The notes beneath the pieces were generated by a model that was not told the origin of the DNA, did not search any database, and saw only the letters and a program-made list of their open reading frames with translations. From assembly GCA_030684395.1 (NCBI GenBank), contig JAUXTT010000025.1:1-64000 (forward strand): a stretch of 64,000 nucleotides of DNA. Direction: 5' to 3'. This document shows, one piece after another, positions 1 to 64,000 of the stretch (positions are counted from its first letter, which is position 1; the number at the start of each line of letters is the position of its first letter). The translations under genes and the position numbers were made by a program. Source of the DNA: Bacteroidota bacterium (GTDB taxonomy: Bacteria; Bacteroidota; Bacteroidia; B-17B0; Aurantibacillaceae).

Positions 1-23
1 TTTTGACTTTTCCATGTACAAAA

Positions 24-55
24 AAAGGATATTGAAACCATTTTCAATATCCTTT
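24..55. terminator. Intrinsic terminator hairpin
   Basis: Perfect 14-bp stem (24-37 with 42-55) around a 4-base loop. An A-run precedes it and a T-run closes it, so it could work in either direction. It most likely ends a gene lying left of the window. It sits directly at the apparent start of the toxin-like gene. Confidence 0.7.
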
Positions 56-356
56 GCTCAATCCCTTTACTGTATTGGTCCACAGCGGTTTTTACCAACT
101 ATTTTTTGCTATTATACCAAAAAAATGGTACAACAAAAAACAAGAAAATTTAGGCACTAAATTCAGTGATTATGTTTTTGATTGCTTTGATGAAATTAAA
201 GTACGCCCTTTAATATATCCCAACAAACACAGGTATACAAGAGAAATGTATATCAAGAAATATCCCTACCTGATTATATACAGCATCGAAGAAAAATACA
301 TCTTTATACTTCGTGTATTTCCTTGTAAAAACAATCCTAAAAAGAAATATAAGTAA
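54..356 (+). CDS. RelE/ParE-like toxin, N-terminus possibly damaged
   Basis: About 100 residues. The C-terminal two thirds match the RelE/ParE ribonuclease/gyrase-toxin fold seen in Bacteroidota: a helix (NLGTKFSDYVFDCFDEI), then RPLIYP, then beta strands with YPYLIIYSIEE and a final ILRVFPCKNNPKK, which resembles the family's closing AIFHTSRNPxK segment. The first 24 residues do not look like the usual first strand and helix. The only available start is TTG at 54, inside the right arm of a terminator hairpin, with a stop codon just upstream at 33. No antitoxin gene is visible next to it. It may therefore be a decayed orphan toxin whose 5' end was lost, rather than half of a working pair. Family assignment is from residue pattern only. 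Confidence 0.5.
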   Translation: MLNPFTVLVHSGFYQLFFAIIPKKWYNKKQENLGTKFSDYVFDCFDEIKVRPLIYPNKHRYTREMYIKKYPYLIIYSIEEKYIFILRVFPCKNNPKKKYK

Positions 357-489
357 TCCGTTCGGCTCCAAGCAGAACGTGTAGAATCTCGGAGTTTGCC
401 CGCCTGAACCGGATTGCCGGCAACACCTTCTACTCAGGATGCCATTAGCCTTGATGTATTTATTCTATATGGTGATACCGAACACCGCT

Positions 490-543
490 CCGCTGCATGT
501 GCCATGCTGCGGAACCTTTACAATCTATGGGTTTGCAACCCAT
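490..543. repeat. REP-like hairpin pair, left flank of RAYT
   Basis: Imperfect hairpin 490-512 (CCGC-t-GCATG, loop TGC, CATGC-t-GCGG) followed by a perfect 7-bp-arm palindrome 527-543. It ends exactly where the transposase stop codon begins. Confidence 0.6.
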
Positions 544-945
544 TTAATACGTAATTAATCTTTGAGGCAAGCATTCAACCTCAGTTAAAACAGATTCCAT
601 TTCTAAATAATTTGTTGCTGAGGAATATATCCAGTCTTCCATTTTCGCAACAAAATTATCTTTCACCGGATTTTGATGAATATAGTTGATCTTATCCCAA
701 ACAAATTTTTCGCTGTACAACTCTATGGCATGACTCCCTGATTGCCAAAATTTATACTTCTTATGTTTTGTACTATTATATGCAGCACTTGTGAATATAC
801 TCAACATCCATTCTCTTCTGCTCTCAGGTTCATTTTCTATTTGTTCTACTATTTTCTTTGCTGTAAATTTTTTGAAATCTCTAATTGTGTCTTTTAGTAA
901 AAATTGTTGAGTAGTATTTACGATTAGATGTAAATGGTTAGTCAT
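544..945 (-). CDS. REP-associated tyrosine transposase (IS200-like Y1), canonical start missing
   Basis: HUH-type single-strand transposase family. The metal-binding HUH motif is in MTNHLHLIVN, and the catalytic tyrosine is expected in INYIHQNPV, the usual KxxYIHxNP motif of RAYTs. Similarity does not begin at the ATG at 945. The same frame stays open to 1137 and encodes the expected first beta strand (EGSYYLTLTVVGWVDVFTR) and the run ALRYCIQNKGLNVFAYCL before MTNHLH. That stretch contains no ATG, GTG or TTG. The full-length protein (about 190 residues) must therefore use a rare start such as ATT at 1092, or the start has mutated and the gene is dying. The ATG-started 133-residue product would lack the first strand and helix of the Y1 fold and is unlikely to be active. 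Confidence 0.75.
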   Translation of the reverse strand: MTNHLHLIVNTTQQFLLKDTIRDFKKFTAKKIVEQIENEPESRREWMLSIFTSAAYNSTKHKKYKFWQSGSHAIELYSEKFVWDKINYIHQNPVKDNFVAKMEDWIYSSATNYLEMESVLTEVECLPQRLITY

Positions 946-1140
946 AAGACAATAGGCAAAAACATTTAATCCTTTGTTTTGAATACAGTAACGTAATGCA
1001 TCTATAATTACTTGTTTGTGGTTGGATCGAGTAAAAACATCAACCCAACCTACAACAGTAAGTGTAAGATAATAAGAGCCCTCTGTTTTAATAGTATGTT
1101 TTACACCTTGTTTGATGAGTAAAAATAAAAAGAATTCTTA

Positions 1141-1202
1141 GGGATTGCAAATCCCCTGATCTTTCTTGTTCCGCAGCATTGCCCTAAAGGGACATACTGC
1201 GG
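1141..1202. repeat. REP-like hairpin pair, right flank of RAYT
   Basis: Palindrome 1141-1155 (GGGATT/AATCCC) followed by a hairpin with CCGCAG (1171-1176) pairing with CTGCGG (1197-1202) and an inner CCCT/AGGG stem. It is the inverted counterpart of the left flank. It also supplies the last codons of the DUF2798 gene that ends at 1184. Confidence 0.6.
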
Positions 1203-1426
1203 AGCGGAGCGATACCCTTCTTAAACAACTTATCCACCAAACGCTGTATCACAGTCCCAATAATAAGTATAGCGGGAATTACCACAGCATAAGCCATAGC
1301 CCAGGATCTGAGCCAGATCTTCAAAAAGTGTTCATTAAACCCAATGTTGATCGAAATTAAGGTGAAGGAAATGATACCTGTGGTAACAGCTCCCATTATC
1401 ATAGCGAATGCAATTTTAGTTTTCAT
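1184..1426 (-). CDS. DUF2798-like small membrane protein, C-terminus overprinted by REP
   Basis: 80 residues with two predicted membrane helices, about residues 5-27 (IAFAMIMGAVTTGIISFTLI) and 43-62 (AMAYAVVIPAILIIGTVIQR). The pattern between them (FLKIWLRSWAMAYAVVIP) is typical of DUF2798, a family of small inner-membrane proteins of unknown function. The final ten or so residues, GIAPLRSMSL, are encoded inside the REP hairpin that flanks the RAYT unit, so the original C-terminus has probably been replaced. It lies 19 bases after the thioesterase gene and may be co-transcribed with it. Confidence 0.75.
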   Translation of the reverse strand: MKTKIAFAMIMGAVTTGIISFTLISINIGFNEHFLKIWLRSWAMAYAVVIPAILIIGTVIQRLVDKLFKKGIAPLRSMSL

Positions 1427-1445
1427 TTTGTTTAGATTTTCTATT

Positions 1446-1889
1446 TTATTCCTTTTTAATATTTGTCTTCAATAAGTTTGAAGACGCTCTTGCTATCAAC
1501 CTTGTTTTATTGGCATTCCAAACTTCGCACTGTGCGTTTACCATTTGTTTTCCTTTTTTCACAATACTTGTTTCTGCAATTATGATATCGTTCTCCTTTG
1601 CGGGGGAAAAATAATCGATCACATTATTTACGGTAGTGTAAAACGAATCCTCGTTAAAAGAAAACATGGTAGCACCAATAATATCGTCCACAATAGCTGC
1701 GGTAATTCCACCATGCAGACCTTTGATGGGATTGGTCATTTCTTTTCTCACCGTATATTGAAAAGATAATTTCCCCCGTTCAGCCGATAATACAATTGGT
1801 TTTAGCCATAACATAAAAGGAGAAGGAGAAACTTCAAACTCCTTACCAATGTATTGTTGCAAGATTTCTAATTGATTAGTTGTTTCCAT
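1446..1889 (-). CDS. PaaI-family hotdog thioesterase
   Basis: 147 residues, usual size for a single hotdog domain. The family signature is GLHGGITAAIVDDIIGATM at about residues 58-76: the HGG turn and following long helix carry the catalytic Asp/Asn region of PaaI-type acyl-CoA thioesterases. It then shows the strand pattern TTVNNVIDYFSPAKENDIII. Such enzymes hydrolyse acyl- or phenylacetyl-CoA type thioesters in the cytoplasm. It follows the thiolase gene by 11 bases in the same direction, so the two are almost certainly one transcript under the TetR operator at 3087-3106. The substrate cannot be told from sequence. Confidence 0.85.
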   Translation of the reverse strand: METTNQLEILQQYIGKEFEVSPSPFMLWLKPIVLSAERGKLSFQYTVRKEMTNPIKGLHGGITAAIVDDIIGATMFSFNEDSFYTTVNNVIDYFSPAKENDIIIAETSIVKKGKQMVNAQCEVWNANKTRLIARASSNLLKTNIKKE

Positions 1890-1900
1890 TTTTTCCTATA

Positions 1901-3070
1901 TTAAATATTTTCAATCACTATTGCTGATGCTGCACCACCACCATTACAAATAGCAGCCACTCCGTATTTTCCACCTTCCTGTTTAAGAACAGAAAGTAAG
2001 GTTACAATGATCCTCGCACCGGAAGCACCTAATGGATGCCCCATTGCAACAGCACCACCATACACGTTTATTTTAGAGTTATCCAAATCGAGTATTTGCT
2101 GATTGGCTAAAATCACGGCAGCATAAGCCTCATTCAATTCAAAAAAATCAATGTCTTTTATTGAAAGATTGGCTTGTTTCAAAGCTTTAGGAATTGCCAA
2201 GGAAGGTGAAGTAGTGAACCACTCGGGTGCCTGAGCTGCATCTGCATACCCAATGATCTTTGCCAGTGGTTTGAGATTGTATTTATCTATTGCTTCTTTT
2301 GAAACGAGTATAAGTGCAGCTGCTCCGTCATTCAAATTACTTGCATTGGCTGCGGTAATAGTGCCCTTTGCCTCGAATACAGGTTTCAGTTTAGAAACTT
2401 TTTCCGGAATAATTTTGTCCACGTCTTCATCCGATTGAACAATAACAGTTCCGTCAGGATTAACCGTAATAGGAATAATTTCATTTTTGAATTTACCATT
2501 TAGCGTTGCATCAGCAGCCTTTTTATATGATCGCATCGCATACTCATCCTGCTGTTCGCGACTAAGTCCATATTTGGTAACGCACAATTCAGCAGCCTTA
2601 CCCATGTGGAAATTATTGTACACATCCGTTAATCCATCTTTAATTAATCCGTCAGTAAAAGTAGTGTCTCCGAATTTTGTAGACTTCCTGAGCATGGTAT
2701 AGTGCGGAACATTACTCATACTTTCCATTCCTCCTGTTACGATAATATGTTCCAGCCCCAGCTGAATTTGCTGGGCAGCCAACATAGTTGCTTTCATTCC
2801 CGAAGCACACACTTTGTTTATAGTGGTTGCATCTTTATCATCAGGAATGCCTGCAAATATGGCAACCTGCCTTGCCGGCGATTGCCCCAGATCTGCACTT
2901 AACACATTTCCCATATAAACAGCATCAATGTTTGCCGGATCAAGATCTGCACTTTGATATGCATTCTTAATGGCTATTGCTCCCAATTGTGTTGCCGATA
3001 AGTGGGACAAACTTCCTAAAAATCCTCCTATAGGAGTTCTTTTTGCGGCTACGATATACACTTCTTTCAT
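1901..3070 (-). CDS. Acetyl-CoA C-acyltransferase (thiolase)
   Basis: 389 residues, standard thiolase length. Catalytic residues are visible: nucleophilic Cys88 in INKVCASGMKA, His345 in AMGHPLGASGAR, and Cys375 in CNGGGAASA. Thiolases join or cleave acetyl units of acyl-CoA. The overall pattern fits acetyl-CoA acetyltransferase or a degradative 3-ketoacyl-CoA thiolase. It heads an operon with the PaaI thioesterase, and possibly the DUF2798 gene. A palindromic operator lies 17-36 bases before the ATG, and the divided TATATTTT promoter box overlaps that operator. Direction of the reaction (breakdown or acetoacetyl-CoA synthesis) is not resolved; no hydratase or dehydrogenase genes are nearby. 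Confidence 0.95.
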   Translation of the reverse strand: MKEVYIVAAKRTPIGGFLGSLSHLSATQLGAIAIKNAYQSADLDPANIDAVYMGNVLSADLGQSPARQVAIFAGIPDDKDATTINKVCASGMKATMLAAQQIQLGLEHIIVTGGMESMSNVPHYTMLRKSTKFGDTTFTDGLIKDGLTDVYNNFHMGKAAELCVTKYGLSREQQDEYAMRSYKKAADATLNGKFKNEIIPITVNPDGTVIVQSDEDVDKIIPEKVSKLKPVFEAKGTITAANASNLNDGAAALILVSKEAIDKYNLKPLAKIIGYADAAQAPEWFTTSPSLAIPKALKQANLSIKDIDFFELNEAYAAVILANQQILDLDNSKINVYGGAVAMGHPLGASGARIIVTLLSVLKQEGGKYGVAAICNGGGAASAIVIENI

Positions 3071-3086
3071 TCTGTTTGATTTTTAA

Positions 3087-3106
3087 AATATACCAATCGG
3101 TATATT
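3087..3106. promoter_or_regulatory. TetR operator in front of thiolase
   Basis: Palindrome AATATACC-AATC-GGTATATT with perfect 8-bp arms and a 4-base centre. It is nearly identical to the palindrome in front of the adjacent tetR gene and overlaps the likely -7 box (TATATTTT, minus strand, about 3085-3092) of the thiolase operon. Binding there would block transcription. Confidence 0.75.
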
Positions 3107-3120
3107 ATTGGTTAAAAAAA

Positions 3121-3714
3121 TTATTTCTTCAATTCTTCATTTATAATGGATTCAATTCTGTCTAATGCATTAAACAACAATCTTTGATCCTGCATAATTT
3201 TACCGAGCATCATACCACCTTCCAGTACAGTAAGTATGGTATAAGCATATTCTCCGGCATCTGCACTCTTTTTGAACTCACCTTCTTTTTTGCCTTTTTC
3301 AATAATGTATGACAGGTTTTTAACCCAATCCTTAATGCTTTCCTGTACATGTTTCTTCAGCACATGCAAATTATCGTCTGCTTCTATGGACGCATTTTGC
3401 AAGGGGCAACCACCCCTTGCAAAAATTTTCTTCCAATTTGTGCGATAATAATCAGTAAGTGCCATTAATTTATCAGTGGCAGAATCTTTGTCCCTCAATG
3501 CTTCACTAAGTCTGCCTCTTAAAGTACGGATGTTGTATTTATATACAGCAATCGCAACTTCATCCTTATTACCAAAGTTCCCATAAATAGATCCTTTTGT
3601 AAGGCCGGTTGCCTCTATAATATCTGACAAAGATGTACCGGCATACCCTTTCATATTGAAGATCGGAGCCGATTTTTCAATTATAAATTCTTTTGTTTTT
3701 TCTGCTTTTGACAT
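3121..3714 (-). CDS. TetR/AcrR-family transcriptional repressor
   Basis: 197 residues from MSKAEKTKEF. The N-terminal helix-turn-helix is plain: FNMKGYAGTSLSDIIEATG followed by LTKGSIYGNFGNKDEV. The C-terminal ligand domain has GGCPLQNASIEADD, seen in a common TetR subfamily. A longer frame could open at 3759, but it would run through the 22-bp operator and promoter box (3737-3770), so the start at 3714 (or 3723) is preferred. Identical palindromes before this gene and before the downstream thiolase gene indicate that it represses itself and the thiolase-thioesterase operon. The inducer is probably an acyl-CoA or related compound, by analogy with FadR/PaaR-type TetR proteins; this is inference. 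Confidence 0.92.
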   Translation of the reverse strand: MSKAEKTKEFIIEKSAPIFNMKGYAGTSLSDIIEATGLTKGSIYGNFGNKDEVAIAVYKYNIRTLRGRLSEALRDKDSATDKLMALTDYYRTNWKKIFARGGCPLQNASIEADDNLHVLKKHVQESIKDWVKNLSYIIEKGKKEGEFKKSADAGEYAYTILTVLEGGMMLGKIMQDQRLLFNALDRIESIINEELKK

Positions 3715-3736
3715 TATCTTCATTCCAAATCCTACA

Positions 3737-3770
3737 CAAAGATAATATAAATATACCAATTGGTATATTT
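3737..3770 (-). promoter_or_regulatory. tetR promoter and 22-bp operator
   Basis: A perfect 22-bp palindrome (3749-3770), containing AATATACC and GGTATATT, lies directly upstream of a TATCTTTG -7 box (minus strand, 3744-3737). The predicted transcript start would be only about 7-15 bases before the ATG. The operator thus covers the space between the -33 and -7 regions, the expected place for autorepression. Confidence 0.7.
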
Positions 3771-3866
3771 ATACTCGTTTTTTTATTAGCTCTTCCTTAT
3801 TGGGCAATTCAAATCTGCGTGAGCTGAATGTAATACACTCGCCTGCTCTTTTTTATCGGAATTGAA

Positions 3867-4127
3867 TTATTTTTCCTTCTTGGTTTTGTCAGACTCTGTA
3901 TCTATTCCTGTTCTATCCAAACCGCCTTCTTTTTTGGGTTTATCAAACCTTTGATGCTTTTTGGATTTATCTTTTTCAGATTCCGTGGCATCCGCATTGT
4001 CATCGGTCCCGGTTTTATCAGCATCGGTGTCTATTCCAGTACTGTCGAGTTTTTTATTCGAAGAGCTTTTTTCCTTGCTTGTTTTACCCGGCTGCTGGAC
4101 AGGTAGATTTTTGTTAGTTGTTTTCAT
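3867..4127 (-). CDS. Small low-complexity charged protein, unknown
   Basis: 86 residues made almost entirely of K, D, S, T, E and G, with no hydrophobic core, so it is probably intrinsically disordered. It contains two copies of a short motif, STGIDTDADKT (about residue 29) and RTGIDTESDKT (about residue 71). No known domain is recognised. The coding frame is clean from ATG to stop. It sits beside a CsbD-like stress gene and may be a stress-related disordered protein, but that is a guess from context. Confidence 0.55.
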   Translation of the reverse strand: MKTTNKNLPVQQPGKTSKEKSSSNKKLDSTGIDTDADKTGTDDNADATESEKDKSKKHQRFDKPKKEGGLDRTGIDTESDKTKKEK

Positions 4128-4178
4128 GCTTTATTCAGATAAAATTAATTCTACTCCGCTATTTTCTATTCCTTCTTC

Positions 4179-4382
4179 TCATAACATTCCAACTTCCAAT
4201 TCTGAGATTATGCTATCCAACTCTTCTTTTGTTTTACCAAGTTTAGCCTGAATTTTATCCAACATCAATCCCTGCCTGCCCTTTGTCCAAACCAGATCCT
4301 TATCAGTCAACTTATCAAAGTAGTGTTTGAGCTTCACTTTTGTTACGTTCCAATTCCCTTCTATTTCTGATGAATTTCCCAT
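4179..4382 (-). CDS. CsbD-like stress-response protein
   Basis: 67 residues from MGNSSEIEGNW. The family pattern is IEGNWNVTKVKLKHYFDKLTD followed by GRQGLMLDKIQAKLGKTKEE. CsbD proteins are short helical proteins induced by general stress in many bacteria, with unknown molecular role. Here the usual KxKqxwgkLtddDL pattern is recognisable as KVKLKHYFDKLTDKDL. The frame continues upstream to 4445, but that stretch reads like untranslated sequence and lacks family similarity, so the ATG at 4382 is preferred. Confidence 0.75.
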   Translation of the reverse strand: MGNSSEIEGNWNVTKVKLKHYFDKLTDKDLVWTKGRQGLMLDKIQAKLGKTKEELDSIISELEVGML

Positions 4383-4548
4383 AATAATGATTTTAGCTTG
4401 GATACATTTTTGAATAACAAAGATGGAAAAATGGGCAGCGAACAACTTACAAGTCTGTAGCTATAAGTTACATCATTCACAGATTATGGCAGAATTGAAG
4501 ATGAAAGTTTATGGATGATAAACGAAAGGAGAATTAAATCCAGAATTC

Positions 4549-5406
4549 TTACTTAACAAGAAATCTTCTTTCCTTAAGCAAATAGCAGCTCCCTTCTGCT
4601 ATAATGCTCGTTTTTAAGTTCTCTATTACAATTGGAGTACAATCAACAACACAATCAACATTTGTTATGCCAATTTCTCTTCCATCAATAAGTATAACCA
4701 TTCCGGATCCTAAGCACTCTGCCACATTTCCTTCCGAAATAATTAAAGCCGTGTTTTCTCCTAATCCAATTCCTAAACAAGAAGGATTTAAAGCAACTGC
4801 ATGTGCTAATCTAGCAAAGCGGCCTCTTTTGATAAAATGTGTATCCACAATAACATCTTTAATCAGATCAAATCCTTTTGCAATTTTAATATCCTCTTTG
4901 TAAAGAGCCTCTCTGATCAAACCTCCTGTGATAATTGTTTCCGGAATAGCCATTGCTCCGGCACTTGTTCCTCCAACAATAAAATTTTTATCCGAATAAT
5001 ATTTATTTCGGATGGTACTTAATAATTTTGTTTGAGTAAGTAATGAAACCAGTTTACTCTGATCGCCTCCGGTAAAAAAAACAGCATGTGCACCTTTAAC
5101 TCGTTTTATGGAATCGGGATCAGCAGCATCTTTCTCGTTTTCAACTTTTATGATTCCTACATGAGTAAAACCCTCCCGCTTAAACGACTCTATGTAAAGA
5201 TCTTCCATTTCCTTTTGAATAGAAGAAGCAGACGCAATAATTTCAATAATATGGTGCGCCCTGGGAATTTTCGAAATAAGTAAACCTAAAATTTCAAAGT
5301 GAGATATCGTTTCTTTCTTTTTATGGACGGTCAGATTTTCTCCCGCAATTTCTTTGCCTTTGTCTTCGTGACCTCCAATAATTAACAATTTTCCTTTCGG
5401 TATCAT
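4549..5406 (-). CDS. Cyanophycinase-like serine peptidase (family S51)
   Basis: 285 residues, typical for cyanophycinase. The nucleophile is Ser148 in VGGTSAGAMAIPE; other family segments are KGKLLIIGGHEDKG at the start, FTGGDQSKLV (about 111-120) and GIGLGENTALII. These enzymes cut multi-L-arginyl-poly-L-aspartate to Asp-Arg dipeptides, or act on related beta-linked aspartyl peptides. No cyanophycin synthetase lies in the window. It starts one base after the aminotransferase stop and is the last gene of a five-gene operon, so its substrate may be a product of that pathway rather than cyanophycin. Active site seen; substrate inferred. Confidence 0.88.
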   Translation of the reverse strand: MIPKGKLLIIGGHEDKGKEIAGENLTVHKKKETISHFEILGLLISKIPRAHHIIEIIASASSIQKEMEDLYIESFKREGFTHVGIIKVENEKDAADPDSIKRVKGAHAVFFTGGDQSKLVSLLTQTKLLSTIRNKYYSDKNFIVGGTSAGAMAIPETIITGGLIREALYKEDIKIAKGFDLIKDVIVDTHFIKRGRFARLAHAVALNPSCLGIGLGENTALIISEGNVAECLGSGMVILIDGREIGITNVDCVVDCTPIVIENLKTSIIAEGSCYLLKERRFLVK

Positions 5407-5407
5407 A

Positions 5408-6670
5408 TTAACTATACGATTTAATCAGTTCGGAAATTCGAGCCAGTCCCATCTTCATGTTTTCTTCAGTAGGTCCAAACGAAAAACGTATGTATTGGTT
5501 AAATTCAGGACGCTTTTTTTCCTGTCCGGGATGAATACCAAACATATATCCGGGCACTGTTATTACTTTATGTTTGAGTGCTTCTTTAAAAAAAGAAATG
5601 GAATCATTTAATGGCGAAGGGAGTTTACTAATGTCTGCCCAAATATAAAAAGTACTGTTGGCATCAGCTGAACAGCTCATTCCATTTTTGCGCAGTGTGT
5701 TTAACATGATATTGTGTTTTCTACTAAAAACTTCTCGCAAAGCTTTTGTATCTGTATCAACATATTCAGGCTCGAATAATTGAAGTGTGGCCCTTTGTAT
5801 TGGAACACTTGGTCCGCCATCAATGGCGCTGGCTGCTCTACCTAGATTTTCTATAACCGCTGATGGGCCCAGTATCCAAGCTAATCGCCAACCTGGATAA
5901 CGAAATGATTTGGTTAAACCATCTACAATTAAAACCGGATCGGTATTCACATCTTCTATAAATGCAGCAGATGAAACTGCTTCAGAAGCAGGGTTTCCGT
6001 TCTCATAAATAAAGTGAGAGTAAAATTCATCAATAATAAGAGTGCAATTTTCTTCTTTAGCGATCTTCAAATAAGCTTTTAATTCTTCGCCCTTAAGTAC
6101 ATGTCCCGTTGGATTGCAGGGATTACTAAACAAAAAAGCATCTAAGTCATATTCTTTTATTGCTTCAACAAATTTAGCCGAGGAAATAGAATGATTATTT
6201 TCCTTTTTTGAAGGGAGATAAACAGGTGTGATTCTGTCTAATTGATAATTCAACATATCATGATATGCGGGGTACTCGGGAGTTTTATAACCCAACCTTA
6301 TTTTTCCAAGAATTGCAAAGATGCGCGTAAGAGCTAAACGGCCTCCCATTGCAATACTAACATTGTTAGCGGTGTATTTAGAAGTTTTATCCTTTCTGTA
6401 AAGGCGATTATAATGATCAGCAATGGTTTTTCTTAAGACTTCTATTCCATTTGTCGGACCGTATCGATCATCATTAGGTTCAATAGTGAATCCTTCAATT
6501 CGTTCAGCACCTCCTGCTAATTTCCCAACCTCCGGTTCACCTTGCCCAAGGTTTGCCCATTCAGGATTTCCGTTATAAAAACCAAGTTTAGCAGCTTCAT
6601 CTATCACCCAAATTACGCCAATATCGGCAAGCTCATTAAATACACTCTCAGGCTTCATCTTTAGTTCCAT
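5408..6670 (-). CDS. PLP-dependent aminotransferase, class I/II
   Basis: 420 residues. Fold-type I signature residues are visible: SNPCNPTGH (Asn about 186), LIIDEFYSHF (Asp about 214), Lys254 in VDGLTKSFRYPGWRLAW as the Schiff-base lysine, and Arg about 395 in IRFSFGPT for the substrate carboxylate. It transfers amino groups between an amino acid and a 2-oxo acid; which ones cannot be read. The ATG at 6670 overlaps the preceding membrane-protein gene by 23 bases, and a second ATG at 6658 is also possible. The cyanophycinase-like gene follows by one base. Translational coupling across the operon is likely. Confidence 0.92.
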   Translation of the reverse strand: MELKMKPESVFNELADIGVIWVIDEAAKLGFYNGNPEWANLGQGEPEVGKLAGGAERIEGFTIEPNDDRYGPTNGIEVLRKTIADHYNRLYRKDKTSKYTANNVSIAMGGRLALTRIFAILGKIRLGYKTPEYPAYHDMLNYQLDRITPVYLPSKKENNHSISSAKFVEAIKEYDLDAFLFSNPCNPTGHVLKGEELKAYLKIAKEENCTLIIDEFYSHFIYENGNPASEAVSSAAFIEDVNTDPVLIVDGLTKSFRYPGWRLAWILGPSAVIENLGRAASAIDGGPSVPIQRATLQLFEPEYVDTDTKALREVFSRKHNIMLNTLRKNGMSCSADANSTFYIWADISKLPSPLNDSISFFKEALKHKVITVPGYMFGIHPGQEKKRPEFNQYIRFSFGPTEENMKMGLARISELIKSYS

Positions 6671-7133
6671 TTGTATTTACAGGTAAGTTCTTTTTATATT
6701 TTTTTATTTCATAACTAAGTATCACTAAAAGATAGAAGGTGAGATCGCCAACCAATTTTCCAACAAGAATTCCAAACGTGAAATTTTTCAATACACCCGG
6801 AAATAAATACATAAAAAACGGGCGTAAAACTAATCCATCAAGCAAACCAGCAGGCCCAAATTCCAAAACAATATTACCGGTGATTTTAGTGAGATCTGAA
6901 ATTGAAAAGACTTTCTCTTTAGCTCTGTTTTTTTTATTTGCACCAATGATATGCTGAGTAAAAACGGTTGAGTAAAAACCAATAGCTTCTCCTAATGAAC
7001 CCGCATACGCAATAACAATCAGATTGGAAGAAAACAGATGAGTAATACTTGCCGCAGCAACGGCTGTTACGGTCCCTACAATTTCAGCCGGTAAATATCG
7101 CTTAAGCCATTCCTTGATCTTTCTTTTTACCAT
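6648..7133 (-). CDS. Multi-pass membrane protein, unknown function
   Basis: 161 residues with about four hydrophobic segments (around residues 16-38, 39-55, 85-110 with a Pro/Gly-rich AGLLDGLVLRPFFMYLFPG, and 117-140), a basic start (MVKRKIKEWLKRYL) and a basic, soluble tail. No known family is recognised. It is the third gene of the five-gene operon, 5 bases after catalase and overlapping the aminotransferase. The position suggests an anchor, transporter or small-molecule channel for the pathway, but the sequence does not show which. Confidence 0.75.
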   Translation of the reverse strand: MVKRKIKEWLKRYLPAEIVGTVTAVAAASITHLFSSNLIVIAYAGSLGEAIGFYSTVFTQHIIGANKKNRAKEKVFSISDLTKITGNIVLEFGPAGLLDGLVLRPFFMYLFPGVLKNFTFGILVGKLVGDLTFYLLVILSYEIKKYKKNLPVNTNGTKDEA

Positions 7134-7138
7134 TGAGG

Positions 7139-8623
7139 TTAATGCTTCATCATTTTTTCATCAATACTAATACCCAAACCCTGAGCTACTGCCATTCCTA
7201 AACCAATATCAGTTCTGAAGAAATGACAAAGCTGGCGGTTAATGATCTCGCTTTTCTTTTCGCCTGTAATGCCACTCATAGAACTAACAATATTAGATAC
7301 GGTATTTTTACGTTCCTCATCCGTCATCACTTTTTTGAATAAAATACACGGCTGGGTATAATGATCATTATCTCCGGCATCATTTCTATCATACCAATCT
7401 GCTACATTATTATCCAATTGCATCGCAGGTTGCTTATACGATTCATCCACAACAATATCATCAAAACTATTAGGAAAATAATTAGGACTATCTTCTCCAT
7501 TCCCATCTGTGCACATGGATCCGTCGCGCTGATAATTATTTACTATGTAAGGACATTTGTTCACGGGTAGTTGCTCGTAGTTAACACCTAAACGATAACG
7601 ATGTGCATCGGGATATGACAATAAACGACCTTGCAACAGTTTATCAGGTGAATAGCTAATGCCGTTAATAACATTAGCCGGAGCAAATGCAGCTTGTTCT
7701 ACTTCTGCAAAATAGTTTTTCGGAATTTCATTCAGCTCAAATGTTCCAACATCTATCAGTGGAAAATCTCCATGTGGCCATACTTTGGTAACATCAAATG
7801 GATTGTATGGAAAATCCTTTGCTTCTTCGTTTGTCATTACTTGTATTTTCATGTCCCACTTCGGAAAATCTTTTTTCTCAATAGCATCAACCAGATCACG
7901 TTGAGCATGATCGGGATCAATACCCCGCATTTCATTTGCTTCTTTTCCTGTAAAATTTTTAATTCCTTGTTGCGTAATGAAATGAAATTTAACCCAAACC
8001 TTTTCGTTTTTTGCATTGATCATAGAGAAGGTGTGGCTTCCAAAACCATGCATATGTCTGTACGAAAAAGGTGTACCTCTATCGCTCATTAAAATCACAA
8101 TCTGATGTAAACTTTCGGGATTATAGCTCCAGAAATCCCACATCATTGCAGGGCTTTTCAAATTTGTTTTAGGATCGCGTTTTTGAGTATGTATAAAATC
8201 ACTGAACTTTTTTGGGTCTTTAATAAAAAACACCGGTGTATTATTTCCAACCAGATCCCAGTTTCCTTCTTCGGTATAAAACTTCATAGCAAAGCCACGT
8301 GGATCTCTTTCTGTATCGGCACTTCCCTTTTCTCCACCTACTTGAGAAAAACGAATAAATAGTTTACATGAATTACCTGGCTTGCTGAATAATTTTGCTT
8401 TAGTATATTGTGTGATGTCATTTGTAACTGTAAATTTCCCATAAGCACCGGTACCTTTTGCGTGCACCACCCGTTCAGGAATACGCTCACGGTTAAAGTG
8501 CGCCATTTTTTCATGCAGGATAAAGTCCTGTAGTAATAATGGACCTCTTGCTCCAACACTCATGGTGTTTTCATTTTCAGTATAAGGAATCCCCGCAGCG
8601 GTCGTTAATTTCTTTTTTTTCAT
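7139..8623 (-). CDS. katA: Catalase, heme-type (clade with about 490 residues)
   Basis: 494 residues, the length of small-subunit monofunctional catalases. The distal His54 lies in RIPERVVHAKGTGAYG, the distal Asn in LVGNNTPVFFIKD, and the heme-ligand Tyr in RLLSYPDAHRYRLGVNY with QLPVN following. It breaks down hydrogen peroxide in the cytoplasm. It is the second gene of the five-gene operon, 13 bases after the decarboxylase-like gene. A catalase in such a tight metabolic operon suggests that a neighbouring enzyme makes peroxide, or that the operon answers oxidative stress. No OxyR or PerR site was identified. The gene symbol is by family, not by proven orthology. Confidence 0.97.
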   Translation of the reverse strand: MKKKKLTTAAGIPYTENENTMSVGARGPLLLQDFILHEKMAHFNRERIPERVVHAKGTGAYGKFTVTNDITQYTKAKLFSKPGNSCKLFIRFSQVGGEKGSADTERDPRGFAMKFYTEEGNWDLVGNNTPVFFIKDPKKFSDFIHTQKRDPKTNLKSPAMMWDFWSYNPESLHQIVILMSDRGTPFSYRHMHGFGSHTFSMINAKNEKVWVKFHFITQQGIKNFTGKEANEMRGIDPDHAQRDLVDAIEKKDFPKWDMKIQVMTNEEAKDFPYNPFDVTKVWPHGDFPLIDVGTFELNEIPKNYFAEVEQAAFAPANVINGISYSPDKLLQGRLLSYPDAHRYRLGVNYEQLPVNKCPYIVNNYQRDGSMCTDGNGEDSPNYFPNSFDDIVVDESYKQPAMQLDNNVADWYDRNDAGDNDHYTQPCILFKKVMTDEERKNTVSNIVSSMSGITGEKKSEIINRQLCHFFRTDIGLGMAVAQGLGISIDEKMMKH

Positions 8624-8636
8624 TTTATATTTTTAA

Positions 8637-9791
8637 TTAGCTCCATTTAATTACCGGATAAGCGCGACCGATCTTAGTTCCCATTTTATAATGCACTGTT
8701 GGTTGTGCCGATAAACTTACATTGCTTGATGATTCAAACACCAAAATAATATCAGAGCCTCCAAATTGGAAATAAGATAGTTCTTCTCCTTTACGAACCG
8801 TCACTCCTACCTCTGCTGTAATAATTACAGAAGACACCTGCGACATGCCAATTGGCAAAACTGCTACGAGGCCGATTGGAGTATCAAGTACAATTAAACC
8901 TCTTGTTTGTGCAAACTGGTATCCCGTTACATCAAAGTCTTCGTAAACTCTTTTAAGTTCCAGCTTATGAGTTCCCGGATCCTCTTCCTGTGCTTTTACT
9001 TTTACATCCTGATATACCTGTCCATGAATAACACGTGCTTCTAACACTTTTCCTCCGATTGGTGCATGCTGACGATGATAATCTAAGGGGCTTAAGTATG
9101 AATGCATAAATATTCCATTTTCAAATCGATCTTTGTATGGACTTCCTTCTAATAACTCGCTTATTTTCCAATTAAGGTTTTTAACCGTAACGCTAGAATC
9201 TTTTCTGATCTCCCACTGTCCGGCGAAAGTTGAATCTGCCGGCATTACAATAACCGCTTGGTCTGATACTGCCGCTATAGGTCTATAGCCCGGCTTGAAA
9301 TGTCTCGCAAAGATCTGGTTAAACGTTTTCCATCCACCATGAGGTTTGGAATACTCATGCATATTGTAAGATGGTGTATCATAAAACGTTTTTTCAGATT
9401 CTTCTGTCAACGATTCAGGTGTATCATGAAAAGCCCCCAAAGCATTTGCATAGTCAACCAACCACTTTGAAAATGGGGTGAGAGCCAAAGCTTTATCATA
9501 AGGAACTACTTTGTTTTGTAATGACAAAAGCGGTTCCTGATCCGCAATAAAATAAGAAGCACTCAAATGATCATTCACGCATCCTCCGGAAGAATCTTCC
9601 TGAGGAATCCAATACAAAAACTCATTCATCCAATCTAAATACTGATCTAGTGTTACCACATTCTCTATAAGAGGGAGTTTTTTGCTGTGTGCACTTTTAA
9701 TAGCAGTTTCAAAATCGCTTGTCCAATTGTTTTTCTTTATCAGGTTTACCAATTCTTCAATAACAGGGTGGTACTTTCTTTTGGTTGACAT
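8637..9791 (-). CDS. Phosphatidylserine-decarboxylase-family pyruvoyl enzyme, PsiD-like
   Basis: 384 residues in two parts: an N-terminal PSDC-type domain (about residues 10-160, ending GGWKTFNQIFARHF) and a C-terminal PS-decarboxylase domain (about 165-384). Family residues include LDYHRQHAPIGG (His239, His242), GMSQVSSV, and the self-cleavage site FQFGGSD with Ser346 as predicted precursor of the pyruvoyl group. GGS replaces the LGST of classical Psd. There are no membrane helices. The same two-domain, GGS-motif layout is found in fungal tryptophan decarboxylase PsiD, so the likely substrate is a free amino acid rather than phosphatidylserine. This is inference by architecture. It is the first gene of a five-gene operon with catalase, a membrane protein, an aminotransferase and an S51 peptidase. 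Confidence 0.88.
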   Translation of the reverse strand: MSTKRKYHPVIEELVNLIKKNNWTSDFETAIKSAHSKKLPLIENVVTLDQYLDWMNEFLYWIPQEDSSGGCVNDHLSASYFIADQEPLLSLQNKVVPYDKALALTPFSKWLVDYANALGAFHDTPESLTEESEKTFYDTPSYNMHEYSKPHGGWKTFNQIFARHFKPGYRPIAAVSDQAVIVMPADSTFAGQWEIRKDSSVTVKNLNWKISELLEGSPYKDRFENGIFMHSYLSPLDYHRQHAPIGGKVLEARVIHGQVYQDVKVKAQEEDPGTHKLELKRVYEDFDVTGYQFAQTRGLIVLDTPIGLVAVLPIGMSQVSSVIITAEVGVTVRKGEELSYFQFGGSDIILVFESSSNVSLSAQPTVHYKMGTKIGRAYPVIKWS

Positions 9792-10135
9792 ATATCGTGG
9801 TTTTTATTTTTATTTCACTGAATTTTTCACAGGCAGATAACTCTCTCCTTCTTAATTGCAAGGTTCATGATTATAAAAACGAATCAATTGCATAATTTTT
9901 TAAATATGTTACATATATCGCAGTTTGATCGGGTCCAATTCTGAAGGTTTTGAGGCTACTTAATTAATGATATCGACGAATTCAATAGGAAAAGGAGGTT
10001 TTGGGCGATTAATGGAATAATATAATGGGATAATCCCGATATATGGGTGTACCTTTACTACAAGTGCCATTCTTGAAAGATCTTAAAACAAATGGTACTC
10101 ATTTAAAACTTCTTGCAACATCAAAATAGTTCTTA
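9792..10135. other. Intergenic region upstream of the five-gene operon
   Basis: 344 bases between the divergent decarboxylase-like gene and the receiver gene. It should hold the operon promoter on the minus strand, but no clear TAnnTTTG box or palindrome stood out. The + strand has short fragments that resemble the glycine-rich end of a histidine kinase ATPase domain in broken frames (for example around 9975-10010), which would fit the receiver gene being a remnant. This resemblance is weak. Confidence 0.3.
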
Positions 10136-10627
10136 ATGAAATCTGCAGGCACATTAAAAAAAGCGAAGTTCTCCATTCCCGAAAAGGATGAAAAAGGTGT
10201 TTTTTCTATTCGTGAAAAAGATGCAGTAGAAGTAGCTAAGGAAATTAAACACCTAAAAGTATTGGTGGGGGAAGATATGAGACTCAATCAATTACTTATG
10301 AAGATCATTTTAACTGATTTCGGTTTTGAACATGATATCGTTTCAAATGGAAAATTAATCATCGAAAAATTACTTGCAAATTCATATGACATTATCTTAA
10401 TGGACTTACATATGCCGGAAATGGACGGGTTTGAAGCAGCCGAGTACATTCGTGTTACAATGAATTCCAAAATACCTATTATTGCTTTAACTGCGGATGC
10501 TATCCCAGCTGACCTGGAAAAATTTATGGCATCCGGAATGAATGATTATATCTCAAAACCTGTTGAAGACGACTTATTATACAGCAAAATGGTTTCTTTA
10601 GTAGAAAACTCCACGTTCGCAAAATAA
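10136..10627 (+). CDS. Receiver-only response regulator, possibly remnant of a hybrid kinase
   Basis: 163 residues. After a 38-residue polar leader, a single CheY-like receiver domain runs from KVLVGEDMRLNQ to VENSTFAK. The phosphoacceptor is Asp90 in YDIILMDLHMPEMDG; the conserved Thr is in IIALTAD and Lys in DYISKPV. The acidic pocket shows GED rather than the usual DD pair plus N, a form common in receivers at the C-terminus of hybrid kinases. The leader, including KAKFSIPEK, resembles the last strand of a kinase ATPase domain. A stop codon lies directly upstream in frame. No output domain is present, and it has no partner gene beside it. Confidence 0.8.
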   Translation: MKSAGTLKKAKFSIPEKDEKGVFSIREKDAVEVAKEIKHLKVLVGEDMRLNQLLMKIILTDFGFEHDIVSNGKLIIEKLLANSYDIILMDLHMPEMDGFEAAEYIRVTMNSKIPIIALTADAIPADLEKFMASGMNDYISKPVEDDLLYSKMVSLVENSTFAK

Positions 10628-10692
10628 AAAACTCTTTTCCTAATCTCAAATTTTTCAAACAAATAAGCATAGCACTAATCTCCTGCAATCCT

Positions 10693-10700
10693 TATCTTTG
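10693..10700 (+). promoter_or_regulatory. Bacteroidota -7 promoter box (TATCTTTG)
   Basis: TATCTTTG matches the TAnnTTTG consensus and ends five bases before the ATG of the hydrolase gene. Transcription would start at or within a base or two of the start codon, giving an essentially leaderless message. Confidence 0.5.
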
Positions 10701-10705
10701 CATCC

Positions 10706-11476
10706 ATGCAATTAGCTTACAGAAAATTTGGAGAAGGACAACCTTTATTGATATTACATGGTTTGTTCGGGCAAAGTGATAATTGGAACACATTAGCCAA
10801 ACGTTTTGCCGAACAGGGTTTTGAAGTTTATGCGATCGACCAGCGTAACCACGGATTATCGCTGCATAGTGTAGATTGGAATTACACTGCCATGGCTTGT
10901 GATATTTTAGAATTCATTCAGGAACATCAGTTAAAAAATCCGATTCTATTAGGTCATTCCATGGGTGGAAAAACTGCCATGTTCTTTGAGTTGGAGCATT
11001 CAGGTATTTTAGATAAATTAATAATTGCAGACATTGCTCCTGTTATTTACGCAGCACATCATAATGAAGTGATCAAAGCACTGAAGTCGGTTGATTTTAA
11101 TGTGGTTGCTACCCGCAAAGATGCAGAAGCCGCACTTTCGCAATACATTAGTGATTTTGGCACGAAACAATTTCTCTTGAAAAATATTTACTGGAAAGAA
11201 GATACAGATAAAAAAATGGATTGGCGTTTTAACCTGGATGTGATAGCAGATAATTATCATGAAATCTTAGTTGAAGTTCCTGCAAAAACAAGCCAAGTAG
11301 AAGCTTTATTTATTCGCGGCGCAAAGTCTGTTTACATAAGTGATGCCGATCTTCCTGAAATAGCAGCCCGTTTCCCGAATTACGAATTAGTTACGATTCC
11401 AAATGCAGGCCATTGGGTACATGCAGAGCAGCCTGATCTGTTTTATGAAGCGGTGATGAAATTCCTCCAAGGATAG
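10706..11476 (+). CDS. Alpha/beta-fold hydrolase, YbfF-like esterase
   Basis: 256 residues, usual for the family. The oxyanion segment is LLILHGLFGQSDNW, the nucleophile elbow is LLGHSMGGKTAM with Ser85, and the catalytic His236 is in NAGHWVHAEQP. The order and spacing match YbfF-type acyl-CoA esterases of the alpha/beta hydrolase superfamily, cytoplasmic with no signal peptide. The DLPEIA segment near residue 213 may carry the acid. It stands alone between an orphan receiver and a lipoprotein gene and has its own promoter box at 10693-10700. The natural ester substrate is unknown. Confidence 0.9.
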   Translation: MQLAYRKFGEGQPLLILHGLFGQSDNWNTLAKRFAEQGFEVYAIDQRNHGLSLHSVDWNYTAMACDILEFIQEHQLKNPILLGHSMGGKTAMFFELEHSGILDKLIIADIAPVIYAAHHNEVIKALKSVDFNVVATRKDAEAALSQYISDFGTKQFLLKNIYWKEDTDKKMDWRFNLDVIADNYHEILVEVPAKTSQVEALFIRGAKSVYISDADLPEIAARFPNYELVTIPNAGHWVHAEQPDLFYEAVMKFLQG

Positions 11477-11562
11477 CACGCAGATGACGCTGATTACTTA
11501 TGATTAACACTGATTTAATTTGATTAATAACTGACAAGAATTTATTTCTTAAATTAGCTCCT

Positions 11563-12426
11563 GTGTTTAAAAAGGCTTCCAACATATTTATTCTTACTCT
11601 GATTTTTATTGCTTTTGCATGCACTAAAAACGTGGAGGTAAAGCTTCCTGAATACAAACAGTATTTGGTTGTAGAAGGAAGCATTGAGCCCGGACAAAAA
11701 GCAAAAGTATATTTATCTTACACCATTCCGTACTTTGGCAGCAGCAGTGTAAACAACCTTGCTGACTTTGCAGTAAAAGGTGCATTGGTAACTGTAAGCG
11801 ATGGCACTACAATAGATACATTAAAAGAATTATTACCTACCACAGGATATTTTTATCAGGCTCCTAACATGACCGGCGTGGTTGGAAGAAATTATCTGCT
11901 CACCATAGTAGTAAACGGAAAAACCTATACATCGCAAACATCCATACTACAGCCTGTTCCATTGGATAGTTTATGGAACAAACATGAAGGAAATGATTCT
12001 CTTGGTTTTGTGTGGGCACGCTTAAATGAACCTGCAGGATTGGGAGATGCTTATCGCTGGTATGCAAAGCGAATTGGCAAAGACAATGATTTTATTGCAC
12101 CATTCGGTAGCAGCTTTGAAGATAAATTTGTAGATGGCAAAAATTTTGATTTTGCTTACGACCGTGGAACAATAGACAACTCAACCGCTACCGACGACAA
12201 TAATATTGAAAAAGGTTATTTTAAAATAGGTGATAAAATAGTAGTGAAATTTTGCCACATAGGTATGAAAGAATATAGATTTATGCGCTCTAGGGATGCA
12301 AGTATTTTAAGTAACGGAAACCCTTTTGCTGCACCCAGCAATGTGGAGTCGAATGTGTACGGAGAAAATGTGATCGGGCTTTGGTGTGGTTACAGTCCTT
12401 CTTTGGATACTGTTACTTTTCAATGA
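11563..12426 (+). CDS. DUF4249 domain lipoprotein
   Basis: 287 residues starting at GTG. A lipoprotein signal peptide ends in FIAFAC, with Cys20 as the lipidation site. The mature start EVKLPEYKQYLVVEGSIEPGQ is the hallmark of DUF4249, an outer-membrane-associated beta-sandwich family found almost only in Bacteroidota. It continues with TVSDGTTIDTLKE and NYLLTIVVNGKTYTSQT. DUF4249 genes usually follow a TonB-dependent receptor gene; none is here, so this copy is an orphan. It may assist surface binding of a ligand, but this is unproven for the family. Confidence 0.88.
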   Translation: MFKKASNIFILTLIFIAFACTKNVEVKLPEYKQYLVVEGSIEPGQKAKVYLSYTIPYFGSSSVNNLADFAVKGALVTVSDGTTIDTLKELLPTTGYFYQAPNMTGVVGRNYLLTIVVNGKTYTSQTSILQPVPLDSLWNKHEGNDSLGFVWARLNEPAGLGDAYRWYAKRIGKDNDFIAPFGSSFEDKFVDGKNFDFAYDRGTIDNSTATDDNNIEKGYFKIGDKIVVKFCHIGMKEYRFMRSRDASILSNGNPFAAPSNVESNVYGENVIGLWCGYSPSLDTVTFQ

Positions 12427-12440
12427 TCCACCGAATGTGA

Positions 12441-12487
12441 CTTCGGCTACCCATCGACTACGCTCAGGACAGGCGCTCAGTCACCTT
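12441..12487 (+). repeat. Dispersed repeat, CGACTACGCTCAG family
   Basis: Long version of a repeat seen at least six times in intergenic DNA of this window. It contains CCATCGACTACGCTCAGGAC and matches, in reverse orientation, the copy at 39324-39374 over about 46 bases. Confidence 0.65.
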
Positions 12488-12631
12488 AGATACCTGCCCC
12501 AAATGATGGTGTCGTGACTTCTACTACCTTAGTCTAAAGCTAATGAAGATGCTAAATGAAAATACTTAGGTGATTGAGAGGTGAATCGGCAACTCTCAGT
12601 TTTACTGATAGTTTCATTCGATGTATAATGC

Positions 12632-12658
12632 AAGGTGGTTGAGTGAAGTCGAAACCAC
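12632..12658 (-). repeat. Dispersed repeat, CGACTACGCTCAG family
   Basis: Short copy reading GTGGTTTCGACTTCACTCAA on the minus strand, inverted relative to the copy at 12441-12487. The two could pair across about 145 bases. Confidence 0.55.
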
Positions 12659-12679
12659 TAATTAAAGGAAAGAAAAAAA

Positions 12680-12777
12680 GGGTAAGCTACTCTCATCGCA
12701 CCGCTACAACCGTCTGCCCTTGCTCCGTTCCCAGCCTGGGGGATTCAACAGGAGCTGGTCGTGAGAGACTTACCCGC
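12680..12777 (-). ncRNA. ffs: Signal recognition particle RNA (small bacterial SRP / 4.5S)
   Basis: Read on the minus strand, the terminal stem pairs GGTAAGTCTCTC (12774-12763) with its partner near 12694-12681. The apical part shows the universally conserved SRP domain IV: CAGG, a GGAA tetraloop closed by G-C, then GGAGCA on the 3' side. This core binds the Ffh protein, and the RNA-protein particle delivers membrane proteins to the Sec machinery. A run of seven T residues follows the 3' end (minus strand, about 12679-12673) and can serve as terminator. A TACTTTTG -7 box lies just upstream (12787-12780). The high GC content against the AT-rich surroundings also fits a structural RNA. Exact ends are approximate. 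Confidence 0.9.
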
Positions 12778-12814
12778 GGCAAAAGTATGTATTTTTTTGC
12801 AATTAGCATAGCCC

Positions 12815-12849
12815 CTAAAAAAAATATTCCCCTAAAAAGGGGAATATTT
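12815..12849 (-). terminator. Intrinsic terminator of the Lys-rich secreted protein gene
   Basis: Perfect 11-bp stem (12822-12832 with 12839-12849, AATATTCCCC/GGGGAATATT) and 6-base loop. On the minus strand it is followed by a run of eight T residues. It lies 35 bases after the stop codon at 12885, between that gene and the SRP RNA gene. Confidence 0.85.
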
Positions 12850-12884
12850 CAAATTATTTAAGAAAAACGGGGCAATATGAATTC

Positions 12885-13358
12885 TTATTTCTCTTCTTTT
12901 TCCTTTTTATCTTTCTTTTTGTCCTTTTTCGGTTTTTCTTTCCCACTGAAAGTGGCGTTTTTTTTATCTTTTCCTTTCTTGGTGATTCTCATTGATCCTT
13001 CAATTTCGAAGTTATCCACTACACATTTAAATTCGAAGACCTCTTCTTTAGCTAATTCAGTTGTTGCTAAAACCTCGATGTATTCTCTTTCTTCACCTTC
13101 TTCCGTATAGGTTGAATCTTTTACTAATTCGTACTTGATCCAGGTTCCTATACCCAATTTCTGATCAGCGAAATCACCACAAAAAACTTTTCCATCTTTA
13201 AAAGAAATTTCATCAGGAATTGCCTTAGGTTTTTTCCCATCAATTATTGAAACCGTAAAATCACGTTTATGTAATCTGTCTTTCGCAATAGTAAAAGCAA
13301 ACGCCAAGCTACTTACAACAAGCACAACTGCTATTCTTGAAAATATTTTCCTGTTCAT
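12885..13358 (-). CDS. Secreted protein with lysine-rich tail, unknown
   Basis: 157 residues. An N-terminal signal peptide (MNRKIFSRIAVVLVVSSLAFAFTIA) is followed by a roughly 100-residue mature part with alternating beta pattern (FTVSIIDGKKPKAIPDEISF, VFEFKCVVDNFEIEGSMRIT). The last 25 residues are almost all K, E and D. No family was recognised. Single Cys residues near 59 and 111 could pair after export. It is preceded by its own promoter region and ends in a strong terminator, so it is a single-gene unit. The basic tail may bind anionic envelope polymers, but this is a guess. Confidence 0.65.
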   Translation of the reverse strand: MNRKIFSRIAVVLVVSSLAFAFTIAKDRLHKRDFTVSIIDGKKPKAIPDEISFKDGKVFCGDFADQKLGIGTWIKYELVKDSTYTEEGEEREYIEVLATTELAKEEVFEFKCVVDNFEIEGSMRITKKGKDKKNATFSGKEKPKKDKKKDKKEKEEK

Positions 13359-13493
13359 AATTTATTGATTTATTAGTTAATTATCTGGTACCAATATAAT
13401 TTCGTAATCCTGTTTTTACAAATTTAAGGAATAATTAAAAAAGTCCCTATTATTTTATCAACCTTCCCACACATAAACAAATTACGTACCAGT

Positions 13494-14831
13494 TTATCGG
13501 TTAAACGACAATCGTTTACCAAAGTGCGATTCATTGAATTTGCCTTCATCAAACACCAGGTTTCCATTTACAAAGGTTTTTTTTATGGATGAAGCAAAAG
13601 TATGTCCTTCAAATGGCGACCAGCCACATTTTGAAAGAATATTCTTCCTCTCAACTGTTGTAGGTTGTTTTAAATCTACCAAAACCAGATCAGCAAAATA
13701 ACCTTCCCTTAAATAACCACGATCCTTGATCTGAAAAATATCCGCCACATTATGACTCATTTTTTGCACGATCATCTCCAGAGATATTTTTCCTTGTTTG
13801 TAAAGATCTATCATGGCAATTATAGCATGTTGAACCAATGGTCCGCCACTTGGAGCCTGTAGGTATTTCTGGGATTTTTCTTCTATGGTATGAGGTGCGT
13901 GATCCGTTGCTATTATATCAACTCTCCCATCTTTAACAGCTTCCAGAATATTGTCGCGGTCATACATAGTTTTTACTGCCGGATTCCATTTGATCCAATT
14001 GCCTTTTGTTTTGTAATCAGCATCACTGAACCACAAATGGTGTATACAAGCTTCAGATGTGATGCGTTTATCTTTTAAAGGAATTTTATTGGTGAATAAG
14101 GAAAGTTCTTTTGCTGTAGAGATATGTAAAATGTGCAAACGTGTATTGTGTTTTTTAGCCAATTCAACTGCCATACTTGATGATTTATAGCAGGCTTCCT
14201 CGCTTCGAATGATTGGGTGGAAAGTAGCATCAATATCTTCTCCGTATTCTTCAACAATCCGCTTTTGATTTTCCTTCACCATTGGGTCATACTCGCAATG
14301 CGTTGCAATCAATGTATCAACGGAAGAAAATATCTTTTCCAACGTTTCCCTGTTATCAACCAGCATACTTCCGGTTGAAGAGCCCATAAACAATTTTAAG
14401 CCGCATACTTCCTTAAAATCCACTTTTTTTATTTCTTCTAAATTGGTGTTTGTACCACCCATAAAGAAAGAATAATTGGCCAAAGAACATTCAGAGGCAC
14501 GCTTATATTTTTTATTCAGCTCCTCCAGCGTTGTTGCCTGCGGGTTGGTATTCGGCATTTCCATATAAGAAGTAATACCGCCTGCAACAGCTGCCTTTGC
14601 TTCTGTATATATTTCACCTTTATGAGTTAATCCCGGCTCACGAAAATGCACCTGATCGTCGATAGCGCCCGGCAACAGGTAAAGTCCTTTAGCATCAATA
14701 ACAGTTGCCTTCATATCATTCTCAATTTCATTCTCAATTCTGGAAATGCGATCATCTTCGATAAGCACATCAGCTACAAAAATTTCGTTTTCGTTTACCA
14801 GTGTAGCTTGTTTAATAAGGTATTTAGACAT
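13494..14831 (-). CDS. pyrC: Dihydroorotase (class I)
   Basis: 445 residues. It catalyses ring closure of carbamoyl-aspartate to dihydroorotate in pyrimidine synthesis. Landmarks are LLPGAIDDQVHFREPGLTHK (about 53-72), CGLKLFMGSSTGSML with the lysine expected to be carboxylated between two metals, ATHCEYDP, LHILHIST, and IATDHAPHT with the catalytic Asp. The first metal motif reads Q-V-H (Gln60, His62) where most class I enzymes have H-x-H; this substitution is common in Bacteroidota dihydroorotases, so it does not by itself argue for loss of activity. Divergent pyrR-pyrB lies 270 bases away, which supports the pathway assignment. Confidence 0.93.
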   Translation of the reverse strand: MSKYLIKQATLVNENEIFVADVLIEDDRISRIENEIENDMKATVIDAKGLYLLPGAIDDQVHFREPGLTHKGEIYTEAKAAVAGGITSYMEMPNTNPQATTLEELNKKYKRASECSLANYSFFMGGTNTNLEEIKKVDFKEVCGLKLFMGSSTGSMLVDNRETLEKIFSSVDTLIATHCEYDPMVKENQKRIVEEYGEDIDATFHPIIRSEEACYKSSSMAVELAKKHNTRLHILHISTAKELSLFTNKIPLKDKRITSEACIHHLWFSDADYKTKGNWIKWNPAVKTMYDRDNILEAVKDGRVDIIATDHAPHTIEEKSQKYLQAPSGGPLVQHAIIAMIDLYKQGKISLEMIVQKMSHNVADIFQIKDRGYLREGYFADLVLVDLKQPTTVERKNILSKCGWSPFEGHTFASSIKKTFVNGNLVFDEGKFNESHFGKRLSFNR

Positions 14832-14893
14832 AAGGCGGATTTTATCTGCTCCAAAATTAAGGAATTATTCGTTGAATATCGGATTAGTTTTTT

Positions 14894-15026
14894 GCCGCGG
14901 ATTTGAGCAGATTACACAGTTTTTTAGTAGAATTAAGATGCGAAATTGCCATGGGTTATAAGCCTGTTAATATCTTATAATTATTGCAACGTCACATAAA
15001 TCAACATTATCTGCGTAATCTGCGGC
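14894..15026. repeat. Inverted repeat pair in pyrC-pyrR spacer
   Basis: GCCGCGGATTTGAGCAGATT (14894 onward) is repeated inverted as ATCTGCGTAATCTGCGGC (15009-15026). This type of CAGATTACGCAGAT spacer repeat is scattered through many Bacteroidota genomes. Function unknown. Confidence 0.5.
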
Positions 15027-15101
15027 TTTATTTCTTAACGCATTGTAATCCGTAGCAATTAATTTTTAACTTTACTGCCTACAATCATACAATAATTGTA
15101 G

Positions 15102-15641
15102 ATGAAGCCAAGAGTTATTTTAGAAGGCGAACAATTGGAGGTTACCATAACCCGTTTGTGTCACCAATTGATAGAAGTTCACGACAATTTTCAGAATAGT
15201 GTAATTATTGGTTTACAGCCACGTGGTATTTATTTGGCAAAACGAATTCACGCCAAACTTTCTTCGATCCTTAAAAACAAGAACATTCAACTGGGTGAAT
15301 TGGATACTACTTTTTTCAGAGATGATTTCAGAAGAAAAGAACTGATCCCGAATAAAACCAATATCGATTTTATAATTGAAGAAAAAAATGTGGTGCTGAT
15401 AGATGACGTTTTATTCACTGGCAGAACCATACGCGCAGGGCTAGATGCTATGCTTGCATTCGGCAGACCAAAAGATGTGGAGTTATTGGTATTGATAGAC
15501 AGAAGATTCAGCCGACACTTACCAATACAGGCAAAATACATTGGAAAAACAATTGACTCCATTGAATCGCAAAAAGTACGGGTTGATTGGGAAGAGACAG
15601 AAGGAAAAGACAGAGTAACATTATTAACGGATAAAGACTAA
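15102..15641 (+). CDS. pyrR: PyrR bifunctional pyrimidine regulator / uracil phosphoribosyltransferase
   Basis: 179 residues, standard PyrR size. The PRPP-binding loop is VVLIDDVLFTGRTIRAGLDAM; other PyrR segments are VIIGLQPRGIYLAKRI, ELDTTFFRDDFRR and LVLIDRRFSRHLPIQAKYIG. In many bacteria PyrR binds pyr mRNA leaders in response to UMP and has weak UPRTase activity. Here pyrB follows by 54 bases, in the classic order. No PyrR-binding anti-antiterminator was found in the 270-base leader. A short inverted repeat (TACAAT at 15080, ATTGTA at 15095) sits just before the ATG, and a TAACTTTA -7 box at 15067-15074. Whether regulation is by attenuation is open. Confidence 0.93.
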   Translation: MKPRVILEGEQLEVTITRLCHQLIEVHDNFQNSVIIGLQPRGIYLAKRIHAKLSSILKNKNIQLGELDTTFFRDDFRRKELIPNKTNIDFIIEEKNVVLIDDVLFTGRTIRAGLDAMLAFGRPKDVELLVLIDRRFSRHLPIQAKYIGKTIDSIESQKVRVDWEETEGKDRVTLLTDKD

Positions 15642-15695
15642 CCACGAAGTAGCATTGATACCACTGGTAAAACTAAACCAAATCAATAAAAAACA

Positions 15696-16622
15696 ATGAG
15701 CAGCTTAAGTGTAAATCATCTTTTAGGAATAAAATATATTACCAAAGCAGATATTGAACTTATTTTAGATACCGCAAAGAACTTCAAAGAAGTTATTAAT
15801 CGTCCCATCAAAAAAGTTCCTTCGCTTAGAGATCTTACCGTTGCCAATTTATTCTTCGAAAACTCTACCCGTACTAAATTATCATTTGAATTAGCGCAAA
15901 AACGTTTATCAGCCGATGTGGTGAACTTTGCCGCATCTTCTTCTTCAGTAAAAAAAGGTGAAACGCTGGTTGATACTGTAAACAACATATTAGCAATGAA
16001 GGTGGACATGGTGGTAATGCGCCATGCAAGTCCGGGAGCAGCAGTGTTCCTTTCTAAAAAAGTAAATGCAAAAATTATAAACGCAGGCGACGGAGCTCAC
16101 GAACATCCAACTCAAGCTTTACTGGATGCTTTCTCTATACAAGATAAATTAGGAAGTATCAAAGGAAAAAAAGTGGTGATTGTCGGAGATATTTTACATT
16201 CACGTGTTGCTCTTTCAAACATCTTCTGCCTTCAAAAACTAGGCGCAGAAGTAATGGTATGCGGACCTCAAACCCTGATGCCTAAATACATTGAGAGTTT
16301 AGGAGTAAAAGTAGAATTGAATTTAAAGAAAGCTTTAGAGTGGTGTGATGTGGCAAATATGTTACGCATTCAATTGGAACGCCAGGATATAAAATTCTTC
16401 CCGTCATTGAGAGAATACACCATGCTTTACGGCTTGGATATGGAAATGCTGAACTCATTATCTAAAAAGATTCTGATCATGCACCCGGGACCAATTAACC
16501 GCGGTATTGAGATCACCAGTGAAGTAGCAGATAGTGATCAATCGATCATTTTGGAACAAGTAGAAAATGGTGTTGCAGTAAGAATGGCTGTGATGTTTTT
16601 GCTTGCGGGGAGGATGAATTAA
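15696..16622 (+). CDS. pyrB: Aspartate carbamoyltransferase catalytic subunit
   Basis: 308 residues, normal length. It joins carbamoyl phosphate and aspartate in the first committed step of pyrimidine synthesis. Carbamoyl-phosphate residues are in LFFENSTRTKLSFE (Ser57-Thr-Arg-Thr60), then MRHASPGAA, HEHPTQALLDAF, and VVIVGDILHSRVA; MLRIQLERQ and MHPGPINRGIEI complete the aspartate side. It follows pyrR by 54 bases. The last 42 bases of the gene are repeated, imperfectly, 655 bases downstream beyond a toxin-antitoxin pair, so an insertion appears to have rebuilt this 3' end. The protein itself looks intact. No pyrI is adjacent. Confidence 0.96.
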   Translation: MSSLSVNHLLGIKYITKADIELILDTAKNFKEVINRPIKKVPSLRDLTVANLFFENSTRTKLSFELAQKRLSADVVNFAASSSSVKKGETLVDTVNNILAMKVDMVVMRHASPGAAVFLSKKVNAKIINAGDGAHEHPTQALLDAFSIQDKLGSIKGKKVVIVGDILHSRVALSNIFCLQKLGAEVMVCGPQTLMPKYIESLGVKVELNLKKALEWCDVANMLRIQLERQDIKFFPSLREYTMLYGLDMEMLNSLSKKILIMHPGPINRGIEITSEVADSDQSIILEQVENGVAVRMAVMFLLAGRMN

Positions 16623-16624
16623 TT
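16581..16624 (+). repeat. Direct repeat, left copy (3' end of pyrB)
   Basis: Forty-four bases including the pyrB stop codon (core GCTGTGATGTTTTTGCT). It matches 17279-17321 with roughly five differences. The two copies bracket the PIN toxin-antitoxin pair. Confidence 0.7.
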
Positions 16625-16634
16625 CTGCAAAAAA

Positions 16635-17045
16635 CTATCGTTTTAAATATTCAGAAATTTTCAGAATACTTGTTTTCTTGATTTTTTTCAAAACAAGAAG
16701 ATCTTCATCGCCTGTAATCAGAAAATCTGCCTTCCCATCAAGACAAAGGGATAGAAGAAAATTATCCTTATGATCTCTACAAATGTTAACCTTTGAACTA
16801 ACATCAATAAACTCTGCATTATCCTGAATAGCATCTAATAATTTATTTATATCCTTTTCGGAGAAATACTTTTTCAATTTTGGTCTTGAAGCAACTTCTA
16901 AAAACTCAGACAACAATTCTTCGCTTAAAAGAAAAACTATCTTACCACTTTTAACATGTTTGTCAAGTTTAGAAAAGGAATCGCTAATTAAAAAACTGAT
17001 AAATACGTTCGTATCAACAACAAGCCTGTCTGGTTTATTTGCCAT
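16635..17045 (-). CDS. PIN-domain ribonuclease toxin
   Basis: 136 residues, of the 'putative toxin-antitoxin system toxin component, PIN family' type. Acidic active-site residues are in LVVDTNVFISFLI (Asp11), LLSEFLEVASRPKL (Glu), and CRDHKDNFLLSLCLDGKADFLITGDEDLL (several Asp). Such PIN toxins cut RNA when freed from their antitoxin. The upstream small gene overlaps its start by 11 bases, the usual antitoxin-toxin order. The pair sits between pyrB and hemW, bracketed by direct repeats of the pyrB 3' end, which marks it as a recent arrival. The RNA target is unknown. Confidence 0.88.
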   Translation of the reverse strand: MANKPDRLVVDTNVFISFLISDSFSKLDKHVKSGKIVFLLSEELLSEFLEVASRPKLKKYFSEKDINKLLDAIQDNAEFIDVSSKVNICRDHKDNFLLSLCLDGKADFLITGDEDLLVLKKIKKTSILKISEYLKR

Positions 17046-17244
17046 AACGCTTTGTTCTTACAGCTTCAACTTCTTTTGTGATTTCCGCTAAAGAGATGGT
17101 TGCCTTTTTTGAACGAAGCTTCTTTACTACATCCATGAAAGGGTTTGAAGTTTTTTCTGAAATAGAAATAAGCCTCAATTCAGCAAGATCTTGCAGCAAT
17201 TTTTTAGCTTTTGGGTTTAATATTTCAATATTCAAGGTTGACAT
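17035..17244 (-). CDS. Antitoxin of PIN toxin-antitoxin pair
   Basis: 69 residues from MSTLNIEILNPKAKKLL. The N-terminal half (NPKAKKLLQDLAELRLISI) is the pattern seen in short antitoxins paired with PIN toxins in Bacteroidota, and the tail (KEVEAVRTKRYGK) is charged, as expected for the part that wraps the toxin. The DNA-binding fold is not clear from sequence. An alternative ATG at 17259 adds five residues. Its 3' end overlaps the toxin start by 11 bases, so the two are translationally coupled. Assignment as antitoxin rests on size, position and overlap. Confidence 0.82.
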   Translation of the reverse strand: MSTLNIEILNPKAKKLLQDLAELRLISISEKTSNPFMDVVKKLRSKKATISLAEITKEVEAVRTKRYGK

Positions 17245-17278
17245 ATAACAAAAGTACAAAATATTCTCAAATGTCGGG

Positions 17279-17321
17279 AGAATAGCTGTGATGTTTTTGC
17301 TGGCGGGAGATTGAATTAATT
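17279..17321 (+). repeat. Direct repeat, right copy (pseudo-3' end of pyrB)
   Basis: Forty-three bases closely resembling the last codons and stop of pyrB. They overlap the stop codon region of hemW on the other strand. No pyrB reading frame continues into it, so it is a remnant or duplication. Confidence 0.7.
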
Positions 17322-18446
17322 TTCCTCAAACAACTCTGAACTAATTCTATCCGCCAACAACTTTCCCTTCTTTGTCAAAGTATAAACAGAATTATTCTTT
17401 ACCATCTCTCCGTTTGAAATATACTCTTTAGTATTCTCCAAAAACGAGTTCAAGTACTTCTCCCCGAATTGTTTTTCAATATAATTCAAATCCACACCCC
17501 ACATAGTGCGCAGGCGGGTAAGAAGATATTCGTTGTATTGATCGTTAATACTTAATTCTTCTTTTTCAAAAGGAACTATACCCGATTCAATTGATTTAAT
17601 GTATTGAGGATTATTGGCAATATTCCACTGCCTGTTTTTTCCATCATAGGAATGTGCAGACGGACCGATACCTATGTATTTATTTCCTTTCCAGTAATTA
17701 CTGTTGTGTACCGCAAAATGATGGTTGGTTCCGAAATTGGAGATCTCGTACTGAATAAATCCTTTGCGTTCTGTTTCTTCCATCAACCACTCAAAACATT
17801 GCTGACTGAATTCATCATTCACTGCGGGTTCTATACCCTTTCCAAACCAATTACCTAAAACTGTTTTGCTCTCAATGGTTAAATTGTATGCAGAGATATG
17901 CTGAACGTTTAGGTCAAATGCCTTTTGTAAATTGTTCTTCCATTTATTTATGTCCTGAAATTTGGAACCGTAAATAAGATCGATGGTGATATTATCGAAG
18001 CCTTTGTTCTGTGCAGCTTTCACGCAAGCAACAGATTGGTCAACAGTATGACTTCTGTTCATCCACTTCAATTCTTCTTCATCAAAACTTTGGATGCCAA
18101 TACTTAAACGATTAATACCTGCTTGTTTGAATTCTTTTATACGTTCCTCCGTAAGATCATCCGGATTCGCTTCTAAAGTAATCTCCACCTTTTCCGAAAC
18201 AATATGATCTTTGGTAACTGAATTTAAAATAGCATTCAATTCTTCATTACTCAAAACACTTGGCGTTCCTCCACCAAAATAAATACTCTCTACAGCTTCG
18301 CCACCAGCATAATCCTTTTGCAACTCAATTTCTTTGCAAATAGCCTGCACCATTTTTTCTTTGTACTCCAATTGAGTAGAAAAATGGAAATCACAGTAAA
18401 TACAAGCTTTTCTGCAAAAAGGAATATGAATGTAGATACCTGACAA
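17316..18446 (-). CDS. hemW: Radical SAM heme chaperone HemW
   Basis: 376 residues. The radical-SAM cluster motif is HIPFCRKACIYCDF (Cys11, Cys15, Cys18, plus the HemW-specific following CDFHFS). Other family features are YFGGGTPSVLSN, VEITLEANPDDLT and RLSIGIQSFDEEELKWMNRSH. The C-terminal part carries NYWKGNKYIGIGPSAHSYDG and a winged-helix-like end. Formerly called HemN-like or coproporphyrinogen oxidase; members of this clade insert heme into target proteins rather than oxidise coproporphyrinogen. The stop region overlaps the right copy of the pyrB-end repeat. Confidence 0.93.
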   Translation of the reverse strand: MSGIYIHIPFCRKACIYCDFHFSTQLEYKEKMVQAICKEIELQKDYAGGEAVESIYFGGGTPSVLSNEELNAILNSVTKDHIVSEKVEITLEANPDDLTEERIKEFKQAGINRLSIGIQSFDEEELKWMNRSHTVDQSVACVKAAQNKGFDNITIDLIYGSKFQDINKWKNNLQKAFDLNVQHISAYNLTIESKTVLGNWFGKGIEPAVNDEFSQQCFEWLMEETERKGFIQYEISNFGTNHHFAVHNSNYWKGNKYIGIGPSAHSYDGKNRQWNIANNPQYIKSIESGIVPFEKEELSINDQYNEYLLTRLRTMWGVDLNYIEKQFGEKYLNSFLENTKEYISNGEMVKNNSVYTLTKKGKLLADRISSELFEEN

Positions 18447-18471
18447 TGTTATTTATTAATGAGCTCTAAAC

Positions 18472-18562
18472 TTAACCACAAAGTTCGCAAAGTTTAACAC
18501 AAAGAACACAAAGTATTATAAAATAATCTCCGTGAAACTCTGTTTCTCTGTGCCGTGGTGAG
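18472..18562. repeat. Spacer inverted repeat (ACCACAAAG type)
   Basis: The left arm has AACCACAAAGTTCGCAAAG and related runs, and the right arm has CTCTGTTTCTCTGTGCCGTG, which pair imperfectly around 18515-18525. Such spacers recur between genes in Bacteroidota. It lies between yqgE and hemW. Confidence 0.5.
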
Positions 18563-18565
18563 TAT

Positions 18566-19117
18566 TTAATTCATACTCGGATCCTCCGGAAAATTGCCAA
18601 GGATAGCGTAATTGCTTCCCATGCGTTTTAGTTCATTTCCCCATATATGATCTGCGTCTTCGCTCATTATTAAACTATAGTCTGGATCGTTGATAAACCA
18701 TGCTTTTTCCTCTATTTCAGTTGGCAATTGTTTTTCTTCCCAACCAGCATAACCTACAAAAAAGCGAATATCCTTATGGCTTACTTTGTGATCGCGTAAT
18801 AATTTAATCACGTCCTCAAAATTACCACCCCAAAACCAGCCACTTTCTCCAATCGGCATGCTGTTATTGATCTCTATGCCAAATCGATGTATAAAAAACA
18901 ATTGGTTATCGGCCACCGGGCCGCCTTTGTACAAGGGATTCATCAGATCCTGCATCCCGGGTAAAACATCTTTCAATCGCAAATGCATAGGTTTATTCAT
19001 TACAAATCCCATTGTACCATGTTCATTGTGTTCCGTCAATAGGATCACACTGCGCTTAAAATAACCGTCGTTTAAAAACGGCTGAGCAACCAGTATTTTT
19101 CCTTGTGCAGCAATCAT
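18566..19117 (-). CDS. YqgE/AlgH family protein
   Basis: 183 residues, usual size. Diagnostic segments are GKILVAQPFLNDGYFKRSVI (about 6-25), HGTMGFVMNKPM, YKGGPVADNQLFFIHR and FFVGYAGWEEKQLPTEI. The family (DUF179, UPF0301) is widespread and of uncertain role; in pseudomonads AlgH has been linked to regulation of alginate. The gene starts 33 bases from divergent pdxH, and its first codons overlap the pdxH promoter, so expression of the two may be linked. Confidence 0.92.
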   Translation of the reverse strand: MIAAQGKILVAQPFLNDGYFKRSVILLTEHNEHGTMGFVMNKPMHLRLKDVLPGMQDLMNPLYKGGPVADNQLFFIHRFGIEINNSMPIGESGWFWGGNFEDVIKLLRDHKVSHKDIRFFVGYAGWEEKQLPTEIEEKAWFINDPDYSLIMSEDADHIWGNELKRMGSNYAILGNFPEDPSMN

Positions 19118-19135
19118 CCTAATCCGTTATATTTG
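19103..19135 (+). promoter_or_regulatory. pdxH promoter (TTG - 22 - TATATTTG)
   Basis: A TTG at 19103-19105 and TATATTTG at 19128-19135 with 22 bases between them match the Bacteroidota -33/-7 pattern. The start ATG at 19151 would leave a leader of under ten bases. Confidence 0.5.
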
Positions 19136-19150
19136 TACAAAATTAAACGA

Positions 19151-19804
19151 ATGGAGGAATCAGACAAATCTATTTACAATTTACGTCACGATTTTAGCAA
19201 ATCTTCACTAAATGAGACAGATGTAAATAGCTCCCCGGCACTGCAATTTGACTCGTGGATGAAACAGACTTTGGACTCAAAAATTGAAGAGGCTCTGGCA
19301 ATGGTGTTAAGTACGGTAAATAAAGAAGGCCAACCTTCAGGGCGTATTTTATATTTGCGAGAATATGGAAATGACAACTTTGCTTTTTTCACCAATTACC
19401 ACAGCAGAAAAGGTGAAGAGTTAATAGAAAATAATCGTGCTAGTTTAACTTTCTTTTGGCGTGAATTAGAAAGACAAGTGCGCATTGAAGGCACGGTAGA
19501 AAAACACAGTAAAGAAGCGTCTGATAAATATTTTTATTCACGCCCTTACTATTCCAAAATTGGAGCATGGTCTTCGCCACAAAGCAAAGTAATAAAAGGC
19601 AGAGCTGAACTGGAAGGTTTTGTAAGTGACTTTGATAAACGTTATCAAACAGAGGATGTTCCTCGTCCTGAATATTGGGGTGGCTATATTTTAAAAGCAA
19701 ACTACTACGAATTTTGGCAAGGCAGAGAAAGCAGGTTGCATGATAGAATTGCTTATACACTACAAGGAGAGAATAACTGGAAGGTAGAGCGATTGGCACC
19801 ATAA
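19151..19804 (+). CDS. pdxH: Pyridoxamine 5'-phosphate oxidase
   Basis: 217 residues from MEESDKSIYNLRHDF. It oxidises pyridoxamine- or pyridoxine-5'-phosphate to PLP with FMN and oxygen. FMN-binding and family segments are GQPSGRILYLREYGNDNFAFF, NYHSRKGEELIENNRASLTFFW, SRPYYSKIGAWSSPQSKVI and, at the end, FWQGRESRLHDRIAY. A frame open to 19103 would add 16 residues, but that stretch contains the promoter, so the ATG at 19151 is chosen. It may support the PLP enzymes in this region, although there is no direct linkage. Confidence 0.95.
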   Translation: MEESDKSIYNLRHDFSKSSLNETDVNSSPALQFDSWMKQTLDSKIEEALAMVLSTVNKEGQPSGRILYLREYGNDNFAFFTNYHSRKGEELIENNRASLTFFWRELERQVRIEGTVEKHSKEASDKYFYSRPYYSKIGAWSSPQSKVIKGRAELEGFVSDFDKRYQTEDVPRPEYWGGYILKANYYEFWQGRESRLHDRIAYTLQGENNWKVERLAP

Positions 19805-19829
19805 GTGGTTTCGACTCCGCTCAGCCACA
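19804..19829 (+). repeat. Dispersed repeat, CGACTACGCTCAG family
   Basis: Copy reading AGTGGTTTCGACTCCGCTCA directly after the pdxH stop codon. Same family as 12441-12487, 12632-12658, 38519-38593 and 39324-39374. Confidence 0.6.
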
Positions 19830-19907
19830 GGGAAACGAAATCACCTTAATAAAAATCAAAAAACCATCGTAAAAAGAAATAAAAAAACTTCAAACCAGAA
19901 ATAGTAC

Positions 19908-20951
19908 ATGACAAAACAAGATAAAATAAACAACTTTGATCCGAACAGTGTTGGAGATACAACTGCAGGAATGTTTGGATTACCATTTACATTAGATGAA
20001 TGCGAAACCGTTTTAATTCCTGTACCCTGGGAAGTAACCGTTAGTTATAGTGGCGGGACGGCTAATGGTCCGGGAGCTATTTATGACGCCTCTTTTCAGG
20101 TTGATCTTTATGATCCGAATAAAAAAGATGCATGGAAGTTAGGGATTGGAATGGACGAAATAAATGAAGACCTTCATGGAATAAGCGATACATACAGGGA
20201 AGTGGCAGAAGGTCTTATTGATCTAATGTCAGCGGGAGAAAATGTGGCTGATAGCTCTGAGTTCGATGATATCAACAAGGCATGTTCTGATATGAATGCA
20301 TGGGTGAAAGAACGTGTATTGCATTTCTTAAAACAAAATAAAACAGTTGGATTAATAGGTGGAGATCATTCAACTCCATTGGGTATGATGCAGGCACTTT
20401 CTGAACATTTCGGGAAATTTGCCATTTTACAAATTGATGCGCATGCCGATTTGCGCATTGCTTATGAAGGTTTCGAATTTTCGCATGCATCTATTATGTA
20501 CAATGCTCTGAAAATTGACACTATTGAGAAGCTGGTTCAAGTGGGAATACGTGATTATTGCGAAGAGGAATTGAACATTATCAACGAATCAAAAGGAAGA
20601 ATAAAAACATTTTTCGACAGAGACATCAGGCAGGCAAGTTATGCAGGCGAAAACTGGCAACAAACCTGCGATAGAATTGTGAAGGAACTTCCTAATAATA
20701 TTTATTTGAGCTTTGATATTGACGGATTGGACCCGAAATTATGCCCGAATACAGGGACTCCTGTTGCAGGAGGTTTTGAAGCAGAACAAGTTTTATATCT
20801 AATTGAACAAGTTGTGAAATCGGGTAAAAAATTCGTTGCATTTGATATTAATGAAGTTACTCCCGGTGAAGAAAACGAATGGGATGCAAACGTTGCCGCA
20901 CGCTTGTTATATAGAATTGCCAATTTAGTAATGATGTCGCAGGGGAAATAA
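19908..20951 (+). CDS. Arginase/agmatinase-family ureohydrolase
   Basis: 347 residues. Binuclear manganese ligands are in GLIGGDHSTPLG (about 150), ILQIDAHADLR (about 176-182) and LSFDIDGLDPKLCPNTGTP (about 266). Members hydrolyse the guanidino or formimino group of arginine, agmatine, formimidoylglutamate and similar compounds. The length and extended middle region match the 'agmatinase family' group of Bacteroidota, whose exact substrate is often unclear. The TrmH-type gene starts inside its stop codon (TAATG overlap), so the two are translationally coupled. Confidence 0.9.
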   Translation: MTKQDKINNFDPNSVGDTTAGMFGLPFTLDECETVLIPVPWEVTVSYSGGTANGPGAIYDASFQVDLYDPNKKDAWKLGIGMDEINEDLHGISDTYREVAEGLIDLMSAGENVADSSEFDDINKACSDMNAWVKERVLHFLKQNKTVGLIGGDHSTPLGMMQALSEHFGKFAILQIDAHADLRIAYEGFEFSHASIMYNALKIDTIEKLVQVGIRDYCEEELNIINESKGRIKTFFDRDIRQASYAGENWQQTCDRIVKELPNNIYLSFDIDGLDPKLCPNTGTPVAGGFEAEQVLYLIEQVVKSGKKFVAFDINEVTPGEENEWDANVAARLLYRIANLVMMSQGK

Positions 20952-21631
20952 TGAGTGCAGATAAAAAAGAATTAATAGAATACTTAAAGCAGTTTGTTTC
21001 AGAAACACGTCTTCAACGTTTTGATGGCGTAATTGCTGAACGTACACGACACATTACTGTTGTTTTGGAGGATGTTTATCAAGAACACAATGCCAGTGCG
21101 GTTTTGAGAAGTTGCGAAAGTTTTGGGATACAGGATGTACATTTTATTGAGAACAGAAATAAATACAGGATCAGTACCGATGTGGATATGGGAGCTTCCC
21201 TATGGCTCGATATTCACCGAGTTTCTAAAGAAGTAAACAACACAGTAAAATGTTTGACTGACCTGAAAGCAAAGGGCTACAAAATTGTTGCAACTACTCC
21301 TCACGAAAAGGACGTGAATTTATCTGATCTGAAAGTAGATGATAAAATAGCACTTGTATTCGGAACTGAAATAGATGGAATTACAGATGATGTAAGAGCT
21401 TGTGCGGACGAATTTGTAAAAATACCCATGTATGGTTTTACCGAAAGTTTTAACATTAGCGTAAGTGCGGCTTTATGTATGTATGAACTTACTACCAAAT
21501 TGCGTGCTTCTGATATTGATTATAAACTCAGTGAAGAAGAGATGCTGGATATCCGTTTAAAATGGCTTAAGAACTCAATTAAACGCTGCGATTTGATTAT
21601 TGAGGATTTCTATAAGAAGAAAAGTTCTTGA
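20951..21631 (+). CDS. SpoU/TrmH-family RNA 2'-O-methyltransferase
   Basis: 226 residues. SPOUT-fold knot motifs are visible: DVYQEHNASAVLRSCESFG (motif 1 with the conserved N and R), LVFGTEIDGITDDV (motif 2) and IPMYGFTESFNISVSAALCMYEL (motif 3). These bind S-adenosylmethionine and methylate ribose of tRNA or rRNA. The motifs and length are close to TrmH, tRNA guanosine-18 2'-O-methyltransferase. It overlaps the arginase-family stop codon by one base. Confidence 0.9.
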   Translation: MSADKKELIEYLKQFVSETRLQRFDGVIAERTRHITVVLEDVYQEHNASAVLRSCESFGIQDVHFIENRNKYRISTDVDMGASLWLDIHRVSKEVNNTVKCLTDLKAKGYKIVATTPHEKDVNLSDLKVDDKIALVFGTEIDGITDDVRACADEFVKIPMYGFTESFNISVSAALCMYELTTKLRASDIDYKLSEEEMLDIRLKWLKNSIKRCDLIIEDFYKKKSS

Positions 21632-21633
21632 TA

Positions 21634-21740
21634 TTTCACCACTAACACTCAGAACACTGAGAGACACTACGTTTTGTCGAGGTTTTAAAATTCTTCTTAG
21701 TGAACCTTAGTGTGCATTTTCTTAGTGCTTAGTGGTGAAA
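21634..21740. repeat. Spacer inverted repeat (TTTCACCACTAA)
   Basis: Perfect 12-bp ends (21634-21645 and 21729-21740) with further partial pairing of AACACTCAGAACACTGAGA-type and CTTAGTG-type runs inside. It occupies the space after the TrmH gene and could act as a transcript end or be a mobile repeat. Confidence 0.55.
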
Positions 21741-21818
21741 CCCACCCTTCAAATAGCTTCATTCACAACAAAAAAATCAATTTTCACGAAATTTATTTAG
21801 GTATGTAGGATAAACTTT

Positions 21819-21826
21819 TATCTTTA
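21819..21826 (+). promoter_or_regulatory. -7 promoter box (TATCTTTA)
   Basis: TATCTTTA, one base off TAnnTTTG, 13 bases before the ATG at 21840. It implies a very short leader for the L,D-transpeptidase gene. Confidence 0.4.
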
Positions 21827-21839
21827 CAGTAGATTTCCT

Positions 21840-23582
21840 ATGAATACCAAGATACCACTCAAGCAACTGCTTCTTCTCTCCATTACTACCATTTTCTTTG
21901 CTTGCAGAAGCAATCAGGAAGAAAATAAAAAAGTAATAGCAAAAACTCCACAGGATGTTAATAAAATAGCAGCAGAACAATTAAATCAATTTTTTAAAGA
22001 GAATAAAAAAGACTCTTTATTGATTTTAGATAAAGATTCCCTGATCACTTTTGGCTTCTTTAAAAATCATTACTCCAAAGAGCCACAAACTATTTTTACT
22101 GATAAAGGAGTATGGAATCCAACTGGCGATAGTCTTTTTGCCATCATCAGGGATGCCAGGTACTATGGATTGATCCCGAATGATTACCATTTCGCTAAAA
22201 TTGATAGTTTATATAAAAGTGTTTACAATAAAGAGGAAGAAGATTATGACGCACGTGCCATTGCTAAGATCGATCTTTTACTTGCCGATGCTTATTATAA
22301 ATTTGGCGCGCACCTCAACAAGGGAAGATTTTATCCCGATAGCTTGTTGCTTGAGTGGAGACCTGCAAAGCTTGACAGCAACTGGAACAATGTCTTAAAA
22401 TGGGGTATAACTTCTAAAAACATCAGAGCAGCTTTGGATTCATTAGAACCAAAACATGATGGCTATGTTTTCCTTAAAAAAGAATTCAAAAAATACCTGA
22501 TCGAAAATGAGAAGATCAATTGGGATTCTATTTCCTTCTCAAACATAACAGATACAACTAAATTCCTTGCAAACCTTAAAACACGTTTGTTGGCAACAGG
22601 AGATTACGATAGTACTGTAACAGGTTCAGATAGTGTGAAAATGGCGAATGCAATCAAATCCTATCAAAAGAAAATGAACCTGGATCCTGATGGAAAGCTT
22701 GGAAAACTTACAAAACAATCATTAAAATTATCCAAAGAAACAGCCATTCGTCAAATGGAAATGTCGCTGGAGCGCTGGCGCTGGGAACGAGCGGTATTTC
22801 CTGAAAAATATTTTTGGGTAAACATTCCTTCTGCGGACCTCCACGTTTGGGAGAGAAACAAAGGTAAAATAGACCCTAGATGGAAAAAAAGTAAAGAATC
22901 CAGAGAGAGAGCACTGAAAACAGTTGGGAAAGACACACTTGTTCTTTTCTCAAACGTTGTGGTAGGAAAACCGGAAACTCAAACCCCCATCTTAAATGCA
23001 AAAATAAATTACGTACTCATTTATCCATATTGGACGGTTCCATACAGCATTGCCTGGAAAGAGATTCTGCCCGCTGTGCAAAGAGACACTAATTACCTTC
23101 ACAAAAAGAATTTTGACGTGATCAATTCAAAAGGAGAAGTAGTGGATATAAAATCGGTAAACTGGAAAAAATTAAATAAAGGTAATCTACCTTACAAATT
23201 CAGGCAGCGAATTGGTGACGATAACAGTTTGGGAGTTGTGAAATTTAACTTCAATAACAAGTACGGAGTTTATTTACATGACACAAACAGCAAACGTTAC
23301 TTCAAAACATTTTATCGTTATCAAAGCCACGGTTGCGTAAGGCTTGATAAATACTGGGAAACAGCAAAATTTCTCACGAGAGATGACACACTTAAACTTC
23401 CTTATGATACTTTGGCTGTTTATTTTCAAACCCCTTTTCAGCGACAGATTAATATGAAAAAAGTAGTACCGATCTATATTCGTTACTACAGTACCGTAGC
23501 TGACTGCACCGGGCTTTATCGCTACATCGACATCTACCGTAAGGATGAAAAGATGGCAAAACTCGTGTATAAAGGAAAGTAG
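21840..23582 (+). CDS. L,D-transpeptidase, YcbB-type, lipoprotein
   Basis: 580 residues. The signal peptide ends FFACRSNQ, with a lipidation Cys near residue 22. The architecture follows LdtD/YcbB: an N-terminal scaffold domain, a peptidoglycan-binding-like segment (VKMANAIKSYQKKMNLDPDG, about 265-285) and a C-terminal YkuD catalytic domain with HDTNSKRYF and YQSHGCVRLDKYW (Cys499). These enzymes form 3-3 crosslinks in peptidoglycan or attach proteins to it, working in the periplasm from the inner or outer membrane. The gene stands alone, flanked by repeat-rich spacers. Confidence 0.93.
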   Translation: MNTKIPLKQLLLLSITTIFFACRSNQEENKKVIAKTPQDVNKIAAEQLNQFFKENKKDSLLILDKDSLITFGFFKNHYSKEPQTIFTDKGVWNPTGDSLFAIIRDARYYGLIPNDYHFAKIDSLYKSVYNKEEEDYDARAIAKIDLLLADAYYKFGAHLNKGRFYPDSLLLEWRPAKLDSNWNNVLKWGITSKNIRAALDSLEPKHDGYVFLKKEFKKYLIENEKINWDSISFSNITDTTKFLANLKTRLLATGDYDSTVTGSDSVKMANAIKSYQKKMNLDPDGKLGKLTKQSLKLSKETAIRQMEMSLERWRWERAVFPEKYFWVNIPSADLHVWERNKGKIDPRWKKSKESRERALKTVGKDTLVLFSNVVVGKPETQTPILNAKINYVLIYPYWTVPYSIAWKEILPAVQRDTNYLHKKNFDVINSKGEVVDIKSVNWKKLNKGNLPYKFRQRIGDDNSLGVVKFNFNNKYGVYLHDTNSKRYFKTFYRYQSHGCVRLDKYWETAKFLTRDDTLKLPYDTLAVYFQTPFQRQINMKKVVPIYIRYYSTVADCTGLYRYIDIYRKDEKMAKLVYKGK

Positions 23583-23860
23583 CATTCTGTACACTAACCA
23601 CAAAGTGCCTAAAGCATTTATAATTGTATAGAAATACAAGTCTGTACATCTCCGTGCCCCAGTATCAAAAAACTTGCAGGTAAGATCATCCTAGATCTAT
23701 TATTGTTTAATACAAGGATACTGAGTATCTCAAAAACCGGAAGAGTTACATAGAGCACAAATAGTGCTGCTTAAACCCTTTGTGAAACCCCTTAACCACT
23801 GCCGTACCCGTGTTAAAAAATCGGAAGAGCTAAACCTGAATTTATCCTCTCAATAATTCC

Positions 23861-23868
23861 TATCTTTA
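23861..23868 (+). promoter_or_regulatory. -7 promoter box (TATCTTTA)
   Basis: The box ends five bases before the ATG at 23873, so the message would be leaderless or start within the first codons. The preceding spacer (23583-23860) otherwise shows only decayed repeat pieces such as CGGAAGAG at two places. Confidence 0.4.
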
Positions 23869-23872
23869 CCCC

Positions 23873-25186
23873 ATGATAAAAAGATCTTTCATCGCAGCCA
23901 GCATATTAGTATCAACTGCATTTTCTCTTTCTGCACAAACAGAAATAAAAAACATAAAAAAACACATTACTTTTTTAGCTTCCGATAAACTCAAAGGACG
24001 TGGAACATCTTCTGAAGGTGAAGAAAAAGCTGCGCAATACATTGCCGACTACTTTAAAAAATTAAAGTTAGAACCTATGGGTTCTATTACTACAAATGGC
24101 CAAAGATACAAGGTGGCAATCCCCAGTTATTTCTTTGATTTTACTTTCAAAAAAAATCCGAATCCACACGATACAAATACGGCAAACATTGTAGAGCGTA
24201 AAGGAAAAAACGTAGTAGCTTTTTTAAATAACGGAGCGGCTCATACCATTGTTATTGGCGCGCATTTCGATCACCTAGGCTTAGGACATGATTATAATTC
24301 ATTAGATGCAAATCCGGAAGGAAAAATTCATAACGGAGCCGATGATAATGCCAGCGGAACAGCAGGTGTATTGGAACTGGCGAGGTATTACTCTACTAAC
24401 AATGTTAAAGAGAAATACAATTTTCTCTTCATGACTTTTTCGGGAGAGGAACTAGGTTTATTAGGTTCTAAAAAATGGTGTGATAATCCCACTTATCCTT
24501 TAGAAAAAATAAATTACATGGTCAATATGGATATGGTTGGAAGATTAAATGATTCTACAAAAAAACTGATAATCTATGGTGTTGGAACAGCACCGGAGTT
24601 TGTGGATCTTATTGATAAAACAAATTATTTAGGTCAAAAATTTCCTACCGGAGATAGTTTCGAATCGAGAACCATTTTCTCCATTAAAAAAGACAGCGCC
24701 GGAATAGGCCCAAGTGACCAAACTTCATTCTATTTAAAAGACATTCCTGTATTGCATTTTTTCACCGGTCAGCACAGCGATTACCACAAACCAAGTGATG
24801 ATGCAGATAAAATCAATTATCCGGGAGAAAAAATGGTATTGGATTACATTACCCAATTCGTAACAGCTACAGAAGCGCTCCCTAAGCTAAAATTCACGGC
24901 TACCAAAACCCAGGAAACCAAATCAACCAAATTTAAAGTTACGTTGGGTGTAATGCCTGATTATGCTTATGAAGGCAAAGGAATGCGCATTGACGGGGTA
25001 AGTAATGGGAAACCTGCTGCTAAAGCCGGATTGGAAAAAGGAGATATCGTTACTAAATTGGGAGAAACCGTAGTCGACAACATGGAATCCTATATGAAAG
25101 CTCTTTCTGTTTACCAAAAAGGCGACAAAGCCACGGTAAAGGTACTCCGCAAAGACAAGGAGCAGGAGTTTGAAGTGGAGTTTTAA
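23873..25186 (+). CDS. M28-family metallopeptidase with C-terminal PDZ domain
   Basis: 437 residues with a signal peptide (cleavage after FSLSAQ). The zinc aminopeptidase domain shows IVIGAHFDHLG, HNGADDNASGTAGVLELAR, MTFSGEELGLLGS and HSDYHKPSDD, which supply the two-zinc ligands and catalytic Glu. It is followed by a PDZ domain (about 355-437: MRIDGVSNGKPAAKAGLEKGD). It is likely a periplasmic or outer-membrane-associated aminopeptidase digesting imported peptides. The last 17 bases of the gene, including the stop codon, are repeated 40 bases downstream. Confidence 0.92.
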   Translation: MIKRSFIAASILVSTAFSLSAQTEIKNIKKHITFLASDKLKGRGTSSEGEEKAAQYIADYFKKLKLEPMGSITTNGQRYKVAIPSYFFDFTFKKNPNPHDTNTANIVERKGKNVVAFLNNGAAHTIVIGAHFDHLGLGHDYNSLDANPEGKIHNGADDNASGTAGVLELARYYSTNNVKEKYNFLFMTFSGEELGLLGSKKWCDNPTYPLEKINYMVNMDMVGRLNDSTKKLIIYGVGTAPEFVDLIDKTNYLGQKFPTGDSFESRTIFSIKKDSAGIGPSDQTSFYLKDIPVLHFFTGQHSDYHKPSDDADKINYPGEKMVLDYITQFVTATEALPKLKFTATKTQETKSTKFKVTLGVMPDYAYEGKGMRIDGVSNGKPAAKAGLEKGDIVTKLGETVVDNMESYMKALSVYQKGDKATVKVLRKDKEQEFEVEF

Positions 25187-25226
25187 GCAAAACTTCACTT
25201 AACTATTCAGGAAGTGGAGTTTTAAG
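25170..25226 (+). repeat. Short direct duplication of peptidase gene end
   Basis: GAAGTGGAGTTTTAAGC occurs at about 25170-25186 and again at about 25210-25226. It contains the stop codon of the M28 gene. It looks like a small local duplication or slippage product. Confidence 0.6.
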
Positions 25227-25307
25227 CCTGTTTCAACCCTACTTATGAGTGCATAACTACTTAATTATCAATACATTTTTAAGGATCAAAAACCTTTATA
25301 AATAAAA

Positions 25308-25339
25308 TTGGTTATTATAAAGGCAAATAGATATATTTG
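25308..25339 (+). promoter_or_regulatory. secDF promoter (TTG - 21 - TATATTTG)
   Basis: TTG at 25308-25310 and TATATTTG at 25332-25339, spaced 21 bases, match the Bacteroidota sigma factor consensus. Start ATG is at 25370. Confidence 0.65.
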
Positions 25340-25369
25340 CACCCTTAAATTTAGAACATTAGTGTAATT

Positions 25370-28300
25370 ATGCAAAACAAAGGTGCAATTAATTCATTCG
25401 CAATTTTATTAGGTTTAGCCTGTATTTTTTATCTGTCTTTTACCTGGGTTACCAGAGGTGTAGAAAGCGATGCTAAAGCATTTGCTTCTTCAGCTTCTCA
25501 AACAGCTGCGGTAAAACAAGCTGCTAAAGATTATGCAGCAGGTGACGTTAATAAAGAAAAGGCTTACATCGATTCAGTATTCTCTGTTATTGAAACAGGT
25601 TATTTGGATTCGATGAAAAACCAAACGGTATATAATATCGGAGTTACAAAATACACTTACGAACAAGCAAAGGGTAAAGAGATTAACCTTGGTTTGGACT
25701 TACGTGGTGGTATCAACGTAACTTTAGAGTTATCAGTTGGTGACATCATCAGAGGTCTTTCTAACAACAATCCAAATCCTGCTTTTAACAATGCAATTGC
25801 TGAAACGCAAAAAAATCTGGGTGTAGAAAACAACAAAGATTTTGTTGCTTTGTTTGCCGACAACTACAAAAAATCAGAACCGAACGGTCGTTTAGCTCCA
25901 TTGTTTCAAACTGTTGAGAACAAGGGAAAAATCGATTACAACGCAACTAACGAACAAGTATTGGAATATGTTAGGGAACGCGTAAACGAAGCGGTTGATA
26001 ATGCTAAGAAAACTTACCGTTCACGTATCGATCGTTTTGGTGTAACACAACCAAACATTCAGCAATTAGAAGCCAGCGGTCGTATCTTAATTGAGCTGCC
26101 GGGTGTACAGGATAAAGATCGCGTTCGTAAACTATTACAGGGAACTGCAAACTTAGAGTTCTGGGAAACTTTTGAAAACGGAGAAGTTATTGGTAGTTTA
26201 TTTGAAGCTAACAAAAAAGTAAAAGAATACTTAAACCCAAAAACAGTTGAAGTTGCAGATACTACTGTGAAAGACACAACAGTAGCCGCTATCGATCGTT
26301 CTAAGCTAAGCAAAAAAGAATTAGAGAAATACATTGCAGATTCAACAGCAAAAGCTGCCGTTGCAGCAACAGCTAAAAAAGATTCAACTCTTGCTGAGAA
26401 AATGGCTGCTAAAAACAAAGAAGGTGTAAAAGATACTTCATTAGCTGCTGCAAAATTAGATAACCCTTTCTTCTTCCAGGGTGGCCCACTTATCCCAAAC
26501 ATTGTTCAGGATGAAAAAAAACAACAATATCCGGGACAAGGTTCTATTGTGGGTTACGCTCGTATAAAAGATACAGCTACTGTTAATAAATACTTAGCTC
26601 TTAATTCTGTAAAAAACCTTTTCCCTTCAAAAGCGAAATTCCTTTGGGAATCTAAACCTGATAAAGGAAGTGACTATATTAAGTTACACGTTATTAAAAT
26701 TACCGACAGAAACGGAAAACCTGCTCTTTATGGTGATATCATCGCAACTGCTGAAAAACAAATCGACAATGGTCAGATCGTTATCAGCATGAACATGACT
26801 CCGGATGCAGCAAAAAAATGGAAAAGTTTGACTGCTGCAAACGCTCCTCAAAACCCGCAGGATCCAAATGCCCGTGGTCGTTGTATTGCTATTGTTATGG
26901 ATGGTTTGGTTTATTCTGCACCAACTGTAAACGGTGAAATTCCAAACGGAAGTTCTCAAATCTCAGGTAACTTTGATAACAATGAAGCGGATGCATTAGT
27001 AGCTATTTTAAGTGCCGGTAAATTACCTGCAACTGCACGTATAGTACAATCAACTATAGTTGGTCCTACTTTAGGTGCTGAGGCAATTGAAAGCGGTTTA
27101 TTATCTTTCATTATCGCTTTCATTGTGATTTTGATCTTCATGGCATTGTATTACAACAAAGCAGGTTGGGTGGCTAACTTAGCATTGTTGATCAACTTAT
27201 TCTTTATAATGGGAGTATTAGTGTCATTAGGTGCTGTATTAACATTACCGGGTATTGCAGGTATCGTATTAACCATCGGTTTATCGGTAGATGCGAACAT
27301 CCTTATTTTTGAGCGTATTCGAGAAGAATTAGCGCTGGGTAAAAATGTATCTCTTGCTATTAAGGAAGGTTTCAAACATGCGATGTCTTCCATCATCGAC
27401 TCTAACGTTACTCTATTAATTTTAGGTCTTATCCTTTACATCTTCGGTAGCGGTCCGGTTCAAGGTTTTGCAACTACATTGTGTATCGGTATCCTTTCTT
27501 CTTTATTCGCTGCGGTATTATTATCTCGTGTGATCTTCGAAACATTATTGAACAAAAAAGCGAATATTACTTTCGATAATGGATTCACAAGAAACGCTTT
27601 CAAGAACATTGCATTCAACTTTGTTGGAAGAAGAAAAATGTACTACACCATTTCAGCATTAGTTATTGTAATGGGTGCTGTATTCTATTTCAAAAACGGT
27701 GGACTAAATTTAGGCGTTGATTTCAAAGGAGGTAGAACTTACATCGTTCGTTTCGAAAAAGACATGAACACTGAAGATGTAAAATCTAAATTAACTACTG
27801 CATTCGAAAACGAAGCCCCTGAAGTAAAAACTGCCGGCTCTGCAAGTCAGTTAAAAATCACTTCTTCATACCGTATTGCTGATCAAAACGATCAGGCAGA
27901 TAAACAAGTTGAAGAGTTGTTAGAAAAAGGTTTGTCTACTACAGGTTCTAAATTTGAAGTAGTAAGTCAGCAAAAAGTTGGTCCTGCAATTGCAACAGAT
28001 ATTGTTTACGGAGCTTACGGAGCAATTTTATTCTCTTGTTTAGTGATGTTCTTATATATCGTTATCCGATTCAAAAAATGGCAGTACGGTTTGGGTGCGG
28101 TTATCGCATTATTCCACGACGTTCTGGTTGTATTATCTTTCTACACTATCTTCGACGGTGTTCTTCCATTCTCTTTGGAGATCGGACAGGATTTCATCGC
28201 CGCCATCTTAACCGTTATGGGTTACACTATGACTGAAACAGTTGTTGTATTCGACCGTATCCGTGAACGTTTATCAGAAAGCGGCAAATCAGATGTACAA

Positions 28301-28528
28301 GGAGAAGAGCGTAACAAGCTTATCAATTTTGCATTGAACAGTACATTAAGTCGTACCATCTTAACTTCATTAACTGTATTCTTCGTGTTATTGGTAATCT
28401 TTATCTTTGGTGGCGACAGTATCCGCGGATTCATCTTCGCATTGTTAATAGGTCGTATCATTGGTACTTATTCTTCATTGTGTATCTCTACTCCAATAGT
28501 AGTAGATTTGGGTGGAAAGAAAGCTTAA
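25370..28528 (+). CDS. secDF: Protein translocase SecDF, fused
   Basis: 1052 residues, SecD (about 1-720) joined to SecF (about 740-1052), as is usual in Bacteroidota. It uses the proton gradient to pull secreted proteins across the inner membrane behind SecYEG. Visible features are an N-terminal membrane helix (about 8-27), LGLDLRGGINVTLEL (P1 domain), the SecD membrane block ending LSVDANILIFERIREEL, the SecF signature NLGVDFKGGRTYIVRF and GYTMTETVVVFDRIRERL. Between P1 parts there is a long Ala/Lys-rich insert (about 290-365) that is variable in the phylum. It has its own promoter and terminator. Confidence 0.97.
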   Translation: MQNKGAINSFAILLGLACIFYLSFTWVTRGVESDAKAFASSASQTAAVKQAAKDYAAGDVNKEKAYIDSVFSVIETGYLDSMKNQTVYNIGVTKYTYEQAKGKEINLGLDLRGGINVTLELSVGDIIRGLSNNNPNPAFNNAIAETQKNLGVENNKDFVALFADNYKKSEPNGRLAPLFQTVENKGKIDYNATNEQVLEYVRERVNEAVDNAKKTYRSRIDRFGVTQPNIQQLEASGRILIELPGVQDKDRVRKLLQGTANLEFWETFENGEVIGSLFEANKKVKEYLNPKTVEVADTTVKDTTVAAIDRSKLSKKELEKYIADSTAKAAVAATAKKDSTLAEKMAAKNKEGVKDTSLAAAKLDNPFFFQGGPLIPNIVQDEKKQQYPGQGSIVGYARIKDTATVNKYLALNSVKNLFPSKAKFLWESKPDKGSDYIKLHVIKITDRNGKPALYGDIIATAEKQIDNGQIVISMNMTPDAAKKWKSLTAANAPQNPQDPNARGRCIAIVMDGLVYSAPTVNGEIPNGSSQISGNFDNNEADALVAILSAGKLPATARIVQSTIVGPTLGAEAIESGLLSFIIAFIVILIFMALYYNKAGWVANLALLINLFFIMGVLVSLGAVLTLPGIAGIVLTIGLSVDANILIFERIREELALGKNVSLAIKEGFKHAMSSIIDSNVTLLILGLILYIFGSGPVQGFATTLCIGILSSLFAAVLLSRVIFETLLNKKANITFDNGFTRNAFKNIAFNFVGRRKMYYTISALVIVMGAVFYFKNGGLNLGVDFKGGRTYIVRFEKDMNTEDVKSKLTTAFENEAPEVKTAGSASQLKITSSYRIADQNDQADKQVEELLEKGLSTTGSKFEVVSQQKVGPAIATDIVYGAYGAILFSCLVMFLYIVIRFKKWQYGLGAVIALFHDVLVVLSFYTIFDGVLPFSLEIGQDFIAAILTVMGYTMTETVVVFDRIRERLSESGKSDVQGEERNKLINFALNSTLSRTILTSLTVFFVLLVIFIFGGDSIRGFIFALLIGRIIGTYSSLCISTPIVVDLGGKKA

Positions 28529-28548
28529 GTTAACACTATAATTATTAA

Positions 28549-28580
28549 GAAACGCTCTGACCAACTGTCAGGGCGTTTTT
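28549..28580 (+). terminator. Intrinsic terminator of secDF
   Basis: Stem AACGCTCTGAC with GTCAGGGCGTT (one G-U pair), 5-base loop, then a run of six T residues, 20 bases after the secDF stop. Confidence 0.9.
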
Positions 28581-28660
28581 TGCTTTAGTAAATACACTTC
28601 GCTTTCCTTTTTTTCGTTCTTTTACACCTGTAAATAATCATCCCTTTCAACAAACAAAAA

Positions 28661-30391
28661 ATGAAAATAAGATCATTCCTTTCCGGACTAAGCATTGCTT
28701 GTATATTTCCTTCCATCGCACAAACTTACATTAGCAATGTTACTATTATTGATGTAGAAAAAAAGAAATTAGTGAAAGAACAAACCGTTCTTATCAATAA
28801 AGATCAGATTGTATCTATACAAGCAAGTAAAAGTGTGAAACCTGCTAAAGGATCAACCGTTATAGATGGTACAGGAAAATTTTTAATGCCCGGAATGACC
28901 GATGCACATGTTCATTTCTTTCAGAGTGGTGGAATTTATACCCGTCCGGATGTCATTAACATGGAAGAGTTTGCTCCTTATTCTAAAGAAATAAAGTGGA
29001 CGCATGATAATTATGAAGACATTTTAACGCGTTATTTGGCACTTGGGATTACTACCGTAATTGACCCCGGTTCCAGCTACAATTTTCTGAAACTAAAAAA
29101 GAAGTATGCCAATAAAAGCTACTGCCCCACTGTTTACATGGCCGGCCCATTAATTACAACATACAAACCTTACGTTTATGACAGCCTGCTCAATGACGAT
29201 CCTTTTTCACTGGTTAAAACAGTTGAACAGGCAAAACAAGCTGTAAGAGACCAGTTACCGCATAATCCTGATCTTATTAAGATCTGGTACATCGCAAATT
29301 TCACCGGAAAAAACATTGAAGACAGCGCAAGGAAATTTTTACCCATTATAAAAGCTGCCATTGATGAAGCACACAAATACAACCTCAGAGTGGCTGTGCA
29401 TGCCACCGAGCGAATTACAGCACAATTGGCTGTTGAAAATGGCTGCGATTATTTAGTACACATTATTGATAACGAAGTTGTATCAACTGATTTCATTAAC
29501 TTATTAAAGAAAAAGAAAGTTGTACTTTGTCCTACACTTAATGTTATGGATGATTATTCCTATGCTTTCGCACAAAATATTCAGCCCAATTTTTATGAAC
29601 TCACTAAATCCGCTCCTGAACCCTTATCCTCTGTTTTAGAATTCAAAAACACACCCGACACTTCCTTGGTAAACTATTATAAAAAATATTCATGGGGCTG
29701 GAATCCTTCAAAATCAGACTCAACAGGAAATGTCAATCTTAAAAAGATGATAGATGCCGGTGTTACAATTGCCACCGGAACAGATGCAGGAAATATTGGA
29801 ACCTTCCACGCAACTTCTTATATGAAAGAACTGAAAGCAATGCAAAAATGCGGGGCTGATAATTGGCAGATCATTCAGGCATCAACTATTAATGGTGCAA
29901 AGGCAATGGGCAGAGAGAAAGAAACCGGAAGTATTGTTGCCAAAAAAAAAGCCAGTATGCTCTTACTTAGTGCAAATCCTATTGACAATATTGAGAATTT
30001 AAAAACAATAGAAATGATTATTAACAACGGCGTTGCAGTTAAACCCGATACCCTTGTGTATGAAAGTGCTTTACAGTTAGTGCAACATCAGGTAAACGCA
30101 TATAATCTTAAAAACCTGGAAGCATTTGTAGAGCCTTATGCCGAAGATATTGAGATCTATGACCTGGAAGGAAATATAAGTTGCAAAGGGAAAGATGAAA
30201 TGCGTAAACAATATGCTCCATTGTTTGAGAAATATCCGAATTTACATTGTGAAATAAGATCAAGAATTATTCAGGGAAGTACTATCATCGACAAAGAATA
30301 CATAACAGGAATGGGTGATGATCCTTTTGAAGGAGTAGCCATTTATTGTATCCAGAATTTTAAGATCAGAAAAGTTTTTTTTGTTGAATGA
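28661..30391 (+). CDS. Amidohydrolase fused to SnoaL-like domain, secreted
   Basis: 576 residues. A signal peptide (cleavage near PSIAQT) is followed by an amidohydrolase domain (about 20-460): MPGMTDAHVHF, VAVHATERITAQ, LVHIIDNE and ATGTDAGNIG supply the metal ligands and catalytic Asp, as in imidazolonepropionase- and prolidase-like enzymes. A C-terminal domain (about 465-576) starting YESALQLVQHQVNAYNLKNLEAFV has the SnoaL/NTF2-like pattern, with DDIEIYDLEG-like and FKIRKVFFVE strands. Such a fusion is uncommon; the second domain may act as a lid, a dimer module or an isomerase. The substrate is unknown. Confidence 0.85.
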   Translation: MKIRSFLSGLSIACIFPSIAQTYISNVTIIDVEKKKLVKEQTVLINKDQIVSIQASKSVKPAKGSTVIDGTGKFLMPGMTDAHVHFFQSGGIYTRPDVINMEEFAPYSKEIKWTHDNYEDILTRYLALGITTVIDPGSSYNFLKLKKKYANKSYCPTVYMAGPLITTYKPYVYDSLLNDDPFSLVKTVEQAKQAVRDQLPHNPDLIKIWYIANFTGKNIEDSARKFLPIIKAAIDEAHKYNLRVAVHATERITAQLAVENGCDYLVHIIDNEVVSTDFINLLKKKKVVLCPTLNVMDDYSYAFAQNIQPNFYELTKSAPEPLSSVLEFKNTPDTSLVNYYKKYSWGWNPSKSDSTGNVNLKKMIDAGVTIATGTDAGNIGTFHATSYMKELKAMQKCGADNWQIIQASTINGAKAMGREKETGSIVAKKKASMLLLSANPIDNIENLKTIEMIINNGVAVKPDTLVYESALQLVQHQVNAYNLKNLEAFVEPYAEDIEIYDLEGNISCKGKDEMRKQYAPLFEKYPNLHCEIRSRIIQGSTIIDKEYITGMGDDPFEGVAIYCIQNFKIRKVFFVE

Positions 30392-30469
30392 TACAATTAA
30401 AGCTTAGTCCGGAAGAATTTATATTGTTCCTGGATAAGTGGCACTTTTCCATTAAAACGAAATTCAAAT

Positions 30470-32977
30470 TCATTTATTTAAAATAACTTTTCTGATAACT
30501 GTTTCCTGGCCGATCTTGATCTTTAGTAAATAAATACCATTCGTTCTGTCAGAAAGATCTAACTTCAGTTCCTTTTGCCCTTTGCTGATATGAGTAAATA
30601 CTTCCCTTCCGGTTACATCATATACCGATACCATCGCATTTACATCCGATACAAACTGAAGGGTTACTACTCCGGCTGAAGGGTTAGGGAATACCTGCAA
30701 ATCAGTTGAATGTAGGTTTTCGTTAAGAGATACACCGTTAATACAGGAAACTATTGCTTTCCATCCTGCTGCTGTTACACCCTCATCAGCATGAAATTTG
30801 AAAGTTAAAGAACCTGTTGCATGCGTTGATGTTACCTGCCCCGGCGAATTTACCCCGCAATAAGTTCCAATTAAAGGAGAGGCGGCATTTGGTCCGTTAT
30901 ATATTTTCAGATAATCGTAACCACAATTCGTAAAGTCCTCGAGTTCAAATTCGGTAAAATTTAAACTTACTTTATCGCCACTATTCACCGGCAAAAATGT
31001 TTTAGTAAAATCAGTATTATCGGAATAACTATTCTCGATTCCCTGATCATAAAATAAAGCTAAACAAGTAGTAACCGAAGTATTGTTGTTCATTGGGATC
31101 ACAACACCGACCAAAATATTACGGGTTATGTAATTAGAAACGGCTCCGTCGCTGATCTCAAATTTTAGACTAATAACTGTTCCTAACGGTGTTCCGGGAG
31201 CAACACTAAAATTAAATGAAGTTGGAATAGTTTGCGAAACATTAATTACGCCAACATTCATTGGTGCTGTATTAACGGTTACATAAGATGCATTGACTCC
31301 AACCGCAGTACAGGTAACCGTTGCATTGGATGAATTTACCTGACCATAGTTGAGTGCGTCTAATTGTATGTTGGCCGATTCAGCCGCCTCAACAAATCCG
31401 TTCGCATTATCATCTCCGGTCATACTCGTGTACATTAAGTTTAATGAAGGTCCTGCCGATCCTATTCCTAATTTATAATTCATAATATTTCCAACAGGGC
31501 CGATATCCCAAACTCTTAACCCGCTTGGATCTCCGTTATAAAACTCAGAAGAAGGTATTGTTGCTGCAGAATATTCTACATTAAAACTTTGCTCAAAACA
31601 TGCATTAAAGTGTGGTGTGCTATTATCGTTGCCGGCGTGCACCAAATACACTTCGTGATGAAATGACTGATTATCACCGTTACGGTCGATATGCCAGATC
31701 GTTAAACCCTGATCGTCTATAGCTGAACTTCTTCCGTTTTGCATTCTACTTTCCAGTAAAAAGAATTCGTTTGTATCATTCAGGTTTCGGTATTTGAAAC
31801 AGGTCATCGAATTAGCAGTGTCAATATTAACACCATTATAAAAAGTAACATCCTCTACTCTGCCCCAACCAACATTACTTCTGAATAAAGGATTTGGCGG
31901 AACAGGGTTTAGCGGATCCCCGTAATAACACATCAGGTCAAAAGTTCCTAAACCGTCGTTCCCATGATTACTGTCGTATTTATAGGTATCGGGCCACTGA
32001 CCAATCATGTGTCCGTTTTCGTGTGCAACCACAGCCAGCTCCAATGGATCGTTTGCAGGTGAGCAGTTATAATCATCAGAAAAAACTCCATCAGCAGCAA
32101 ATCCCGTATAATTTCCTTTATGAAACCACATTCCCTGGGCCCAGGTTGGAGGATAGCCTGTGTACATCATATTTATAGCCATAATACTTCCATCAGGATT
32201 GATTGATAAAGTAGAGAAATCAAATCCCTGAGCATCAATCCAATTTAATGCTCCCCCTAAAATTTGCTGTGCTCCCACGGCATAAGGCATTGCATCATAA
32301 TCTGCAAAAGTTAAAGGAGCCCGGTAATAACCATACACCACATTTTCGTAATCAACTATTCCGCCCGAAATGTCAGAGTAGAATGTTCTTAAAGATCCGT
32401 TATTACCAAAGTTGGAGTAATTCATATCATTACAAAAATCAACAAACTCAGACATAGGTAAAGTACCCGGTTCATCAGAAAAATCGATCACAATACACAA
32501 TCCCTTAATATTACCGGAAACAGTATGAATAGGAGTCCCTGCTATGCTCTGGTCAACACCATTATCGATTAGTTTATTGGTAGAAGCATCCATTTTAGTT
32601 GCGCCCAGTAATGACTTGTTTTTTTTAATAACTACTTTTTGAGCTTCGGTAGAAACATCCAGGTGCTTAACAAAAGGGAGATTTGTTTTCAGGCTGGAAA
32701 TAGTGTTCTGCACACCCTGATAGACAATGCCGGTAGAGATTAGTTCATTATTATCTTCTGAAAGATTTGCATAGCAGATCCATTTCGTTTTAATATCGCG
32801 TACTACTGTATAACCATCCAAACCCTCAGCACGCATATAATATTCGTTGCCATATAATTTCACTTCAACCGAAGTACCGTCGGGTTGTTTAAATGACATT
32901 ATTTTTCCGTTGTAAGCACTTGCGTTAATTACATTGGATAATGCTATGAGTACTAAAACAAATAGTATTTTTTTCAT
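30470..32977 (-). CDS. M6-family metalloprotease with CUB-like domain and T9SS sorting signal
   Basis: 835 residues. Signal peptide, propeptide (about 20-150), then an M6 (immune inhibitor A-like) protease domain with the zinc motif AVVAHENGHMIGQ (His319, Glu320, His323) and a downstream LGTFDLMCYYGD Met-turn. A CUB-like domain (about 655-750: NCGYDYLKIYNGP, TGSLTFKFHAD) and a T9SS type A C-terminal domain (about 760-835, starting LQVFPNPSAGVVTLQF, ending VIRKVILNK) follow. Expected to be exported by Sec, then by the type IX system, and to digest proteins outside the cell. Confidence 0.92.
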   Translation of the reverse strand: MKKILFVLVLIALSNVINASAYNGKIMSFKQPDGTSVEVKLYGNEYYMRAEGLDGYTVVRDIKTKWICYANLSEDNNELISTGIVYQGVQNTISSLKTNLPFVKHLDVSTEAQKVVIKKNKSLLGATKMDASTNKLIDNGVDQSIAGTPIHTVSGNIKGLCIVIDFSDEPGTLPMSEFVDFCNDMNYSNFGNNGSLRTFYSDISGGIVDYENVVYGYYRAPLTFADYDAMPYAVGAQQILGGALNWIDAQGFDFSTLSINPDGSIMAINMMYTGYPPTWAQGMWFHKGNYTGFAADGVFSDDYNCSPANDPLELAVVAHENGHMIGQWPDTYKYDSNHGNDGLGTFDLMCYYGDPLNPVPPNPLFRSNVGWGRVEDVTFYNGVNIDTANSMTCFKYRNLNDTNEFFLLESRMQNGRSSAIDDQGLTIWHIDRNGDNQSFHHEVYLVHAGNDNSTPHFNACFEQSFNVEYSAATIPSSEFYNGDPSGLRVWDIGPVGNIMNYKLGIGSAGPSLNLMYTSMTGDDNANGFVEAAESANIQLDALNYGQVNSSNATVTCTAVGVNASYVTVNTAPMNVGVINVSQTIPTSFNFSVAPGTPLGTVISLKFEISDGAVSNYITRNILVGVVIPMNNNTSVTTCLALFYDQGIENSYSDNTDFTKTFLPVNSGDKVSLNFTEFELEDFTNCGYDYLKIYNGPNAASPLIGTYCGVNSPGQVTSTHATGSLTFKFHADEGVTAAGWKAIVSCINGVSLNENLHSTDLQVFPNPSAGVVTLQFVSDVNAMVSVYDVTGREVFTHISKGQKELKLDLSDRTNGIYLLKIKIGQETVIRKVILNK

Positions 32978-33192
32978 TTCAGCTAATTTTTAGAAATACA
33001 ACCTAATAAAAGTACTTAAAATGACAGTTTAATCAAAGCCATATATCCACCATTCTTATGTTTGGAAAAAATGCACTCAAAAACCTGTAAAAAGCGTTAA
33101 TAACTCAGGTTCGGACCAAAGGGTCAATACAAAAAATAAAATTATTTTTGCTACCTTAGTATATCCTAACAGGTATGCTCAAAAGAGCACAA

Positions 33193-34881
33193 ATGAGAAC
33201 ATATTTAAACATTATTATAGCGGTTTTATTATTGAGTTTTACCTTAAAGGCTCAAAGCTGGAAAGTTGAAATAAAAAGTAATGTAGAGATCCGTACCTGG
33301 AAACTTACAACTAAAATAGAAGTTTCAGAAAAACCCTGTTTAGGCGCAACTATTAAACTCCTACTGAATGGTACCGTAGTTGAACAAACTACCAGTGACG
33401 GAGGTGGTGATTTTACCCTGCACGTTCCGCCAAAAGGCTCTTATATTATTGAAGTTTCTTACCCTGGTTGCAATACCAAAAGAGCAGCAGTTATTACCGA
33501 AGGCGTTCCTGATTTTGGAGAAGAGGTTTTTAATCCCAGTTTTGGTATCGGAGGTTTTGTAATGTCTAAACCTTTGCCTGGGATTGATTATTCGGGACTA
33601 CAACAACCTATGGTAAAAGTTGGGTACATTCCGAGAATCAAAAATTTTGATGATGATGAAGCCTATACACAACAAAGTTTAGGTGTAGTGGGTAAAATTT
33701 CTGCTGCGGAAAATGCTTTAATGGAGAGTTTTTGTGCTACCAATCGCTCAGGTGATGAGGCATTAAAAAAACCTGATTGTCCTTTAGCTAAAATATTATA
33801 TGAAAAAGCTATCAGTATGATTCCCGGTGAGTCTTATCCTGTAACACAATTAATTAAAGTAGGTGCCTGTTTAAAAGAGAAAGAAGAAGCCGCAGCAAAA
33901 GCTAAGGCAGAAGCAGAAGCTAAATTAGCCGCGGAAAAAGTTGCCAAGGAAAAAGCGGAAGCTGAAAAATTAGCAAAAGAAAAGGCTGCTAAAGAAAAAG
34001 CAGAAGCGGAGAAACTTGCCAAAGAAAAAGCGGAAGCTGAAAAAATCGCGAAAGAGAAAGAAACAGTTGCTAAAGCCGAGGCAGAGAAATTAGCTGCAGA
34101 AAAAGCTGCTAAAGAAAAAGCAGAAGCGGAGAAACTTGCTAAAGAGAAAGCGGAAGCAGAAAAAATAGCGAAAGAGAAAGATGCTGCTGCAAAAGCCGAG
34201 GCAGAGAAATTAGCTGCAGAAAAAGCTGCCGCTGCGAAAACAGAGGCAGAAAAATTAGCTAAAGAAAAGGCTGCTAAAGACAAAGCAGAAAAAGAAAAAC
34301 AAGCGAAAGAAAAAGCGGAGGCAGATAGAATTGCTAAGGAAAAAGCAGCAAAAGATAAAGCGGAGGCCGACAGGATAGCAAAAGAAAACTCAACCATAAA
34401 AACAAACCAAACTGTTACTACTGCAACTACCACAACCAAATCAGGAAATACTACTACCACAACCACAGTTACCACAACGCTGTCAACTACGCTTACAACA
34501 ACCGGTGGCGGGGAGTTGGATCTGGTTCCTGTAAAAGATACAGCTAAAAAAGAAGCAGTTGTAAAAACAACTACCACACCAACTGTTACCGCTACAGTTA
34601 CCACACCTACAGTTGCCGCTTCCGGAACCGGGTTTAACGTTACCAACACCGGAACACCAACTGATGGTGGAGGGGATGTAAAAAGTAAAGAAGTTAAACA
34701 CGGAGTGCGCAACGAATTAGGCCCTGATAAATACAAGAACGCGATACGGAAAGCAGATGATCTCTTTAAAACAAAGCGGTACAAAGAAGCTAAAGCCGCT
34801 TATGAAGAAGTGCTTCTCATAAAACCGGAAGACCCCTACGCTACAGCTAAACTGGCTCAGGTGGTGAAGTATATAAAGTAA
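33193..34881 (+). CDS. Secreted TolA-like coiled-coil protein with CarboxypepD-reg and TPR ends
   Basis: 562 residues from [11 protein letters not shown], with signal peptide. An N-terminal carboxypeptidase-regulatory-like beta domain (about 30-105: [20 protein letters not shown]) precedes a linker. About 170 residues then repeat [11 protein letters not shown] and close variants, a long charged helix like the TolA stalk (about 233-403). A Thr-rich stretch ([18 protein letters not shown]) leads to a C-terminal TPR-like hairpin ([20 protein letters not shown]). It may span the periplasm. The DNA of the helix is a set of near-identical repeats (about 33880-34390) likely to vary in copy number. 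A frame open to 33175 adds six residues. Confidence 0.8.
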
Positions 34882-34892
34882 TTTAGTTTTTT

Positions 34893-34919
34893 AAACGAGC
34901 CGATCATGGTTCGTTTTTA
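34893..34919 (+). terminator. Intrinsic terminator of the TolA-like gene
   Basis: Stem AAACGAGCC with GGTTCGTTT (one G-U pair), 6-base loop, then T-run, 12 bases after the stop codon. Confidence 0.8.
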
Positions 34920-34936
34920 TCTCCAGGGGCGCCCCC

Positions 34937-34980
34937 GGTTGGTGTTTTTTTTGGAAACGAAAAGTTTTTTCTTTATCGAA
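34937..34980 (+). repeat. Dispersed repeat, TTGGAAACGAAAAG family
   Basis: Contains TTTTGGAAACGAAAAG preceded by a GGTTGGTG-type lead. A close copy lies at 38631-38671 (GGCTGATG lead, same core). Function unknown. Confidence 0.5.
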
Positions 34981-35063
34981 TTACTTTTGTATGTATCATG
35001 GATTCTATCTTGAGAGTAGCAAAGGGGGGCTCTTATCACCACTCTGTTGCAATCCTCTTTGGA

Positions 35064-35092
35064 AACAAAAACGGCGATCAAAAGACCGCCGC
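35064..35092 (-). terminator. Intrinsic terminator of the beta-helix adhesin gene
   Basis: On the minus strand CGGCGGTC pairs with GATCGCCG (one mismatch) around a TTTT loop, followed by a T-run. It lies 25 bases after the stop at 35117. Confidence 0.75.
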
Positions 35093-35116
35093 TTCCTATA
35101 CTTAATTATTTTATTG

Positions 35117-38100
35117 TTATTCAATAACCAATTTCTTCGTCTGCATTCCTGCATCACTCATTACCTGAATAAAATAAACACCACTACTCAACTGTTGGTT
35201 AGAAAAGTTTAACTGATACTCATGTTTACCTTTTGGTAATTTGTTTAGTTGAATATTCATTACTTGTTTACCTGTGATATCCATCAAACGAATACTTGCT
35301 GCATGAGTACTTGTTAACTCAAATATTATGCTGGTGTTATTGTGTGCAGGGTTTGGATACACGCCAAAATTAGATGTGTTTGCAACATATTGATGAATGC
35401 CAACTGCTGTTGGTAAAATTGGGAATACCGAATTACTGTCAGCGTAGTAATCGAGATCTATTGTGCTATCAGCTTGTACATTCACAACATAAAACGAATC
35501 CATTGGTAAGCCCGGAATATCAACATATATTCTGTACGAATCATCAGGTAAGTTAGTGAACTCATAATAACCTGTAGAATCCGATATTGTTCTTGCCTGA
35601 ATTCCTCCCCCCGGATTTTTTCCAAGTTTTACATCCACACCTTTTAATGGTCCGCCCGGTGCAAATACATTGTGGTGTCCTTTACCCGGTCTTGATCCGA
35701 AACCATCACCTTCCCGGATCTCTCCTGAAATGGTTCCTGTACCTGTTCCACCCAATAATTGTATCATATTTATATCTGCAACAAAAGCACCTGTACAACT
35801 GTGATTAATTACAGTAGCCGAATCCCATTGGAATGCATCTCCATAATAGGTAGGTAAAAGATTAGGGAATATAACTGTATCGGGTACAACTTTAATAAGA
35901 TAATTTCCGTGAGGCATGGATGGGAAACTATAAGACCCTGTACCTGCACTAAACGGATATACAAAGAAGGTATCGAAAGCCAATTGCTGTACACTAAACT
36001 TTAGTACATACATTACACCATCACTCAGTGAACCTGCTCCAACATTTAAATTTCCCGAAAGTGTTTCGCTTGCATCAACTGCCACAGTCAAAAGACCAGA
36101 GCTTCCACATCCATATGAATCATTTACTGTTAAAGTATAGCTATCAGATGCAGAAGGAAAATAATATTCGTTATTTGCTGTAGATATAGTAGTCATTAAA
36201 CCATCATTCCAGTTATAAATAAAAGGAGCTGTTCCTCCTGTAATAGTTCCATTAAGATAAATACTGTCTGTTTCGCAAATAGCATAATCGGCAGGCAATG
36301 TTACAACCGGACTTGGGTGAATATTAAGAAGCAAATCATCTACAACATTTGGACATGCAGGATTTAATGCCGAAGAAGTAAATGTTAAAGTTACTGTGCC
36401 TGCAGAAATATCAGCAGAAGAAGGAGCATAAGAAGTTGACATACTAACTGCATCAGGAACAAAAGAGCCCGTTCCTGAAGTAGTCCAAAGTATACTACTG
36501 TAAGAAGATGCTGAACCATTAACAGAAACACTGGATGCAAAATCGGAACACACAGCAATATCGGCTCCTGCAAAACTGCTTGTTGGGTCCTGCATATACA
36601 ACACAAGTGTATCCTGTTCGTTTACGCAATAGGTATGATAAATTTCTAAAACAATTTGCACCGAAGTGCCCGAAGCATCAGCACCTGATAAATAATAATC
36701 AGGGCTCATTGTTCCTCCATTAACAAAAGATCCTGAGCCTATAGTAGTCCAGTTAAATGTGTTACCTACATTGTTTCCACCTGCTAAAGTAACGTAAGGT
36801 GTTCCGCTTCTGCACACATCTACATCCGGACCGGCGGTAAATCCTGTTCGGTTCTCAACAGTAACCATAACAGAGTTCATTCCCACACAACCATTGGCGT
36901 CTGTTCCGGTAACATTATAAGTCATTGTTGAGATGGGCGAAAAAGGAATACCATCAGAAACTCCGTTATCCCAGCTATAACTCATTGCACCTGTACCGTA
37001 CAAAAATACCTGATCCCCTTCACAAACACCGGGAACATTTGCAGTTGCAGTTACAAGTGGGTTAGGATTAACAGTTATAGTTACCATATCAGTATCATTA
37101 CACCCTGCCAGGTTTGAGCCAACAACAGTATACAAAGTTGTTACAGTAGGAGAAAACGGCATACCATCAGTAACTCCGTTATCCCAAACATATGTGTCGG
37201 CACCACTACCTGAAAGTGTTACGCTTTGAAACTCGCAAACAGCAGTACTACTTGGCATAGCTATTACGTTGGGTAGTGTGTATTGTGATTCATAAGCACC
37301 TATATCTACGTTGGTTCCAAAAATACGGGGAGATTCGGTTATATCCACACTTAATGTTGGATAGGTATTATTTCCTGTTTCAAAACAAGGAGAAAAACAT
37401 GCTAAACGATAATCATTTGTTCCAGCATTAATAAACAATGGATCCACATTAATATTTCCTGTCCCAATTAAATAAGTTGGATCTCCACAATTATTATTTG
37501 CATTAAATGCTGCATCAGTTACAAGGTCCAATCCGTAAAAAATACTGTTGTGTATATCGAAGGTTCCATTAATACCATTGGCAACATACTGAATCTCCGC
37601 GCCTGGTGAGTTAGTTGCAAAGGTGCAGTTGGTTACAGTTACGTGTACTTCACCGGTCGACATGTTTTCTGCATAAATTTCATTAGCTGAGCCTGCCCCT
37701 GCGTTGTTATGAAACAAACAGTTTTCGAAGAAAGGAGTACAAAAAGTAAGTGAGCCGGTTGCATACATATAAACAGCTCCACCCAATGATAATGAGTTAT
37801 TATTTCTGAAGGTACAGTTATTAAACTTGGGAGCGGTGGAGTTACCACCTGTTTGATCACACACAATAAAAACAGCTCCACCATTACCTACAGCATTGTT
37901 CCCGCTGAAGATGCAATTATTAATGGTAGGGTTAACTGTACCCGGCGAATTAGGATCACAAAAAAATCCACCACCTACTGCAGTACCTCCGCCACCTGAA
38001 GCATTTCCGCCTATGATCATAAAACCATCGAGTATAGCCGATGAATTGGTTTGCCCTGCGGTAACCACATGGTAAGCATCGTTAGCCGTAAAAGTACCCG

Positions 38101-38437
38101 AGAAATCAAGGTCACCGGTTAATACAGAAACATAATTAACTATATCGCGTTGTGCAAGAAAAGTTTCAGTCCCATTAAAACCACCGTAAATAGCCACGTT
38201 ATTTTTAAGTAAAAAAGTAGAAGAAGTGGCTCCAGAGGTTCCTGTGTAATAAGCCCCCTGTGCTACCCAGATCTCTCCCGATGAAGCGGCAGTAATAGCA
38301 GACTGCAAATCGGTGTATGCATCCGCCCATGAAGTTCCGTCGTTAAGACCCGAAGCTCCCCCATTTACATAAATGGTTTGCGCCTGCGCGAAATAAGATC
38401 CAAAAATTAAAAATGTGCTGAGTATAAATTTTTTCAT
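35117..38437 (-). CDS. Large T9SS-exported beta-helix / PKD-type surface protein
   Basis: 1106 residues with signal peptide (FGSYFAQAQ). The first 400 residues form a right-handed beta-helix of the choice-of-anchor type (TSWADAYTDLQSAITAAS, then NNCIFSGNNAVGNGGAVF-like repeats, ending LSVDITESPRIFG and VDIGAYES). Then come several Ig/PKD-like domains with the repeated theme CExQ/DxVxLxGxGAxxYxWDNGVxDG (two clear copies), a SdrD-like B domain (GISGEIREGDGFGS... TDSTGYYEFTNLP-type), and a T9SS type A domain (FGVYPNPAHNNTSIIFEL to MQTKKLVIE). Likely a cell-surface or extracellular adhesin. Confidence 0.88.
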   Translation of the reverse strand: MKKFILSTFLIFGSYFAQAQTIYVNGGASGLNDGTSWADAYTDLQSAITAASSGEIWVAQGAYYTGTSGATSSTFLLKNNVAIYGGFNGTETFLAQRDIVNYVSVLTGDLDFSGTFTANDAYHVVTAGQTNSSAILDGFMIIGGNASGGGGTAVGGGFFCDPNSPGTVNPTINNCIFSGNNAVGNGGAVFIVCDQTGGNSTAPKFNNCTFRNNNSLSLGGAVYMYATGSLTFCTPFFENCLFHNNAGAGSANEIYAENMSTGEVHVTVTNCTFATNSPGAEIQYVANGINGTFDIHNSIFYGLDLVTDAAFNANNNCGDPTYLIGTGNINVDPLFINAGTNDYRLACFSPCFETGNNTYPTLSVDITESPRIFGTNVDIGAYESQYTLPNVIAMPSSTAVCEFQSVTLSGSGADTYVWDNGVTDGMPFSPTVTTLYTVVGSNLAGCNDTDMVTITVNPNPLVTATANVPGVCEGDQVFLYGTGAMSYSWDNGVSDGIPFSPISTMTYNVTGTDANGCVGMNSVMVTVENRTGFTAGPDVDVCRSGTPYVTLAGGNNVGNTFNWTTIGSGSFVNGGTMSPDYYLSGADASGTSVQIVLEIYHTYCVNEQDTLVLYMQDPTSSFAGADIAVCSDFASSVSVNGSASSYSSILWTTSGTGSFVPDAVSMSTSYAPSSADISAGTVTLTFTSSALNPACPNVVDDLLLNIHPSPVVTLPADYAICETDSIYLNGTITGGTAPFIYNWNDGLMTTISTANNEYYFPSASDSYTLTVNDSYGCGSSGLLTVAVDASETLSGNLNVGAGSLSDGVMYVLKFSVQQLAFDTFFVYPFSAGTGSYSFPSMPHGNYLIKVVPDTVIFPNLLPTYYGDAFQWDSATVINHSCTGAFVADINMIQLLGGTGTGTISGEIREGDGFGSRPGKGHHNVFAPGGPLKGVDVKLGKNPGGGIQARTISDSTGYYEFTNLPDDSYRIYVDIPGLPMDSFYVVNVQADSTIDLDYYADSNSVFPILPTAVGIHQYVANTSNFGVYPNPAHNNTSIIFELTSTHAASIRLMDITGKQVMNIQLNKLPKGKHEYQLNFSNQQLSSGVYFIQVMSDAGMQTKKLVIE

Positions 38438-38518
38438 TAATAGGAATTTTTAAGAGTAGCTAAGATAATAAATATTTGGAAAGTGTATTTAGAGCTTTAC
38501 TAACAATTAGTTAAATTG

Positions 38519-38593
38519 ACTTCGACTACGCTCAGTCACCAGATCACACTTCAATTGAAAACTAAATAAGTGGTTGAGCATAGTCGAAACCAC
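38519..38593. repeat. Inverted pair of CGACTACGCTCAG repeats
   Basis: Left copy at 38519-38542 reads ACTTCGACTACGCTCAGTCA; right copy at 38570-38593 is its reverse counterpart (GTGGTTGAGCATAGTCGAAA). They can form a stem with a loop of about 28 bases. Confidence 0.6.
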
Positions 38594-38630
38594 CCGAAGC
38601 AGTTAGTATAGCAGGGCGCAGGCATCCCTC

Positions 38631-38671
38631 CGGCTGATGTTTTTGGAAACGAAAAGCTTTTGCTTAATAGG
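38631..38671 (+). repeat. Dispersed repeat, TTGGAAACGAAAAG family
   Basis: Second copy of the element at 34937-34980, with core TTTTTGGAAACGAAAAGC and a following TTTTGCTTAA. Confidence 0.5.
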
Positions 38672-38716
38672 GTATAGAACGCTCGTATTATGTAGATAAG
38701 TTCGATCATTGGGGAT

Positions 38717-38834
38717 GCGGCATAGCGTTCCTGATGTGAAGGTTCACTGCAATCATATTGCTCAAATTTTTGGGCAGCGCAGCCTTCCAAAAATTAGCAA
38801 TTGATTGTATAGTGAATCACATCAGAAATGCCGC
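38717..38834. repeat. 118-base near-complete hairpin, MITE-like
   Basis: The outer stem pairs GCGGCAT with ATGCCGC, then CTGATGTGA (38731) with TCACATCAG (38817-38825), TTCACT with AGTGAA, CAATCA with TGATTG, ATTGCT with AGCAAT, and AATTTTTGG with CCAAAAATT, leaving a small GC-rich centre. Only a few bulges interrupt about 50 bp of stem. No reading frame fits it. It may be a miniature inverted-repeat element or a structured RNA. Confidence 0.6.
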
Positions 38835-38917
38835 CGCAAGCTTTTTTGCTGCTTTTTTTGCTTCAAAAAAGTAGAAACGTATTTCCAAGACGGGACACGA
38901 AACTATGGAATGAAAGA

Positions 38918-39139
38918 TTATTTCTTCGGAGGAAGTGCAAACGCTACAGCCTCATGCTCAAAATTCCCATTATGCGCACCATCACAAAACGGCTTATTCT
39001 TCGACATACCACAACGGCAAATAGAAACTACATCTCTCCCTTGAAGATCATAATTTGCTCCCGTTTTATCTACGATCTCAAAATCACCTTCTATACGCAC
39101 TGAACCATTGTTGTTTATTGTAAGTTTTACTTTTGACAT
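38918..39139 (-). CDS. CDGSH iron-sulfur protein
   Basis: 73 residues from MSKVKLTINNNGSVR. The 2Fe-2S motif is ICRCGMSKNKPFCDGAHNGNF (Cys-x-Cys at about 50-52, Cys-Asp-Gly-x-His at about 61-65), the classic three-Cys one-His CDGSH cluster site. The N-terminal strand GSVRIEGDFEIVD is typical of the MitoNEET-like bacterial group. Such proteins hold labile clusters and are linked to iron or redox balance. The frame is open upstream to 39217, but that part has no family similarity, so the ATG at 39139 is used. Confidence 0.9.
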   Translation of the reverse strand: MSKVKLTINNNGSVRIEGDFEIVDKTGANYDLQGRDVVSICRCGMSKNKPFCDGAHNGNFEHEAVAFALPPKK

Positions 39140-39323
39140 ATCTAGTTTTTTAAATGTAGCCAAAAATACTCTTATTAATCTACGTGTTTGTACCAATTCA
39201 CACCTAAAAAACACCAACTCTTACGCATTCATTTTCTTATTCTGCAGAAAGAGGGATCCGTTCTGTTCAAAAACAAGCGGGCAGATAAACAGTAATACCG
39301 AATTATAATACAGGGATTAATCA

Positions 39324-39374
39324 AAGGTGGTTGAGCGTCTGTCCTGAGCGTAGTCGATGGGGAGCCGAAACCAC
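39324..39374 (-). repeat. Dispersed repeat, CGACTACGCTCAG family, long copy
   Basis: Fifty-one bases matching 12441-12487 in opposite orientation with about six differences; includes CCATCGACTACGCTCAGGAC read on the minus strand. Confidence 0.65.
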
Positions 39375-39382
39375 AAATGTAT

Positions 39383-39420
39383 ATAATGCAGGGATCGGTC
39401 GTGGCCGATCCCTGCATTAT
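39383..39420. repeat. Perfect 16-bp hairpin (ATAATGCAGGGATCGG)
   Basis: Left arm 39383-39398 and right arm 39405-39420 are exact reverse complements around the loop TCGTGG. There is no T-run, so it is not a normal terminator. It ends 38 bases before the next start codon, within the 5' leader. Confidence 0.75.
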
Positions 39421-39457
39421 CGGAAAAATTCATATCTTCAAAACATCAAATACTATC

Positions 39458-41068
39458 ATGGCATCATTCAAATCATTATCCAATAATCTCAAAACACTGG
39501 CAAACCAATTTGGTGCAGATGTTAACCTTAAGAAATTAAAATACTTTCAGGCTCTTCACAAAACTGCTATGCCAGCAAATAAAGAATTAACGGAGCACCA
39601 GCATTTGCTTTTGTTTTTATCAGCACATCCAAACAGCAAGGAGTTTTTGGATCTGGTGAATAAGGAAAAAGAAAGACTCGCAAAACATATAAAAAAGCAA
39701 AGCCCGGCTAAACTAAAAAAAGAGTTGGAAAACAGTGGACTTCCCTACACTCCAACTCTTTCCTGTTATAGTCATGATCTATTGGAGTGGTTGCAACAAA
39801 ACGATTCTGTTCAGATGACCTATGATTACTCGACTGAAGAAGAAATAGAATTGAATCATGTACTACAATTTACTTTACCTGAATTAGAAAAAGGGCTCAC
39901 TGCAGCAGGAAATTTGCAAGAAGATCTTTTATCAGAGTTGCAAGTGAAACCTCCTCAATTTCTTTCCTTTTTAATAGATCAATTTTCAAATCTCAATAAA
40001 GAGCCATTTATAAAAGACTATTTCTGGAACAAACTAAGTGTGTATGTAGAATTAAAATCAGAAGAAATTAAATTCAGTAAACTCTACAACCAATTAAGTT
40101 TCGACACATCTTACTTTCATACTAATCTTTTACGTTCATTCGATCACATTGAATTATTGAATACAGAACTACCTTATTTTACTATCCTGAAACCAGAACA
40201 ACAGGAAGAGTTGATAGAGGTAATGCGTATGTCACTACTCCTACTTGGTCGTGAAACCGATCCTACTACTTTTATCGACAGAAGATCACTACGTTTTTAT
40301 CAACTCGAACGGGGAATTTCCATTGCCATTTATGGTATGACTGCTAATCGTCAATTACCAATGGAGTCGTATGTTGGTTACACATTATTTAAAAACGGTT
40401 ACCCTGCAGCTTATGGTGGTGGATGGGTGCATGGAAGAAAAGCATTATTCGGAATTAATATTTTTGAGCAATTCCGTGGTGGTGAATCGGGTTATATGTT
40501 CATGCAGTTATTGCGTGTTTATCGCCAGGTATTTGAAGTAGATTATTTTGAAGTAGAGCCTTATCAATACGGACTAGATAACCCGGAGGGAATTGAATCG
40601 GGAGCGTTTTGGTTTTATTACCGTTATGGTTTCCGTCCATTAGATAAGGAATTGAATACAATTGCAGAAAACGAATACAGCAAAATTAAATCTAAGAAAG
40701 GTTATCGCACCAATGCAAAAACCTTAACTCGTTTTACCGAATCAAACATCGCATTGAACCTTGGAACAAAAGTGCCTCAAGGAGTTTTAGATCTGCGAAA
40801 AAGAGTTACCGATTATATTGCATACAATTACAAAGGACATCGTTCAACAGCCGCAAAAGAAAGTATAGCATGGTTCCGTGACAAGGCAAATTTTATTCGA
40901 ATGTGTAACAAGTACGAAGAAGCGATGTTACCTGATATTGCATTACTTGCCAGAGCGATGAATATAAATGATGAAACAAGACTTGGCTTATTAAAAGAAA
41001 TGATCTTGACCAAACCAACCGATATGTACGCCTTTCAGGAGGCATTGGTAGAGTTTTGGGAGGCTTAG
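39458..41068 (+). CDS. Conserved protein of unknown function with GNAT-like C-terminal half
   Basis: 536 residues from MASFKSLSNNLKTLA. The first 300 residues are mostly helical with no family recognised. Residues of roughly 300-430 look like an acyltransferase fold: SYVGYTLFKNGYPAAYGGGWVHG (strands), NIFEQFRGGESGYMFMQLLRVY (the R-G-G-E-S turn resembling a GNAT pyrophosphate loop followed by a helix), then FEVEPYQYGLDNPEGI and FWFYYRYGFRPLD, where YGFRP recalls the GNAT FYxxxGF motif. The frame is open upstream to 39377 through the hairpin repeat, so the ATG at 39458 is preferred. No signal peptide. Function not known. Confidence 0.75.
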   Translation: MASFKSLSNNLKTLANQFGADVNLKKLKYFQALHKTAMPANKELTEHQHLLLFLSAHPNSKEFLDLVNKEKERLAKHIKKQSPAKLKKELENSGLPYTPTLSCYSHDLLEWLQQNDSVQMTYDYSTEEEIELNHVLQFTLPELEKGLTAAGNLQEDLLSELQVKPPQFLSFLIDQFSNLNKEPFIKDYFWNKLSVYVELKSEEIKFSKLYNQLSFDTSYFHTNLLRSFDHIELLNTELPYFTILKPEQQEELIEVMRMSLLLLGRETDPTTFIDRRSLRFYQLERGISIAIYGMTANRQLPMESYVGYTLFKNGYPAAYGGGWVHGRKALFGINIFEQFRGGESGYMFMQLLRVYRQVFEVDYFEVEPYQYGLDNPEGIESGAFWFYYRYGFRPLDKELNTIAENEYSKIKSKKGYRTNAKTLTRFTESNIALNLGTKVPQGVLDLRKRVTDYIAYNYKGHRSTAAKESIAWFRDKANFIRMCNKYEEAMLPDIALLARAMNINDETRLGLLKEMILTKPTDMYAFQEALVEFWEA

Positions 41069-41105
41069 GGATTTTCCGTAATTTAGCAGCATTATAAGCT
41101 GAAGC

Positions 41106-41582
41106 ATGCAAAAGCAACCGAAAGTATTTTTAGGAACCATAGCGTTAATTGTCATTATAATGACAGGACTTTATTCCTGCAAAAAAAACAAGAGTAAAAC
41201 ACAAAAGGAAGAAGACGAAAAGATCATCAAACAATACATTGCTGACCACAACTTAAGTGCTACTGCAACCGGAACAGGTTTATATTATGTAATGACTTCG
41301 CAAGGCACAGGAACTCAGCCAACAATTAGCTCTACCGTTACAGTGGCTTACCGTGGATATCTTACCAATGGAAACAGTTTCGACCAATCAGGAGCTTCGG
41401 GCGCCACTTTCCCATTACAGTCGGTAATTAAAGGATGGCAGGAAGGCATTCCGCTTTATAAAAAAGGTGGGAAAGGCGTTTTATTGATTCCTTCTGAACT
41501 AGGATATGGGTCAAAAACACAAAACAAAATTCCAGCTAACTCTGTTTTAATATTTGACGTTGAATTGCTGAACGTTCAGTAA
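41106..41582 (+). CDS. FKBP-type peptidyl-prolyl isomerase, lipoprotein
   Basis: 158 residues. An N-terminal hydrophobic segment ends LYSCKKNKSK, a lipobox-like site (Cys25). The FKBP domain shows TVAYRGYLTNGNSFDQSG, FPLQSVIKGWQEGIPL, KGGKGVLLIPSELGYGS and IPANSVLIFDVELLNV, the usual binding-pocket residues. It helps folding of exported proteins at the periplasmic face. It is followed by the GT-C-type gene after 21 bases and may share its transcript. Confidence 0.93.
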   Translation: MQKQPKVFLGTIALIVIIMTGLYSCKKNKSKTQKEEDEKIIKQYIADHNLSATATGTGLYYVMTSQGTGTQPTISSTVTVAYRGYLTNGNSFDQSGASGATFPLQSVIKGWQEGIPLYKKGGKGVLLIPSELGYGSKTQNKIPANSVLIFDVELLNVQ

Positions 41583-41603
41583 TATTACAAAGTAGTATCT
41601 AAA

Positions 41604-42977
41604 ATGCTTAACAAACTAAAATCGATTTTCAAATCTCCTTCGCTGATTGTTATTATTGCTATAATACCTTTTGTATTGGGAGTAAACAACAACTTAAGCA
41701 AATGGAAATCGAAAAATGTAATCAAATGGGACGCGATTAGTTACTACTCCTATTTACCCGCCGCCTTTATTGAGAAAGACCTCATGCTTAGTTTTATTAC
41801 CGATTCCACTGAAGCGTATTACGTGAGTAATGATCTGTACTGGCCTCAAAAAACAGAGAATGGGAACAGGATTATTAAAACTTCGATGGGAATGGCAGTT
41901 CTGTATTCTCCCTTCTTTTTTGCGGCTCATGCTTTAGCCCCTGCAAACGAAGCAAATGGGTTTTCAGAAATATATCACCTTGCAATTTTACTTTCAGGTT
42001 TGTTCTATCTGATTATTGGTTTACTCTATTTGCGAAAAGCACTGCTTTTGTTTTATTCGGAAAAAATAACGGCTATTACATTAGTAGCAATTTATTTTGC
42101 GACCAACCTACTCTGTTACTCAATATTGGGAGCTACCATGAGTCACGAATACAATTTTTGTTTGTTCGCTGCTTTCCTCTACTTCTCTATTCAATGGTAT
42201 AAGCAGCAAAAACTAAAGTACCTGTTGGTAATGGCGTTGGTTTTTGGTTTATTGGTATTGGTGAGACCAGTAAACATATTGCTCTTTCTTGCTTTTCTAT
42301 TATATGATATAAAAGGAATTTCTTCATTCAAAGAAAGGATTCTCTTTCTTCTAAAAAACACCAAACACTTATTATTATTTGCCCTGATAATCTTTTTGAT
42401 CTTTTTACCCCAATTACTGTACTGGAAATACGTAACAGGTTCTTATTTCTTCAATTCCTACGTAGGCGAACGTTTTTATTTTTTACAACCCCATCTTATT
42501 GATTGTTTAATTGGTTTCCGGAAAGGTTGGCTGATCTACACACCAGTGATGTTATTTGCGTTGGCAGGAATTTATTTTTTAAGAAAGACAAAGAGTCCTT
42601 TCTTCATAAGTGCTATTATTTTGCTTCCCCTTTATTTCTATATTGTTTCCAGCTGGTGGTGCTGGTGGTACGGTGGCTCCTTTGGCTTGAGAGCTATGAT
42701 CGATCTTTATCCTCTTTTAGCTTTTGCATTAGCCGCATTTTTCTCTTCAGTGCTTTATCGGAAAAAATTCTCTTCTAAACTCACAGGAGTGTTTATTGGA
42801 ATTTTTATTGCACTCAATTTATTTCAAACCATGCAGTATCATTATAACATCATTCACTTCGACAGCATGACTATGAAAGCTTATTTCAATTCCTTCGGAA
42901 AAACAAGTAAAGCTGATTGTGACCGGGATTTATTAAAAAGCCCTGATTACGCTAAGGCGATGAAAGGCGAGGAGTAA
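41604..42977 (+). CDS. Multi-pass membrane protein, GT-C glycosyltransferase-like
   Basis: 457 residues with about ten hydrophobic segments. The first extracytoplasmic loop has IKWDAISYYSYLPAAF, where the Asp after the first helix corresponds to the catalytic position of GT-C (ArnT/PMT-like) enzymes that use lipid-linked sugars. Later segments include ATNLLCYSILGATMSHEYNF and YIVSSWWCWWYGGSFGLRAMI. Most likely it moves a sugar from polyprenyl phosphate onto a periplasmic acceptor, but the donor and acceptor are not readable. It is 21 bases after the FKBP gene. Confidence 0.75.
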   Translation: MLNKLKSIFKSPSLIVIIAIIPFVLGVNNNLSKWKSKNVIKWDAISYYSYLPAAFIEKDLMLSFITDSTEAYYVSNDLYWPQKTENGNRIIKTSMGMAVLYSPFFFAAHALAPANEANGFSEIYHLAILLSGLFYLIIGLLYLRKALLLFYSEKITAITLVAIYFATNLLCYSILGATMSHEYNFCLFAAFLYFSIQWYKQQKLKYLLVMALVFGLLVLVRPVNILLFLAFLLYDIKGISSFKERILFLLKNTKHLLLFALIIFLIFLPQLLYWKYVTGSYFFNSYVGERFYFLQPHLIDCLIGFRKGWLIYTPVMLFALAGIYFLRKTKSPFFISAIILLPLYFYIVSSWWCWWYGGSFGLRAMIDLYPLLAFALAAFFSSVLYRKKFSSKLTGVFIGIFIALNLFQTMQYHYNIIHFDSMTMKAYFNSFGKTSKADCDRDLLKSPDYAKAMKGEE

Positions 42978-43029
42978 GTAAAATAATTCCGGGTTTAATA
43001 AACCATTAATTTGCATACTTTGCTACAAA

Positions 43030-44685
43030 TTAATCCTCGAAATAGGCAGTTTTGAAATCGGTGGAAATATAGCCCATTGGGCTTAAAAACATTTTCAGTT
43101 CCCGATCGTAACTGATGCGATGATTTATTAAACCCTTAACTTCCCCATCACAGGTATAACACGGAAATGTATTGATCAATCCCCCCTTTTTATCAAATGC
43201 TTTTGCACCATCCACGTTTACTTCATACCTAACATTACCATTAAGGTCTATTACAACAGACTGATCAGCAGATAGCGTTTTTTTATTGATTGGATCAGTT
43301 GATATTACATTCTTTTCATTTCTTAGCACTGGTGTGGAATTAAGAATGATCAGCGTGTCTGCATCGGTAATCACACAATCAAAATCATTGGGAGTAACAC
43401 GTGTTAAAGCAAGTTCTTCTTTTTTATTTCCGTTCTTGTCTGTCATGCTGTTCAGAAATTGGTTGAATGAATGTACTATGGCCCCCGTTGGTTTCCCGTT
43501 TATATCAACGATATAATATTTGTCGAAACAGGTTGAATCGTTCAGAAACCTAAACCCCATTCTCGAATGTACGCCTAGTTTCTCTTTAGTCCACAATGTA
43601 CTAAATGCATCATCGCCTCTGAATTTTTCGGTCTTTTTTTGCACTTCAGTTAATTCTCTTTTTTTACCGGTCAATAAATTTACACTTACTTCCCGGTCAT
43701 CATCCGTTTGAGCAAACGCAATACCGTTAGAAACAGAAGAACCCCAAACAAACACACCGGGGAAGAACGCCCTACGCTTAAGGTCGTAATACCGCATGGT
43801 ACTATCATTGTACTTGACTCTCACAAAACGATCGGAAGCATAATGAATCACAACAGAATCAAGCACTACTTTTCCGCTTGTGTCGACAATACAATTTTGA
43901 TTGTAAGCCAGACCATAAAAGAAATCGGAAAATGCACTGTTATAAACCGGCGATACAATCTCTTTTCCACTCATGTTTATGAATCCAGCCTTTTTATTTT
44001 CAACAACACGGATAAGTGGATTTCCTTCCAGATACTGAAGGTCAATTTCATCATACCCTTTTGTCCCTATTTGTTTTCCTCCATTCGAAAGAAATTTTTT
44101 CGACCCCTTTCCGTTTTTTTTACCGACAATGAAAACTCCTTTCACTAAATGCGGTTCAGGGATCGCTTCATAAAACACTTTTAACTTCACCTCTCCAGGT
44201 ACAAATACATCTTTATACTCCTTCCATCCCGGGTTAATTGCCGCTTTTTTTCCTGTTTTATCAATAAGATAGTGGTTTCCGTTTTTCATTTTCACACAAG
44301 CTATACCTCTATAAAAATCAGAAGCATATTCATATTGAAATGGTATCACAACCTTATTATTCAAATCAATATAGCCATATAAAAGTTTTTCATTCTTTGC
44401 CATCAGTAGCCCTTCAGAAACAGGGTGCAGATCAGTATACAAACAGGGAATAAGCTCTTCACCTTTTTCATCAATCATTCCAAGTTTGTTATTTTTTATC
44501 ACAAGAGCATAGCCTTTCTTAAAAAGTGTTACCTTTTCATATTGAGGCTTTACAATCAGGCTTTTATCTGTGGTACAAAAGCCCTGTAGATTTCCTTTAT
44601 GATAAGGAATAAGATCTTGCCCGCATACAACCAAATTAGTTAACACCAAAAAAAATAGTGCGATTGATCTATTCTGTATGTTCAT
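43030..44685 (-). CDS. Secreted WG-repeat protein
   Basis: 551 residues from MNIQNRSIALFF, with a signal peptide ending near VVCGQD. The N-terminal half has several WG beta-leucine-type repeats (YEKVTLFKKGYALVIKNNKLGMID, YTDLHPVSEGLLMAKNEK, YEYASDFYRGIACVKMKNGN, YNSAFSDFFYGLAYNQ). The second half (about 280-551) is without clear family. WG-repeat proteins are common on Bacteroidota surfaces and of unknown binding role. The frame extends to 44718, but that adds no recognisable sequence. It is convergent with the membrane gene and lies 85 bases after a SpoIIE phosphatase gene. Confidence 0.82.
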   Translation of the reverse strand: MNIQNRSIALFFLVLTNLVVCGQDLIPYHKGNLQGFCTTDKSLIVKPQYEKVTLFKKGYALVIKNNKLGMIDEKGEELIPCLYTDLHPVSEGLLMAKNEKLLYGYIDLNNKVVIPFQYEYASDFYRGIACVKMKNGNHYLIDKTGKKAAINPGWKEYKDVFVPGEVKLKVFYEAIPEPHLVKGVFIVGKKNGKGSKKFLSNGGKQIGTKGYDEIDLQYLEGNPLIRVVENKKAGFINMSGKEIVSPVYNSAFSDFFYGLAYNQNCIVDTSGKVVLDSVVIHYASDRFVRVKYNDSTMRYYDLKRRAFFPGVFVWGSSVSNGIAFAQTDDDREVSVNLLTGKKRELTEVQKKTEKFRGDDAFSTLWTKEKLGVHSRMGFRFLNDSTCFDKYYIVDINGKPTGAIVHSFNQFLNSMTDKNGNKKEELALTRVTPNDFDCVITDADTLIILNSTPVLRNEKNVISTDPINKKTLSADQSVVIDLNGNVRYEVNVDGAKAFDKKGGLINTFPCYTCDGEVKGLINHRISYDRELKMFLSPMGYISTDFKTAYFED

Positions 44686-44770
44686 TATCGTTACTGTTTT
44701 GTAATAGTTTAATTCCAATAATCAACACGCCATCTATCCAAACGAGTAGCCAGGATTGTGACTTTGCAAA

Positions 44771-46807
44771 TTATAAGCGAATGCCTATAATGCACACGTC
44801 ATCAACCTGCTCCAAATCACCGCGCCAGCTTTCGAATGCGGTATGTAATTTTTCACGTTGGGCCGACAGTTCCTCGCTATTCATATTTATTATCAGCTCA
44901 TTCAGAGGCTTGTATTTAAATTTCTTTCCCTTTGGTCCTCCAAATTGATCAGCAAAGCCATCCGTATATAAATACAAAATATCCCCTCCTTTATGATTTA
45001 TTGTATATAAATTAAAACCCTCATTTCGTTCACCTACACCAACAGGCATTTTATCAGCCGGTAACTGGATCAATTCATTATTTTGAATGATAACCGGTTT
45101 ATTGTTTGCTGCAGCATAAGTTATTTGTTTTGTATGAAGATCCACACATAATAGGACTCCGTCGAAACCATCCTTTTGGCCTTCTTTACTAATGGTGGAA
45201 GTTAAGCGCGTTCTTACATAATTAAAAATTTTATCGGGTGCGGTAATATCCTTTTCGTTAATGGCTTCACTCAAAAAACCAATATTCAACAAACTCATAA
45301 AAGCTCCGGGAACACCATGCCCTGTACTGTCGCAAACTGCCAGATAAAATTTCTTATGGCTTTTAGTAGCCCAGTAAAAATCGCCGCTTACAATATCTTT
45401 TGGATTAAAGTAGATGAAATTCTGTGGAATAAATTCATTCAAAAAATCAGTATGTGCCAGTAGAGAATACTGAATTCGTTTTGCATAATTAATTGAATCA
45501 ACAATTTCTTTTTGCTTTTCTTCAATGATATGATTTTTTGTTTCTACCAGCTCCTTTTGCTGAGTAATTATTTTGTTTGCCCTCTTATTTTGGCGCAAGC
45601 TGCTGTATATAAATAACAAAAACACAAGTAAGAGAAACAAGCCTCCAACCACCGACCAAATAATAATTTTCTGAACCCGTTCTCTTTCCTTACCAATTGC
45701 TTTTTCTTTATCGTGCTGTTCCAAAAGTATTGCCTCCTTTTTTTCGAACACGTATTTCATTTGGCTCTTCATACTTTCCCTATGATTAGCTTCATTGGTT
45801 ATGCTATCTCTGTAGATAATAAACTGTTTATAATGTTCAAATGCACTTGCATAATTTCCGTACGCCGAGTCAATTTGAGAATACAATCGTTCCGCATTTC
45901 TGATATTATCGGGAAAGCCCAATTCCCTGGAAAGTACCAATGAGCTATCAGTATAAGACTTCGCTAAATTCAAATTTTGCTTTGCTTTTGATGAGCCGTT
46001 ATACATTTTAAGATACACCACTCCCAAATTATGTAAGGAAGCAGCATAACCTTGTTTGTCACCTATTTCTTTTCTAATAGCCAAACTCTTTGCGTAGTAA
46101 TCAAGGGTTTTAGGAATATCACCCTGATTAAAATAAATTGCTCCTAAATTATTAAGCGAATAAGAAATACCCTGTTTGTCCCCGATTTCCTCTTGCAGTT
46201 TTAAGCTCCGGTTACTGAAATCCAGTGCCTCTTTCATCTTACCTAACATGTAATAGAGGTTCCCGATATTATTGAGCGAATTTGCAATATCTTCCTTGAT
46301 ACCCAGTTCTTCTCTGATCTTTAAACTCTTTAAATAATAATCCAATGCTTTTTCCTTATCATTTTGATAATAGTAAATCACACCTATATTACTCAGGGCT
46401 TCAGCTATCCCCTGCTTATCATTTATCTCTTCCTGAATTTTGAGGCTTCTCCCGAAATAATCGAGAGCCTTGGGAATATCCCCCTGATTATTGTAAATGA
46501 AACCAACATTGTTAAATGCATCTGCCAATCCCTCTTTACCAACCTGTTTAATGCGTACATTTTTATTCTGCGCCACTTTTTCCGAAAGCTGAAGAAGCTG
46601 CTCGTTATACACCGGCCAAACATTATCATCACTAATATTTTCTACCAATTGTTCTAATATAAAAATCTTAGAGGTATCTTCCTTCTCATTACTCAATGCC
46701 AGTTTCAAGGAATCAATGTTTTGAGCAAAAAAAGAGTTGCAATTGGCAAAGATTGAGATGAGCAGAATTAATGTATTTGCCTTTAAGTGTAGCACAGGTT
46801 GCATCAT
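44771..46807 (-). CDS. TPR-repeat, membrane-anchored SpoIIE (PP2C) phosphatase
   Basis: 678 residues. Signal or N-terminal anchor, then about seven TPRs (about 70-330; the theme AxxxNNIGxxYxxQGDxxKALDYYxxSLKI repeats), one membrane helix (about 385-405), a coiled coil (ELVETKNHIIEEKQKEIVDS) and a C-terminal SpoIIE domain. The latter has VSGDFYWATK, VCDSTGHGVPGAFMSLLNIG, KDGFDGVLLCVDL and YLYTDGFADQFGG, with metal-binding Asp residues. TPRs would lie in the periplasm, phosphatase inside. Such phosphatases usually act on anti-sigma antagonist proteins; no such partner is next to it. A close paralogue is divergently transcribed 185 bases away. Confidence 0.93.
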   Translation of the reverse strand: MMQPVLHLKANTLILLISIFANCNSFFAQNIDSLKLALSNEKEDTSKIFILEQLVENISDDNVWPVYNEQLLQLSEKVAQNKNVRIKQVGKEGLADAFNNVGFIYNNQGDIPKALDYFGRSLKIQEEINDKQGIAEALSNIGVIYYYQNDKEKALDYYLKSLKIREELGIKEDIANSLNNIGNLYYMLGKMKEALDFSNRSLKLQEEIGDKQGISYSLNNLGAIYFNQGDIPKTLDYYAKSLAIRKEIGDKQGYAASLHNLGVVYLKMYNGSSKAKQNLNLAKSYTDSSLVLSRELGFPDNIRNAERLYSQIDSAYGNYASAFEHYKQFIIYRDSITNEANHRESMKSQMKYVFEKKEAILLEQHDKEKAIGKERERVQKIIIWSVVGGLFLLLVFLLFIYSSLRQNKRANKIITQQKELVETKNHIIEEKQKEIVDSINYAKRIQYSLLAHTDFLNEFIPQNFIYFNPKDIVSGDFYWATKSHKKFYLAVCDSTGHGVPGAFMSLLNIGFLSEAINEKDITAPDKIFNYVRTRLTSTISKEGQKDGFDGVLLCVDLHTKQITYAAANNKPVIIQNNELIQLPADKMPVGVGERNEGFNLYTINHKGGDILYLYTDGFADQFGGPKGKKFKYKPLNELIINMNSEELSAQREKLHTAFESWRGDLEQVDDVCIIGIRL

Positions 46808-46992
46808 TTAAATGAACATGATAGTTTGTCCACTCTCGTAAAAATAAGAAAAAATGTTCAGGATGTATAAAGGCCATAAATTTAAACCTATTTACCCTGC
46901 ATACTATGTACGAAGGAGCCACAAAAAACACAAACAAAATTAGCCGGATAATATTTCCTATTAACAAACCTGCTTTGTATATTTATACTATC

Positions 46993-49263
46993 ATGAAATG
47001 TAAAGGTATGTTGAAGAAAATAGTGCTCTCACTTATTTTATGTTGCCCGCTTGGTTATTCATTACAAGCTGATGGAGAACTCGACTCACTAAAGCAAGCC
47101 CTGAAAAAAGCAAAGCACGACACTACCATCGGGCAGATCTATAACAATATAGGAATGGCATATTATTTATATGCTCCGGACTCTGCTTATTATTTCTGGG
47201 AGAAATCGCTAAAACTGGCAAACACTAATCTTACCAAAGCAAACTCTGCGTTAAAAAATGCTTTTTTATATAACAAAGCTGAGGCACTAGGAAGCCTTGG
47301 TTTTATTGACCACGGAAGAGGAAATATTGATTTAGCTGTTGTCAGATATAAAGAATCAGCCGAAATCTTCGCGCAGTTAAAAGACACTTTAAGTTCGGCA
47401 ACTGTTTATAACAATACCGCCAACGTATATATGAACGATGGCAGGTTAAAAGAATCGATGGAACTTTTTGACAAGGCTGGAAAGTATTTCGCCATAGGCA
47501 AAAGCGCTGAAGGTATGTCGATGGTATTACAAAACAAAGCGTTGATATACAAAAACACAGGAAACATTAAAAAGGCTATTGAACTATATAACAGAAGCCT
47601 CAAAATACGCGATTCCGTAAGTGATTCGCTTGGTCTCGGGCATTCGTATTACGAATTAGGGATCATTCATAACATTCAAAATGATCTCCCAAAAGCAAAG
47701 GAGCTTTTATCCAAGAGTCTTGCAATCAGAAAAAAACTCAAAGACTTTGACGGCATTGGTGCTTCCTTAAACGAATTGGGCATGATCTACTTCAAAGAGA
47801 AGAACGATTCTTGTTTGTGGTTTTTCAGGGAGAGCATCAAATACAGAAAGCAAAGCAGTCAGGTTGGACTTGGCTTCTGTTATTCAAGTATAGGCTCCTA
47901 TTATCTTGATAAAGGAATGTTAGATTCTGCCCTGATAAATTTTCATACTTCACTTGACTACCGTATAAAATCAAATGAGAAAAAAGGACAATCACTTTCT
48001 TATTATCAGATTGGCAATGCCTTGTTTTTAAAAGGAAACATTAAAGATGCCACTACCAATGCTGAAAAAGCCTATCAACTTGGAAAGGAAAATAATTACC
48101 TGGAGAATATTAATAAAGCTTCCCGCTTGCTAAGTACTATCTACAAAAAAACCGGGGACTATAAAAAATCACTTGATTATTATGAGATCTACAAAACAAG
48201 TTCAGATAGTTTATTGAACAAAGAAACAAAACGTAAAACAATTGAGTCGGACATGAATTTCGACTTCTACAAAAAAACGGCTGCGGATAGCATTAAAGCA
48301 GTGGAAAGTAAAAAAGTACTGAGCGCTCAGATTGAAAAAGAAAAAACTCAAAAATATGCCTTATATAGCGGGTTGGCTCTTGTACTTGTATTTGCCCTGT
48401 TTATTTTCAACCGCTTTAAGGTTACTCAAAAACAGAAACAGATTATTGAATTAAAGGAACAGGAAACACAAAAACAAAATGAGGTTATAACTTTCCAAAA
48501 GCACATTGTAGAAGAAAAACAAAAAGAGATCCTCGATTCTATCAACTACGCAAAGCGTATTCAACAAACTTTATTAGCTCACGAAGATTTTCTCCGCGAT
48601 AACATTGTCAACCATTTTGTATTTTTTAAACCCAAGGATATAGTTTCAGGAGATTTTTACTGGGCCACTAAAAAAGACAATCTGTTTTACCTCGCTGTTT
48701 GTGATAGTACCGGCCACGGCGTTCCGGGAGCGTTTATGAGCTTACTCAACATAGGTTTTTTGAGCGAGGCTATTAATGAAAAGGGAATTACCACCCCAAA
48801 TGAAGTATTCGATTTTGTTCGTCAACGCTTAACCGATAGCATTAGTAAAGAAGGACAGAAAGATGGTTTTGATGGCATTTTGCTTTGCATGAATACCGTG
48901 AATAAAACAATATCTTATGTTGCCGCACACAATGCTCCGGTTATAGTGAGCGGTGGAACATTAATAGAATTGGAAGCCGACAAAATGCCGGTTGGTGTAG
49001 GTGAACGAAAACAAGATTTTACCTTACGCCATATTAATTATAAACAAGGCGACACCTTATATCTCTACACCGACGGTTACGCTGATCAGTTTGGCGGGCC
49101 TAAAGGAAAAAAATTTAAATACAAAGCATTAAACGAATTATTGGCTTCTCATAGCAGCAAAGAACTGAAAGATCAAAAACAATTACTGCATACTGCTTTT
49201 GAAAACTGGCAAGGCGATCTGGAACAAGTCGATGATGTTTTGATTATTGGAATGGGACTCTGA
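46993..49263 (+). CDS. TPR-repeat, membrane-anchored SpoIIE (PP2C) phosphatase, paralogue
   Basis: 756 residues from MKCKGMLKKIVL with signal peptide. The same layout as the divergent gene: TPRs (about 60-430), a membrane helix (about 495-515), coiled coil, and a SpoIIE domain with VSGDFYWATKKDN, VCDSTGHGVPGAFMSLLNIG, KDGFDGILLCMN and YLYTDGYADQFGG. The phosphatase domains of the two proteins are almost the same over long stretches, while the TPR halves differ, so they may read different signals and feed the same output. A frame runs upstream to 46906, but lacks a signal-peptide character there, so the ATG at 46993 is chosen. Confidence 0.93.
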   Translation: MKCKGMLKKIVLSLILCCPLGYSLQADGELDSLKQALKKAKHDTTIGQIYNNIGMAYYLYAPDSAYYFWEKSLKLANTNLTKANSALKNAFLYNKAEALGSLGFIDHGRGNIDLAVVRYKESAEIFAQLKDTLSSATVYNNTANVYMNDGRLKESMELFDKAGKYFAIGKSAEGMSMVLQNKALIYKNTGNIKKAIELYNRSLKIRDSVSDSLGLGHSYYELGIIHNIQNDLPKAKELLSKSLAIRKKLKDFDGIGASLNELGMIYFKEKNDSCLWFFRESIKYRKQSSQVGLGFCYSSIGSYYLDKGMLDSALINFHTSLDYRIKSNEKKGQSLSYYQIGNALFLKGNIKDATTNAEKAYQLGKENNYLENINKASRLLSTIYKKTGDYKKSLDYYEIYKTSSDSLLNKETKRKTIESDMNFDFYKKTAADSIKAVESKKVLSAQIEKEKTQKYALYSGLALVLVFALFIFNRFKVTQKQKQIIELKEQETQKQNEVITFQKHIVEEKQKEILDSINYAKRIQQTLLAHEDFLRDNIVNHFVFFKPKDIVSGDFYWATKKDNLFYLAVCDSTGHGVPGAFMSLLNIGFLSEAINEKGITTPNEVFDFVRQRLTDSISKEGQKDGFDGILLCMNTVNKTISYVAAHNAPVIVSGGTLIELEADKMPVGVGERKQDFTLRHINYKQGDTLYLYTDGYADQFGGPKGKKFKYKALNELLASHSSKELKDQKQLLHTAFENWQGDLEQVDDVLIIGMGL

Positions 49264-49275
49264 TTAAAAAACCTC

Positions 49276-49482
49276 CTACACTATTATTAGTTTCTCCTTA
49301 AGAGCATACTTTACTAAACCAACTGCATTTTTTGTTGCTGTTTTTTTGTGAATATTCTTCCGGTGCGTATCAACAGTTCCTACCGTTATATCAAGTGTTT
49401 TTGCTATTTGAGAACTTGAGTATTCGTTTTCAATTATTAAACGAAGTATTTCAATTTCTCTTGGACTAAGTGATGCTTGCAT
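49276..49482 (-). CDS. Stand-alone LuxR-type helix-turn-helix protein
   Basis: 68 residues, only a GerE/LuxR DNA-binding domain: LSPREIEILRLIIENEYSSSQIAKTL then ITVGTVDTHRKNIHKKTATKNAVGLV. The receiver domain that normally precedes it is missing. The sequence closely follows the last 60 residues of the NarL-type regulator at 58328-58981 (SSSQIAEKLFISTGTVDTHR...). It could be a solo regulator of the T9SS/tail-fibre operon or a remnant of a larger regulator. Convergent with the SpoIIE paralogue, 12 bases apart. Confidence 0.82.
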   Translation of the reverse strand: MQASLSPREIEILRLIIENEYSSSQIAKTLDITVGTVDTHRKNIHKKTATKNAVGLVKYALKEKLIIV

Positions 49483-49631
49483 ATAGTTTATATTTACACG
49501 TAATTTAAAAACAAATTAATCCCAATTATCAAGATGCTCAAGCAAGGTTATGCTACAACTAATACATTTGCAAATCAGTTGTTTGTTGCGACAATTATTT
49601 TGTTTAAACCAATCTATTGTTTTCATATTTT

Positions 49632-50852
49632 CTATTGAATTATAATTTTCTTCACCGTTTTGTTTGCTGTAGCCGTGTTATAAAGGGTTAGAAAGTAAAC
49701 ACCCGAAGCAATATCTGCTACATTCAATACATTTATTTGAGCAGCGCTTAGTTTTTCCGAAAAAATTAATTTCCCTTCTGAACTTTGAAGCAAAGCTGTA
49801 TATGACTCACTGATTTCAGTAAATTGAATATGCAGTTGATCACTTACCGGATTAGGATAAACCAGCACTTTTAACTCCTCTGAACAATTGGCTATTCCTA
49901 TTGGCGGGAAATATTCAAATTTTCCATTAAAATCAGTTTGCTTTAACCTGTAATAAACCACATCGCTGTTCCACTCCATCTTATCATCCAAATAAGAATA
50001 ATTACGATAAACAGTTGAACTGCCCGCTCCTGAAATTGTACCGACTGTTTCCCAATTAATTGCATCTCCCGATTTTTCTATCGTGAAAAAATTATTATTT
50101 GTTTCTGTTGCTGTTGTCCAACTAAGCAAAATGTTATTTCCCTCACAGTTTCCTTTAAATGAAATTAATTCTATAGGTAGTATTCCCCCTGAATTAACCA
50201 ACACAAAAGGCGAAAATGAACTCGCACCAAAAACAGTTAAGCCTCCGATGCCACTTGTAACTCCTACAGCAGATCCGAGAGGAAGACTCCATTGGTTTCC
50301 CATCCAGCTTTGTGCATTTAGAATAGCTGTTGGGTTGCTTGTTGTATTTTCTGCTCCACGATAATTAAATGTAACATCAGCGGTAAGTGATGAACTTGCA
50401 ACAATATCCCACCACCTATCGAGCACCGAACCGGTAGCAGATCCTCCATAAATACTACTCATATTGTTGCAGGCTGCAACTGCCGAACTATCAGCAAAAG
50501 GTAAGTTATTAGCGGGTGTTGACCATGTAGAAACTTTTATATCAGTTGAAGTATTGGATATTTTGTTTAACACCAGAGGCAAGTAAGCGGTGGTTGAGTA
50601 TCCTGTAGGGAAAATATAACTTCCCGTGTTTGTTCCCGCTTTCCAACGAATGTAATTGTACTGCGATTCAGTAACAATGTGTCCGCTGTTTCTTACAATT
50701 CCACCGGGTGCCTGCTGATTAACTACTAATTGAATATTGGAACCAAAAGTACCTCCGTTCATAACCATATAAGCCCCATTTATTACCAAAGCATTATTTT
50801 GTGCCTTAGCAATACAACTAAACAAGATCAGTATGTGCAGTAGCTTCTTCAT
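49632..50852 (-). CDS. T9SS-exported protein, unknown, coupled to the tail-fibre gene
   Basis: 406 residues with signal peptide (SCIAKAQ). The middle is beta-rich (NTGSYIFPTGYSTTAYLPLVL, TVFGASSFSPFVLVN), then a common T9SS-protein linker, LPIELISFKGNCEGNNILLS with TETNNNFFTIEKS, and a type A sorting domain (LKVLVYPNPVSDQLHIQF to NKTVKKIIIQ). Its ATG overlaps the stop codon of the 1496-residue tail-fibre gene by one base (TAATG), so the pair is translated together. It may be the partner or carrier of that fibre. Confidence 0.88.
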   Translation of the reverse strand: MKKLLHILILFSCIAKAQNNALVINGAYMVMNGGTFGSNIQLVVNQQAPGGIVRNSGHIVTESQYNYIRWKAGTNTGSYIFPTGYSTTAYLPLVLNKISNTSTDIKVSTWSTPANNLPFADSSAVAACNNMSSIYGGSATGSVLDRWWDIVASSSLTADVTFNYRGAENTTSNPTAILNAQSWMGNQWSLPLGSAVGVTSGIGGLTVFGASSFSPFVLVNSGGILPIELISFKGNCEGNNILLSWTTATETNNNFFTIEKSGDAINWETVGTISGAGSSTVYRNYSYLDDKMEWNSDVVYYRLKQTDFNGKFEYFPPIGIANCSEELKVLVYPNPVSDQLHIQFTEISESYTALLQSSEGKLIFSEKLSAAQINVLNVADIASGVYFLTLYNTATANKTVKKIIIQ

Positions 50853-53800
50853 TATTTTTTCACCTGTGCGGATGCATTAACTTCCATTGCACTTACACGA
50901 TTAGTAAGGCTTTGCAAAAGAGATTTAAGCTCCTCCGTTTCTTTAGCCTGCTCATCAATTATTTTTTGTTGCTCTTTAATCGCTTCTACCAAAACAGGTG
51001 TGAGCCTTGAATAGTCAACCGATTTATAACCTTCAGCATCGGTAAATACCATTTGTGGATATATTTTTTCAACTTCCTGTGCAATGAAACCGATTTGCAA
51101 ACTATCATTAAAATCTCTCTCAGGAAATTCCTGTACTCGCCAGTTATAAGATACTCCATCCAACTTCAACACACTGGTAAGGGCATTATTCAAAGGAGAA
51201 ATATTTTTCTTAAACCGTTTATCGGAAGAACAGGCAGTGCCTAATGATGCAGTGATTGTTCCGGTAGCATTTATGTTTCCAACAACAGTTAATTTAGCAC
51301 TTGGCGCTGTGCAACCAATACCTACGTTGCCCTCAACCAACAAACCATTTAGGGGAGCAACATTTGCTCCAGAGTATGTTGCTCCAATAACAGTTGCACC
51401 TTCTACATCTAATTTATTTACTGGTGCAGTTAAACCAATACCTGTATTTCCTCCTGAAGGTTGCAGTACCAGAGCTTCTGCTATACCATTATATCCTGAT
51501 TGTAACCAGGCTGCATAAGATCCAGAACCCATTTTACCCATATCTAAACCTTCAAAAGCCCCAACACCTACACGAAACACTGCAGTTGAAGTGGTGTTTG
51601 GAATAGAAGGATTACTGGCGGTACCTAAAACTGTAAATTTTGCAGGAGGCGTAGTTGTATTAATACCTACATTGGTTCCGTTATCATAAACAAGAGAAGT
51701 TGAAGAAAGAGAAGTTGCAGAAGACCATTTAGGAAGATAATTAGTTGTTCCGCCTGACAAACCCGTTGAAATTGTTGCCCAGGTTGGAGGAAGCCCCGGA
51801 CCGGCAGAAGTTAGAACCTGATTAGCTGTTCCTGCCGAATTATTCGGCATTAAAGCTCCACTGAATTTTACATTTCCTGTAACGTCTAACTTTTCAGTTG
51901 GAAGTGCATTTGCTATTCCTAAATTACCACTTACGAATTCATTGCCCACAAAATATCCGGCCCAGTTTGTTCCACCATTGGAAGCCATGGCATATATTCC
52001 GTAGTTAGCGGTAGAAAAACTATTTGCAAGTGCATAAACACCATAAGAACTTACACTTGGCACAGCCGCAGCATTTATGTGTGTATAAAAACCATACGAA
52101 TCACCGGTACCACTTGCTCTTACATTCGAATATACACCAGTGTTACCCTCCGCATACACACCATAACCCGAATTTCCACTTGTACCATACACGCCAATTT
52201 TTAAACCTGATCCCGGATTTACAGCAGTACCCTTTACACCAATACTTATTCCATTTCCTATAACAGATCCGGTTGCATCAACACCAATGCCTCTTGAACT
52301 ACCGTTTCCATTTCCATTCATTCCTGTTATTCTCAACCCCGTAACCGTATCGTTTAATGGTGAGCCGGGAAGACTGTATATAAGCGCATTTATTGCCTGC
52401 CTTCTTATTCCGTTTGGTACTGCATTATCAACTATTTCGAGTTTACTGATAGGAGTACTTGTATTGATACCAATATTTCCTGCTGATGTAACTCTTACTG
52501 CTTCCACTGCGTTTGTTTTTACAACTACATCAACAGCATCTGATGTTCCTATATAGTTTGTTCCAGCTGTGGTTCCTGAATTCCCTGTAAGTAACCATTG
52601 TGAACCTGTTCCCTGTATCTGCCATGATGCTAAACCACTTGCATCTGACATCAACACTTTATTAAGACCAGGTGTTCCTCCGGTAATTTTTATTTGTCCT
52701 GCAACTTCTAACTTCGCTGTTGGAGATATATTTCCTATTCCCACATTACCGTTATCAAAAACAATGGCTTTTGATGCAGATAGTGCAGCATCTGTATAAA
52801 AAATATTTCCACCTGAAAAACGAGTTAATAGTTGATTAATAGCTGTTGCATTAGTTAAAGTAGTTGTAGAGTTATCTCCCAACACCATCGAACCTGAAAA
52901 AGAATTTGTTGAAACAGAATTTCCTATGGCAATAGATTTATATCCGGTAGCGAATGAATGTGCGCCTATAACAATAGATGAGTCGGCACTTGCAGTAGAA
53001 TTTGTTCCGATAGCTATTGAACCCTGGCCGCTTGAGCTCGTTTGATAACCAAACGTAAGAGCACCATAACCGCTCGCCAGTGTGTTTACTCCTAATGCAA
53101 ATGAAACGGCTCCTGTTGCCTGGCTACTCCAACCCAAAGCGGTTGAATTACCTCCTGTAGCCCAATTACGTTCGCCTATGGCAACCGATGCATATCCACT
53201 TGCTTTGGTTTCAGGCCCCATTGCGATAGATCCATTTCCTATGTTAGCGTCATCCCATTCAGTTGAAACTGCACTACCTGCTCTAAATGCACCTTTTGCA
53301 GGGATCCACATCATTCTTTTTCCGGATCCGGAAGTTGGAGTAACGCCGGTTGTTGTGTTACCTGTAATAAGAATTGCTCCCCCGGCTGTTAGCCTCATAG
53401 CTTCGTCATTATTTCGCTTCAGCACAACATCAATAGGATCTGTTGTTCCAATAAAATTAGTTCCGGCTGTGGTTCCTGAATTTCCGGTTAAACTCCAACT
53501 GTTTGCCGAAGGTGTTTGCCATGTAGCATTTCCCGAAGCATCTGAAGTTAATATGTAACCATTGGTTGCACCGGTTGTTACTTGTAGGGTGGTAGTTTTT
53601 GTTTTACCCACTACTTCTAATTTTTCGGCAGGTGTAAGAGTACCAATACCCACATTTCCATTCACATTCAATGTCCCGTTTATTTCTCCGTTACCTGTAA
53701 TATCAAAACTTGCAACTTGCCCTGTTACAAAATTATTTCCTACTGCCTGATTTTTTATATATCCGGAAGAAAGATCGGGAATGTCTGCAGTTACTAATGC

Positions 53801-55342
53801 TCTAAATGCCGGGGCAGCAGCAACACCGCCTGATGGTCCTGCAAAAACTTGATTTGCAGATTGAGTTGCAAGTGAAACATTTATATCTCCTGATGAGGTA
53901 ATGGGGGAATTTGAAACGGAAAACACAGAAGGCATTGTAATTCCAACTGAAGAAACTGTACCACTTGCAGATGGTGTTGCCCAACTAACAGTACCCATAC
54001 CATTTGTTTGTAGTACTTGTCCGCCGCCACCATCAAAAGTAGGTAAAATATAATTGCCTATAGTAAGCGAAGAAAATTTTCCACTGCCATTAACTTCAAG
54101 TTTATATGTTGGATTTGTAGTTCCAATTCCAATATTACCATTATTGCTTAAACGCATTAATTCAGCATTATTGGTTCCAAACTCTATATCGCCATTCATG
54201 TAATTCCAAACCCTTCCATGAATTGGATTACTCAGATCCAAGCCAAAATGCATCCCCGGATTATTGGGCGCGATCATTGGATTAAGAACCATCATTCCAT
54301 TAGTTACCCCTGAATTATCATAAATAACCAATGGAGCAAGTGCTGCGGCAGAAGAATTAGTGGTTCCTATAGCAACATGACCATTCTCGGTTATCCGCAT
54401 TCTTTCATTGCCATTAGTACCAAAACTCAAAGGGCCATTTTGATAATTCATAAGATAGGCGTTGGCTCCCATGCTTGTATTATCAACTCCAAGTAATAAA
54501 CCTGAATTATATGTGGGAGCTAATGCAGGATGAATGATCTGAATACCATCAATATCTCCTCCTACTCCATCATAATAAGGGCGTATAGTTAAAGTAGTTA
54601 AAGGATTTGTTTCATGCAAGCCTAATCTGCCGGTTGATGTAAGCCTCATCCGTTCTATATCATCCGTTCCAAAACGCAAAAAACCGCTTTCAAAATTCCA
54701 CAACTGTGCATTGGTTCCCATTATACCACTAGTTGTAGCATCATCAATTCCGAACATGGCGCCACTGTTATAAATATTAGAGTGATAGGGAGATGTTAGT
54801 TTTACTCCATCATAAGGGGCGGCAATCACACCATTTATATACGTCCTCACTTGTAAACTTGAAGTTGGATTACTTTCATTAATGCCTACTTTTCCGCTTG
54901 TTGTGATCCTCATTATTTCCGTGTTTTGCGCTTTTATAACCAAATCAGCAGCATCAGTAGTTCCAATAAAATCAGTTCCGGGATTTGTTCCCATATTTCC
55001 TGCAAGCATCCAACCTGAAGTAGGACCACTTGAAGACAGCAAGAAAACCCAATTAGGAGTGGTAGTTGTACTGGTATTATAATAAAAACCTTGCTGTCCA
55101 TCCGTTTGATAAATCATTAAACCCTGAGCCGGTGCAGGTAAGGGATTCATAGCTGCCAGTTGCACCAATGTCATTCGGGGAATAAGCAAACCCTTTTTAG
55201 AGGTAAGTGCATTCACGTCAATATCCAGCATAGCTGCAGAGTTGGGAGTTGCTCCATTGGAGTTGATCCCTATGTTTTGAGCAAATGTGGTAGTACAAGC
55301 CAGAAAAAAGAAAATAATCAGTGACTTTTTAATTGAGAACAT
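50852..55342 (-). CDS. Giant tail-fibre-like surface protein, YadA-type head repeats and S74 chaperone domain
   Basis: 1496 residues with signal peptide (ACTTTFAQ). Three copies of a module around GNxGTxxGTxxIGTxDxxDxVxK recur (about 117, 640 and 960). The middle (about 715-850) has Hep_Hag/YadA-head repeats (GSIAMGPETKASGYASVAIG, SIAIGTNSTASADSSIVIG). The C-terminus (about 1400-1490) is a peptidase S74/endosialidase intramolecular chaperone: SSDKRFKKNISPL, YNWRVQEF, IGFIAQEVEKIYPQMV and YSRLTPVLVEAIKEQQ, then a coiled coil. Such chaperones make trimeric fibres and then cut themselves off after Ser-Asp. The fold is known from phage fibres and Bacteroidota surface fibres. No T9SS domain of its own; the coupled downstream protein has one. 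Confidence 0.9.
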   Translation of the reverse strand: MFSIKKSLIIFFFLACTTTFAQNIGINSNGATPNSAAMLDIDVNALTSKKGLLIPRMTLVQLAAMNPLPAPAQGLMIYQTDGQQGFYYNTSTTTTPNWVFLLSSSGPTSGWMLAGNMGTNPGTDFIGTTDAADLVIKAQNTEIMRITTSGKVGINESNPTSSLQVRTYINGVIAAPYDGVKLTSPYHSNIYNSGAMFGIDDATTSGIMGTNAQLWNFESGFLRFGTDDIERMRLTSTGRLGLHETNPLTTLTIRPYYDGVGGDIDGIQIIHPALAPTYNSGLLLGVDNTSMGANAYLMNYQNGPLSFGTNGNERMRITENGHVAIGTTNSSAAALAPLVIYDNSGVTNGMMVLNPMIAPNNPGMHFGLDLSNPIHGRVWNYMNGDIEFGTNNAELMRLSNNGNIGIGTTNPTYKLEVNGSGKFSSLTIGNYILPTFDGGGGQVLQTNGMGTVSWATPSASGTVSSVGITMPSVFSVSNSPITSSGDINVSLATQSANQVFAGPSGGVAAAPAFRALVTADIPDLSSGYIKNQAVGNNFVTGQVASFDITGNGEINGTLNVNGNVGIGTLTPAEKLEVVGKTKTTTLQVTTGATNGYILTSDASGNATWQTPSANSWSLTGNSGTTAGTNFIGTTDPIDVVLKRNNDEAMRLTAGGAILITGNTTTGVTPTSGSGKRMMWIPAKGAFRAGSAVSTEWDDANIGNGSIAMGPETKASGYASVAIGERNWATGGNSTALGWSSQATGAVSFALGVNTLASGYGALTFGYQTSSSGQGSIAIGTNSTASADSSIVIGAHSFATGYKSIAIGNSVSTNSFSGSMVLGDNSTTTLTNATAINQLLTRFSGGNIFYTDAALSASKAIVFDNGNVGIGNISPTAKLEVAGQIKITGGTPGLNKVLMSDASGLASWQIQGTGSQWLLTGNSGTTAGTNYIGTSDAVDVVVKTNAVEAVRVTSAGNIGINTSTPISKLEIVDNAVPNGIRRQAINALIYSLPGSPLNDTVTGLRITGMNGNGNGSSRGIGVDATGSVIGNGISIGVKGTAVNPGSGLKIGVYGTSGNSGYGVYAEGNTGVYSNVRASGTGDSYGFYTHINAAAVPSVSSYGVYALANSFSTANYGIYAMASNGGTNWAGYFVGNEFVSGNLGIANALPTEKLDVTGNVKFSGALMPNNSAGTANQVLTSAGPGLPPTWATISTGLSGGTTNYLPKWSSATSLSSTSLVYDNGTNVGINTTTPPAKFTVLGTASNPSIPNTTSTAVFRVGVGAFEGLDMGKMGSGSYAAWLQSGYNGIAEALVLQPSGGNTGIGLTAPVNKLDVEGATVIGATYSGANVAPLNGLLVEGNVGIGCTAPSAKLTVVGNINATGTITASLGTACSSDKRFKKNISPLNNALTSVLKLDGVSYNWRVQEFPERDFNDSLQIGFIAQEVEKIYPQMVFTDAEGYKSVDYSRLTPVLVEAIKEQQKIIDEQAKETEELKSLLQSLTNRVSAMEVNASAQVKK

Positions 55343-55501
55343 GCTGTTGTTTTTATTTATTCAAAGAGACGGATAATTGCCTATGCCCGCAATCCTGTAA
55401 ATGGGTATTTTATGGATTAAAAAACTCTTCGAGCGATAATCATTTTTTGTTAAAGCCTTATCAGGTAACAAATGGAATAAAGATTTTTATATATTTAAAC
55501 C

Positions 55502-57457
55502 ATGATACCAAAGCCTCTTTATATTCTGATTCTTTTTATACTGCTTCAACTTACACTAAAAGCGGAATTTCGTATCGAGCAGGATACCGCCTGGGCTCGC
55601 TTTCAAAAAATGCCTGACGACACCATAAAAGTAATGTCCCTTTTTTCCAAATCGCTTGAAGAGTCCGTTAACAATCTGGAGTTATCAGGCCTGTACGCTC
55701 ATAAAACATACGAGCTTGCTCAAAAATTAAATTTCACAAAAGGTATTATATATAGCTGTGATGCTTTAGGAAATTACTACATACAAACGGGTAATTATGA
55801 AAATGCATATACCTGGTTAAACAAGTCTATTATTTTAAAAGAGAAAAAGTCAGATCCCTTTGAATTAGCTATCGGTTACAACCAACTTGCCGTTTTATTC
55901 AGGCAAATGGGAAATTACAAAATGGCAAAGAACTTTTCACGTAAATCAATTGAACAATCTACCCGTCTTAAAAAAGAACGATTCATTGCACTAAGTACAA
56001 GTACGCTTTCTAATATTTTTTATGAAAATCAGGAACTCGACTCCGCCCTTTTTTATAGTGAAAAAGCGTTGCAAATTCAGATCAAAACTAAAGACAGTTC
56101 ATCGATTGCATTGAGTTTAACCAATCAGGGTGTAATGTACAACGACCTTATGCAATATGAAAAAGCTATTGAAAAGAGTTTGGAGGCAATGAAATTTATT
56201 AATGATAGTGATAAGAGGTTGAACTTAATTTGTCATACAAACCTGGCCTCTTCTTATTTAGCAAATAATGATTTAAATAAAGCGGAGCAGTCTTTTAAAA
56301 TTATTTTTTCCATTTCAAAAGACTTTATAGAAGCTGATCAGTTAATGCTGGTGCATAAGCTTTATGCGGATTTTCTTTTTAAGAAAGGACGGTTTAAAGA
56401 AGCATATGAGTACCATATCCGTTTTCAGGAAATGAAAGACTCTATCGACAATATAAATATGAAACAGGATATTGCCGAACTGGAAACCAAATTTCAAACC
56501 GAAAAGAAAGAAAAAGAAAATCAATTATTAAAAAAACAATCGGAAATTGATCAATTAAGTATACTCGAGAATGAACGCAAAAGTTCAATGCTGAAAATCA
56601 TTATTGCTGCTACCTGTTTAATTCTGCTATTGATGATCTTATTCATTGTTAATCGAATCAGGTCTTCCAGAAAGCTTGCTGAACAGAACGAACAAATCAA
56701 CAAACAAAATACCACGCTTAAAAAATTAAATTTCCAATTAATCGAAAGTGAAGAAGCATTACAACAATCCGACTCTGCCAAAGACAAGCTGTTATCCGTT
56801 ATTTCGCATGACATATCCAACCCAATCAAAGCACTATCTAATTATACAACTGCTGTAATTTCCGATTCGGGTACCATGAACAAAGAAGAATTAAACAATG
56901 CATTATTAACAGTAAACAGTACGGTTGTTCCTTTACAAAATATGGTAAACAATTTATTGAATTGGAGTCACATCCAAAAAAACGGATTAAGTTATAAACC
57001 TACTGAACTTTCGCTTAACACTTTAGTTGAGGAGTGCGTATTTATTTATAAAAACATAGCTACCGAAAAAAACATCAAAATTGTTCGGGATATAGCGGAA
57101 AACACCACTATAAAAGCTGACAAAGAGATGATGCTGATCATAGTGCGTAATCTTTTAAGCAACGCTATTAAATTTTCGGCAAATGAGTCAGAAATCAAAA
57201 TTCAGTATGCAGAAAATTGTTTATTGATAACCGATCATGGAAAGGGTATGGACACTTCTCTTATGAATAGTATATTAAACGGCGATAATCACACATCCAA
57301 ATATGGAACAGAAAACGAAAAGGGAATTGGCATGGGTTTGCAATTGGTAAGAGATTGTATTTTGGCCCAGCAGTTTGAATGGAATATTATCAGCGAAAAA
57401 GAAAAAGGCCTTCCTACCGAACAGGTAGGAACAACTTTCAGGATAAAACTTTCCTAA
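55502..57457 (+). CDS. TPR-repeat membrane histidine kinase
   Basis: 651 residues. Signal peptide, TPR array (about 45-330), membrane helix (about 360-380), coiled coil, then kinase core: H-box LSVISHDISNPIKALSNY (His near 434), N-box LIIVRNLLSNAIKFS, G-box ITDHGKGMD and GIGMGLQLVRDC. The TPRs are periplasmic by topology. It is a sensor kinase of the type that usually pairs with a LuxR- or LytTR-type regulator. A NarL-type regulator lies 871 bases downstream on the other strand and the solo LuxR gene upstream; either could be its partner. Confidence 0.93.
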   Translation: MIPKPLYILILFILLQLTLKAEFRIEQDTAWARFQKMPDDTIKVMSLFSKSLEESVNNLELSGLYAHKTYELAQKLNFTKGIIYSCDALGNYYIQTGNYENAYTWLNKSIILKEKKSDPFELAIGYNQLAVLFRQMGNYKMAKNFSRKSIEQSTRLKKERFIALSTSTLSNIFYENQELDSALFYSEKALQIQIKTKDSSSIALSLTNQGVMYNDLMQYEKAIEKSLEAMKFINDSDKRLNLICHTNLASSYLANNDLNKAEQSFKIIFSISKDFIEADQLMLVHKLYADFLFKKGRFKEAYEYHIRFQEMKDSIDNINMKQDIAELETKFQTEKKEKENQLLKKQSEIDQLSILENERKSSMLKIIIAATCLILLLMILFIVNRIRSSRKLAEQNEQINKQNTTLKKLNFQLIESEEALQQSDSAKDKLLSVISHDISNPIKALSNYTTAVISDSGTMNKEELNNALLTVNSTVVPLQNMVNNLLNWSHIQKNGLSYKPTELSLNTLVEECVFIYKNIATEKNIKIVRDIAENTTIKADKEMMLIIVRNLLSNAIKFSANESEIKIQYAENCLLITDHGKGMDTSLMNSILNGDNHTSKYGTENEKGIGMGLQLVRDCILAQQFEWNIISEKEKGLPTEQVGTTFRIKLS

Positions 57458-57546
57458 GATCAAAAGAATAAGGAAACCGGGCAGTCTCCAAATTTAGTGT
57501 ACAGACCGCCAGGTAAACTCAATTACAAATTAATCAAACACTAAAT

Positions 57547-58152
57547 TTAACGGATGTAAACAAAATCTCCTGCAGCTATAAATTTCGTTCTTCCCTTTTC
57601 TTCGGTAATAGCACCTATTGTATTACCGTCATTATCTTTATAAATAGTTGTTTCATCTACTGTAAAACTTACCCAACACTCTATCCTGCACTTGTGAGTA
57701 CCTTGTTCCATTGCATCCCATTCTCCATCAAAATAATCCGGAAAATCAATTAACCAGCTGCTCCATGTATCATCGGGAAGGTTTTCCTGATTAAGTATCA
57801 CACGTGTTTTTACTTTTTTTCCATCCACCAATAAGGTGTACCATACCGACACGGGTTTTGGACTCATTTGCCCAATCGATTTCCAGTTATATACTCTGCC
57901 TACAAATTTTTCATTGTAGGAAAAAGTATCAGTAAGCATCGCTTCCACTTCTTTTGTTTTACCCACCCTGTTTATATCCTCTTTTGCGAACATGATAACT
58001 CCTTTGTTCCACCATTCTACGGTCTTGGTTTTCTTACGTTCAAGATCTGTTTTTTTTAGAATATATTTATGATATTCTCCCTGTGCCTGTGGCTGAGCTA
58101 CAAGAATGTCTGAAACAACAATTATCAGAGCAATGGTCAATATTTTTCTCAT
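57547..58152 (-). CDS. Secreted protein of unknown function
   Basis: 201 residues with signal peptide (SDILVAQPQ). The mature part is beta-rich with many Trp and Asp, for example KTVEWWNKGVIMFAKEDINR, VSVWYTLLVDGKKVKTRVIL and FPDYFDGEWDAMEQGTHKCR. No family recognised. It lies between the kinase and the NarL-type regulator gene, and no transmembrane or lipobox signal is seen. It could be a periplasmic ligand or effector of that pair, but this is only position-based. Confidence 0.7.
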   Translation of the reverse strand: MRKILTIALIIVVSDILVAQPQAQGEYHKYILKKTDLERKKTKTVEWWNKGVIMFAKEDINRVGKTKEVEAMLTDTFSYNEKFVGRVYNWKSIGQMSPKPVSVWYTLLVDGKKVKTRVILNQENLPDDTWSSWLIDFPDYFDGEWDAMEQGTHKCRIECWVSFTVDETTIYKDNDGNTIGAITEEKGRTKFIAAGDFVYIR

Positions 58153-58327
58153 ACAATTTTTTTTAATTTTTACTTTTAACTATTCATTACAAAGATGGGT
58201 AGCTTTTACCGATCGCACCATCCTGCAAATGGGTATTTTTCATAATAAAAAAAAGAATAAACTGAATGAAACAAAATGGCATAAATAAAAAGTTCCCGAA
58301 AAGAAATGAAAGCGGGTTTATGCGTTT

Positions 58328-58981
58328 TTAAATAAGTCCGTGCTTAATAGCATACTTAACTAAGCCAACAGTGTTATTTACACTTAGTTTTACCAAAATA
58401 TTTTTACGGTGCGTATCAACTGTACCTGTGCTGATGAATAATTTTTCCGCAATTTGTGAACTTGAATACTCTTTACATACCAAAATAAGAATTTCTCTTT
58501 CCCTTTCACTTAAAAGGTTATCCGGATGCTCGTCGATAACAACAGATGATTTAAGGCGCAGCTCTTCTTCATGACTAATTTTATTTTCTGCCTGGTCAAA
58601 TACTTCACCTCCGTTTTGAACAGTATAAATCGCATTTTTAATTGTTTCTATATCACTACTCTTCAACACATATCCCTTAACCGAAAGTTTCTCTGCCTTT
58701 TGAATATAACGTCCTCCCCGTTGCATGGTTAACAAAATAATTTTAGAAGGATGCTTCATTTTCTGAAGCTCCCCGGATATTGAAATACCATCCATATCGG
58801 GAAGATGCAAATCCAACAAAACAATATCAAATAGATTATTGCTCGCATATTTCAAAAATTCTGCTCCCGTTTTAGAAGTATGAATTACCTCAAAATTCTT
58901 CTCTTTTTTAAGTAATAGCTCTAATCCATCCAAATGCAGTGGATGATCATCAACTAATACAAGGCGGATTTTAGAGTGCAT
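58328..58981 (-). CDS. NarL/FixJ-type response regulator
   Basis: 217 residues. Receiver domain (VLVDDHPLHLDGLELLLKK, phosphoacceptor Asp57 in FDIVLLDLHLPDMDG, GYVLKSSDIE) and a LuxR DNA-binding domain (LSEREREILILVCKEYSSSQIAEKL, then STGTVDTHRKNILVKL). Canonical two-domain layout. Most likely target of the TPR kinase at 55502-57457 or another TPR sensor; the direct partner is not adjacent on the same strand. Its HTH is closely related to the solo HTH gene at 49276-49482, so the two may bind similar sites. Confidence 0.94.
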   Translation of the reverse strand: MHSKIRLVLVDDHPLHLDGLELLLKKEKNFEVIHTSKTGAEFLKYASNNLFDIVLLDLHLPDMDGISISGELQKMKHPSKIILLTMQRGGRYIQKAEKLSVKGYVLKSSDIETIKNAIYTVQNGGEVFDQAENKISHEEELRLKSSVVIDEHPDNLLSEREREILILVCKEYSSSQIAEKLFISTGTVDTHRKNILVKLSVNNTVGLVKYAIKHGLI

Positions 58982-59125
58982 TCAATTTTAATTAAACTTC
59001 TCAAGCTCAAAATTTAATTAGGAGATTGAGTTTGTAAATATATAATTTAGTTGACCAATTAAAAAAATCTCATTTTCAAACTATATGCCCATTTATCAAA
59101 AGACTCACATAAATAACACATTTTT

Positions 59126-62086
59126 CTAATTTTGCTTGATCCATTTCAAAGAATATTCGGTTTCACTATTGATCACCTTAATGAAGTAAATACCCGAAGC
59201 CAAATCATTTGCCGGTATTTTCACCAAAGTCGCAGAAGCGGGAATATCATTCGTTTTAACCATCTGTCCCATTGAATTATAAATTTCAATTTTAAAATTT
59301 CCGGAAGAAGAATTCAAAACTAAGAGATTAAGCTCATCTGTTCCGGGATTAGGATAACAGATCATGTTCCTTTCTACTAACTCTACTTCGTAAATTCCAA
59401 TGGCTGAAGGGTAACCTAACTCGCCATAAAACATATCAAAATACTTCATACTTCCTATTCCCCAATACTCCATGGTGTATACTTTACCCGTTGCCAAATA
59501 ATTGGATCCATTTTCTGAAAGATTATAAACTATACCGTCGCTTGAACTATTGCTTAACGGCAAGTACCAATTAATGCTGCTCAGAAGATTTCCATTAGTA
59601 AAATTATATCTTAAAAATTCCATTCTTGTATCGGCAGGAGAATAACCCGAAGCTGTTGCTAAAACAACATCGGTACCATTTGCCGCTGCACATCCAAATC
59701 GATCGTAGGGGTACATATTAAAACTATAACTTAAATAATTTTTTGTCCATAGTTTGGTCCCTGAAGCACTAAATCGGGTAAGTAATATATGTTTAAGATA
59801 ACTATTTGCATTGTCGGTGTAATATCCCATTACAAAAACATCATTCAAGTATGAAAAAACTGATTTTCCCCCCGAAAATCCTGCCGCATTAAACTTATAA
59901 TTATCAAGCCATAGCTGGGACAAGTTTGAAGTATCAATCGCAATGCTAAACTGATTACTGTATCCATACTTGCCGGTTCCAACTATTTTCCCATTATTAA
60001 TTATAGCGTGATTCATAACATCTGTACCACTCCCAATTGCATCTGTAAAATTAGAACCCAACAAAAACGCTCCGCTTACAGCATCAAATTTTAAGACTCC
60101 ATAATTTTGATAACTAGGTGAAGTTCTTGTAAAACTACCATATAGAAATACAGAACTTTCGTCGCCACAAAGTAAACCTTTATTTACAACAGAAGTATAG
60201 GGTGATTTAACAGCCGATACATTCCATTGAAAAACTCCCTGATCACTATACTTTAGTAATTGAAGCGTATCCAGATTTTCGATGTAAGTAGAGATAAACA
60301 TATTCCCTGCGCTCGATACTGTTGCTCTCGGTTTCGGTTTATTCAAGATCCCTAAAGAGATACTTTTTCTCCATTGCAATTGTAACGTACTATTGTACTT
60401 TGCGATCTTTATAAACCTTCGCGTTGCTGTTCCTCCGCTTAAGGTATCTCCATAGGTTCGATATGAAGCTGTATAAATATTATCTAATGCGTCTTTTCCT
60501 AAAAAGAATAAGGTATCTGAATATGCAAGCGAGTCTCTGTCTAAATAAGAATATAATGTTTGGCGTGAAGCATTAATTACATCTAATGTATAATAAAACT
60601 GTGAAGAATTGCTATGTTGATTTGCAAGAACAAAATCACCTGTAGATAGTTTAACTTGTTCCAATGTCATATCATTACTTCCCCCCCTCTCAGGATTATC
60701 AAATGTATTTTGACTCTGTAAAGTTCCATCTCCTGCATTAAGTGTATTTACATACACATCAATTGCTCCGTTACCTCCTTCTTCCGCTTCTCCCAGCAAG
60801 TAATTTTTATTATCATTAAAAAGCAACTGAGAATATCTTGTTCCTCGATAAGAATTATCTATTTTAGAATAAATCACATTTCCCAAGCTGTCCAATAATG
60901 CAAGTTGACAATATTTCTTTGGATATACTACCCCTGAGACTGTAATTGAATCTGAAAATGAAAAACTAGCAAGTACTCTCTTATCTGCATTAAAAGTTAG
61001 ACCTTCTGCATACTGCCATGATCCTGATAAAGATGGTAATGCATTCCCTTTAAAGCGCTTAATATATTTAATTGTTAAACTTGTATCAAGCATGCTCACT
61101 GCTGATGAATCTACATAGAAATAACTCGATACCGCTAAGTGATCGTCTTTGCATTTAAAATTCGCATTTGAAATATCATCCCCAACCAAAGCTCTGAACA
61201 CTGTTGATTTACTATATGTTCCATTTTTTGAAATCTTTGTGATGAGATTTTTATCAAGCGAAGTGTTATCATAATATATAGAACTTATATAAACACAACT
61301 ATCATTAAGAAATGCGTGCGTAGGATTTTCAATGAAACCCTGAGTCTGATAATCATAATTTAAAGTCCATACTAAATTTCCATTTGTATCATACTTTTGC
61401 AACAACAAATCCCTATTAGTGGAGGAAGAATATGTTTTACCAACCAAAAAAACATCGTTATCAGCATTACACATTATTTTTACCGGTTCATCATTTTTAT
61501 TAAAGGCATTATCATAGCTTTCTGTCCATTGTCGTTGCAAATTTGTGTTTAATTTATAAACCAAAATATCTATATTGGCTAGTGAGTTAAAACTTGAAGC
61601 AGCAACAAAAACATTGTTATTGCTATCAACTGCCAGTGAATGCAAATGATTATAGGTTTTTCCATTATTAAAAGTATCCGCCGCAAGCAAAACGCCATTT
61701 GAATTATACTTAGCAACAAAGTTTGCCTTTTCCAATCCGGGACTAACATTAACTGATGGATCAACATTTCCTCCAATAATAATATCATCGTTGTGGTCTA
61801 TTACGAGATCTGTTGCAAACTCATTAAGTGTATTGTTGAAATTAAATGTTCTCGACCATAAGGTGTCGCCTTGATTATTACATTTAACAATAATACACAA
61901 GCGTTCATCAATTTTATTCCTAACGCTGTTTGCTAAAAAATACAAATCACCACTACTATTAACTGCTGCGCTAACTAATTTCTCCTGTTGATTTCCATTG
62001 CGACTTATAAATTGCCCGGGATCAAAAGTAAAAGTTTGTCCGCAGGCATTAATTGCAAACAAGAGAAGTAAAAGGGTTTTTTTCAT
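59126..62086 (-). CDS. Large T9SS-exported beta-propeller-like protein
   Basis: 986 residues with signal peptide (INACGQTFTF). Residues of about 40-880 repeat a blade-like theme with lead-ins such as NNVFVAASSFNSLANIDILVY, LLLQKYDTNGNLVWTLNYD and SASGTKLWTKNY, as in SBBP/delta-60-type propeller repeats of exported proteins. A type A sorting domain closes it (MICYPNPGTDELNLLVL, ASGIYFIKVINSETEYSLKW). Expected on the cell surface or outside the cell; ligand unknown. Single-gene unit next to the NarL regulator, which may control it. Confidence 0.85.
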   Translation of the reverse strand: MKKTLLLLLFAINACGQTFTFDPGQFISRNGNQQEKLVSAAVNSSGDLYFLANSVRNKIDERLCIIVKCNNQGDTLWSRTFNFNNTLNEFATDLVIDHNDDIIIGGNVDPSVNVSPGLEKANFVAKYNSNGVLLAADTFNNGKTYNHLHSLAVDSNNNVFVAASSFNSLANIDILVYKLNTNLQRQWTESYDNAFNKNDEPVKIMCNADNDVFLVGKTYSSSTNRDLLLQKYDTNGNLVWTLNYDYQTQGFIENPTHAFLNDSCVYISSIYYDNTSLDKNLITKISKNGTYSKSTVFRALVGDDISNANFKCKDDHLAVSSYFYVDSSAVSMLDTSLTIKYIKRFKGNALPSLSGSWQYAEGLTFNADKRVLASFSFSDSITVSGVVYPKKYCQLALLDSLGNVIYSKIDNSYRGTRYSQLLFNDNKNYLLGEAEEGGNGAIDVYVNTLNAGDGTLQSQNTFDNPERGGSNDMTLEQVKLSTGDFVLANQHSNSSQFYYTLDVINASRQTLYSYLDRDSLAYSDTLFFLGKDALDNIYTASYRTYGDTLSGGTATRRFIKIAKYNSTLQLQWRKSISLGILNKPKPRATVSSAGNMFISTYIENLDTLQLLKYSDQGVFQWNVSAVKSPYTSVVNKGLLCGDESSVFLYGSFTRTSPSYQNYGVLKFDAVSGAFLLGSNFTDAIGSGTDVMNHAIINNGKIVGTGKYGYSNQFSIAIDTSNLSQLWLDNYKFNAAGFSGGKSVFSYLNDVFVMGYYTDNANSYLKHILLTRFSASGTKLWTKNYLSYSFNMYPYDRFGCAAANGTDVVLATASGYSPADTRMEFLRYNFTNGNLLSSINWYLPLSNSSSDGIVYNLSENGSNYLATGKVYTMEYWGIGSMKYFDMFYGELGYPSAIGIYEVELVERNMICYPNPGTDELNLLVLNSSSGNFKIEIYNSMGQMVKTNDIPASATLVKIPANDLASGIYFIKVINSETEYSLKWIKQN

Positions 62087-62169
62087 GGTTTAGTGTTTAG
62101 AACTAAAGTAATCAAAATTAACCAAACTATCAGGAGTTCGATTATAACAATTTCAAAAAAAATTAGTAG

Positions 62170-63570
62170 TTACTTTCCGATACAAAACTTTCCAAAGATA
62201 TTTCCAAGCAAGTCATCAGTGGTAACCTGCCCCGTTATTTCACCAAGGGCTTCCAGGGAATAACGGATATCCATCGCAAGAAAATCAGTTTGAATATTTT
62301 TACTCAAACCTTCCATTACACGATAAAGCGCAGTATTGGCTTTGCGTAAAGCTTCTACGTGGCGAACATTAGTAACAACTGTTTCAGTAACATTTAACGC
62401 ACGATTATCGAACATGGCAACAAGCTTGGTTTTCAGGTCGTCGATATACAAACCTTCTTTTGCAGAGATGTAAATAATGTTCTCAATTTTTTCAAATTCC
62501 TTTTGTAACGAATTGAGATCTTCCGTATCAATTTTATTGCACACAACTAACACCTGCGAATCACCGATGTGCTCCTGCAATTTTTCGATCTCTACTTCAA
62601 TGTCCTTCACGCTCAATGCATGCCCATCAAACAAATAAATAACAATGGCAGATTTTTGCATTGCCTGCAAAGCTTTGTTTACACCTATTTGCTCAATTAC
62701 ATCAGATGTATCGCGTATCCCTGCAGTATCTATAAAACGGAATAATACACCACCAATACTTATTTCATCTTCGATTGTATCGCGTGTAGTTCCCGGGATC
62801 TCACTCACAATTGCTTTATCTTCCTGCAACAACATATTTAATAATGTTGATTTACCTGCATTAGGTTTACCAACAATTGCTACCGGAATTCCGTGCTTAA
62901 TTACATTACCAACTTCAAAGGATTCTATCAAACGTTCAATGATACGTTGTATAGATATGATGAGATTTTTTAATTCGGTACGATCTGCAAATTCAACATC
63001 TTCTTCGCTAAAATCAAGTTCCAATTCAATAAGGGAAGCGAAGTCAACTAAATTCTCTCTCAGTATCTTTATCTTACTTGAAAAACCACCTCGCATTTGG
63101 CTCATAGCAACCTGATGTGAAACAGTAGAGTTACTTGCGATCAGATCAGCTACTGCTTCTGCCTGTGAAAGATCAAATTTTCCATTTAAAAATCCACGTA
63201 AAGTGTATTCACCAGCATTCGCCATACGAGCGCCTCTTTTTACAAAAAGCTGTAACAATTGTTGTTGAATGAATTGTGAACCGTGGCAGGAAACCTCAAT
63301 TACATCTTCACCAGTATAAGAATGGGGGGTTTTGAAAAGGCTCACTAAAACCTCATCAATAATAACCGAACCATCATAAATAACACCAAAATGAATAGTA
63401 TTTGCCTTTTTATCGGCAAGAGACTTAGGTTTTAACTGTTTAGTGGTGAAACAAGTCTCTAAAATAGCTATTGCATTGTCACCGGAAAGGCGAATAACTG
63501 CAATGGCTCCCATACCCGGAGGCGTTGCCAATGCTACAATTGTGTCTTTATTAAGGGCGCCTATGCTCAC
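62170..63570 (-). CDS. mnmE: tRNA modification GTPase MnmE
   Basis: 466 residues, usual length. It works with MnmG to add carboxymethylaminomethyl groups to U34 of tRNAs. The N-terminal TrmE domain (VALATPPGMGAIAVIRLSG, GEYTLRGFLNGKFDLSQAEAV) is followed by a GTPase domain with P-loop GKPNAGKS (234-241), switch region GTTRDT, DTAGIRDT and NKID, and the C-terminal signature CIGK (463-466), whose Cys is required for activity. Divergent from sucD with 105 bases between. Confidence 0.97.
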   Translation of the reverse strand: MSIGALNKDTIVALATPPGMGAIAVIRLSGDNAIAILETCFTTKQLKPKSLADKKANTIHFGVIYDGSVIIDEVLVSLFKTPHSYTGEDVIEVSCHGSQFIQQQLLQLFVKRGARMANAGEYTLRGFLNGKFDLSQAEAVADLIASNSTVSHQVAMSQMRGGFSSKIKILRENLVDFASLIELELDFSEEDVEFADRTELKNLIISIQRIIERLIESFEVGNVIKHGIPVAIVGKPNAGKSTLLNMLLQEDKAIVSEIPGTTRDTIEDEISIGGVLFRFIDTAGIRDTSDVIEQIGVNKALQAMQKSAIVIYLFDGHALSVKDIEVEIEKLQEHIGDSQVLVVCNKIDTEDLNSLQKEFEKIENIIYISAKEGLYIDDLKTKLVAMFDNRALNVTETVVTNVRHVEALRKANTALYRVMEGLSKNIQTDFLAMDIRYSLEALGEITGQVTTDDLLGNIFGKFCIGK

Positions 63571-63675
63571 TTTTTCAGTTTCTTTTCAAATTTAACTAAA
63601 AACTTGATTAATCAGCCATAAAATCTTAATTTAGCGTCGTCTTAAATCAGAAATTAAAAATCATACATATATAAC

Positions 63676-64000
63676 ATGAGCGTATTAGTAAACAAAGATT
63701 CAAAAGTAATTGTACAAGGTTTCACCGGAAGTGAAGGAACTTTCCATGCTACTCAAATGATAGAGTATGGAACAAATGTAGTTGGTGGTGTTACACCTGG
63801 AAAAGGTGGTACAAAACATTTAGATCGTCCGGTATTTAATACAGTTGCTGAAGCTGTAAAATTAGTGGCTGCTGATGTTTCTATCATTTTCGTTCCGGCT
63901 CCGTTTGCTGCCGATGCTATTATGGAATCTGCTGATGCAGGTATTAAAGTGATAGTATGTATTACAGAGGGTATTCCTGTAAAGGACATGATCGCTGTTA
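63676..64000 (+). CDS. sucD: Succinate-CoA ligase alpha subunit (partial, runs off the window)
   Basis: 108 residues of the N-terminus are inside the window; the gene continues past 64000. The CoA-binding Rossmann domain is clear: [21 protein letters not shown], then [34 protein letters not shown] and [14 protein letters not shown]. It makes succinate and ATP or GTP from succinyl-CoA in the citric acid cycle. The ATG at 63676 fits family starts ([15 protein letters not shown]). Its catalytic His lies downstream, out of view. Confidence 0.96.

Follow-up and report, generated by a model that had tools for sequence, protein, structure and literature searches.

The psdL locus and its gene row

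The window, by which we mean the whole stretch of 64,000 nucleotides analysed here from a contig of a Bacteroidota bacterium, carries on its minus strand an open reading frame, psdL, whose product belongs to the superfamily of phosphatidylserine decarboxylases (PSD; Psd in the names of the lipid enzymes). The first-pass annotation had delimited this frame and recognized its catalytic family, and both readings hold (Table 1), the PF02666 score being 162 bits for a cut-off of 22. psdL is followed on the same strand by genes for a catalase, a hydrophobic protein of 161 residues, a PLP enzyme and an S51 peptidase, with successive gaps of 13, 5, -23 and 1 bases. No phospholipid gene occurs among these co-directional neighbours, as that annotation had pointed out.

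Two of the neighbours could be characterized further by their motifs. All seven copies of the PLP enzyme have a TKSF lysine motif. The S51 peptidase retains GTSAG, which includes the nucleophile, TGGDQ and D-HF--R-R--R. It has these motifs in common with the cyanophycinase CphB (TIGR02069; PDB 3en0, 7uqv), but it is a distinct paralogue that travels with psdL and is only remotely similar to the canonical CphB of the same genome, which is encoded next to cphA. The arginase/agmatinase-family gene is on the opposite strand at a distance of 10 kb and is unlinked to the operon; should agmatine be formed, its product could act next.

Table 1. Features of psdL and of surrounding genes in the window (locus counts refer to the 26 loci compared).
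Feature	Position	Strand	Basis
psdL, PSD-superfamily pyruvoyl decarboxylase, GGSD subfamily	8637..9791	-	ORF of 384 aa, ATG start; PF02666 E 1.9e-47
N-terminal PsiD/PSDC-type domain (predicted), psdL aa ~5-150	9342..9779	-	hhalign E 4.1e-7; structure alignment
PF02666 catalytic domain, psdL aa 157-376	8664..9323	-	Pfam match
Gly345-Ser346-Asp347, predicted self-cleavage/pyruvoyl site with clade-specific Asp	8751..8759	-	Sequence; Ser346 and Asp347 invariant in 26/26
Catalase, second operon gene, 13-base gap to psdL	7139..8623	-	PF00199 E 5.5e-193; near psdL in at least 5/26 loci
161-aa hydrophobic, probably membrane protein, unknown family	6648..7133	-	No Pfam match; at least 9/26 loci
PLP enzyme, aminotransferase class I/II	5408..6670	-	PF00155; best NCBIfam GntC, 138.8 bits, below cut-off of 415
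Cyanophycinase-like S51 peptidase, a paralogue additional to the canonical CphB of this genome	4549..5406	-	TIGR02069 186.3 bits, cut-off 126.6
Arginase/agmatinase-family protein	19908..20951	+	PF00491; TIGR01230 agmatinase 161.2 bits, just below cut-off of 174.3

Catalytic domain and predicted cleavage site

We identified 25 relatives of psdL that are 64-89% identical to the window protein, and those with a name come mostly from Bacteroidota MAGs. Besides the two site residues listed in Table 1, Gly345, Asp186, Asp237 and His239 are invariant in all 26 aligned proteins, and Gly344-Gly345-Ser346 is invariant in all five proteins of a smaller set. The GGSD sequence recurs in a 433-aa homologue from another Bacteroidia genome (locus L018) and in viral homologues. 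As we read the alignment, Asp186, Asp237, His239 and Ser346 are the counterparts of D90, D142, H144 and S254 of E. coli PSD, whose maturation uses D90/D142-H144-S254 according to the relevant passages of PMC7952604. At the positions of Asp186 and Asp237, Glu and Ser/Thr are found in PsiD-type proteins. His242 also counts among the PSD-type residues of the alignment, and our position matching places Phe157 and Phe161 opposite Phe63 and Phe67, given in the same passages as acyl-chain contacts of the E. coli enzyme.

The presence of GGS in place of LGST had been taken as an indication that psdL acts on a free amino acid. Ser346 and its GGS context are real and invariant, but they are not diagnostic, because GGST also occurs in long Psd from Fusobacterium and from three loci of Bacteroidia (L068-L070). 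GGS was thus ruled out as a mark of amino acid decarboxylases. Judged from the sequences, the distinctive cleavage site of psdL is GGSD, not GGS, and the replacement of Thr/Ser by Asp347 could make self-cleavage slower or otherwise alter it.

The absence of a membrane helix, also claimed at the outset, agrees with the prediction: no membrane helix was predicted in psdL, and its sole hydrophobic peak (KD 1.99, residues 306-324) falls on beta strands of the predicted model. Amphipathic attachment to a membrane is still conceivable.

The N-terminal domain and the predicted fold

The protein had been described as having a PSDC domain followed by a PS-decarboxylase domain. The Pfam family of the former (PF12588) does not match psdL even at E<=10; of eight control and relative proteins scanned, it matched two, both bacterial and PsiD-like (L065, L021). 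By contrast, hhalign relates the N-terminal domain of the GGSD group to that of the PSDC/PsiD group with a probability of 92.8% and an E-value of 4.1e-7 (86.0% in the reverse direction) when 27 and 12 rows are used, whereas a thinner, earlier comparison of 21 and 7 rows gave only 22.6% and 9.2e-4. The final alignments had gained the viral and L018 rows and lost L035, L037 and L039 at the motif cut. The 22 control comparisons, made with 11 other families of the neighbourhood, all remained at or below 0.5%.

The predicted structure points in the same direction. An AlphaFold model built from 29 sequences, including the viral and tandem rows, has a pLDDT of 79.9 and a pTM of 0.74; a first model, built from 26 close rows, reached a pLDDT of only 55.1 and was discarded. 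The best PDB match of the retained model is the fungal L-tryptophan decarboxylase PsiD (8zia; Z 21.6, rmsd 3.7, 297 residues), aligned over model residues 5-343 (VIA). The second is an Aspergillus oryzae enzyme named arginine decarboxylase in the title of its PDB entry (9jf5; Z 20.8, 306 residues), and since the error of Z is about 1 the two are tied. E. coli PSD follows with a Z of 15.2 over 203 residues, beginning only at model residue 109, and Foldseek likewise places PsiD and the arginine decarboxylase above it. The Pfam assignment of the N-terminal domain thus failed, but the two-domain layout itself, of the PsiD/arginine-decarboxylase type, is supported by the hhalign comparison and by the predicted model.

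Resemblance to these enzymes is nevertheless partial. PsiD (PDB 8x4q, 8zia) shares with psdL the two domains, the PF02666-type catalytic part, the GGS site and a preceding GMxxxS segment, but the two are only 16% identical in the fold alignment, and they differ at Asp186 and Asp237 (Glu and Thr/Ser in PsiD-type proteins), in PF12588, which finds no match in psdL, and in the cleavage site, which is GGSS in PsiD (PMC6121855) and GGSD in psdL. The A. oryzae enzyme (PDB 9jer, 9jf5), a member of the PSD superfamily whose substrate is a free amino acid by its entry title, has the same fold and domains and is 21% identical to psdL, but belongs to the PSDC/PsiD clade and not to the GGSD clade. With E. 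coli PSD (PDB 7cnw, 6l06) psdL shares the catalytic domain, the Gly-Ser site and the acid/base residues (D90, D142-H144); the N-terminal domain is another one, the site is LGST instead of GGSD, and the two branch apart in the tree.

Relation to true Psd and to bacterial PsiD-like proteins

The phylogeny that the first-pass annotation had called for, including PsiD and Psd, was computed on the PF02666 columns alone for 48 rows, 10 of them from the close family of 26; an earlier tree of 47 rows with 13 close-family proteins gave the same picture. The GGSD rows form one clade (support 100/99). The PSDC/PsiD rows form another, starred (100/99), and psdL is outside it. A starred branch (99/97) groups both and excludes all long (8 rows) and short (9 rows) Psd, so psdL stands apart from the membrane enzymes in this tree, and the clustering with them that would have spoken against the first-pass proposal was not seen. 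The position of the GGSD clade immediately beside the PSDC/PsiD clade has lower support (92/62, unstarred), and a topology that unites GGSD and long Psd survives the AU test (p 0.242). On the whole the tree favours the PsiD side without settling the matter. The proposal that psdL is an enzyme of the PsiD clade is not upheld: it sits in a separate GGSD clade and has PSD-like acid/base residues (Asp186, Asp237-His239).

Profile scores also separate psdL from the lipid enzymes. It remains below the NCBIfam cut-offs for Psd equivalogs, with a best score of 107.8 bits against 371, and 89.9 against 111.75 for TIGR00163. Its own genome encodes a second PF02666 protein, a short Psd of 225-230 aa with a strongly hydrophobic N-terminal segment. 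A PF02666 match above the cut-off was found in all 119 class genomes searched, and psdL is hence an additional gene where it is present.

Bacterial proteins with a PSDC domain, such as those of Enterobacter (pUPC1) and Photobacterium, resemble psdL in their two-domain layout. They differ from it in matching PF12588 (in the two members scanned), in having GGST and a CES motif, and in forming the separate starred clade. Such PsiD-like bacterial proteins are already in public records, which takes away part of the claim that psdL widens the set of pyruvoyl amino acid decarboxylases; the GGSD clade and its link with cyanophycin are the new part. A basic amino acid/polyamine antiporter adjoins the PsiD-type gene in two of six annotated bacterial loci and is lacking in the other four. 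Given these antiporter neighbours, the bacterial PSDC proteins probably act on free amino acids. On plasmids of Enterobacter cancerogenus (L097, 2451-5251) and Photobacterium damselae (L101, 1497-4359) the PSDC-type gene comes directly after the antiporter, an arrangement that looks like an amino-acid decarboxylase/antiporter pair. Two further arrangements were seen in passing: a Pyrinomonadaceae MAG has a PSDC-clade gene in tandem after psdL (L044, 352-3166), and in a Bacteroidia genome the PSDC-type gene is split across two overlapping frames (L067, 1360-2749).

Gene neighbourhoods and the link with cyanophycin

We compared 26 loci, those of the 25 relatives and the window, and since some contigs end near psdL the counts are lower bounds. 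An S51 gene was found near psdL in at least 13 loci, a DUF155 gene in 10, the gene for the 161-aa protein in 9, the PLP enzyme in 7 and the catalase in 5. The 161-aa and DUF155 proteins occupy the same place after psdL and never occur together (9/26 and 10/26), as though they were interchangeable in function. The 13 loci without a nearby S51 gene, some of them cut by contig ends, include L025, whose protein is 89% identical to that of the window; L025, L032 and L038 lack the gene in spite of long flanks. At L029 the S51 paralogue (9579-10325) is without the block of the catalytic serine, and may be a decayed or misassembled copy.

Cyanophycin is a poly-aspartate chain with arginine on the side chains, from which cyanophycinase frees beta-Asp-Arg (PMC10206079). 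Among 291 genomes of the class, the S51 paralogue (E<=1e-85) occurs in four, and these are all among the five that have psdL (at least 73% identity); the hypergeometric p-value of 1.7e-8 ignores shared descent, which inflates the figure. In one of the four genomes the two genes are on different contigs. CphA (E<=1e-100) is encoded in 19 of 24 psdL genomes (L025 left out), compared with 120 of the 291 in the class sample, an enrichment (Fisher p 3.7e-4 once psdL genomes are removed from the sample) that is uncorrected for descent and MAG completeness.

Some loci place the pieces side by side. A single contig of 16,266 bases (L126) carries cphA, canonical cphB, the S51 paralogue, DUF155, psdL and a gene for an IaaA-type peptidase (iaaA), and L039 has the same row minus cphA. 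In the genome of the window, cphA and canonical cphB are divergent on another stretch (L059, 7691-16356) that also includes an IaaA-type peptidase. A large frame near them (13026-15203) reads like a catalase-peroxidase, judged from its start.

The association of psdL with cyanophycin, which the first-pass annotation had missed, is the new and interesting part of the finding. Among the papers listed in a search of the open-licence literature, none joins a PSD-type enzyme with cyanophycin; the one in which phosphatidylserine decarboxylase and cyanophycinase both turned up is taxonomic. A link may still have been published elsewhere.

Copies in viral contigs

Relatives of psdL also occur in the viral collection IMG/VR, where two wider alignments retrieved three and five loci; the alignment of the close family found no match there. 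Four viral contigs, of 398, 173, 417 and 32 kb (among L118-L124), encode a GGSD protein of 358-359 aa. These proteins are 73-83% identical to one another and, for the three that were aligned, 41-42% identical to the window protein. Three of the four contigs are of huge-phage size, their phage status following from the label of the collection and from contig size, and HNH endonuclease genes lie near the GGSD gene in both loci checked. Among named phages the viral protein had only distant Psd-like matches (6 of 50,697 records), and PHROGs holds no family for it. Pyruvoyl decarboxylases for arginine and ornithine, with a different fold, have been described from phages before (PMC9992855).

Discussion

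The family of psdL, its intact active-site residues, its architecture, its operon and its co-occurrence with a cyanophycinase paralogue were all established by computation. What the enzyme acts on has to be argued from them. The suggestion that psdL uses a free amino acid and not phosphatidylserine is a reasonable one: the motif logic that first led to it was wrong, but the predicted fold and the genomic context strengthen it, and the tree also favours it, as does the existence of another Psd in the genome. On balance we think it somewhat probable, from sequences and model, that psdL takes a small substrate of the amino-acid type and is part of cyanophycin or arginine metabolism. Such a change of substrate would need a changed pocket, because E. 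coli PSD is inactive on serine, phosphoserine and glycerophosphoserine, according to the passages cited from PMC7952604.

The scheme that we favour would run as follows. psdL would be made as a soluble two-domain proenzyme that cleaves itself between Gly345 and Ser346, turning Ser346 into the pyruvoyl group. The mature enzyme would decarboxylate a small alpha-amino acid, or a dipeptide of amino acids, and would have lost its activity on phosphatidylserine. Beta-Asp-Arg, liberated by the second cyanophycinase encoded in the operon, would be hydrolysed by an isoaspartyl peptidase, and psdL would then handle the arginine half; L-arginine from cyanophycin breakdown is the likeliest substrate, and agmatine would be the product. 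The PLP enzyme of the operon may act on a related intermediate. There is a precedent for such a route in Anabaena, where the arginine of cyanophycin is used via arginine decarboxylase and agmatinase (as summarized in PMC4234267).

The identity of the amino acid is a more tentative matter, and arginine is our guess from context. It is favoured over aspartate because the fungal arginine enzyme has the same fold, antiporters adjoin some PsiD-type genes, SpeA is rare and PanD common in psdL genomes, although each of these points is weak. The biosynthetic SpeA, which is one family of arginine decarboxylases, is absent from the genome of the window and present in two of the 25 psdL genomes.

A rather unlikely alternative, but one that fits several observations, is that psdL decarboxylates beta-Asp-Arg itself, yielding beta-alanyl-arginine, a carnosine-like dipeptide, with no prior split to amino acids. 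The dipeptide is a chemical analogue of phosphatidylserine, hence this reading: the alpha-amino and alpha-carboxyl groups of its aspartate are free and the side chain is extended, as in phosphatidylserine, and the PSD-type acid/base residues of psdL belong to a kind of enzyme whose substrate is an amino acid bearing a bulky side-chain substituent. A dedicated second cyanophycinase would supply the substrate; all four genomes that have it also have psdL, and it is found in 13 of 26 loci. The statement in PMC10206079 that the isoaspartyl dipeptidases of Bacteroidota are still undiscovered would also fit. Against it, the IaaA-type peptidase in the genome of the window and in L126 could split the dipeptide, and the argument is purely chemical. 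We know of no enzyme with beta-Asp-Arg decarboxylase activity. Taken to its full extent, the idea would amount to an undescribed branch of cyanophycin use in Bacteroidota, in which the second cyanophycinase delivers beta-Asp-Arg to a GGSD decarboxylase as a mimic of phosphatidylserine and beta-alanyl-arginine is formed, with the same type of enzyme encoded in viral contigs of huge-phage size; as a whole we consider this chain unlikely.

It is improbable, in our view, that psdL is a paralogue with an altered N-terminus that decarboxylates phosphatidylserine or another lipid-linked serine, working at the membrane with the 161-aa protein. Membership of PF02666, the PSD-type residues Asp186, Asp237-His239 and His242, and the phenylalanines at acyl-contact positions are what one would expect of such an enzyme; the AU test leaves a grouping with Psd standing (p 0.242), and in 19 of 26 loci the gene after psdL encodes a hydrophobic or DUF155 protein. 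But psdL falls under all NCBIfam cut-offs for Psd, its GMxQVSS and GGSD sites differ from those of Psd, and its N-terminal domain aligns in the predicted model to that of PsiD and not to three amphipathic helices. The genome also has a normal Psd, and no lipid gene lies nearby.

Decarboxylation of L-aspartate, the other product of cyanophycin, to beta-alanine shares the cyanophycin context with the readings above, and pyruvoyl chemistry is established for the aspartate decarboxylase PanD. PanD is however encoded in the genome of the window and in 20 of the 25 psdL genomes, which leaves no gap to fill, and we set this as very improbable for the main role of psdL. Least probable of all is a role on aromatic amino acids, as in fungal PsiD: PsiD is the closest fold match (Z 21.6), but the arginine decarboxylase equals it within error (Z 20.8), psdL has GGSD and not GGSS and lies outside the PsiD clade, and its neighbours suggest aspartate or arginine rather than aromatic amino acids.

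If the favoured reading of psdL as an amino-acid-type decarboxylase is true, the genes now named 'phosphatidylserine decarboxylase' would include a separate bacterial clade whose members are soluble decarboxylases of amino acids with ties to cyanophycin, and GGSD would be a simple sequence mark that separates them from the lipid enzymes. The repertoire of viral metabolic genes would gain a new pyruvoyl decarboxylase through the copies in viral contigs. For some Bacteroidota, psdL would then account for the fate of the arginine or of the dipeptide derived from cyanophycin, whose downstream steps are described as unsettled in PMC10206079.
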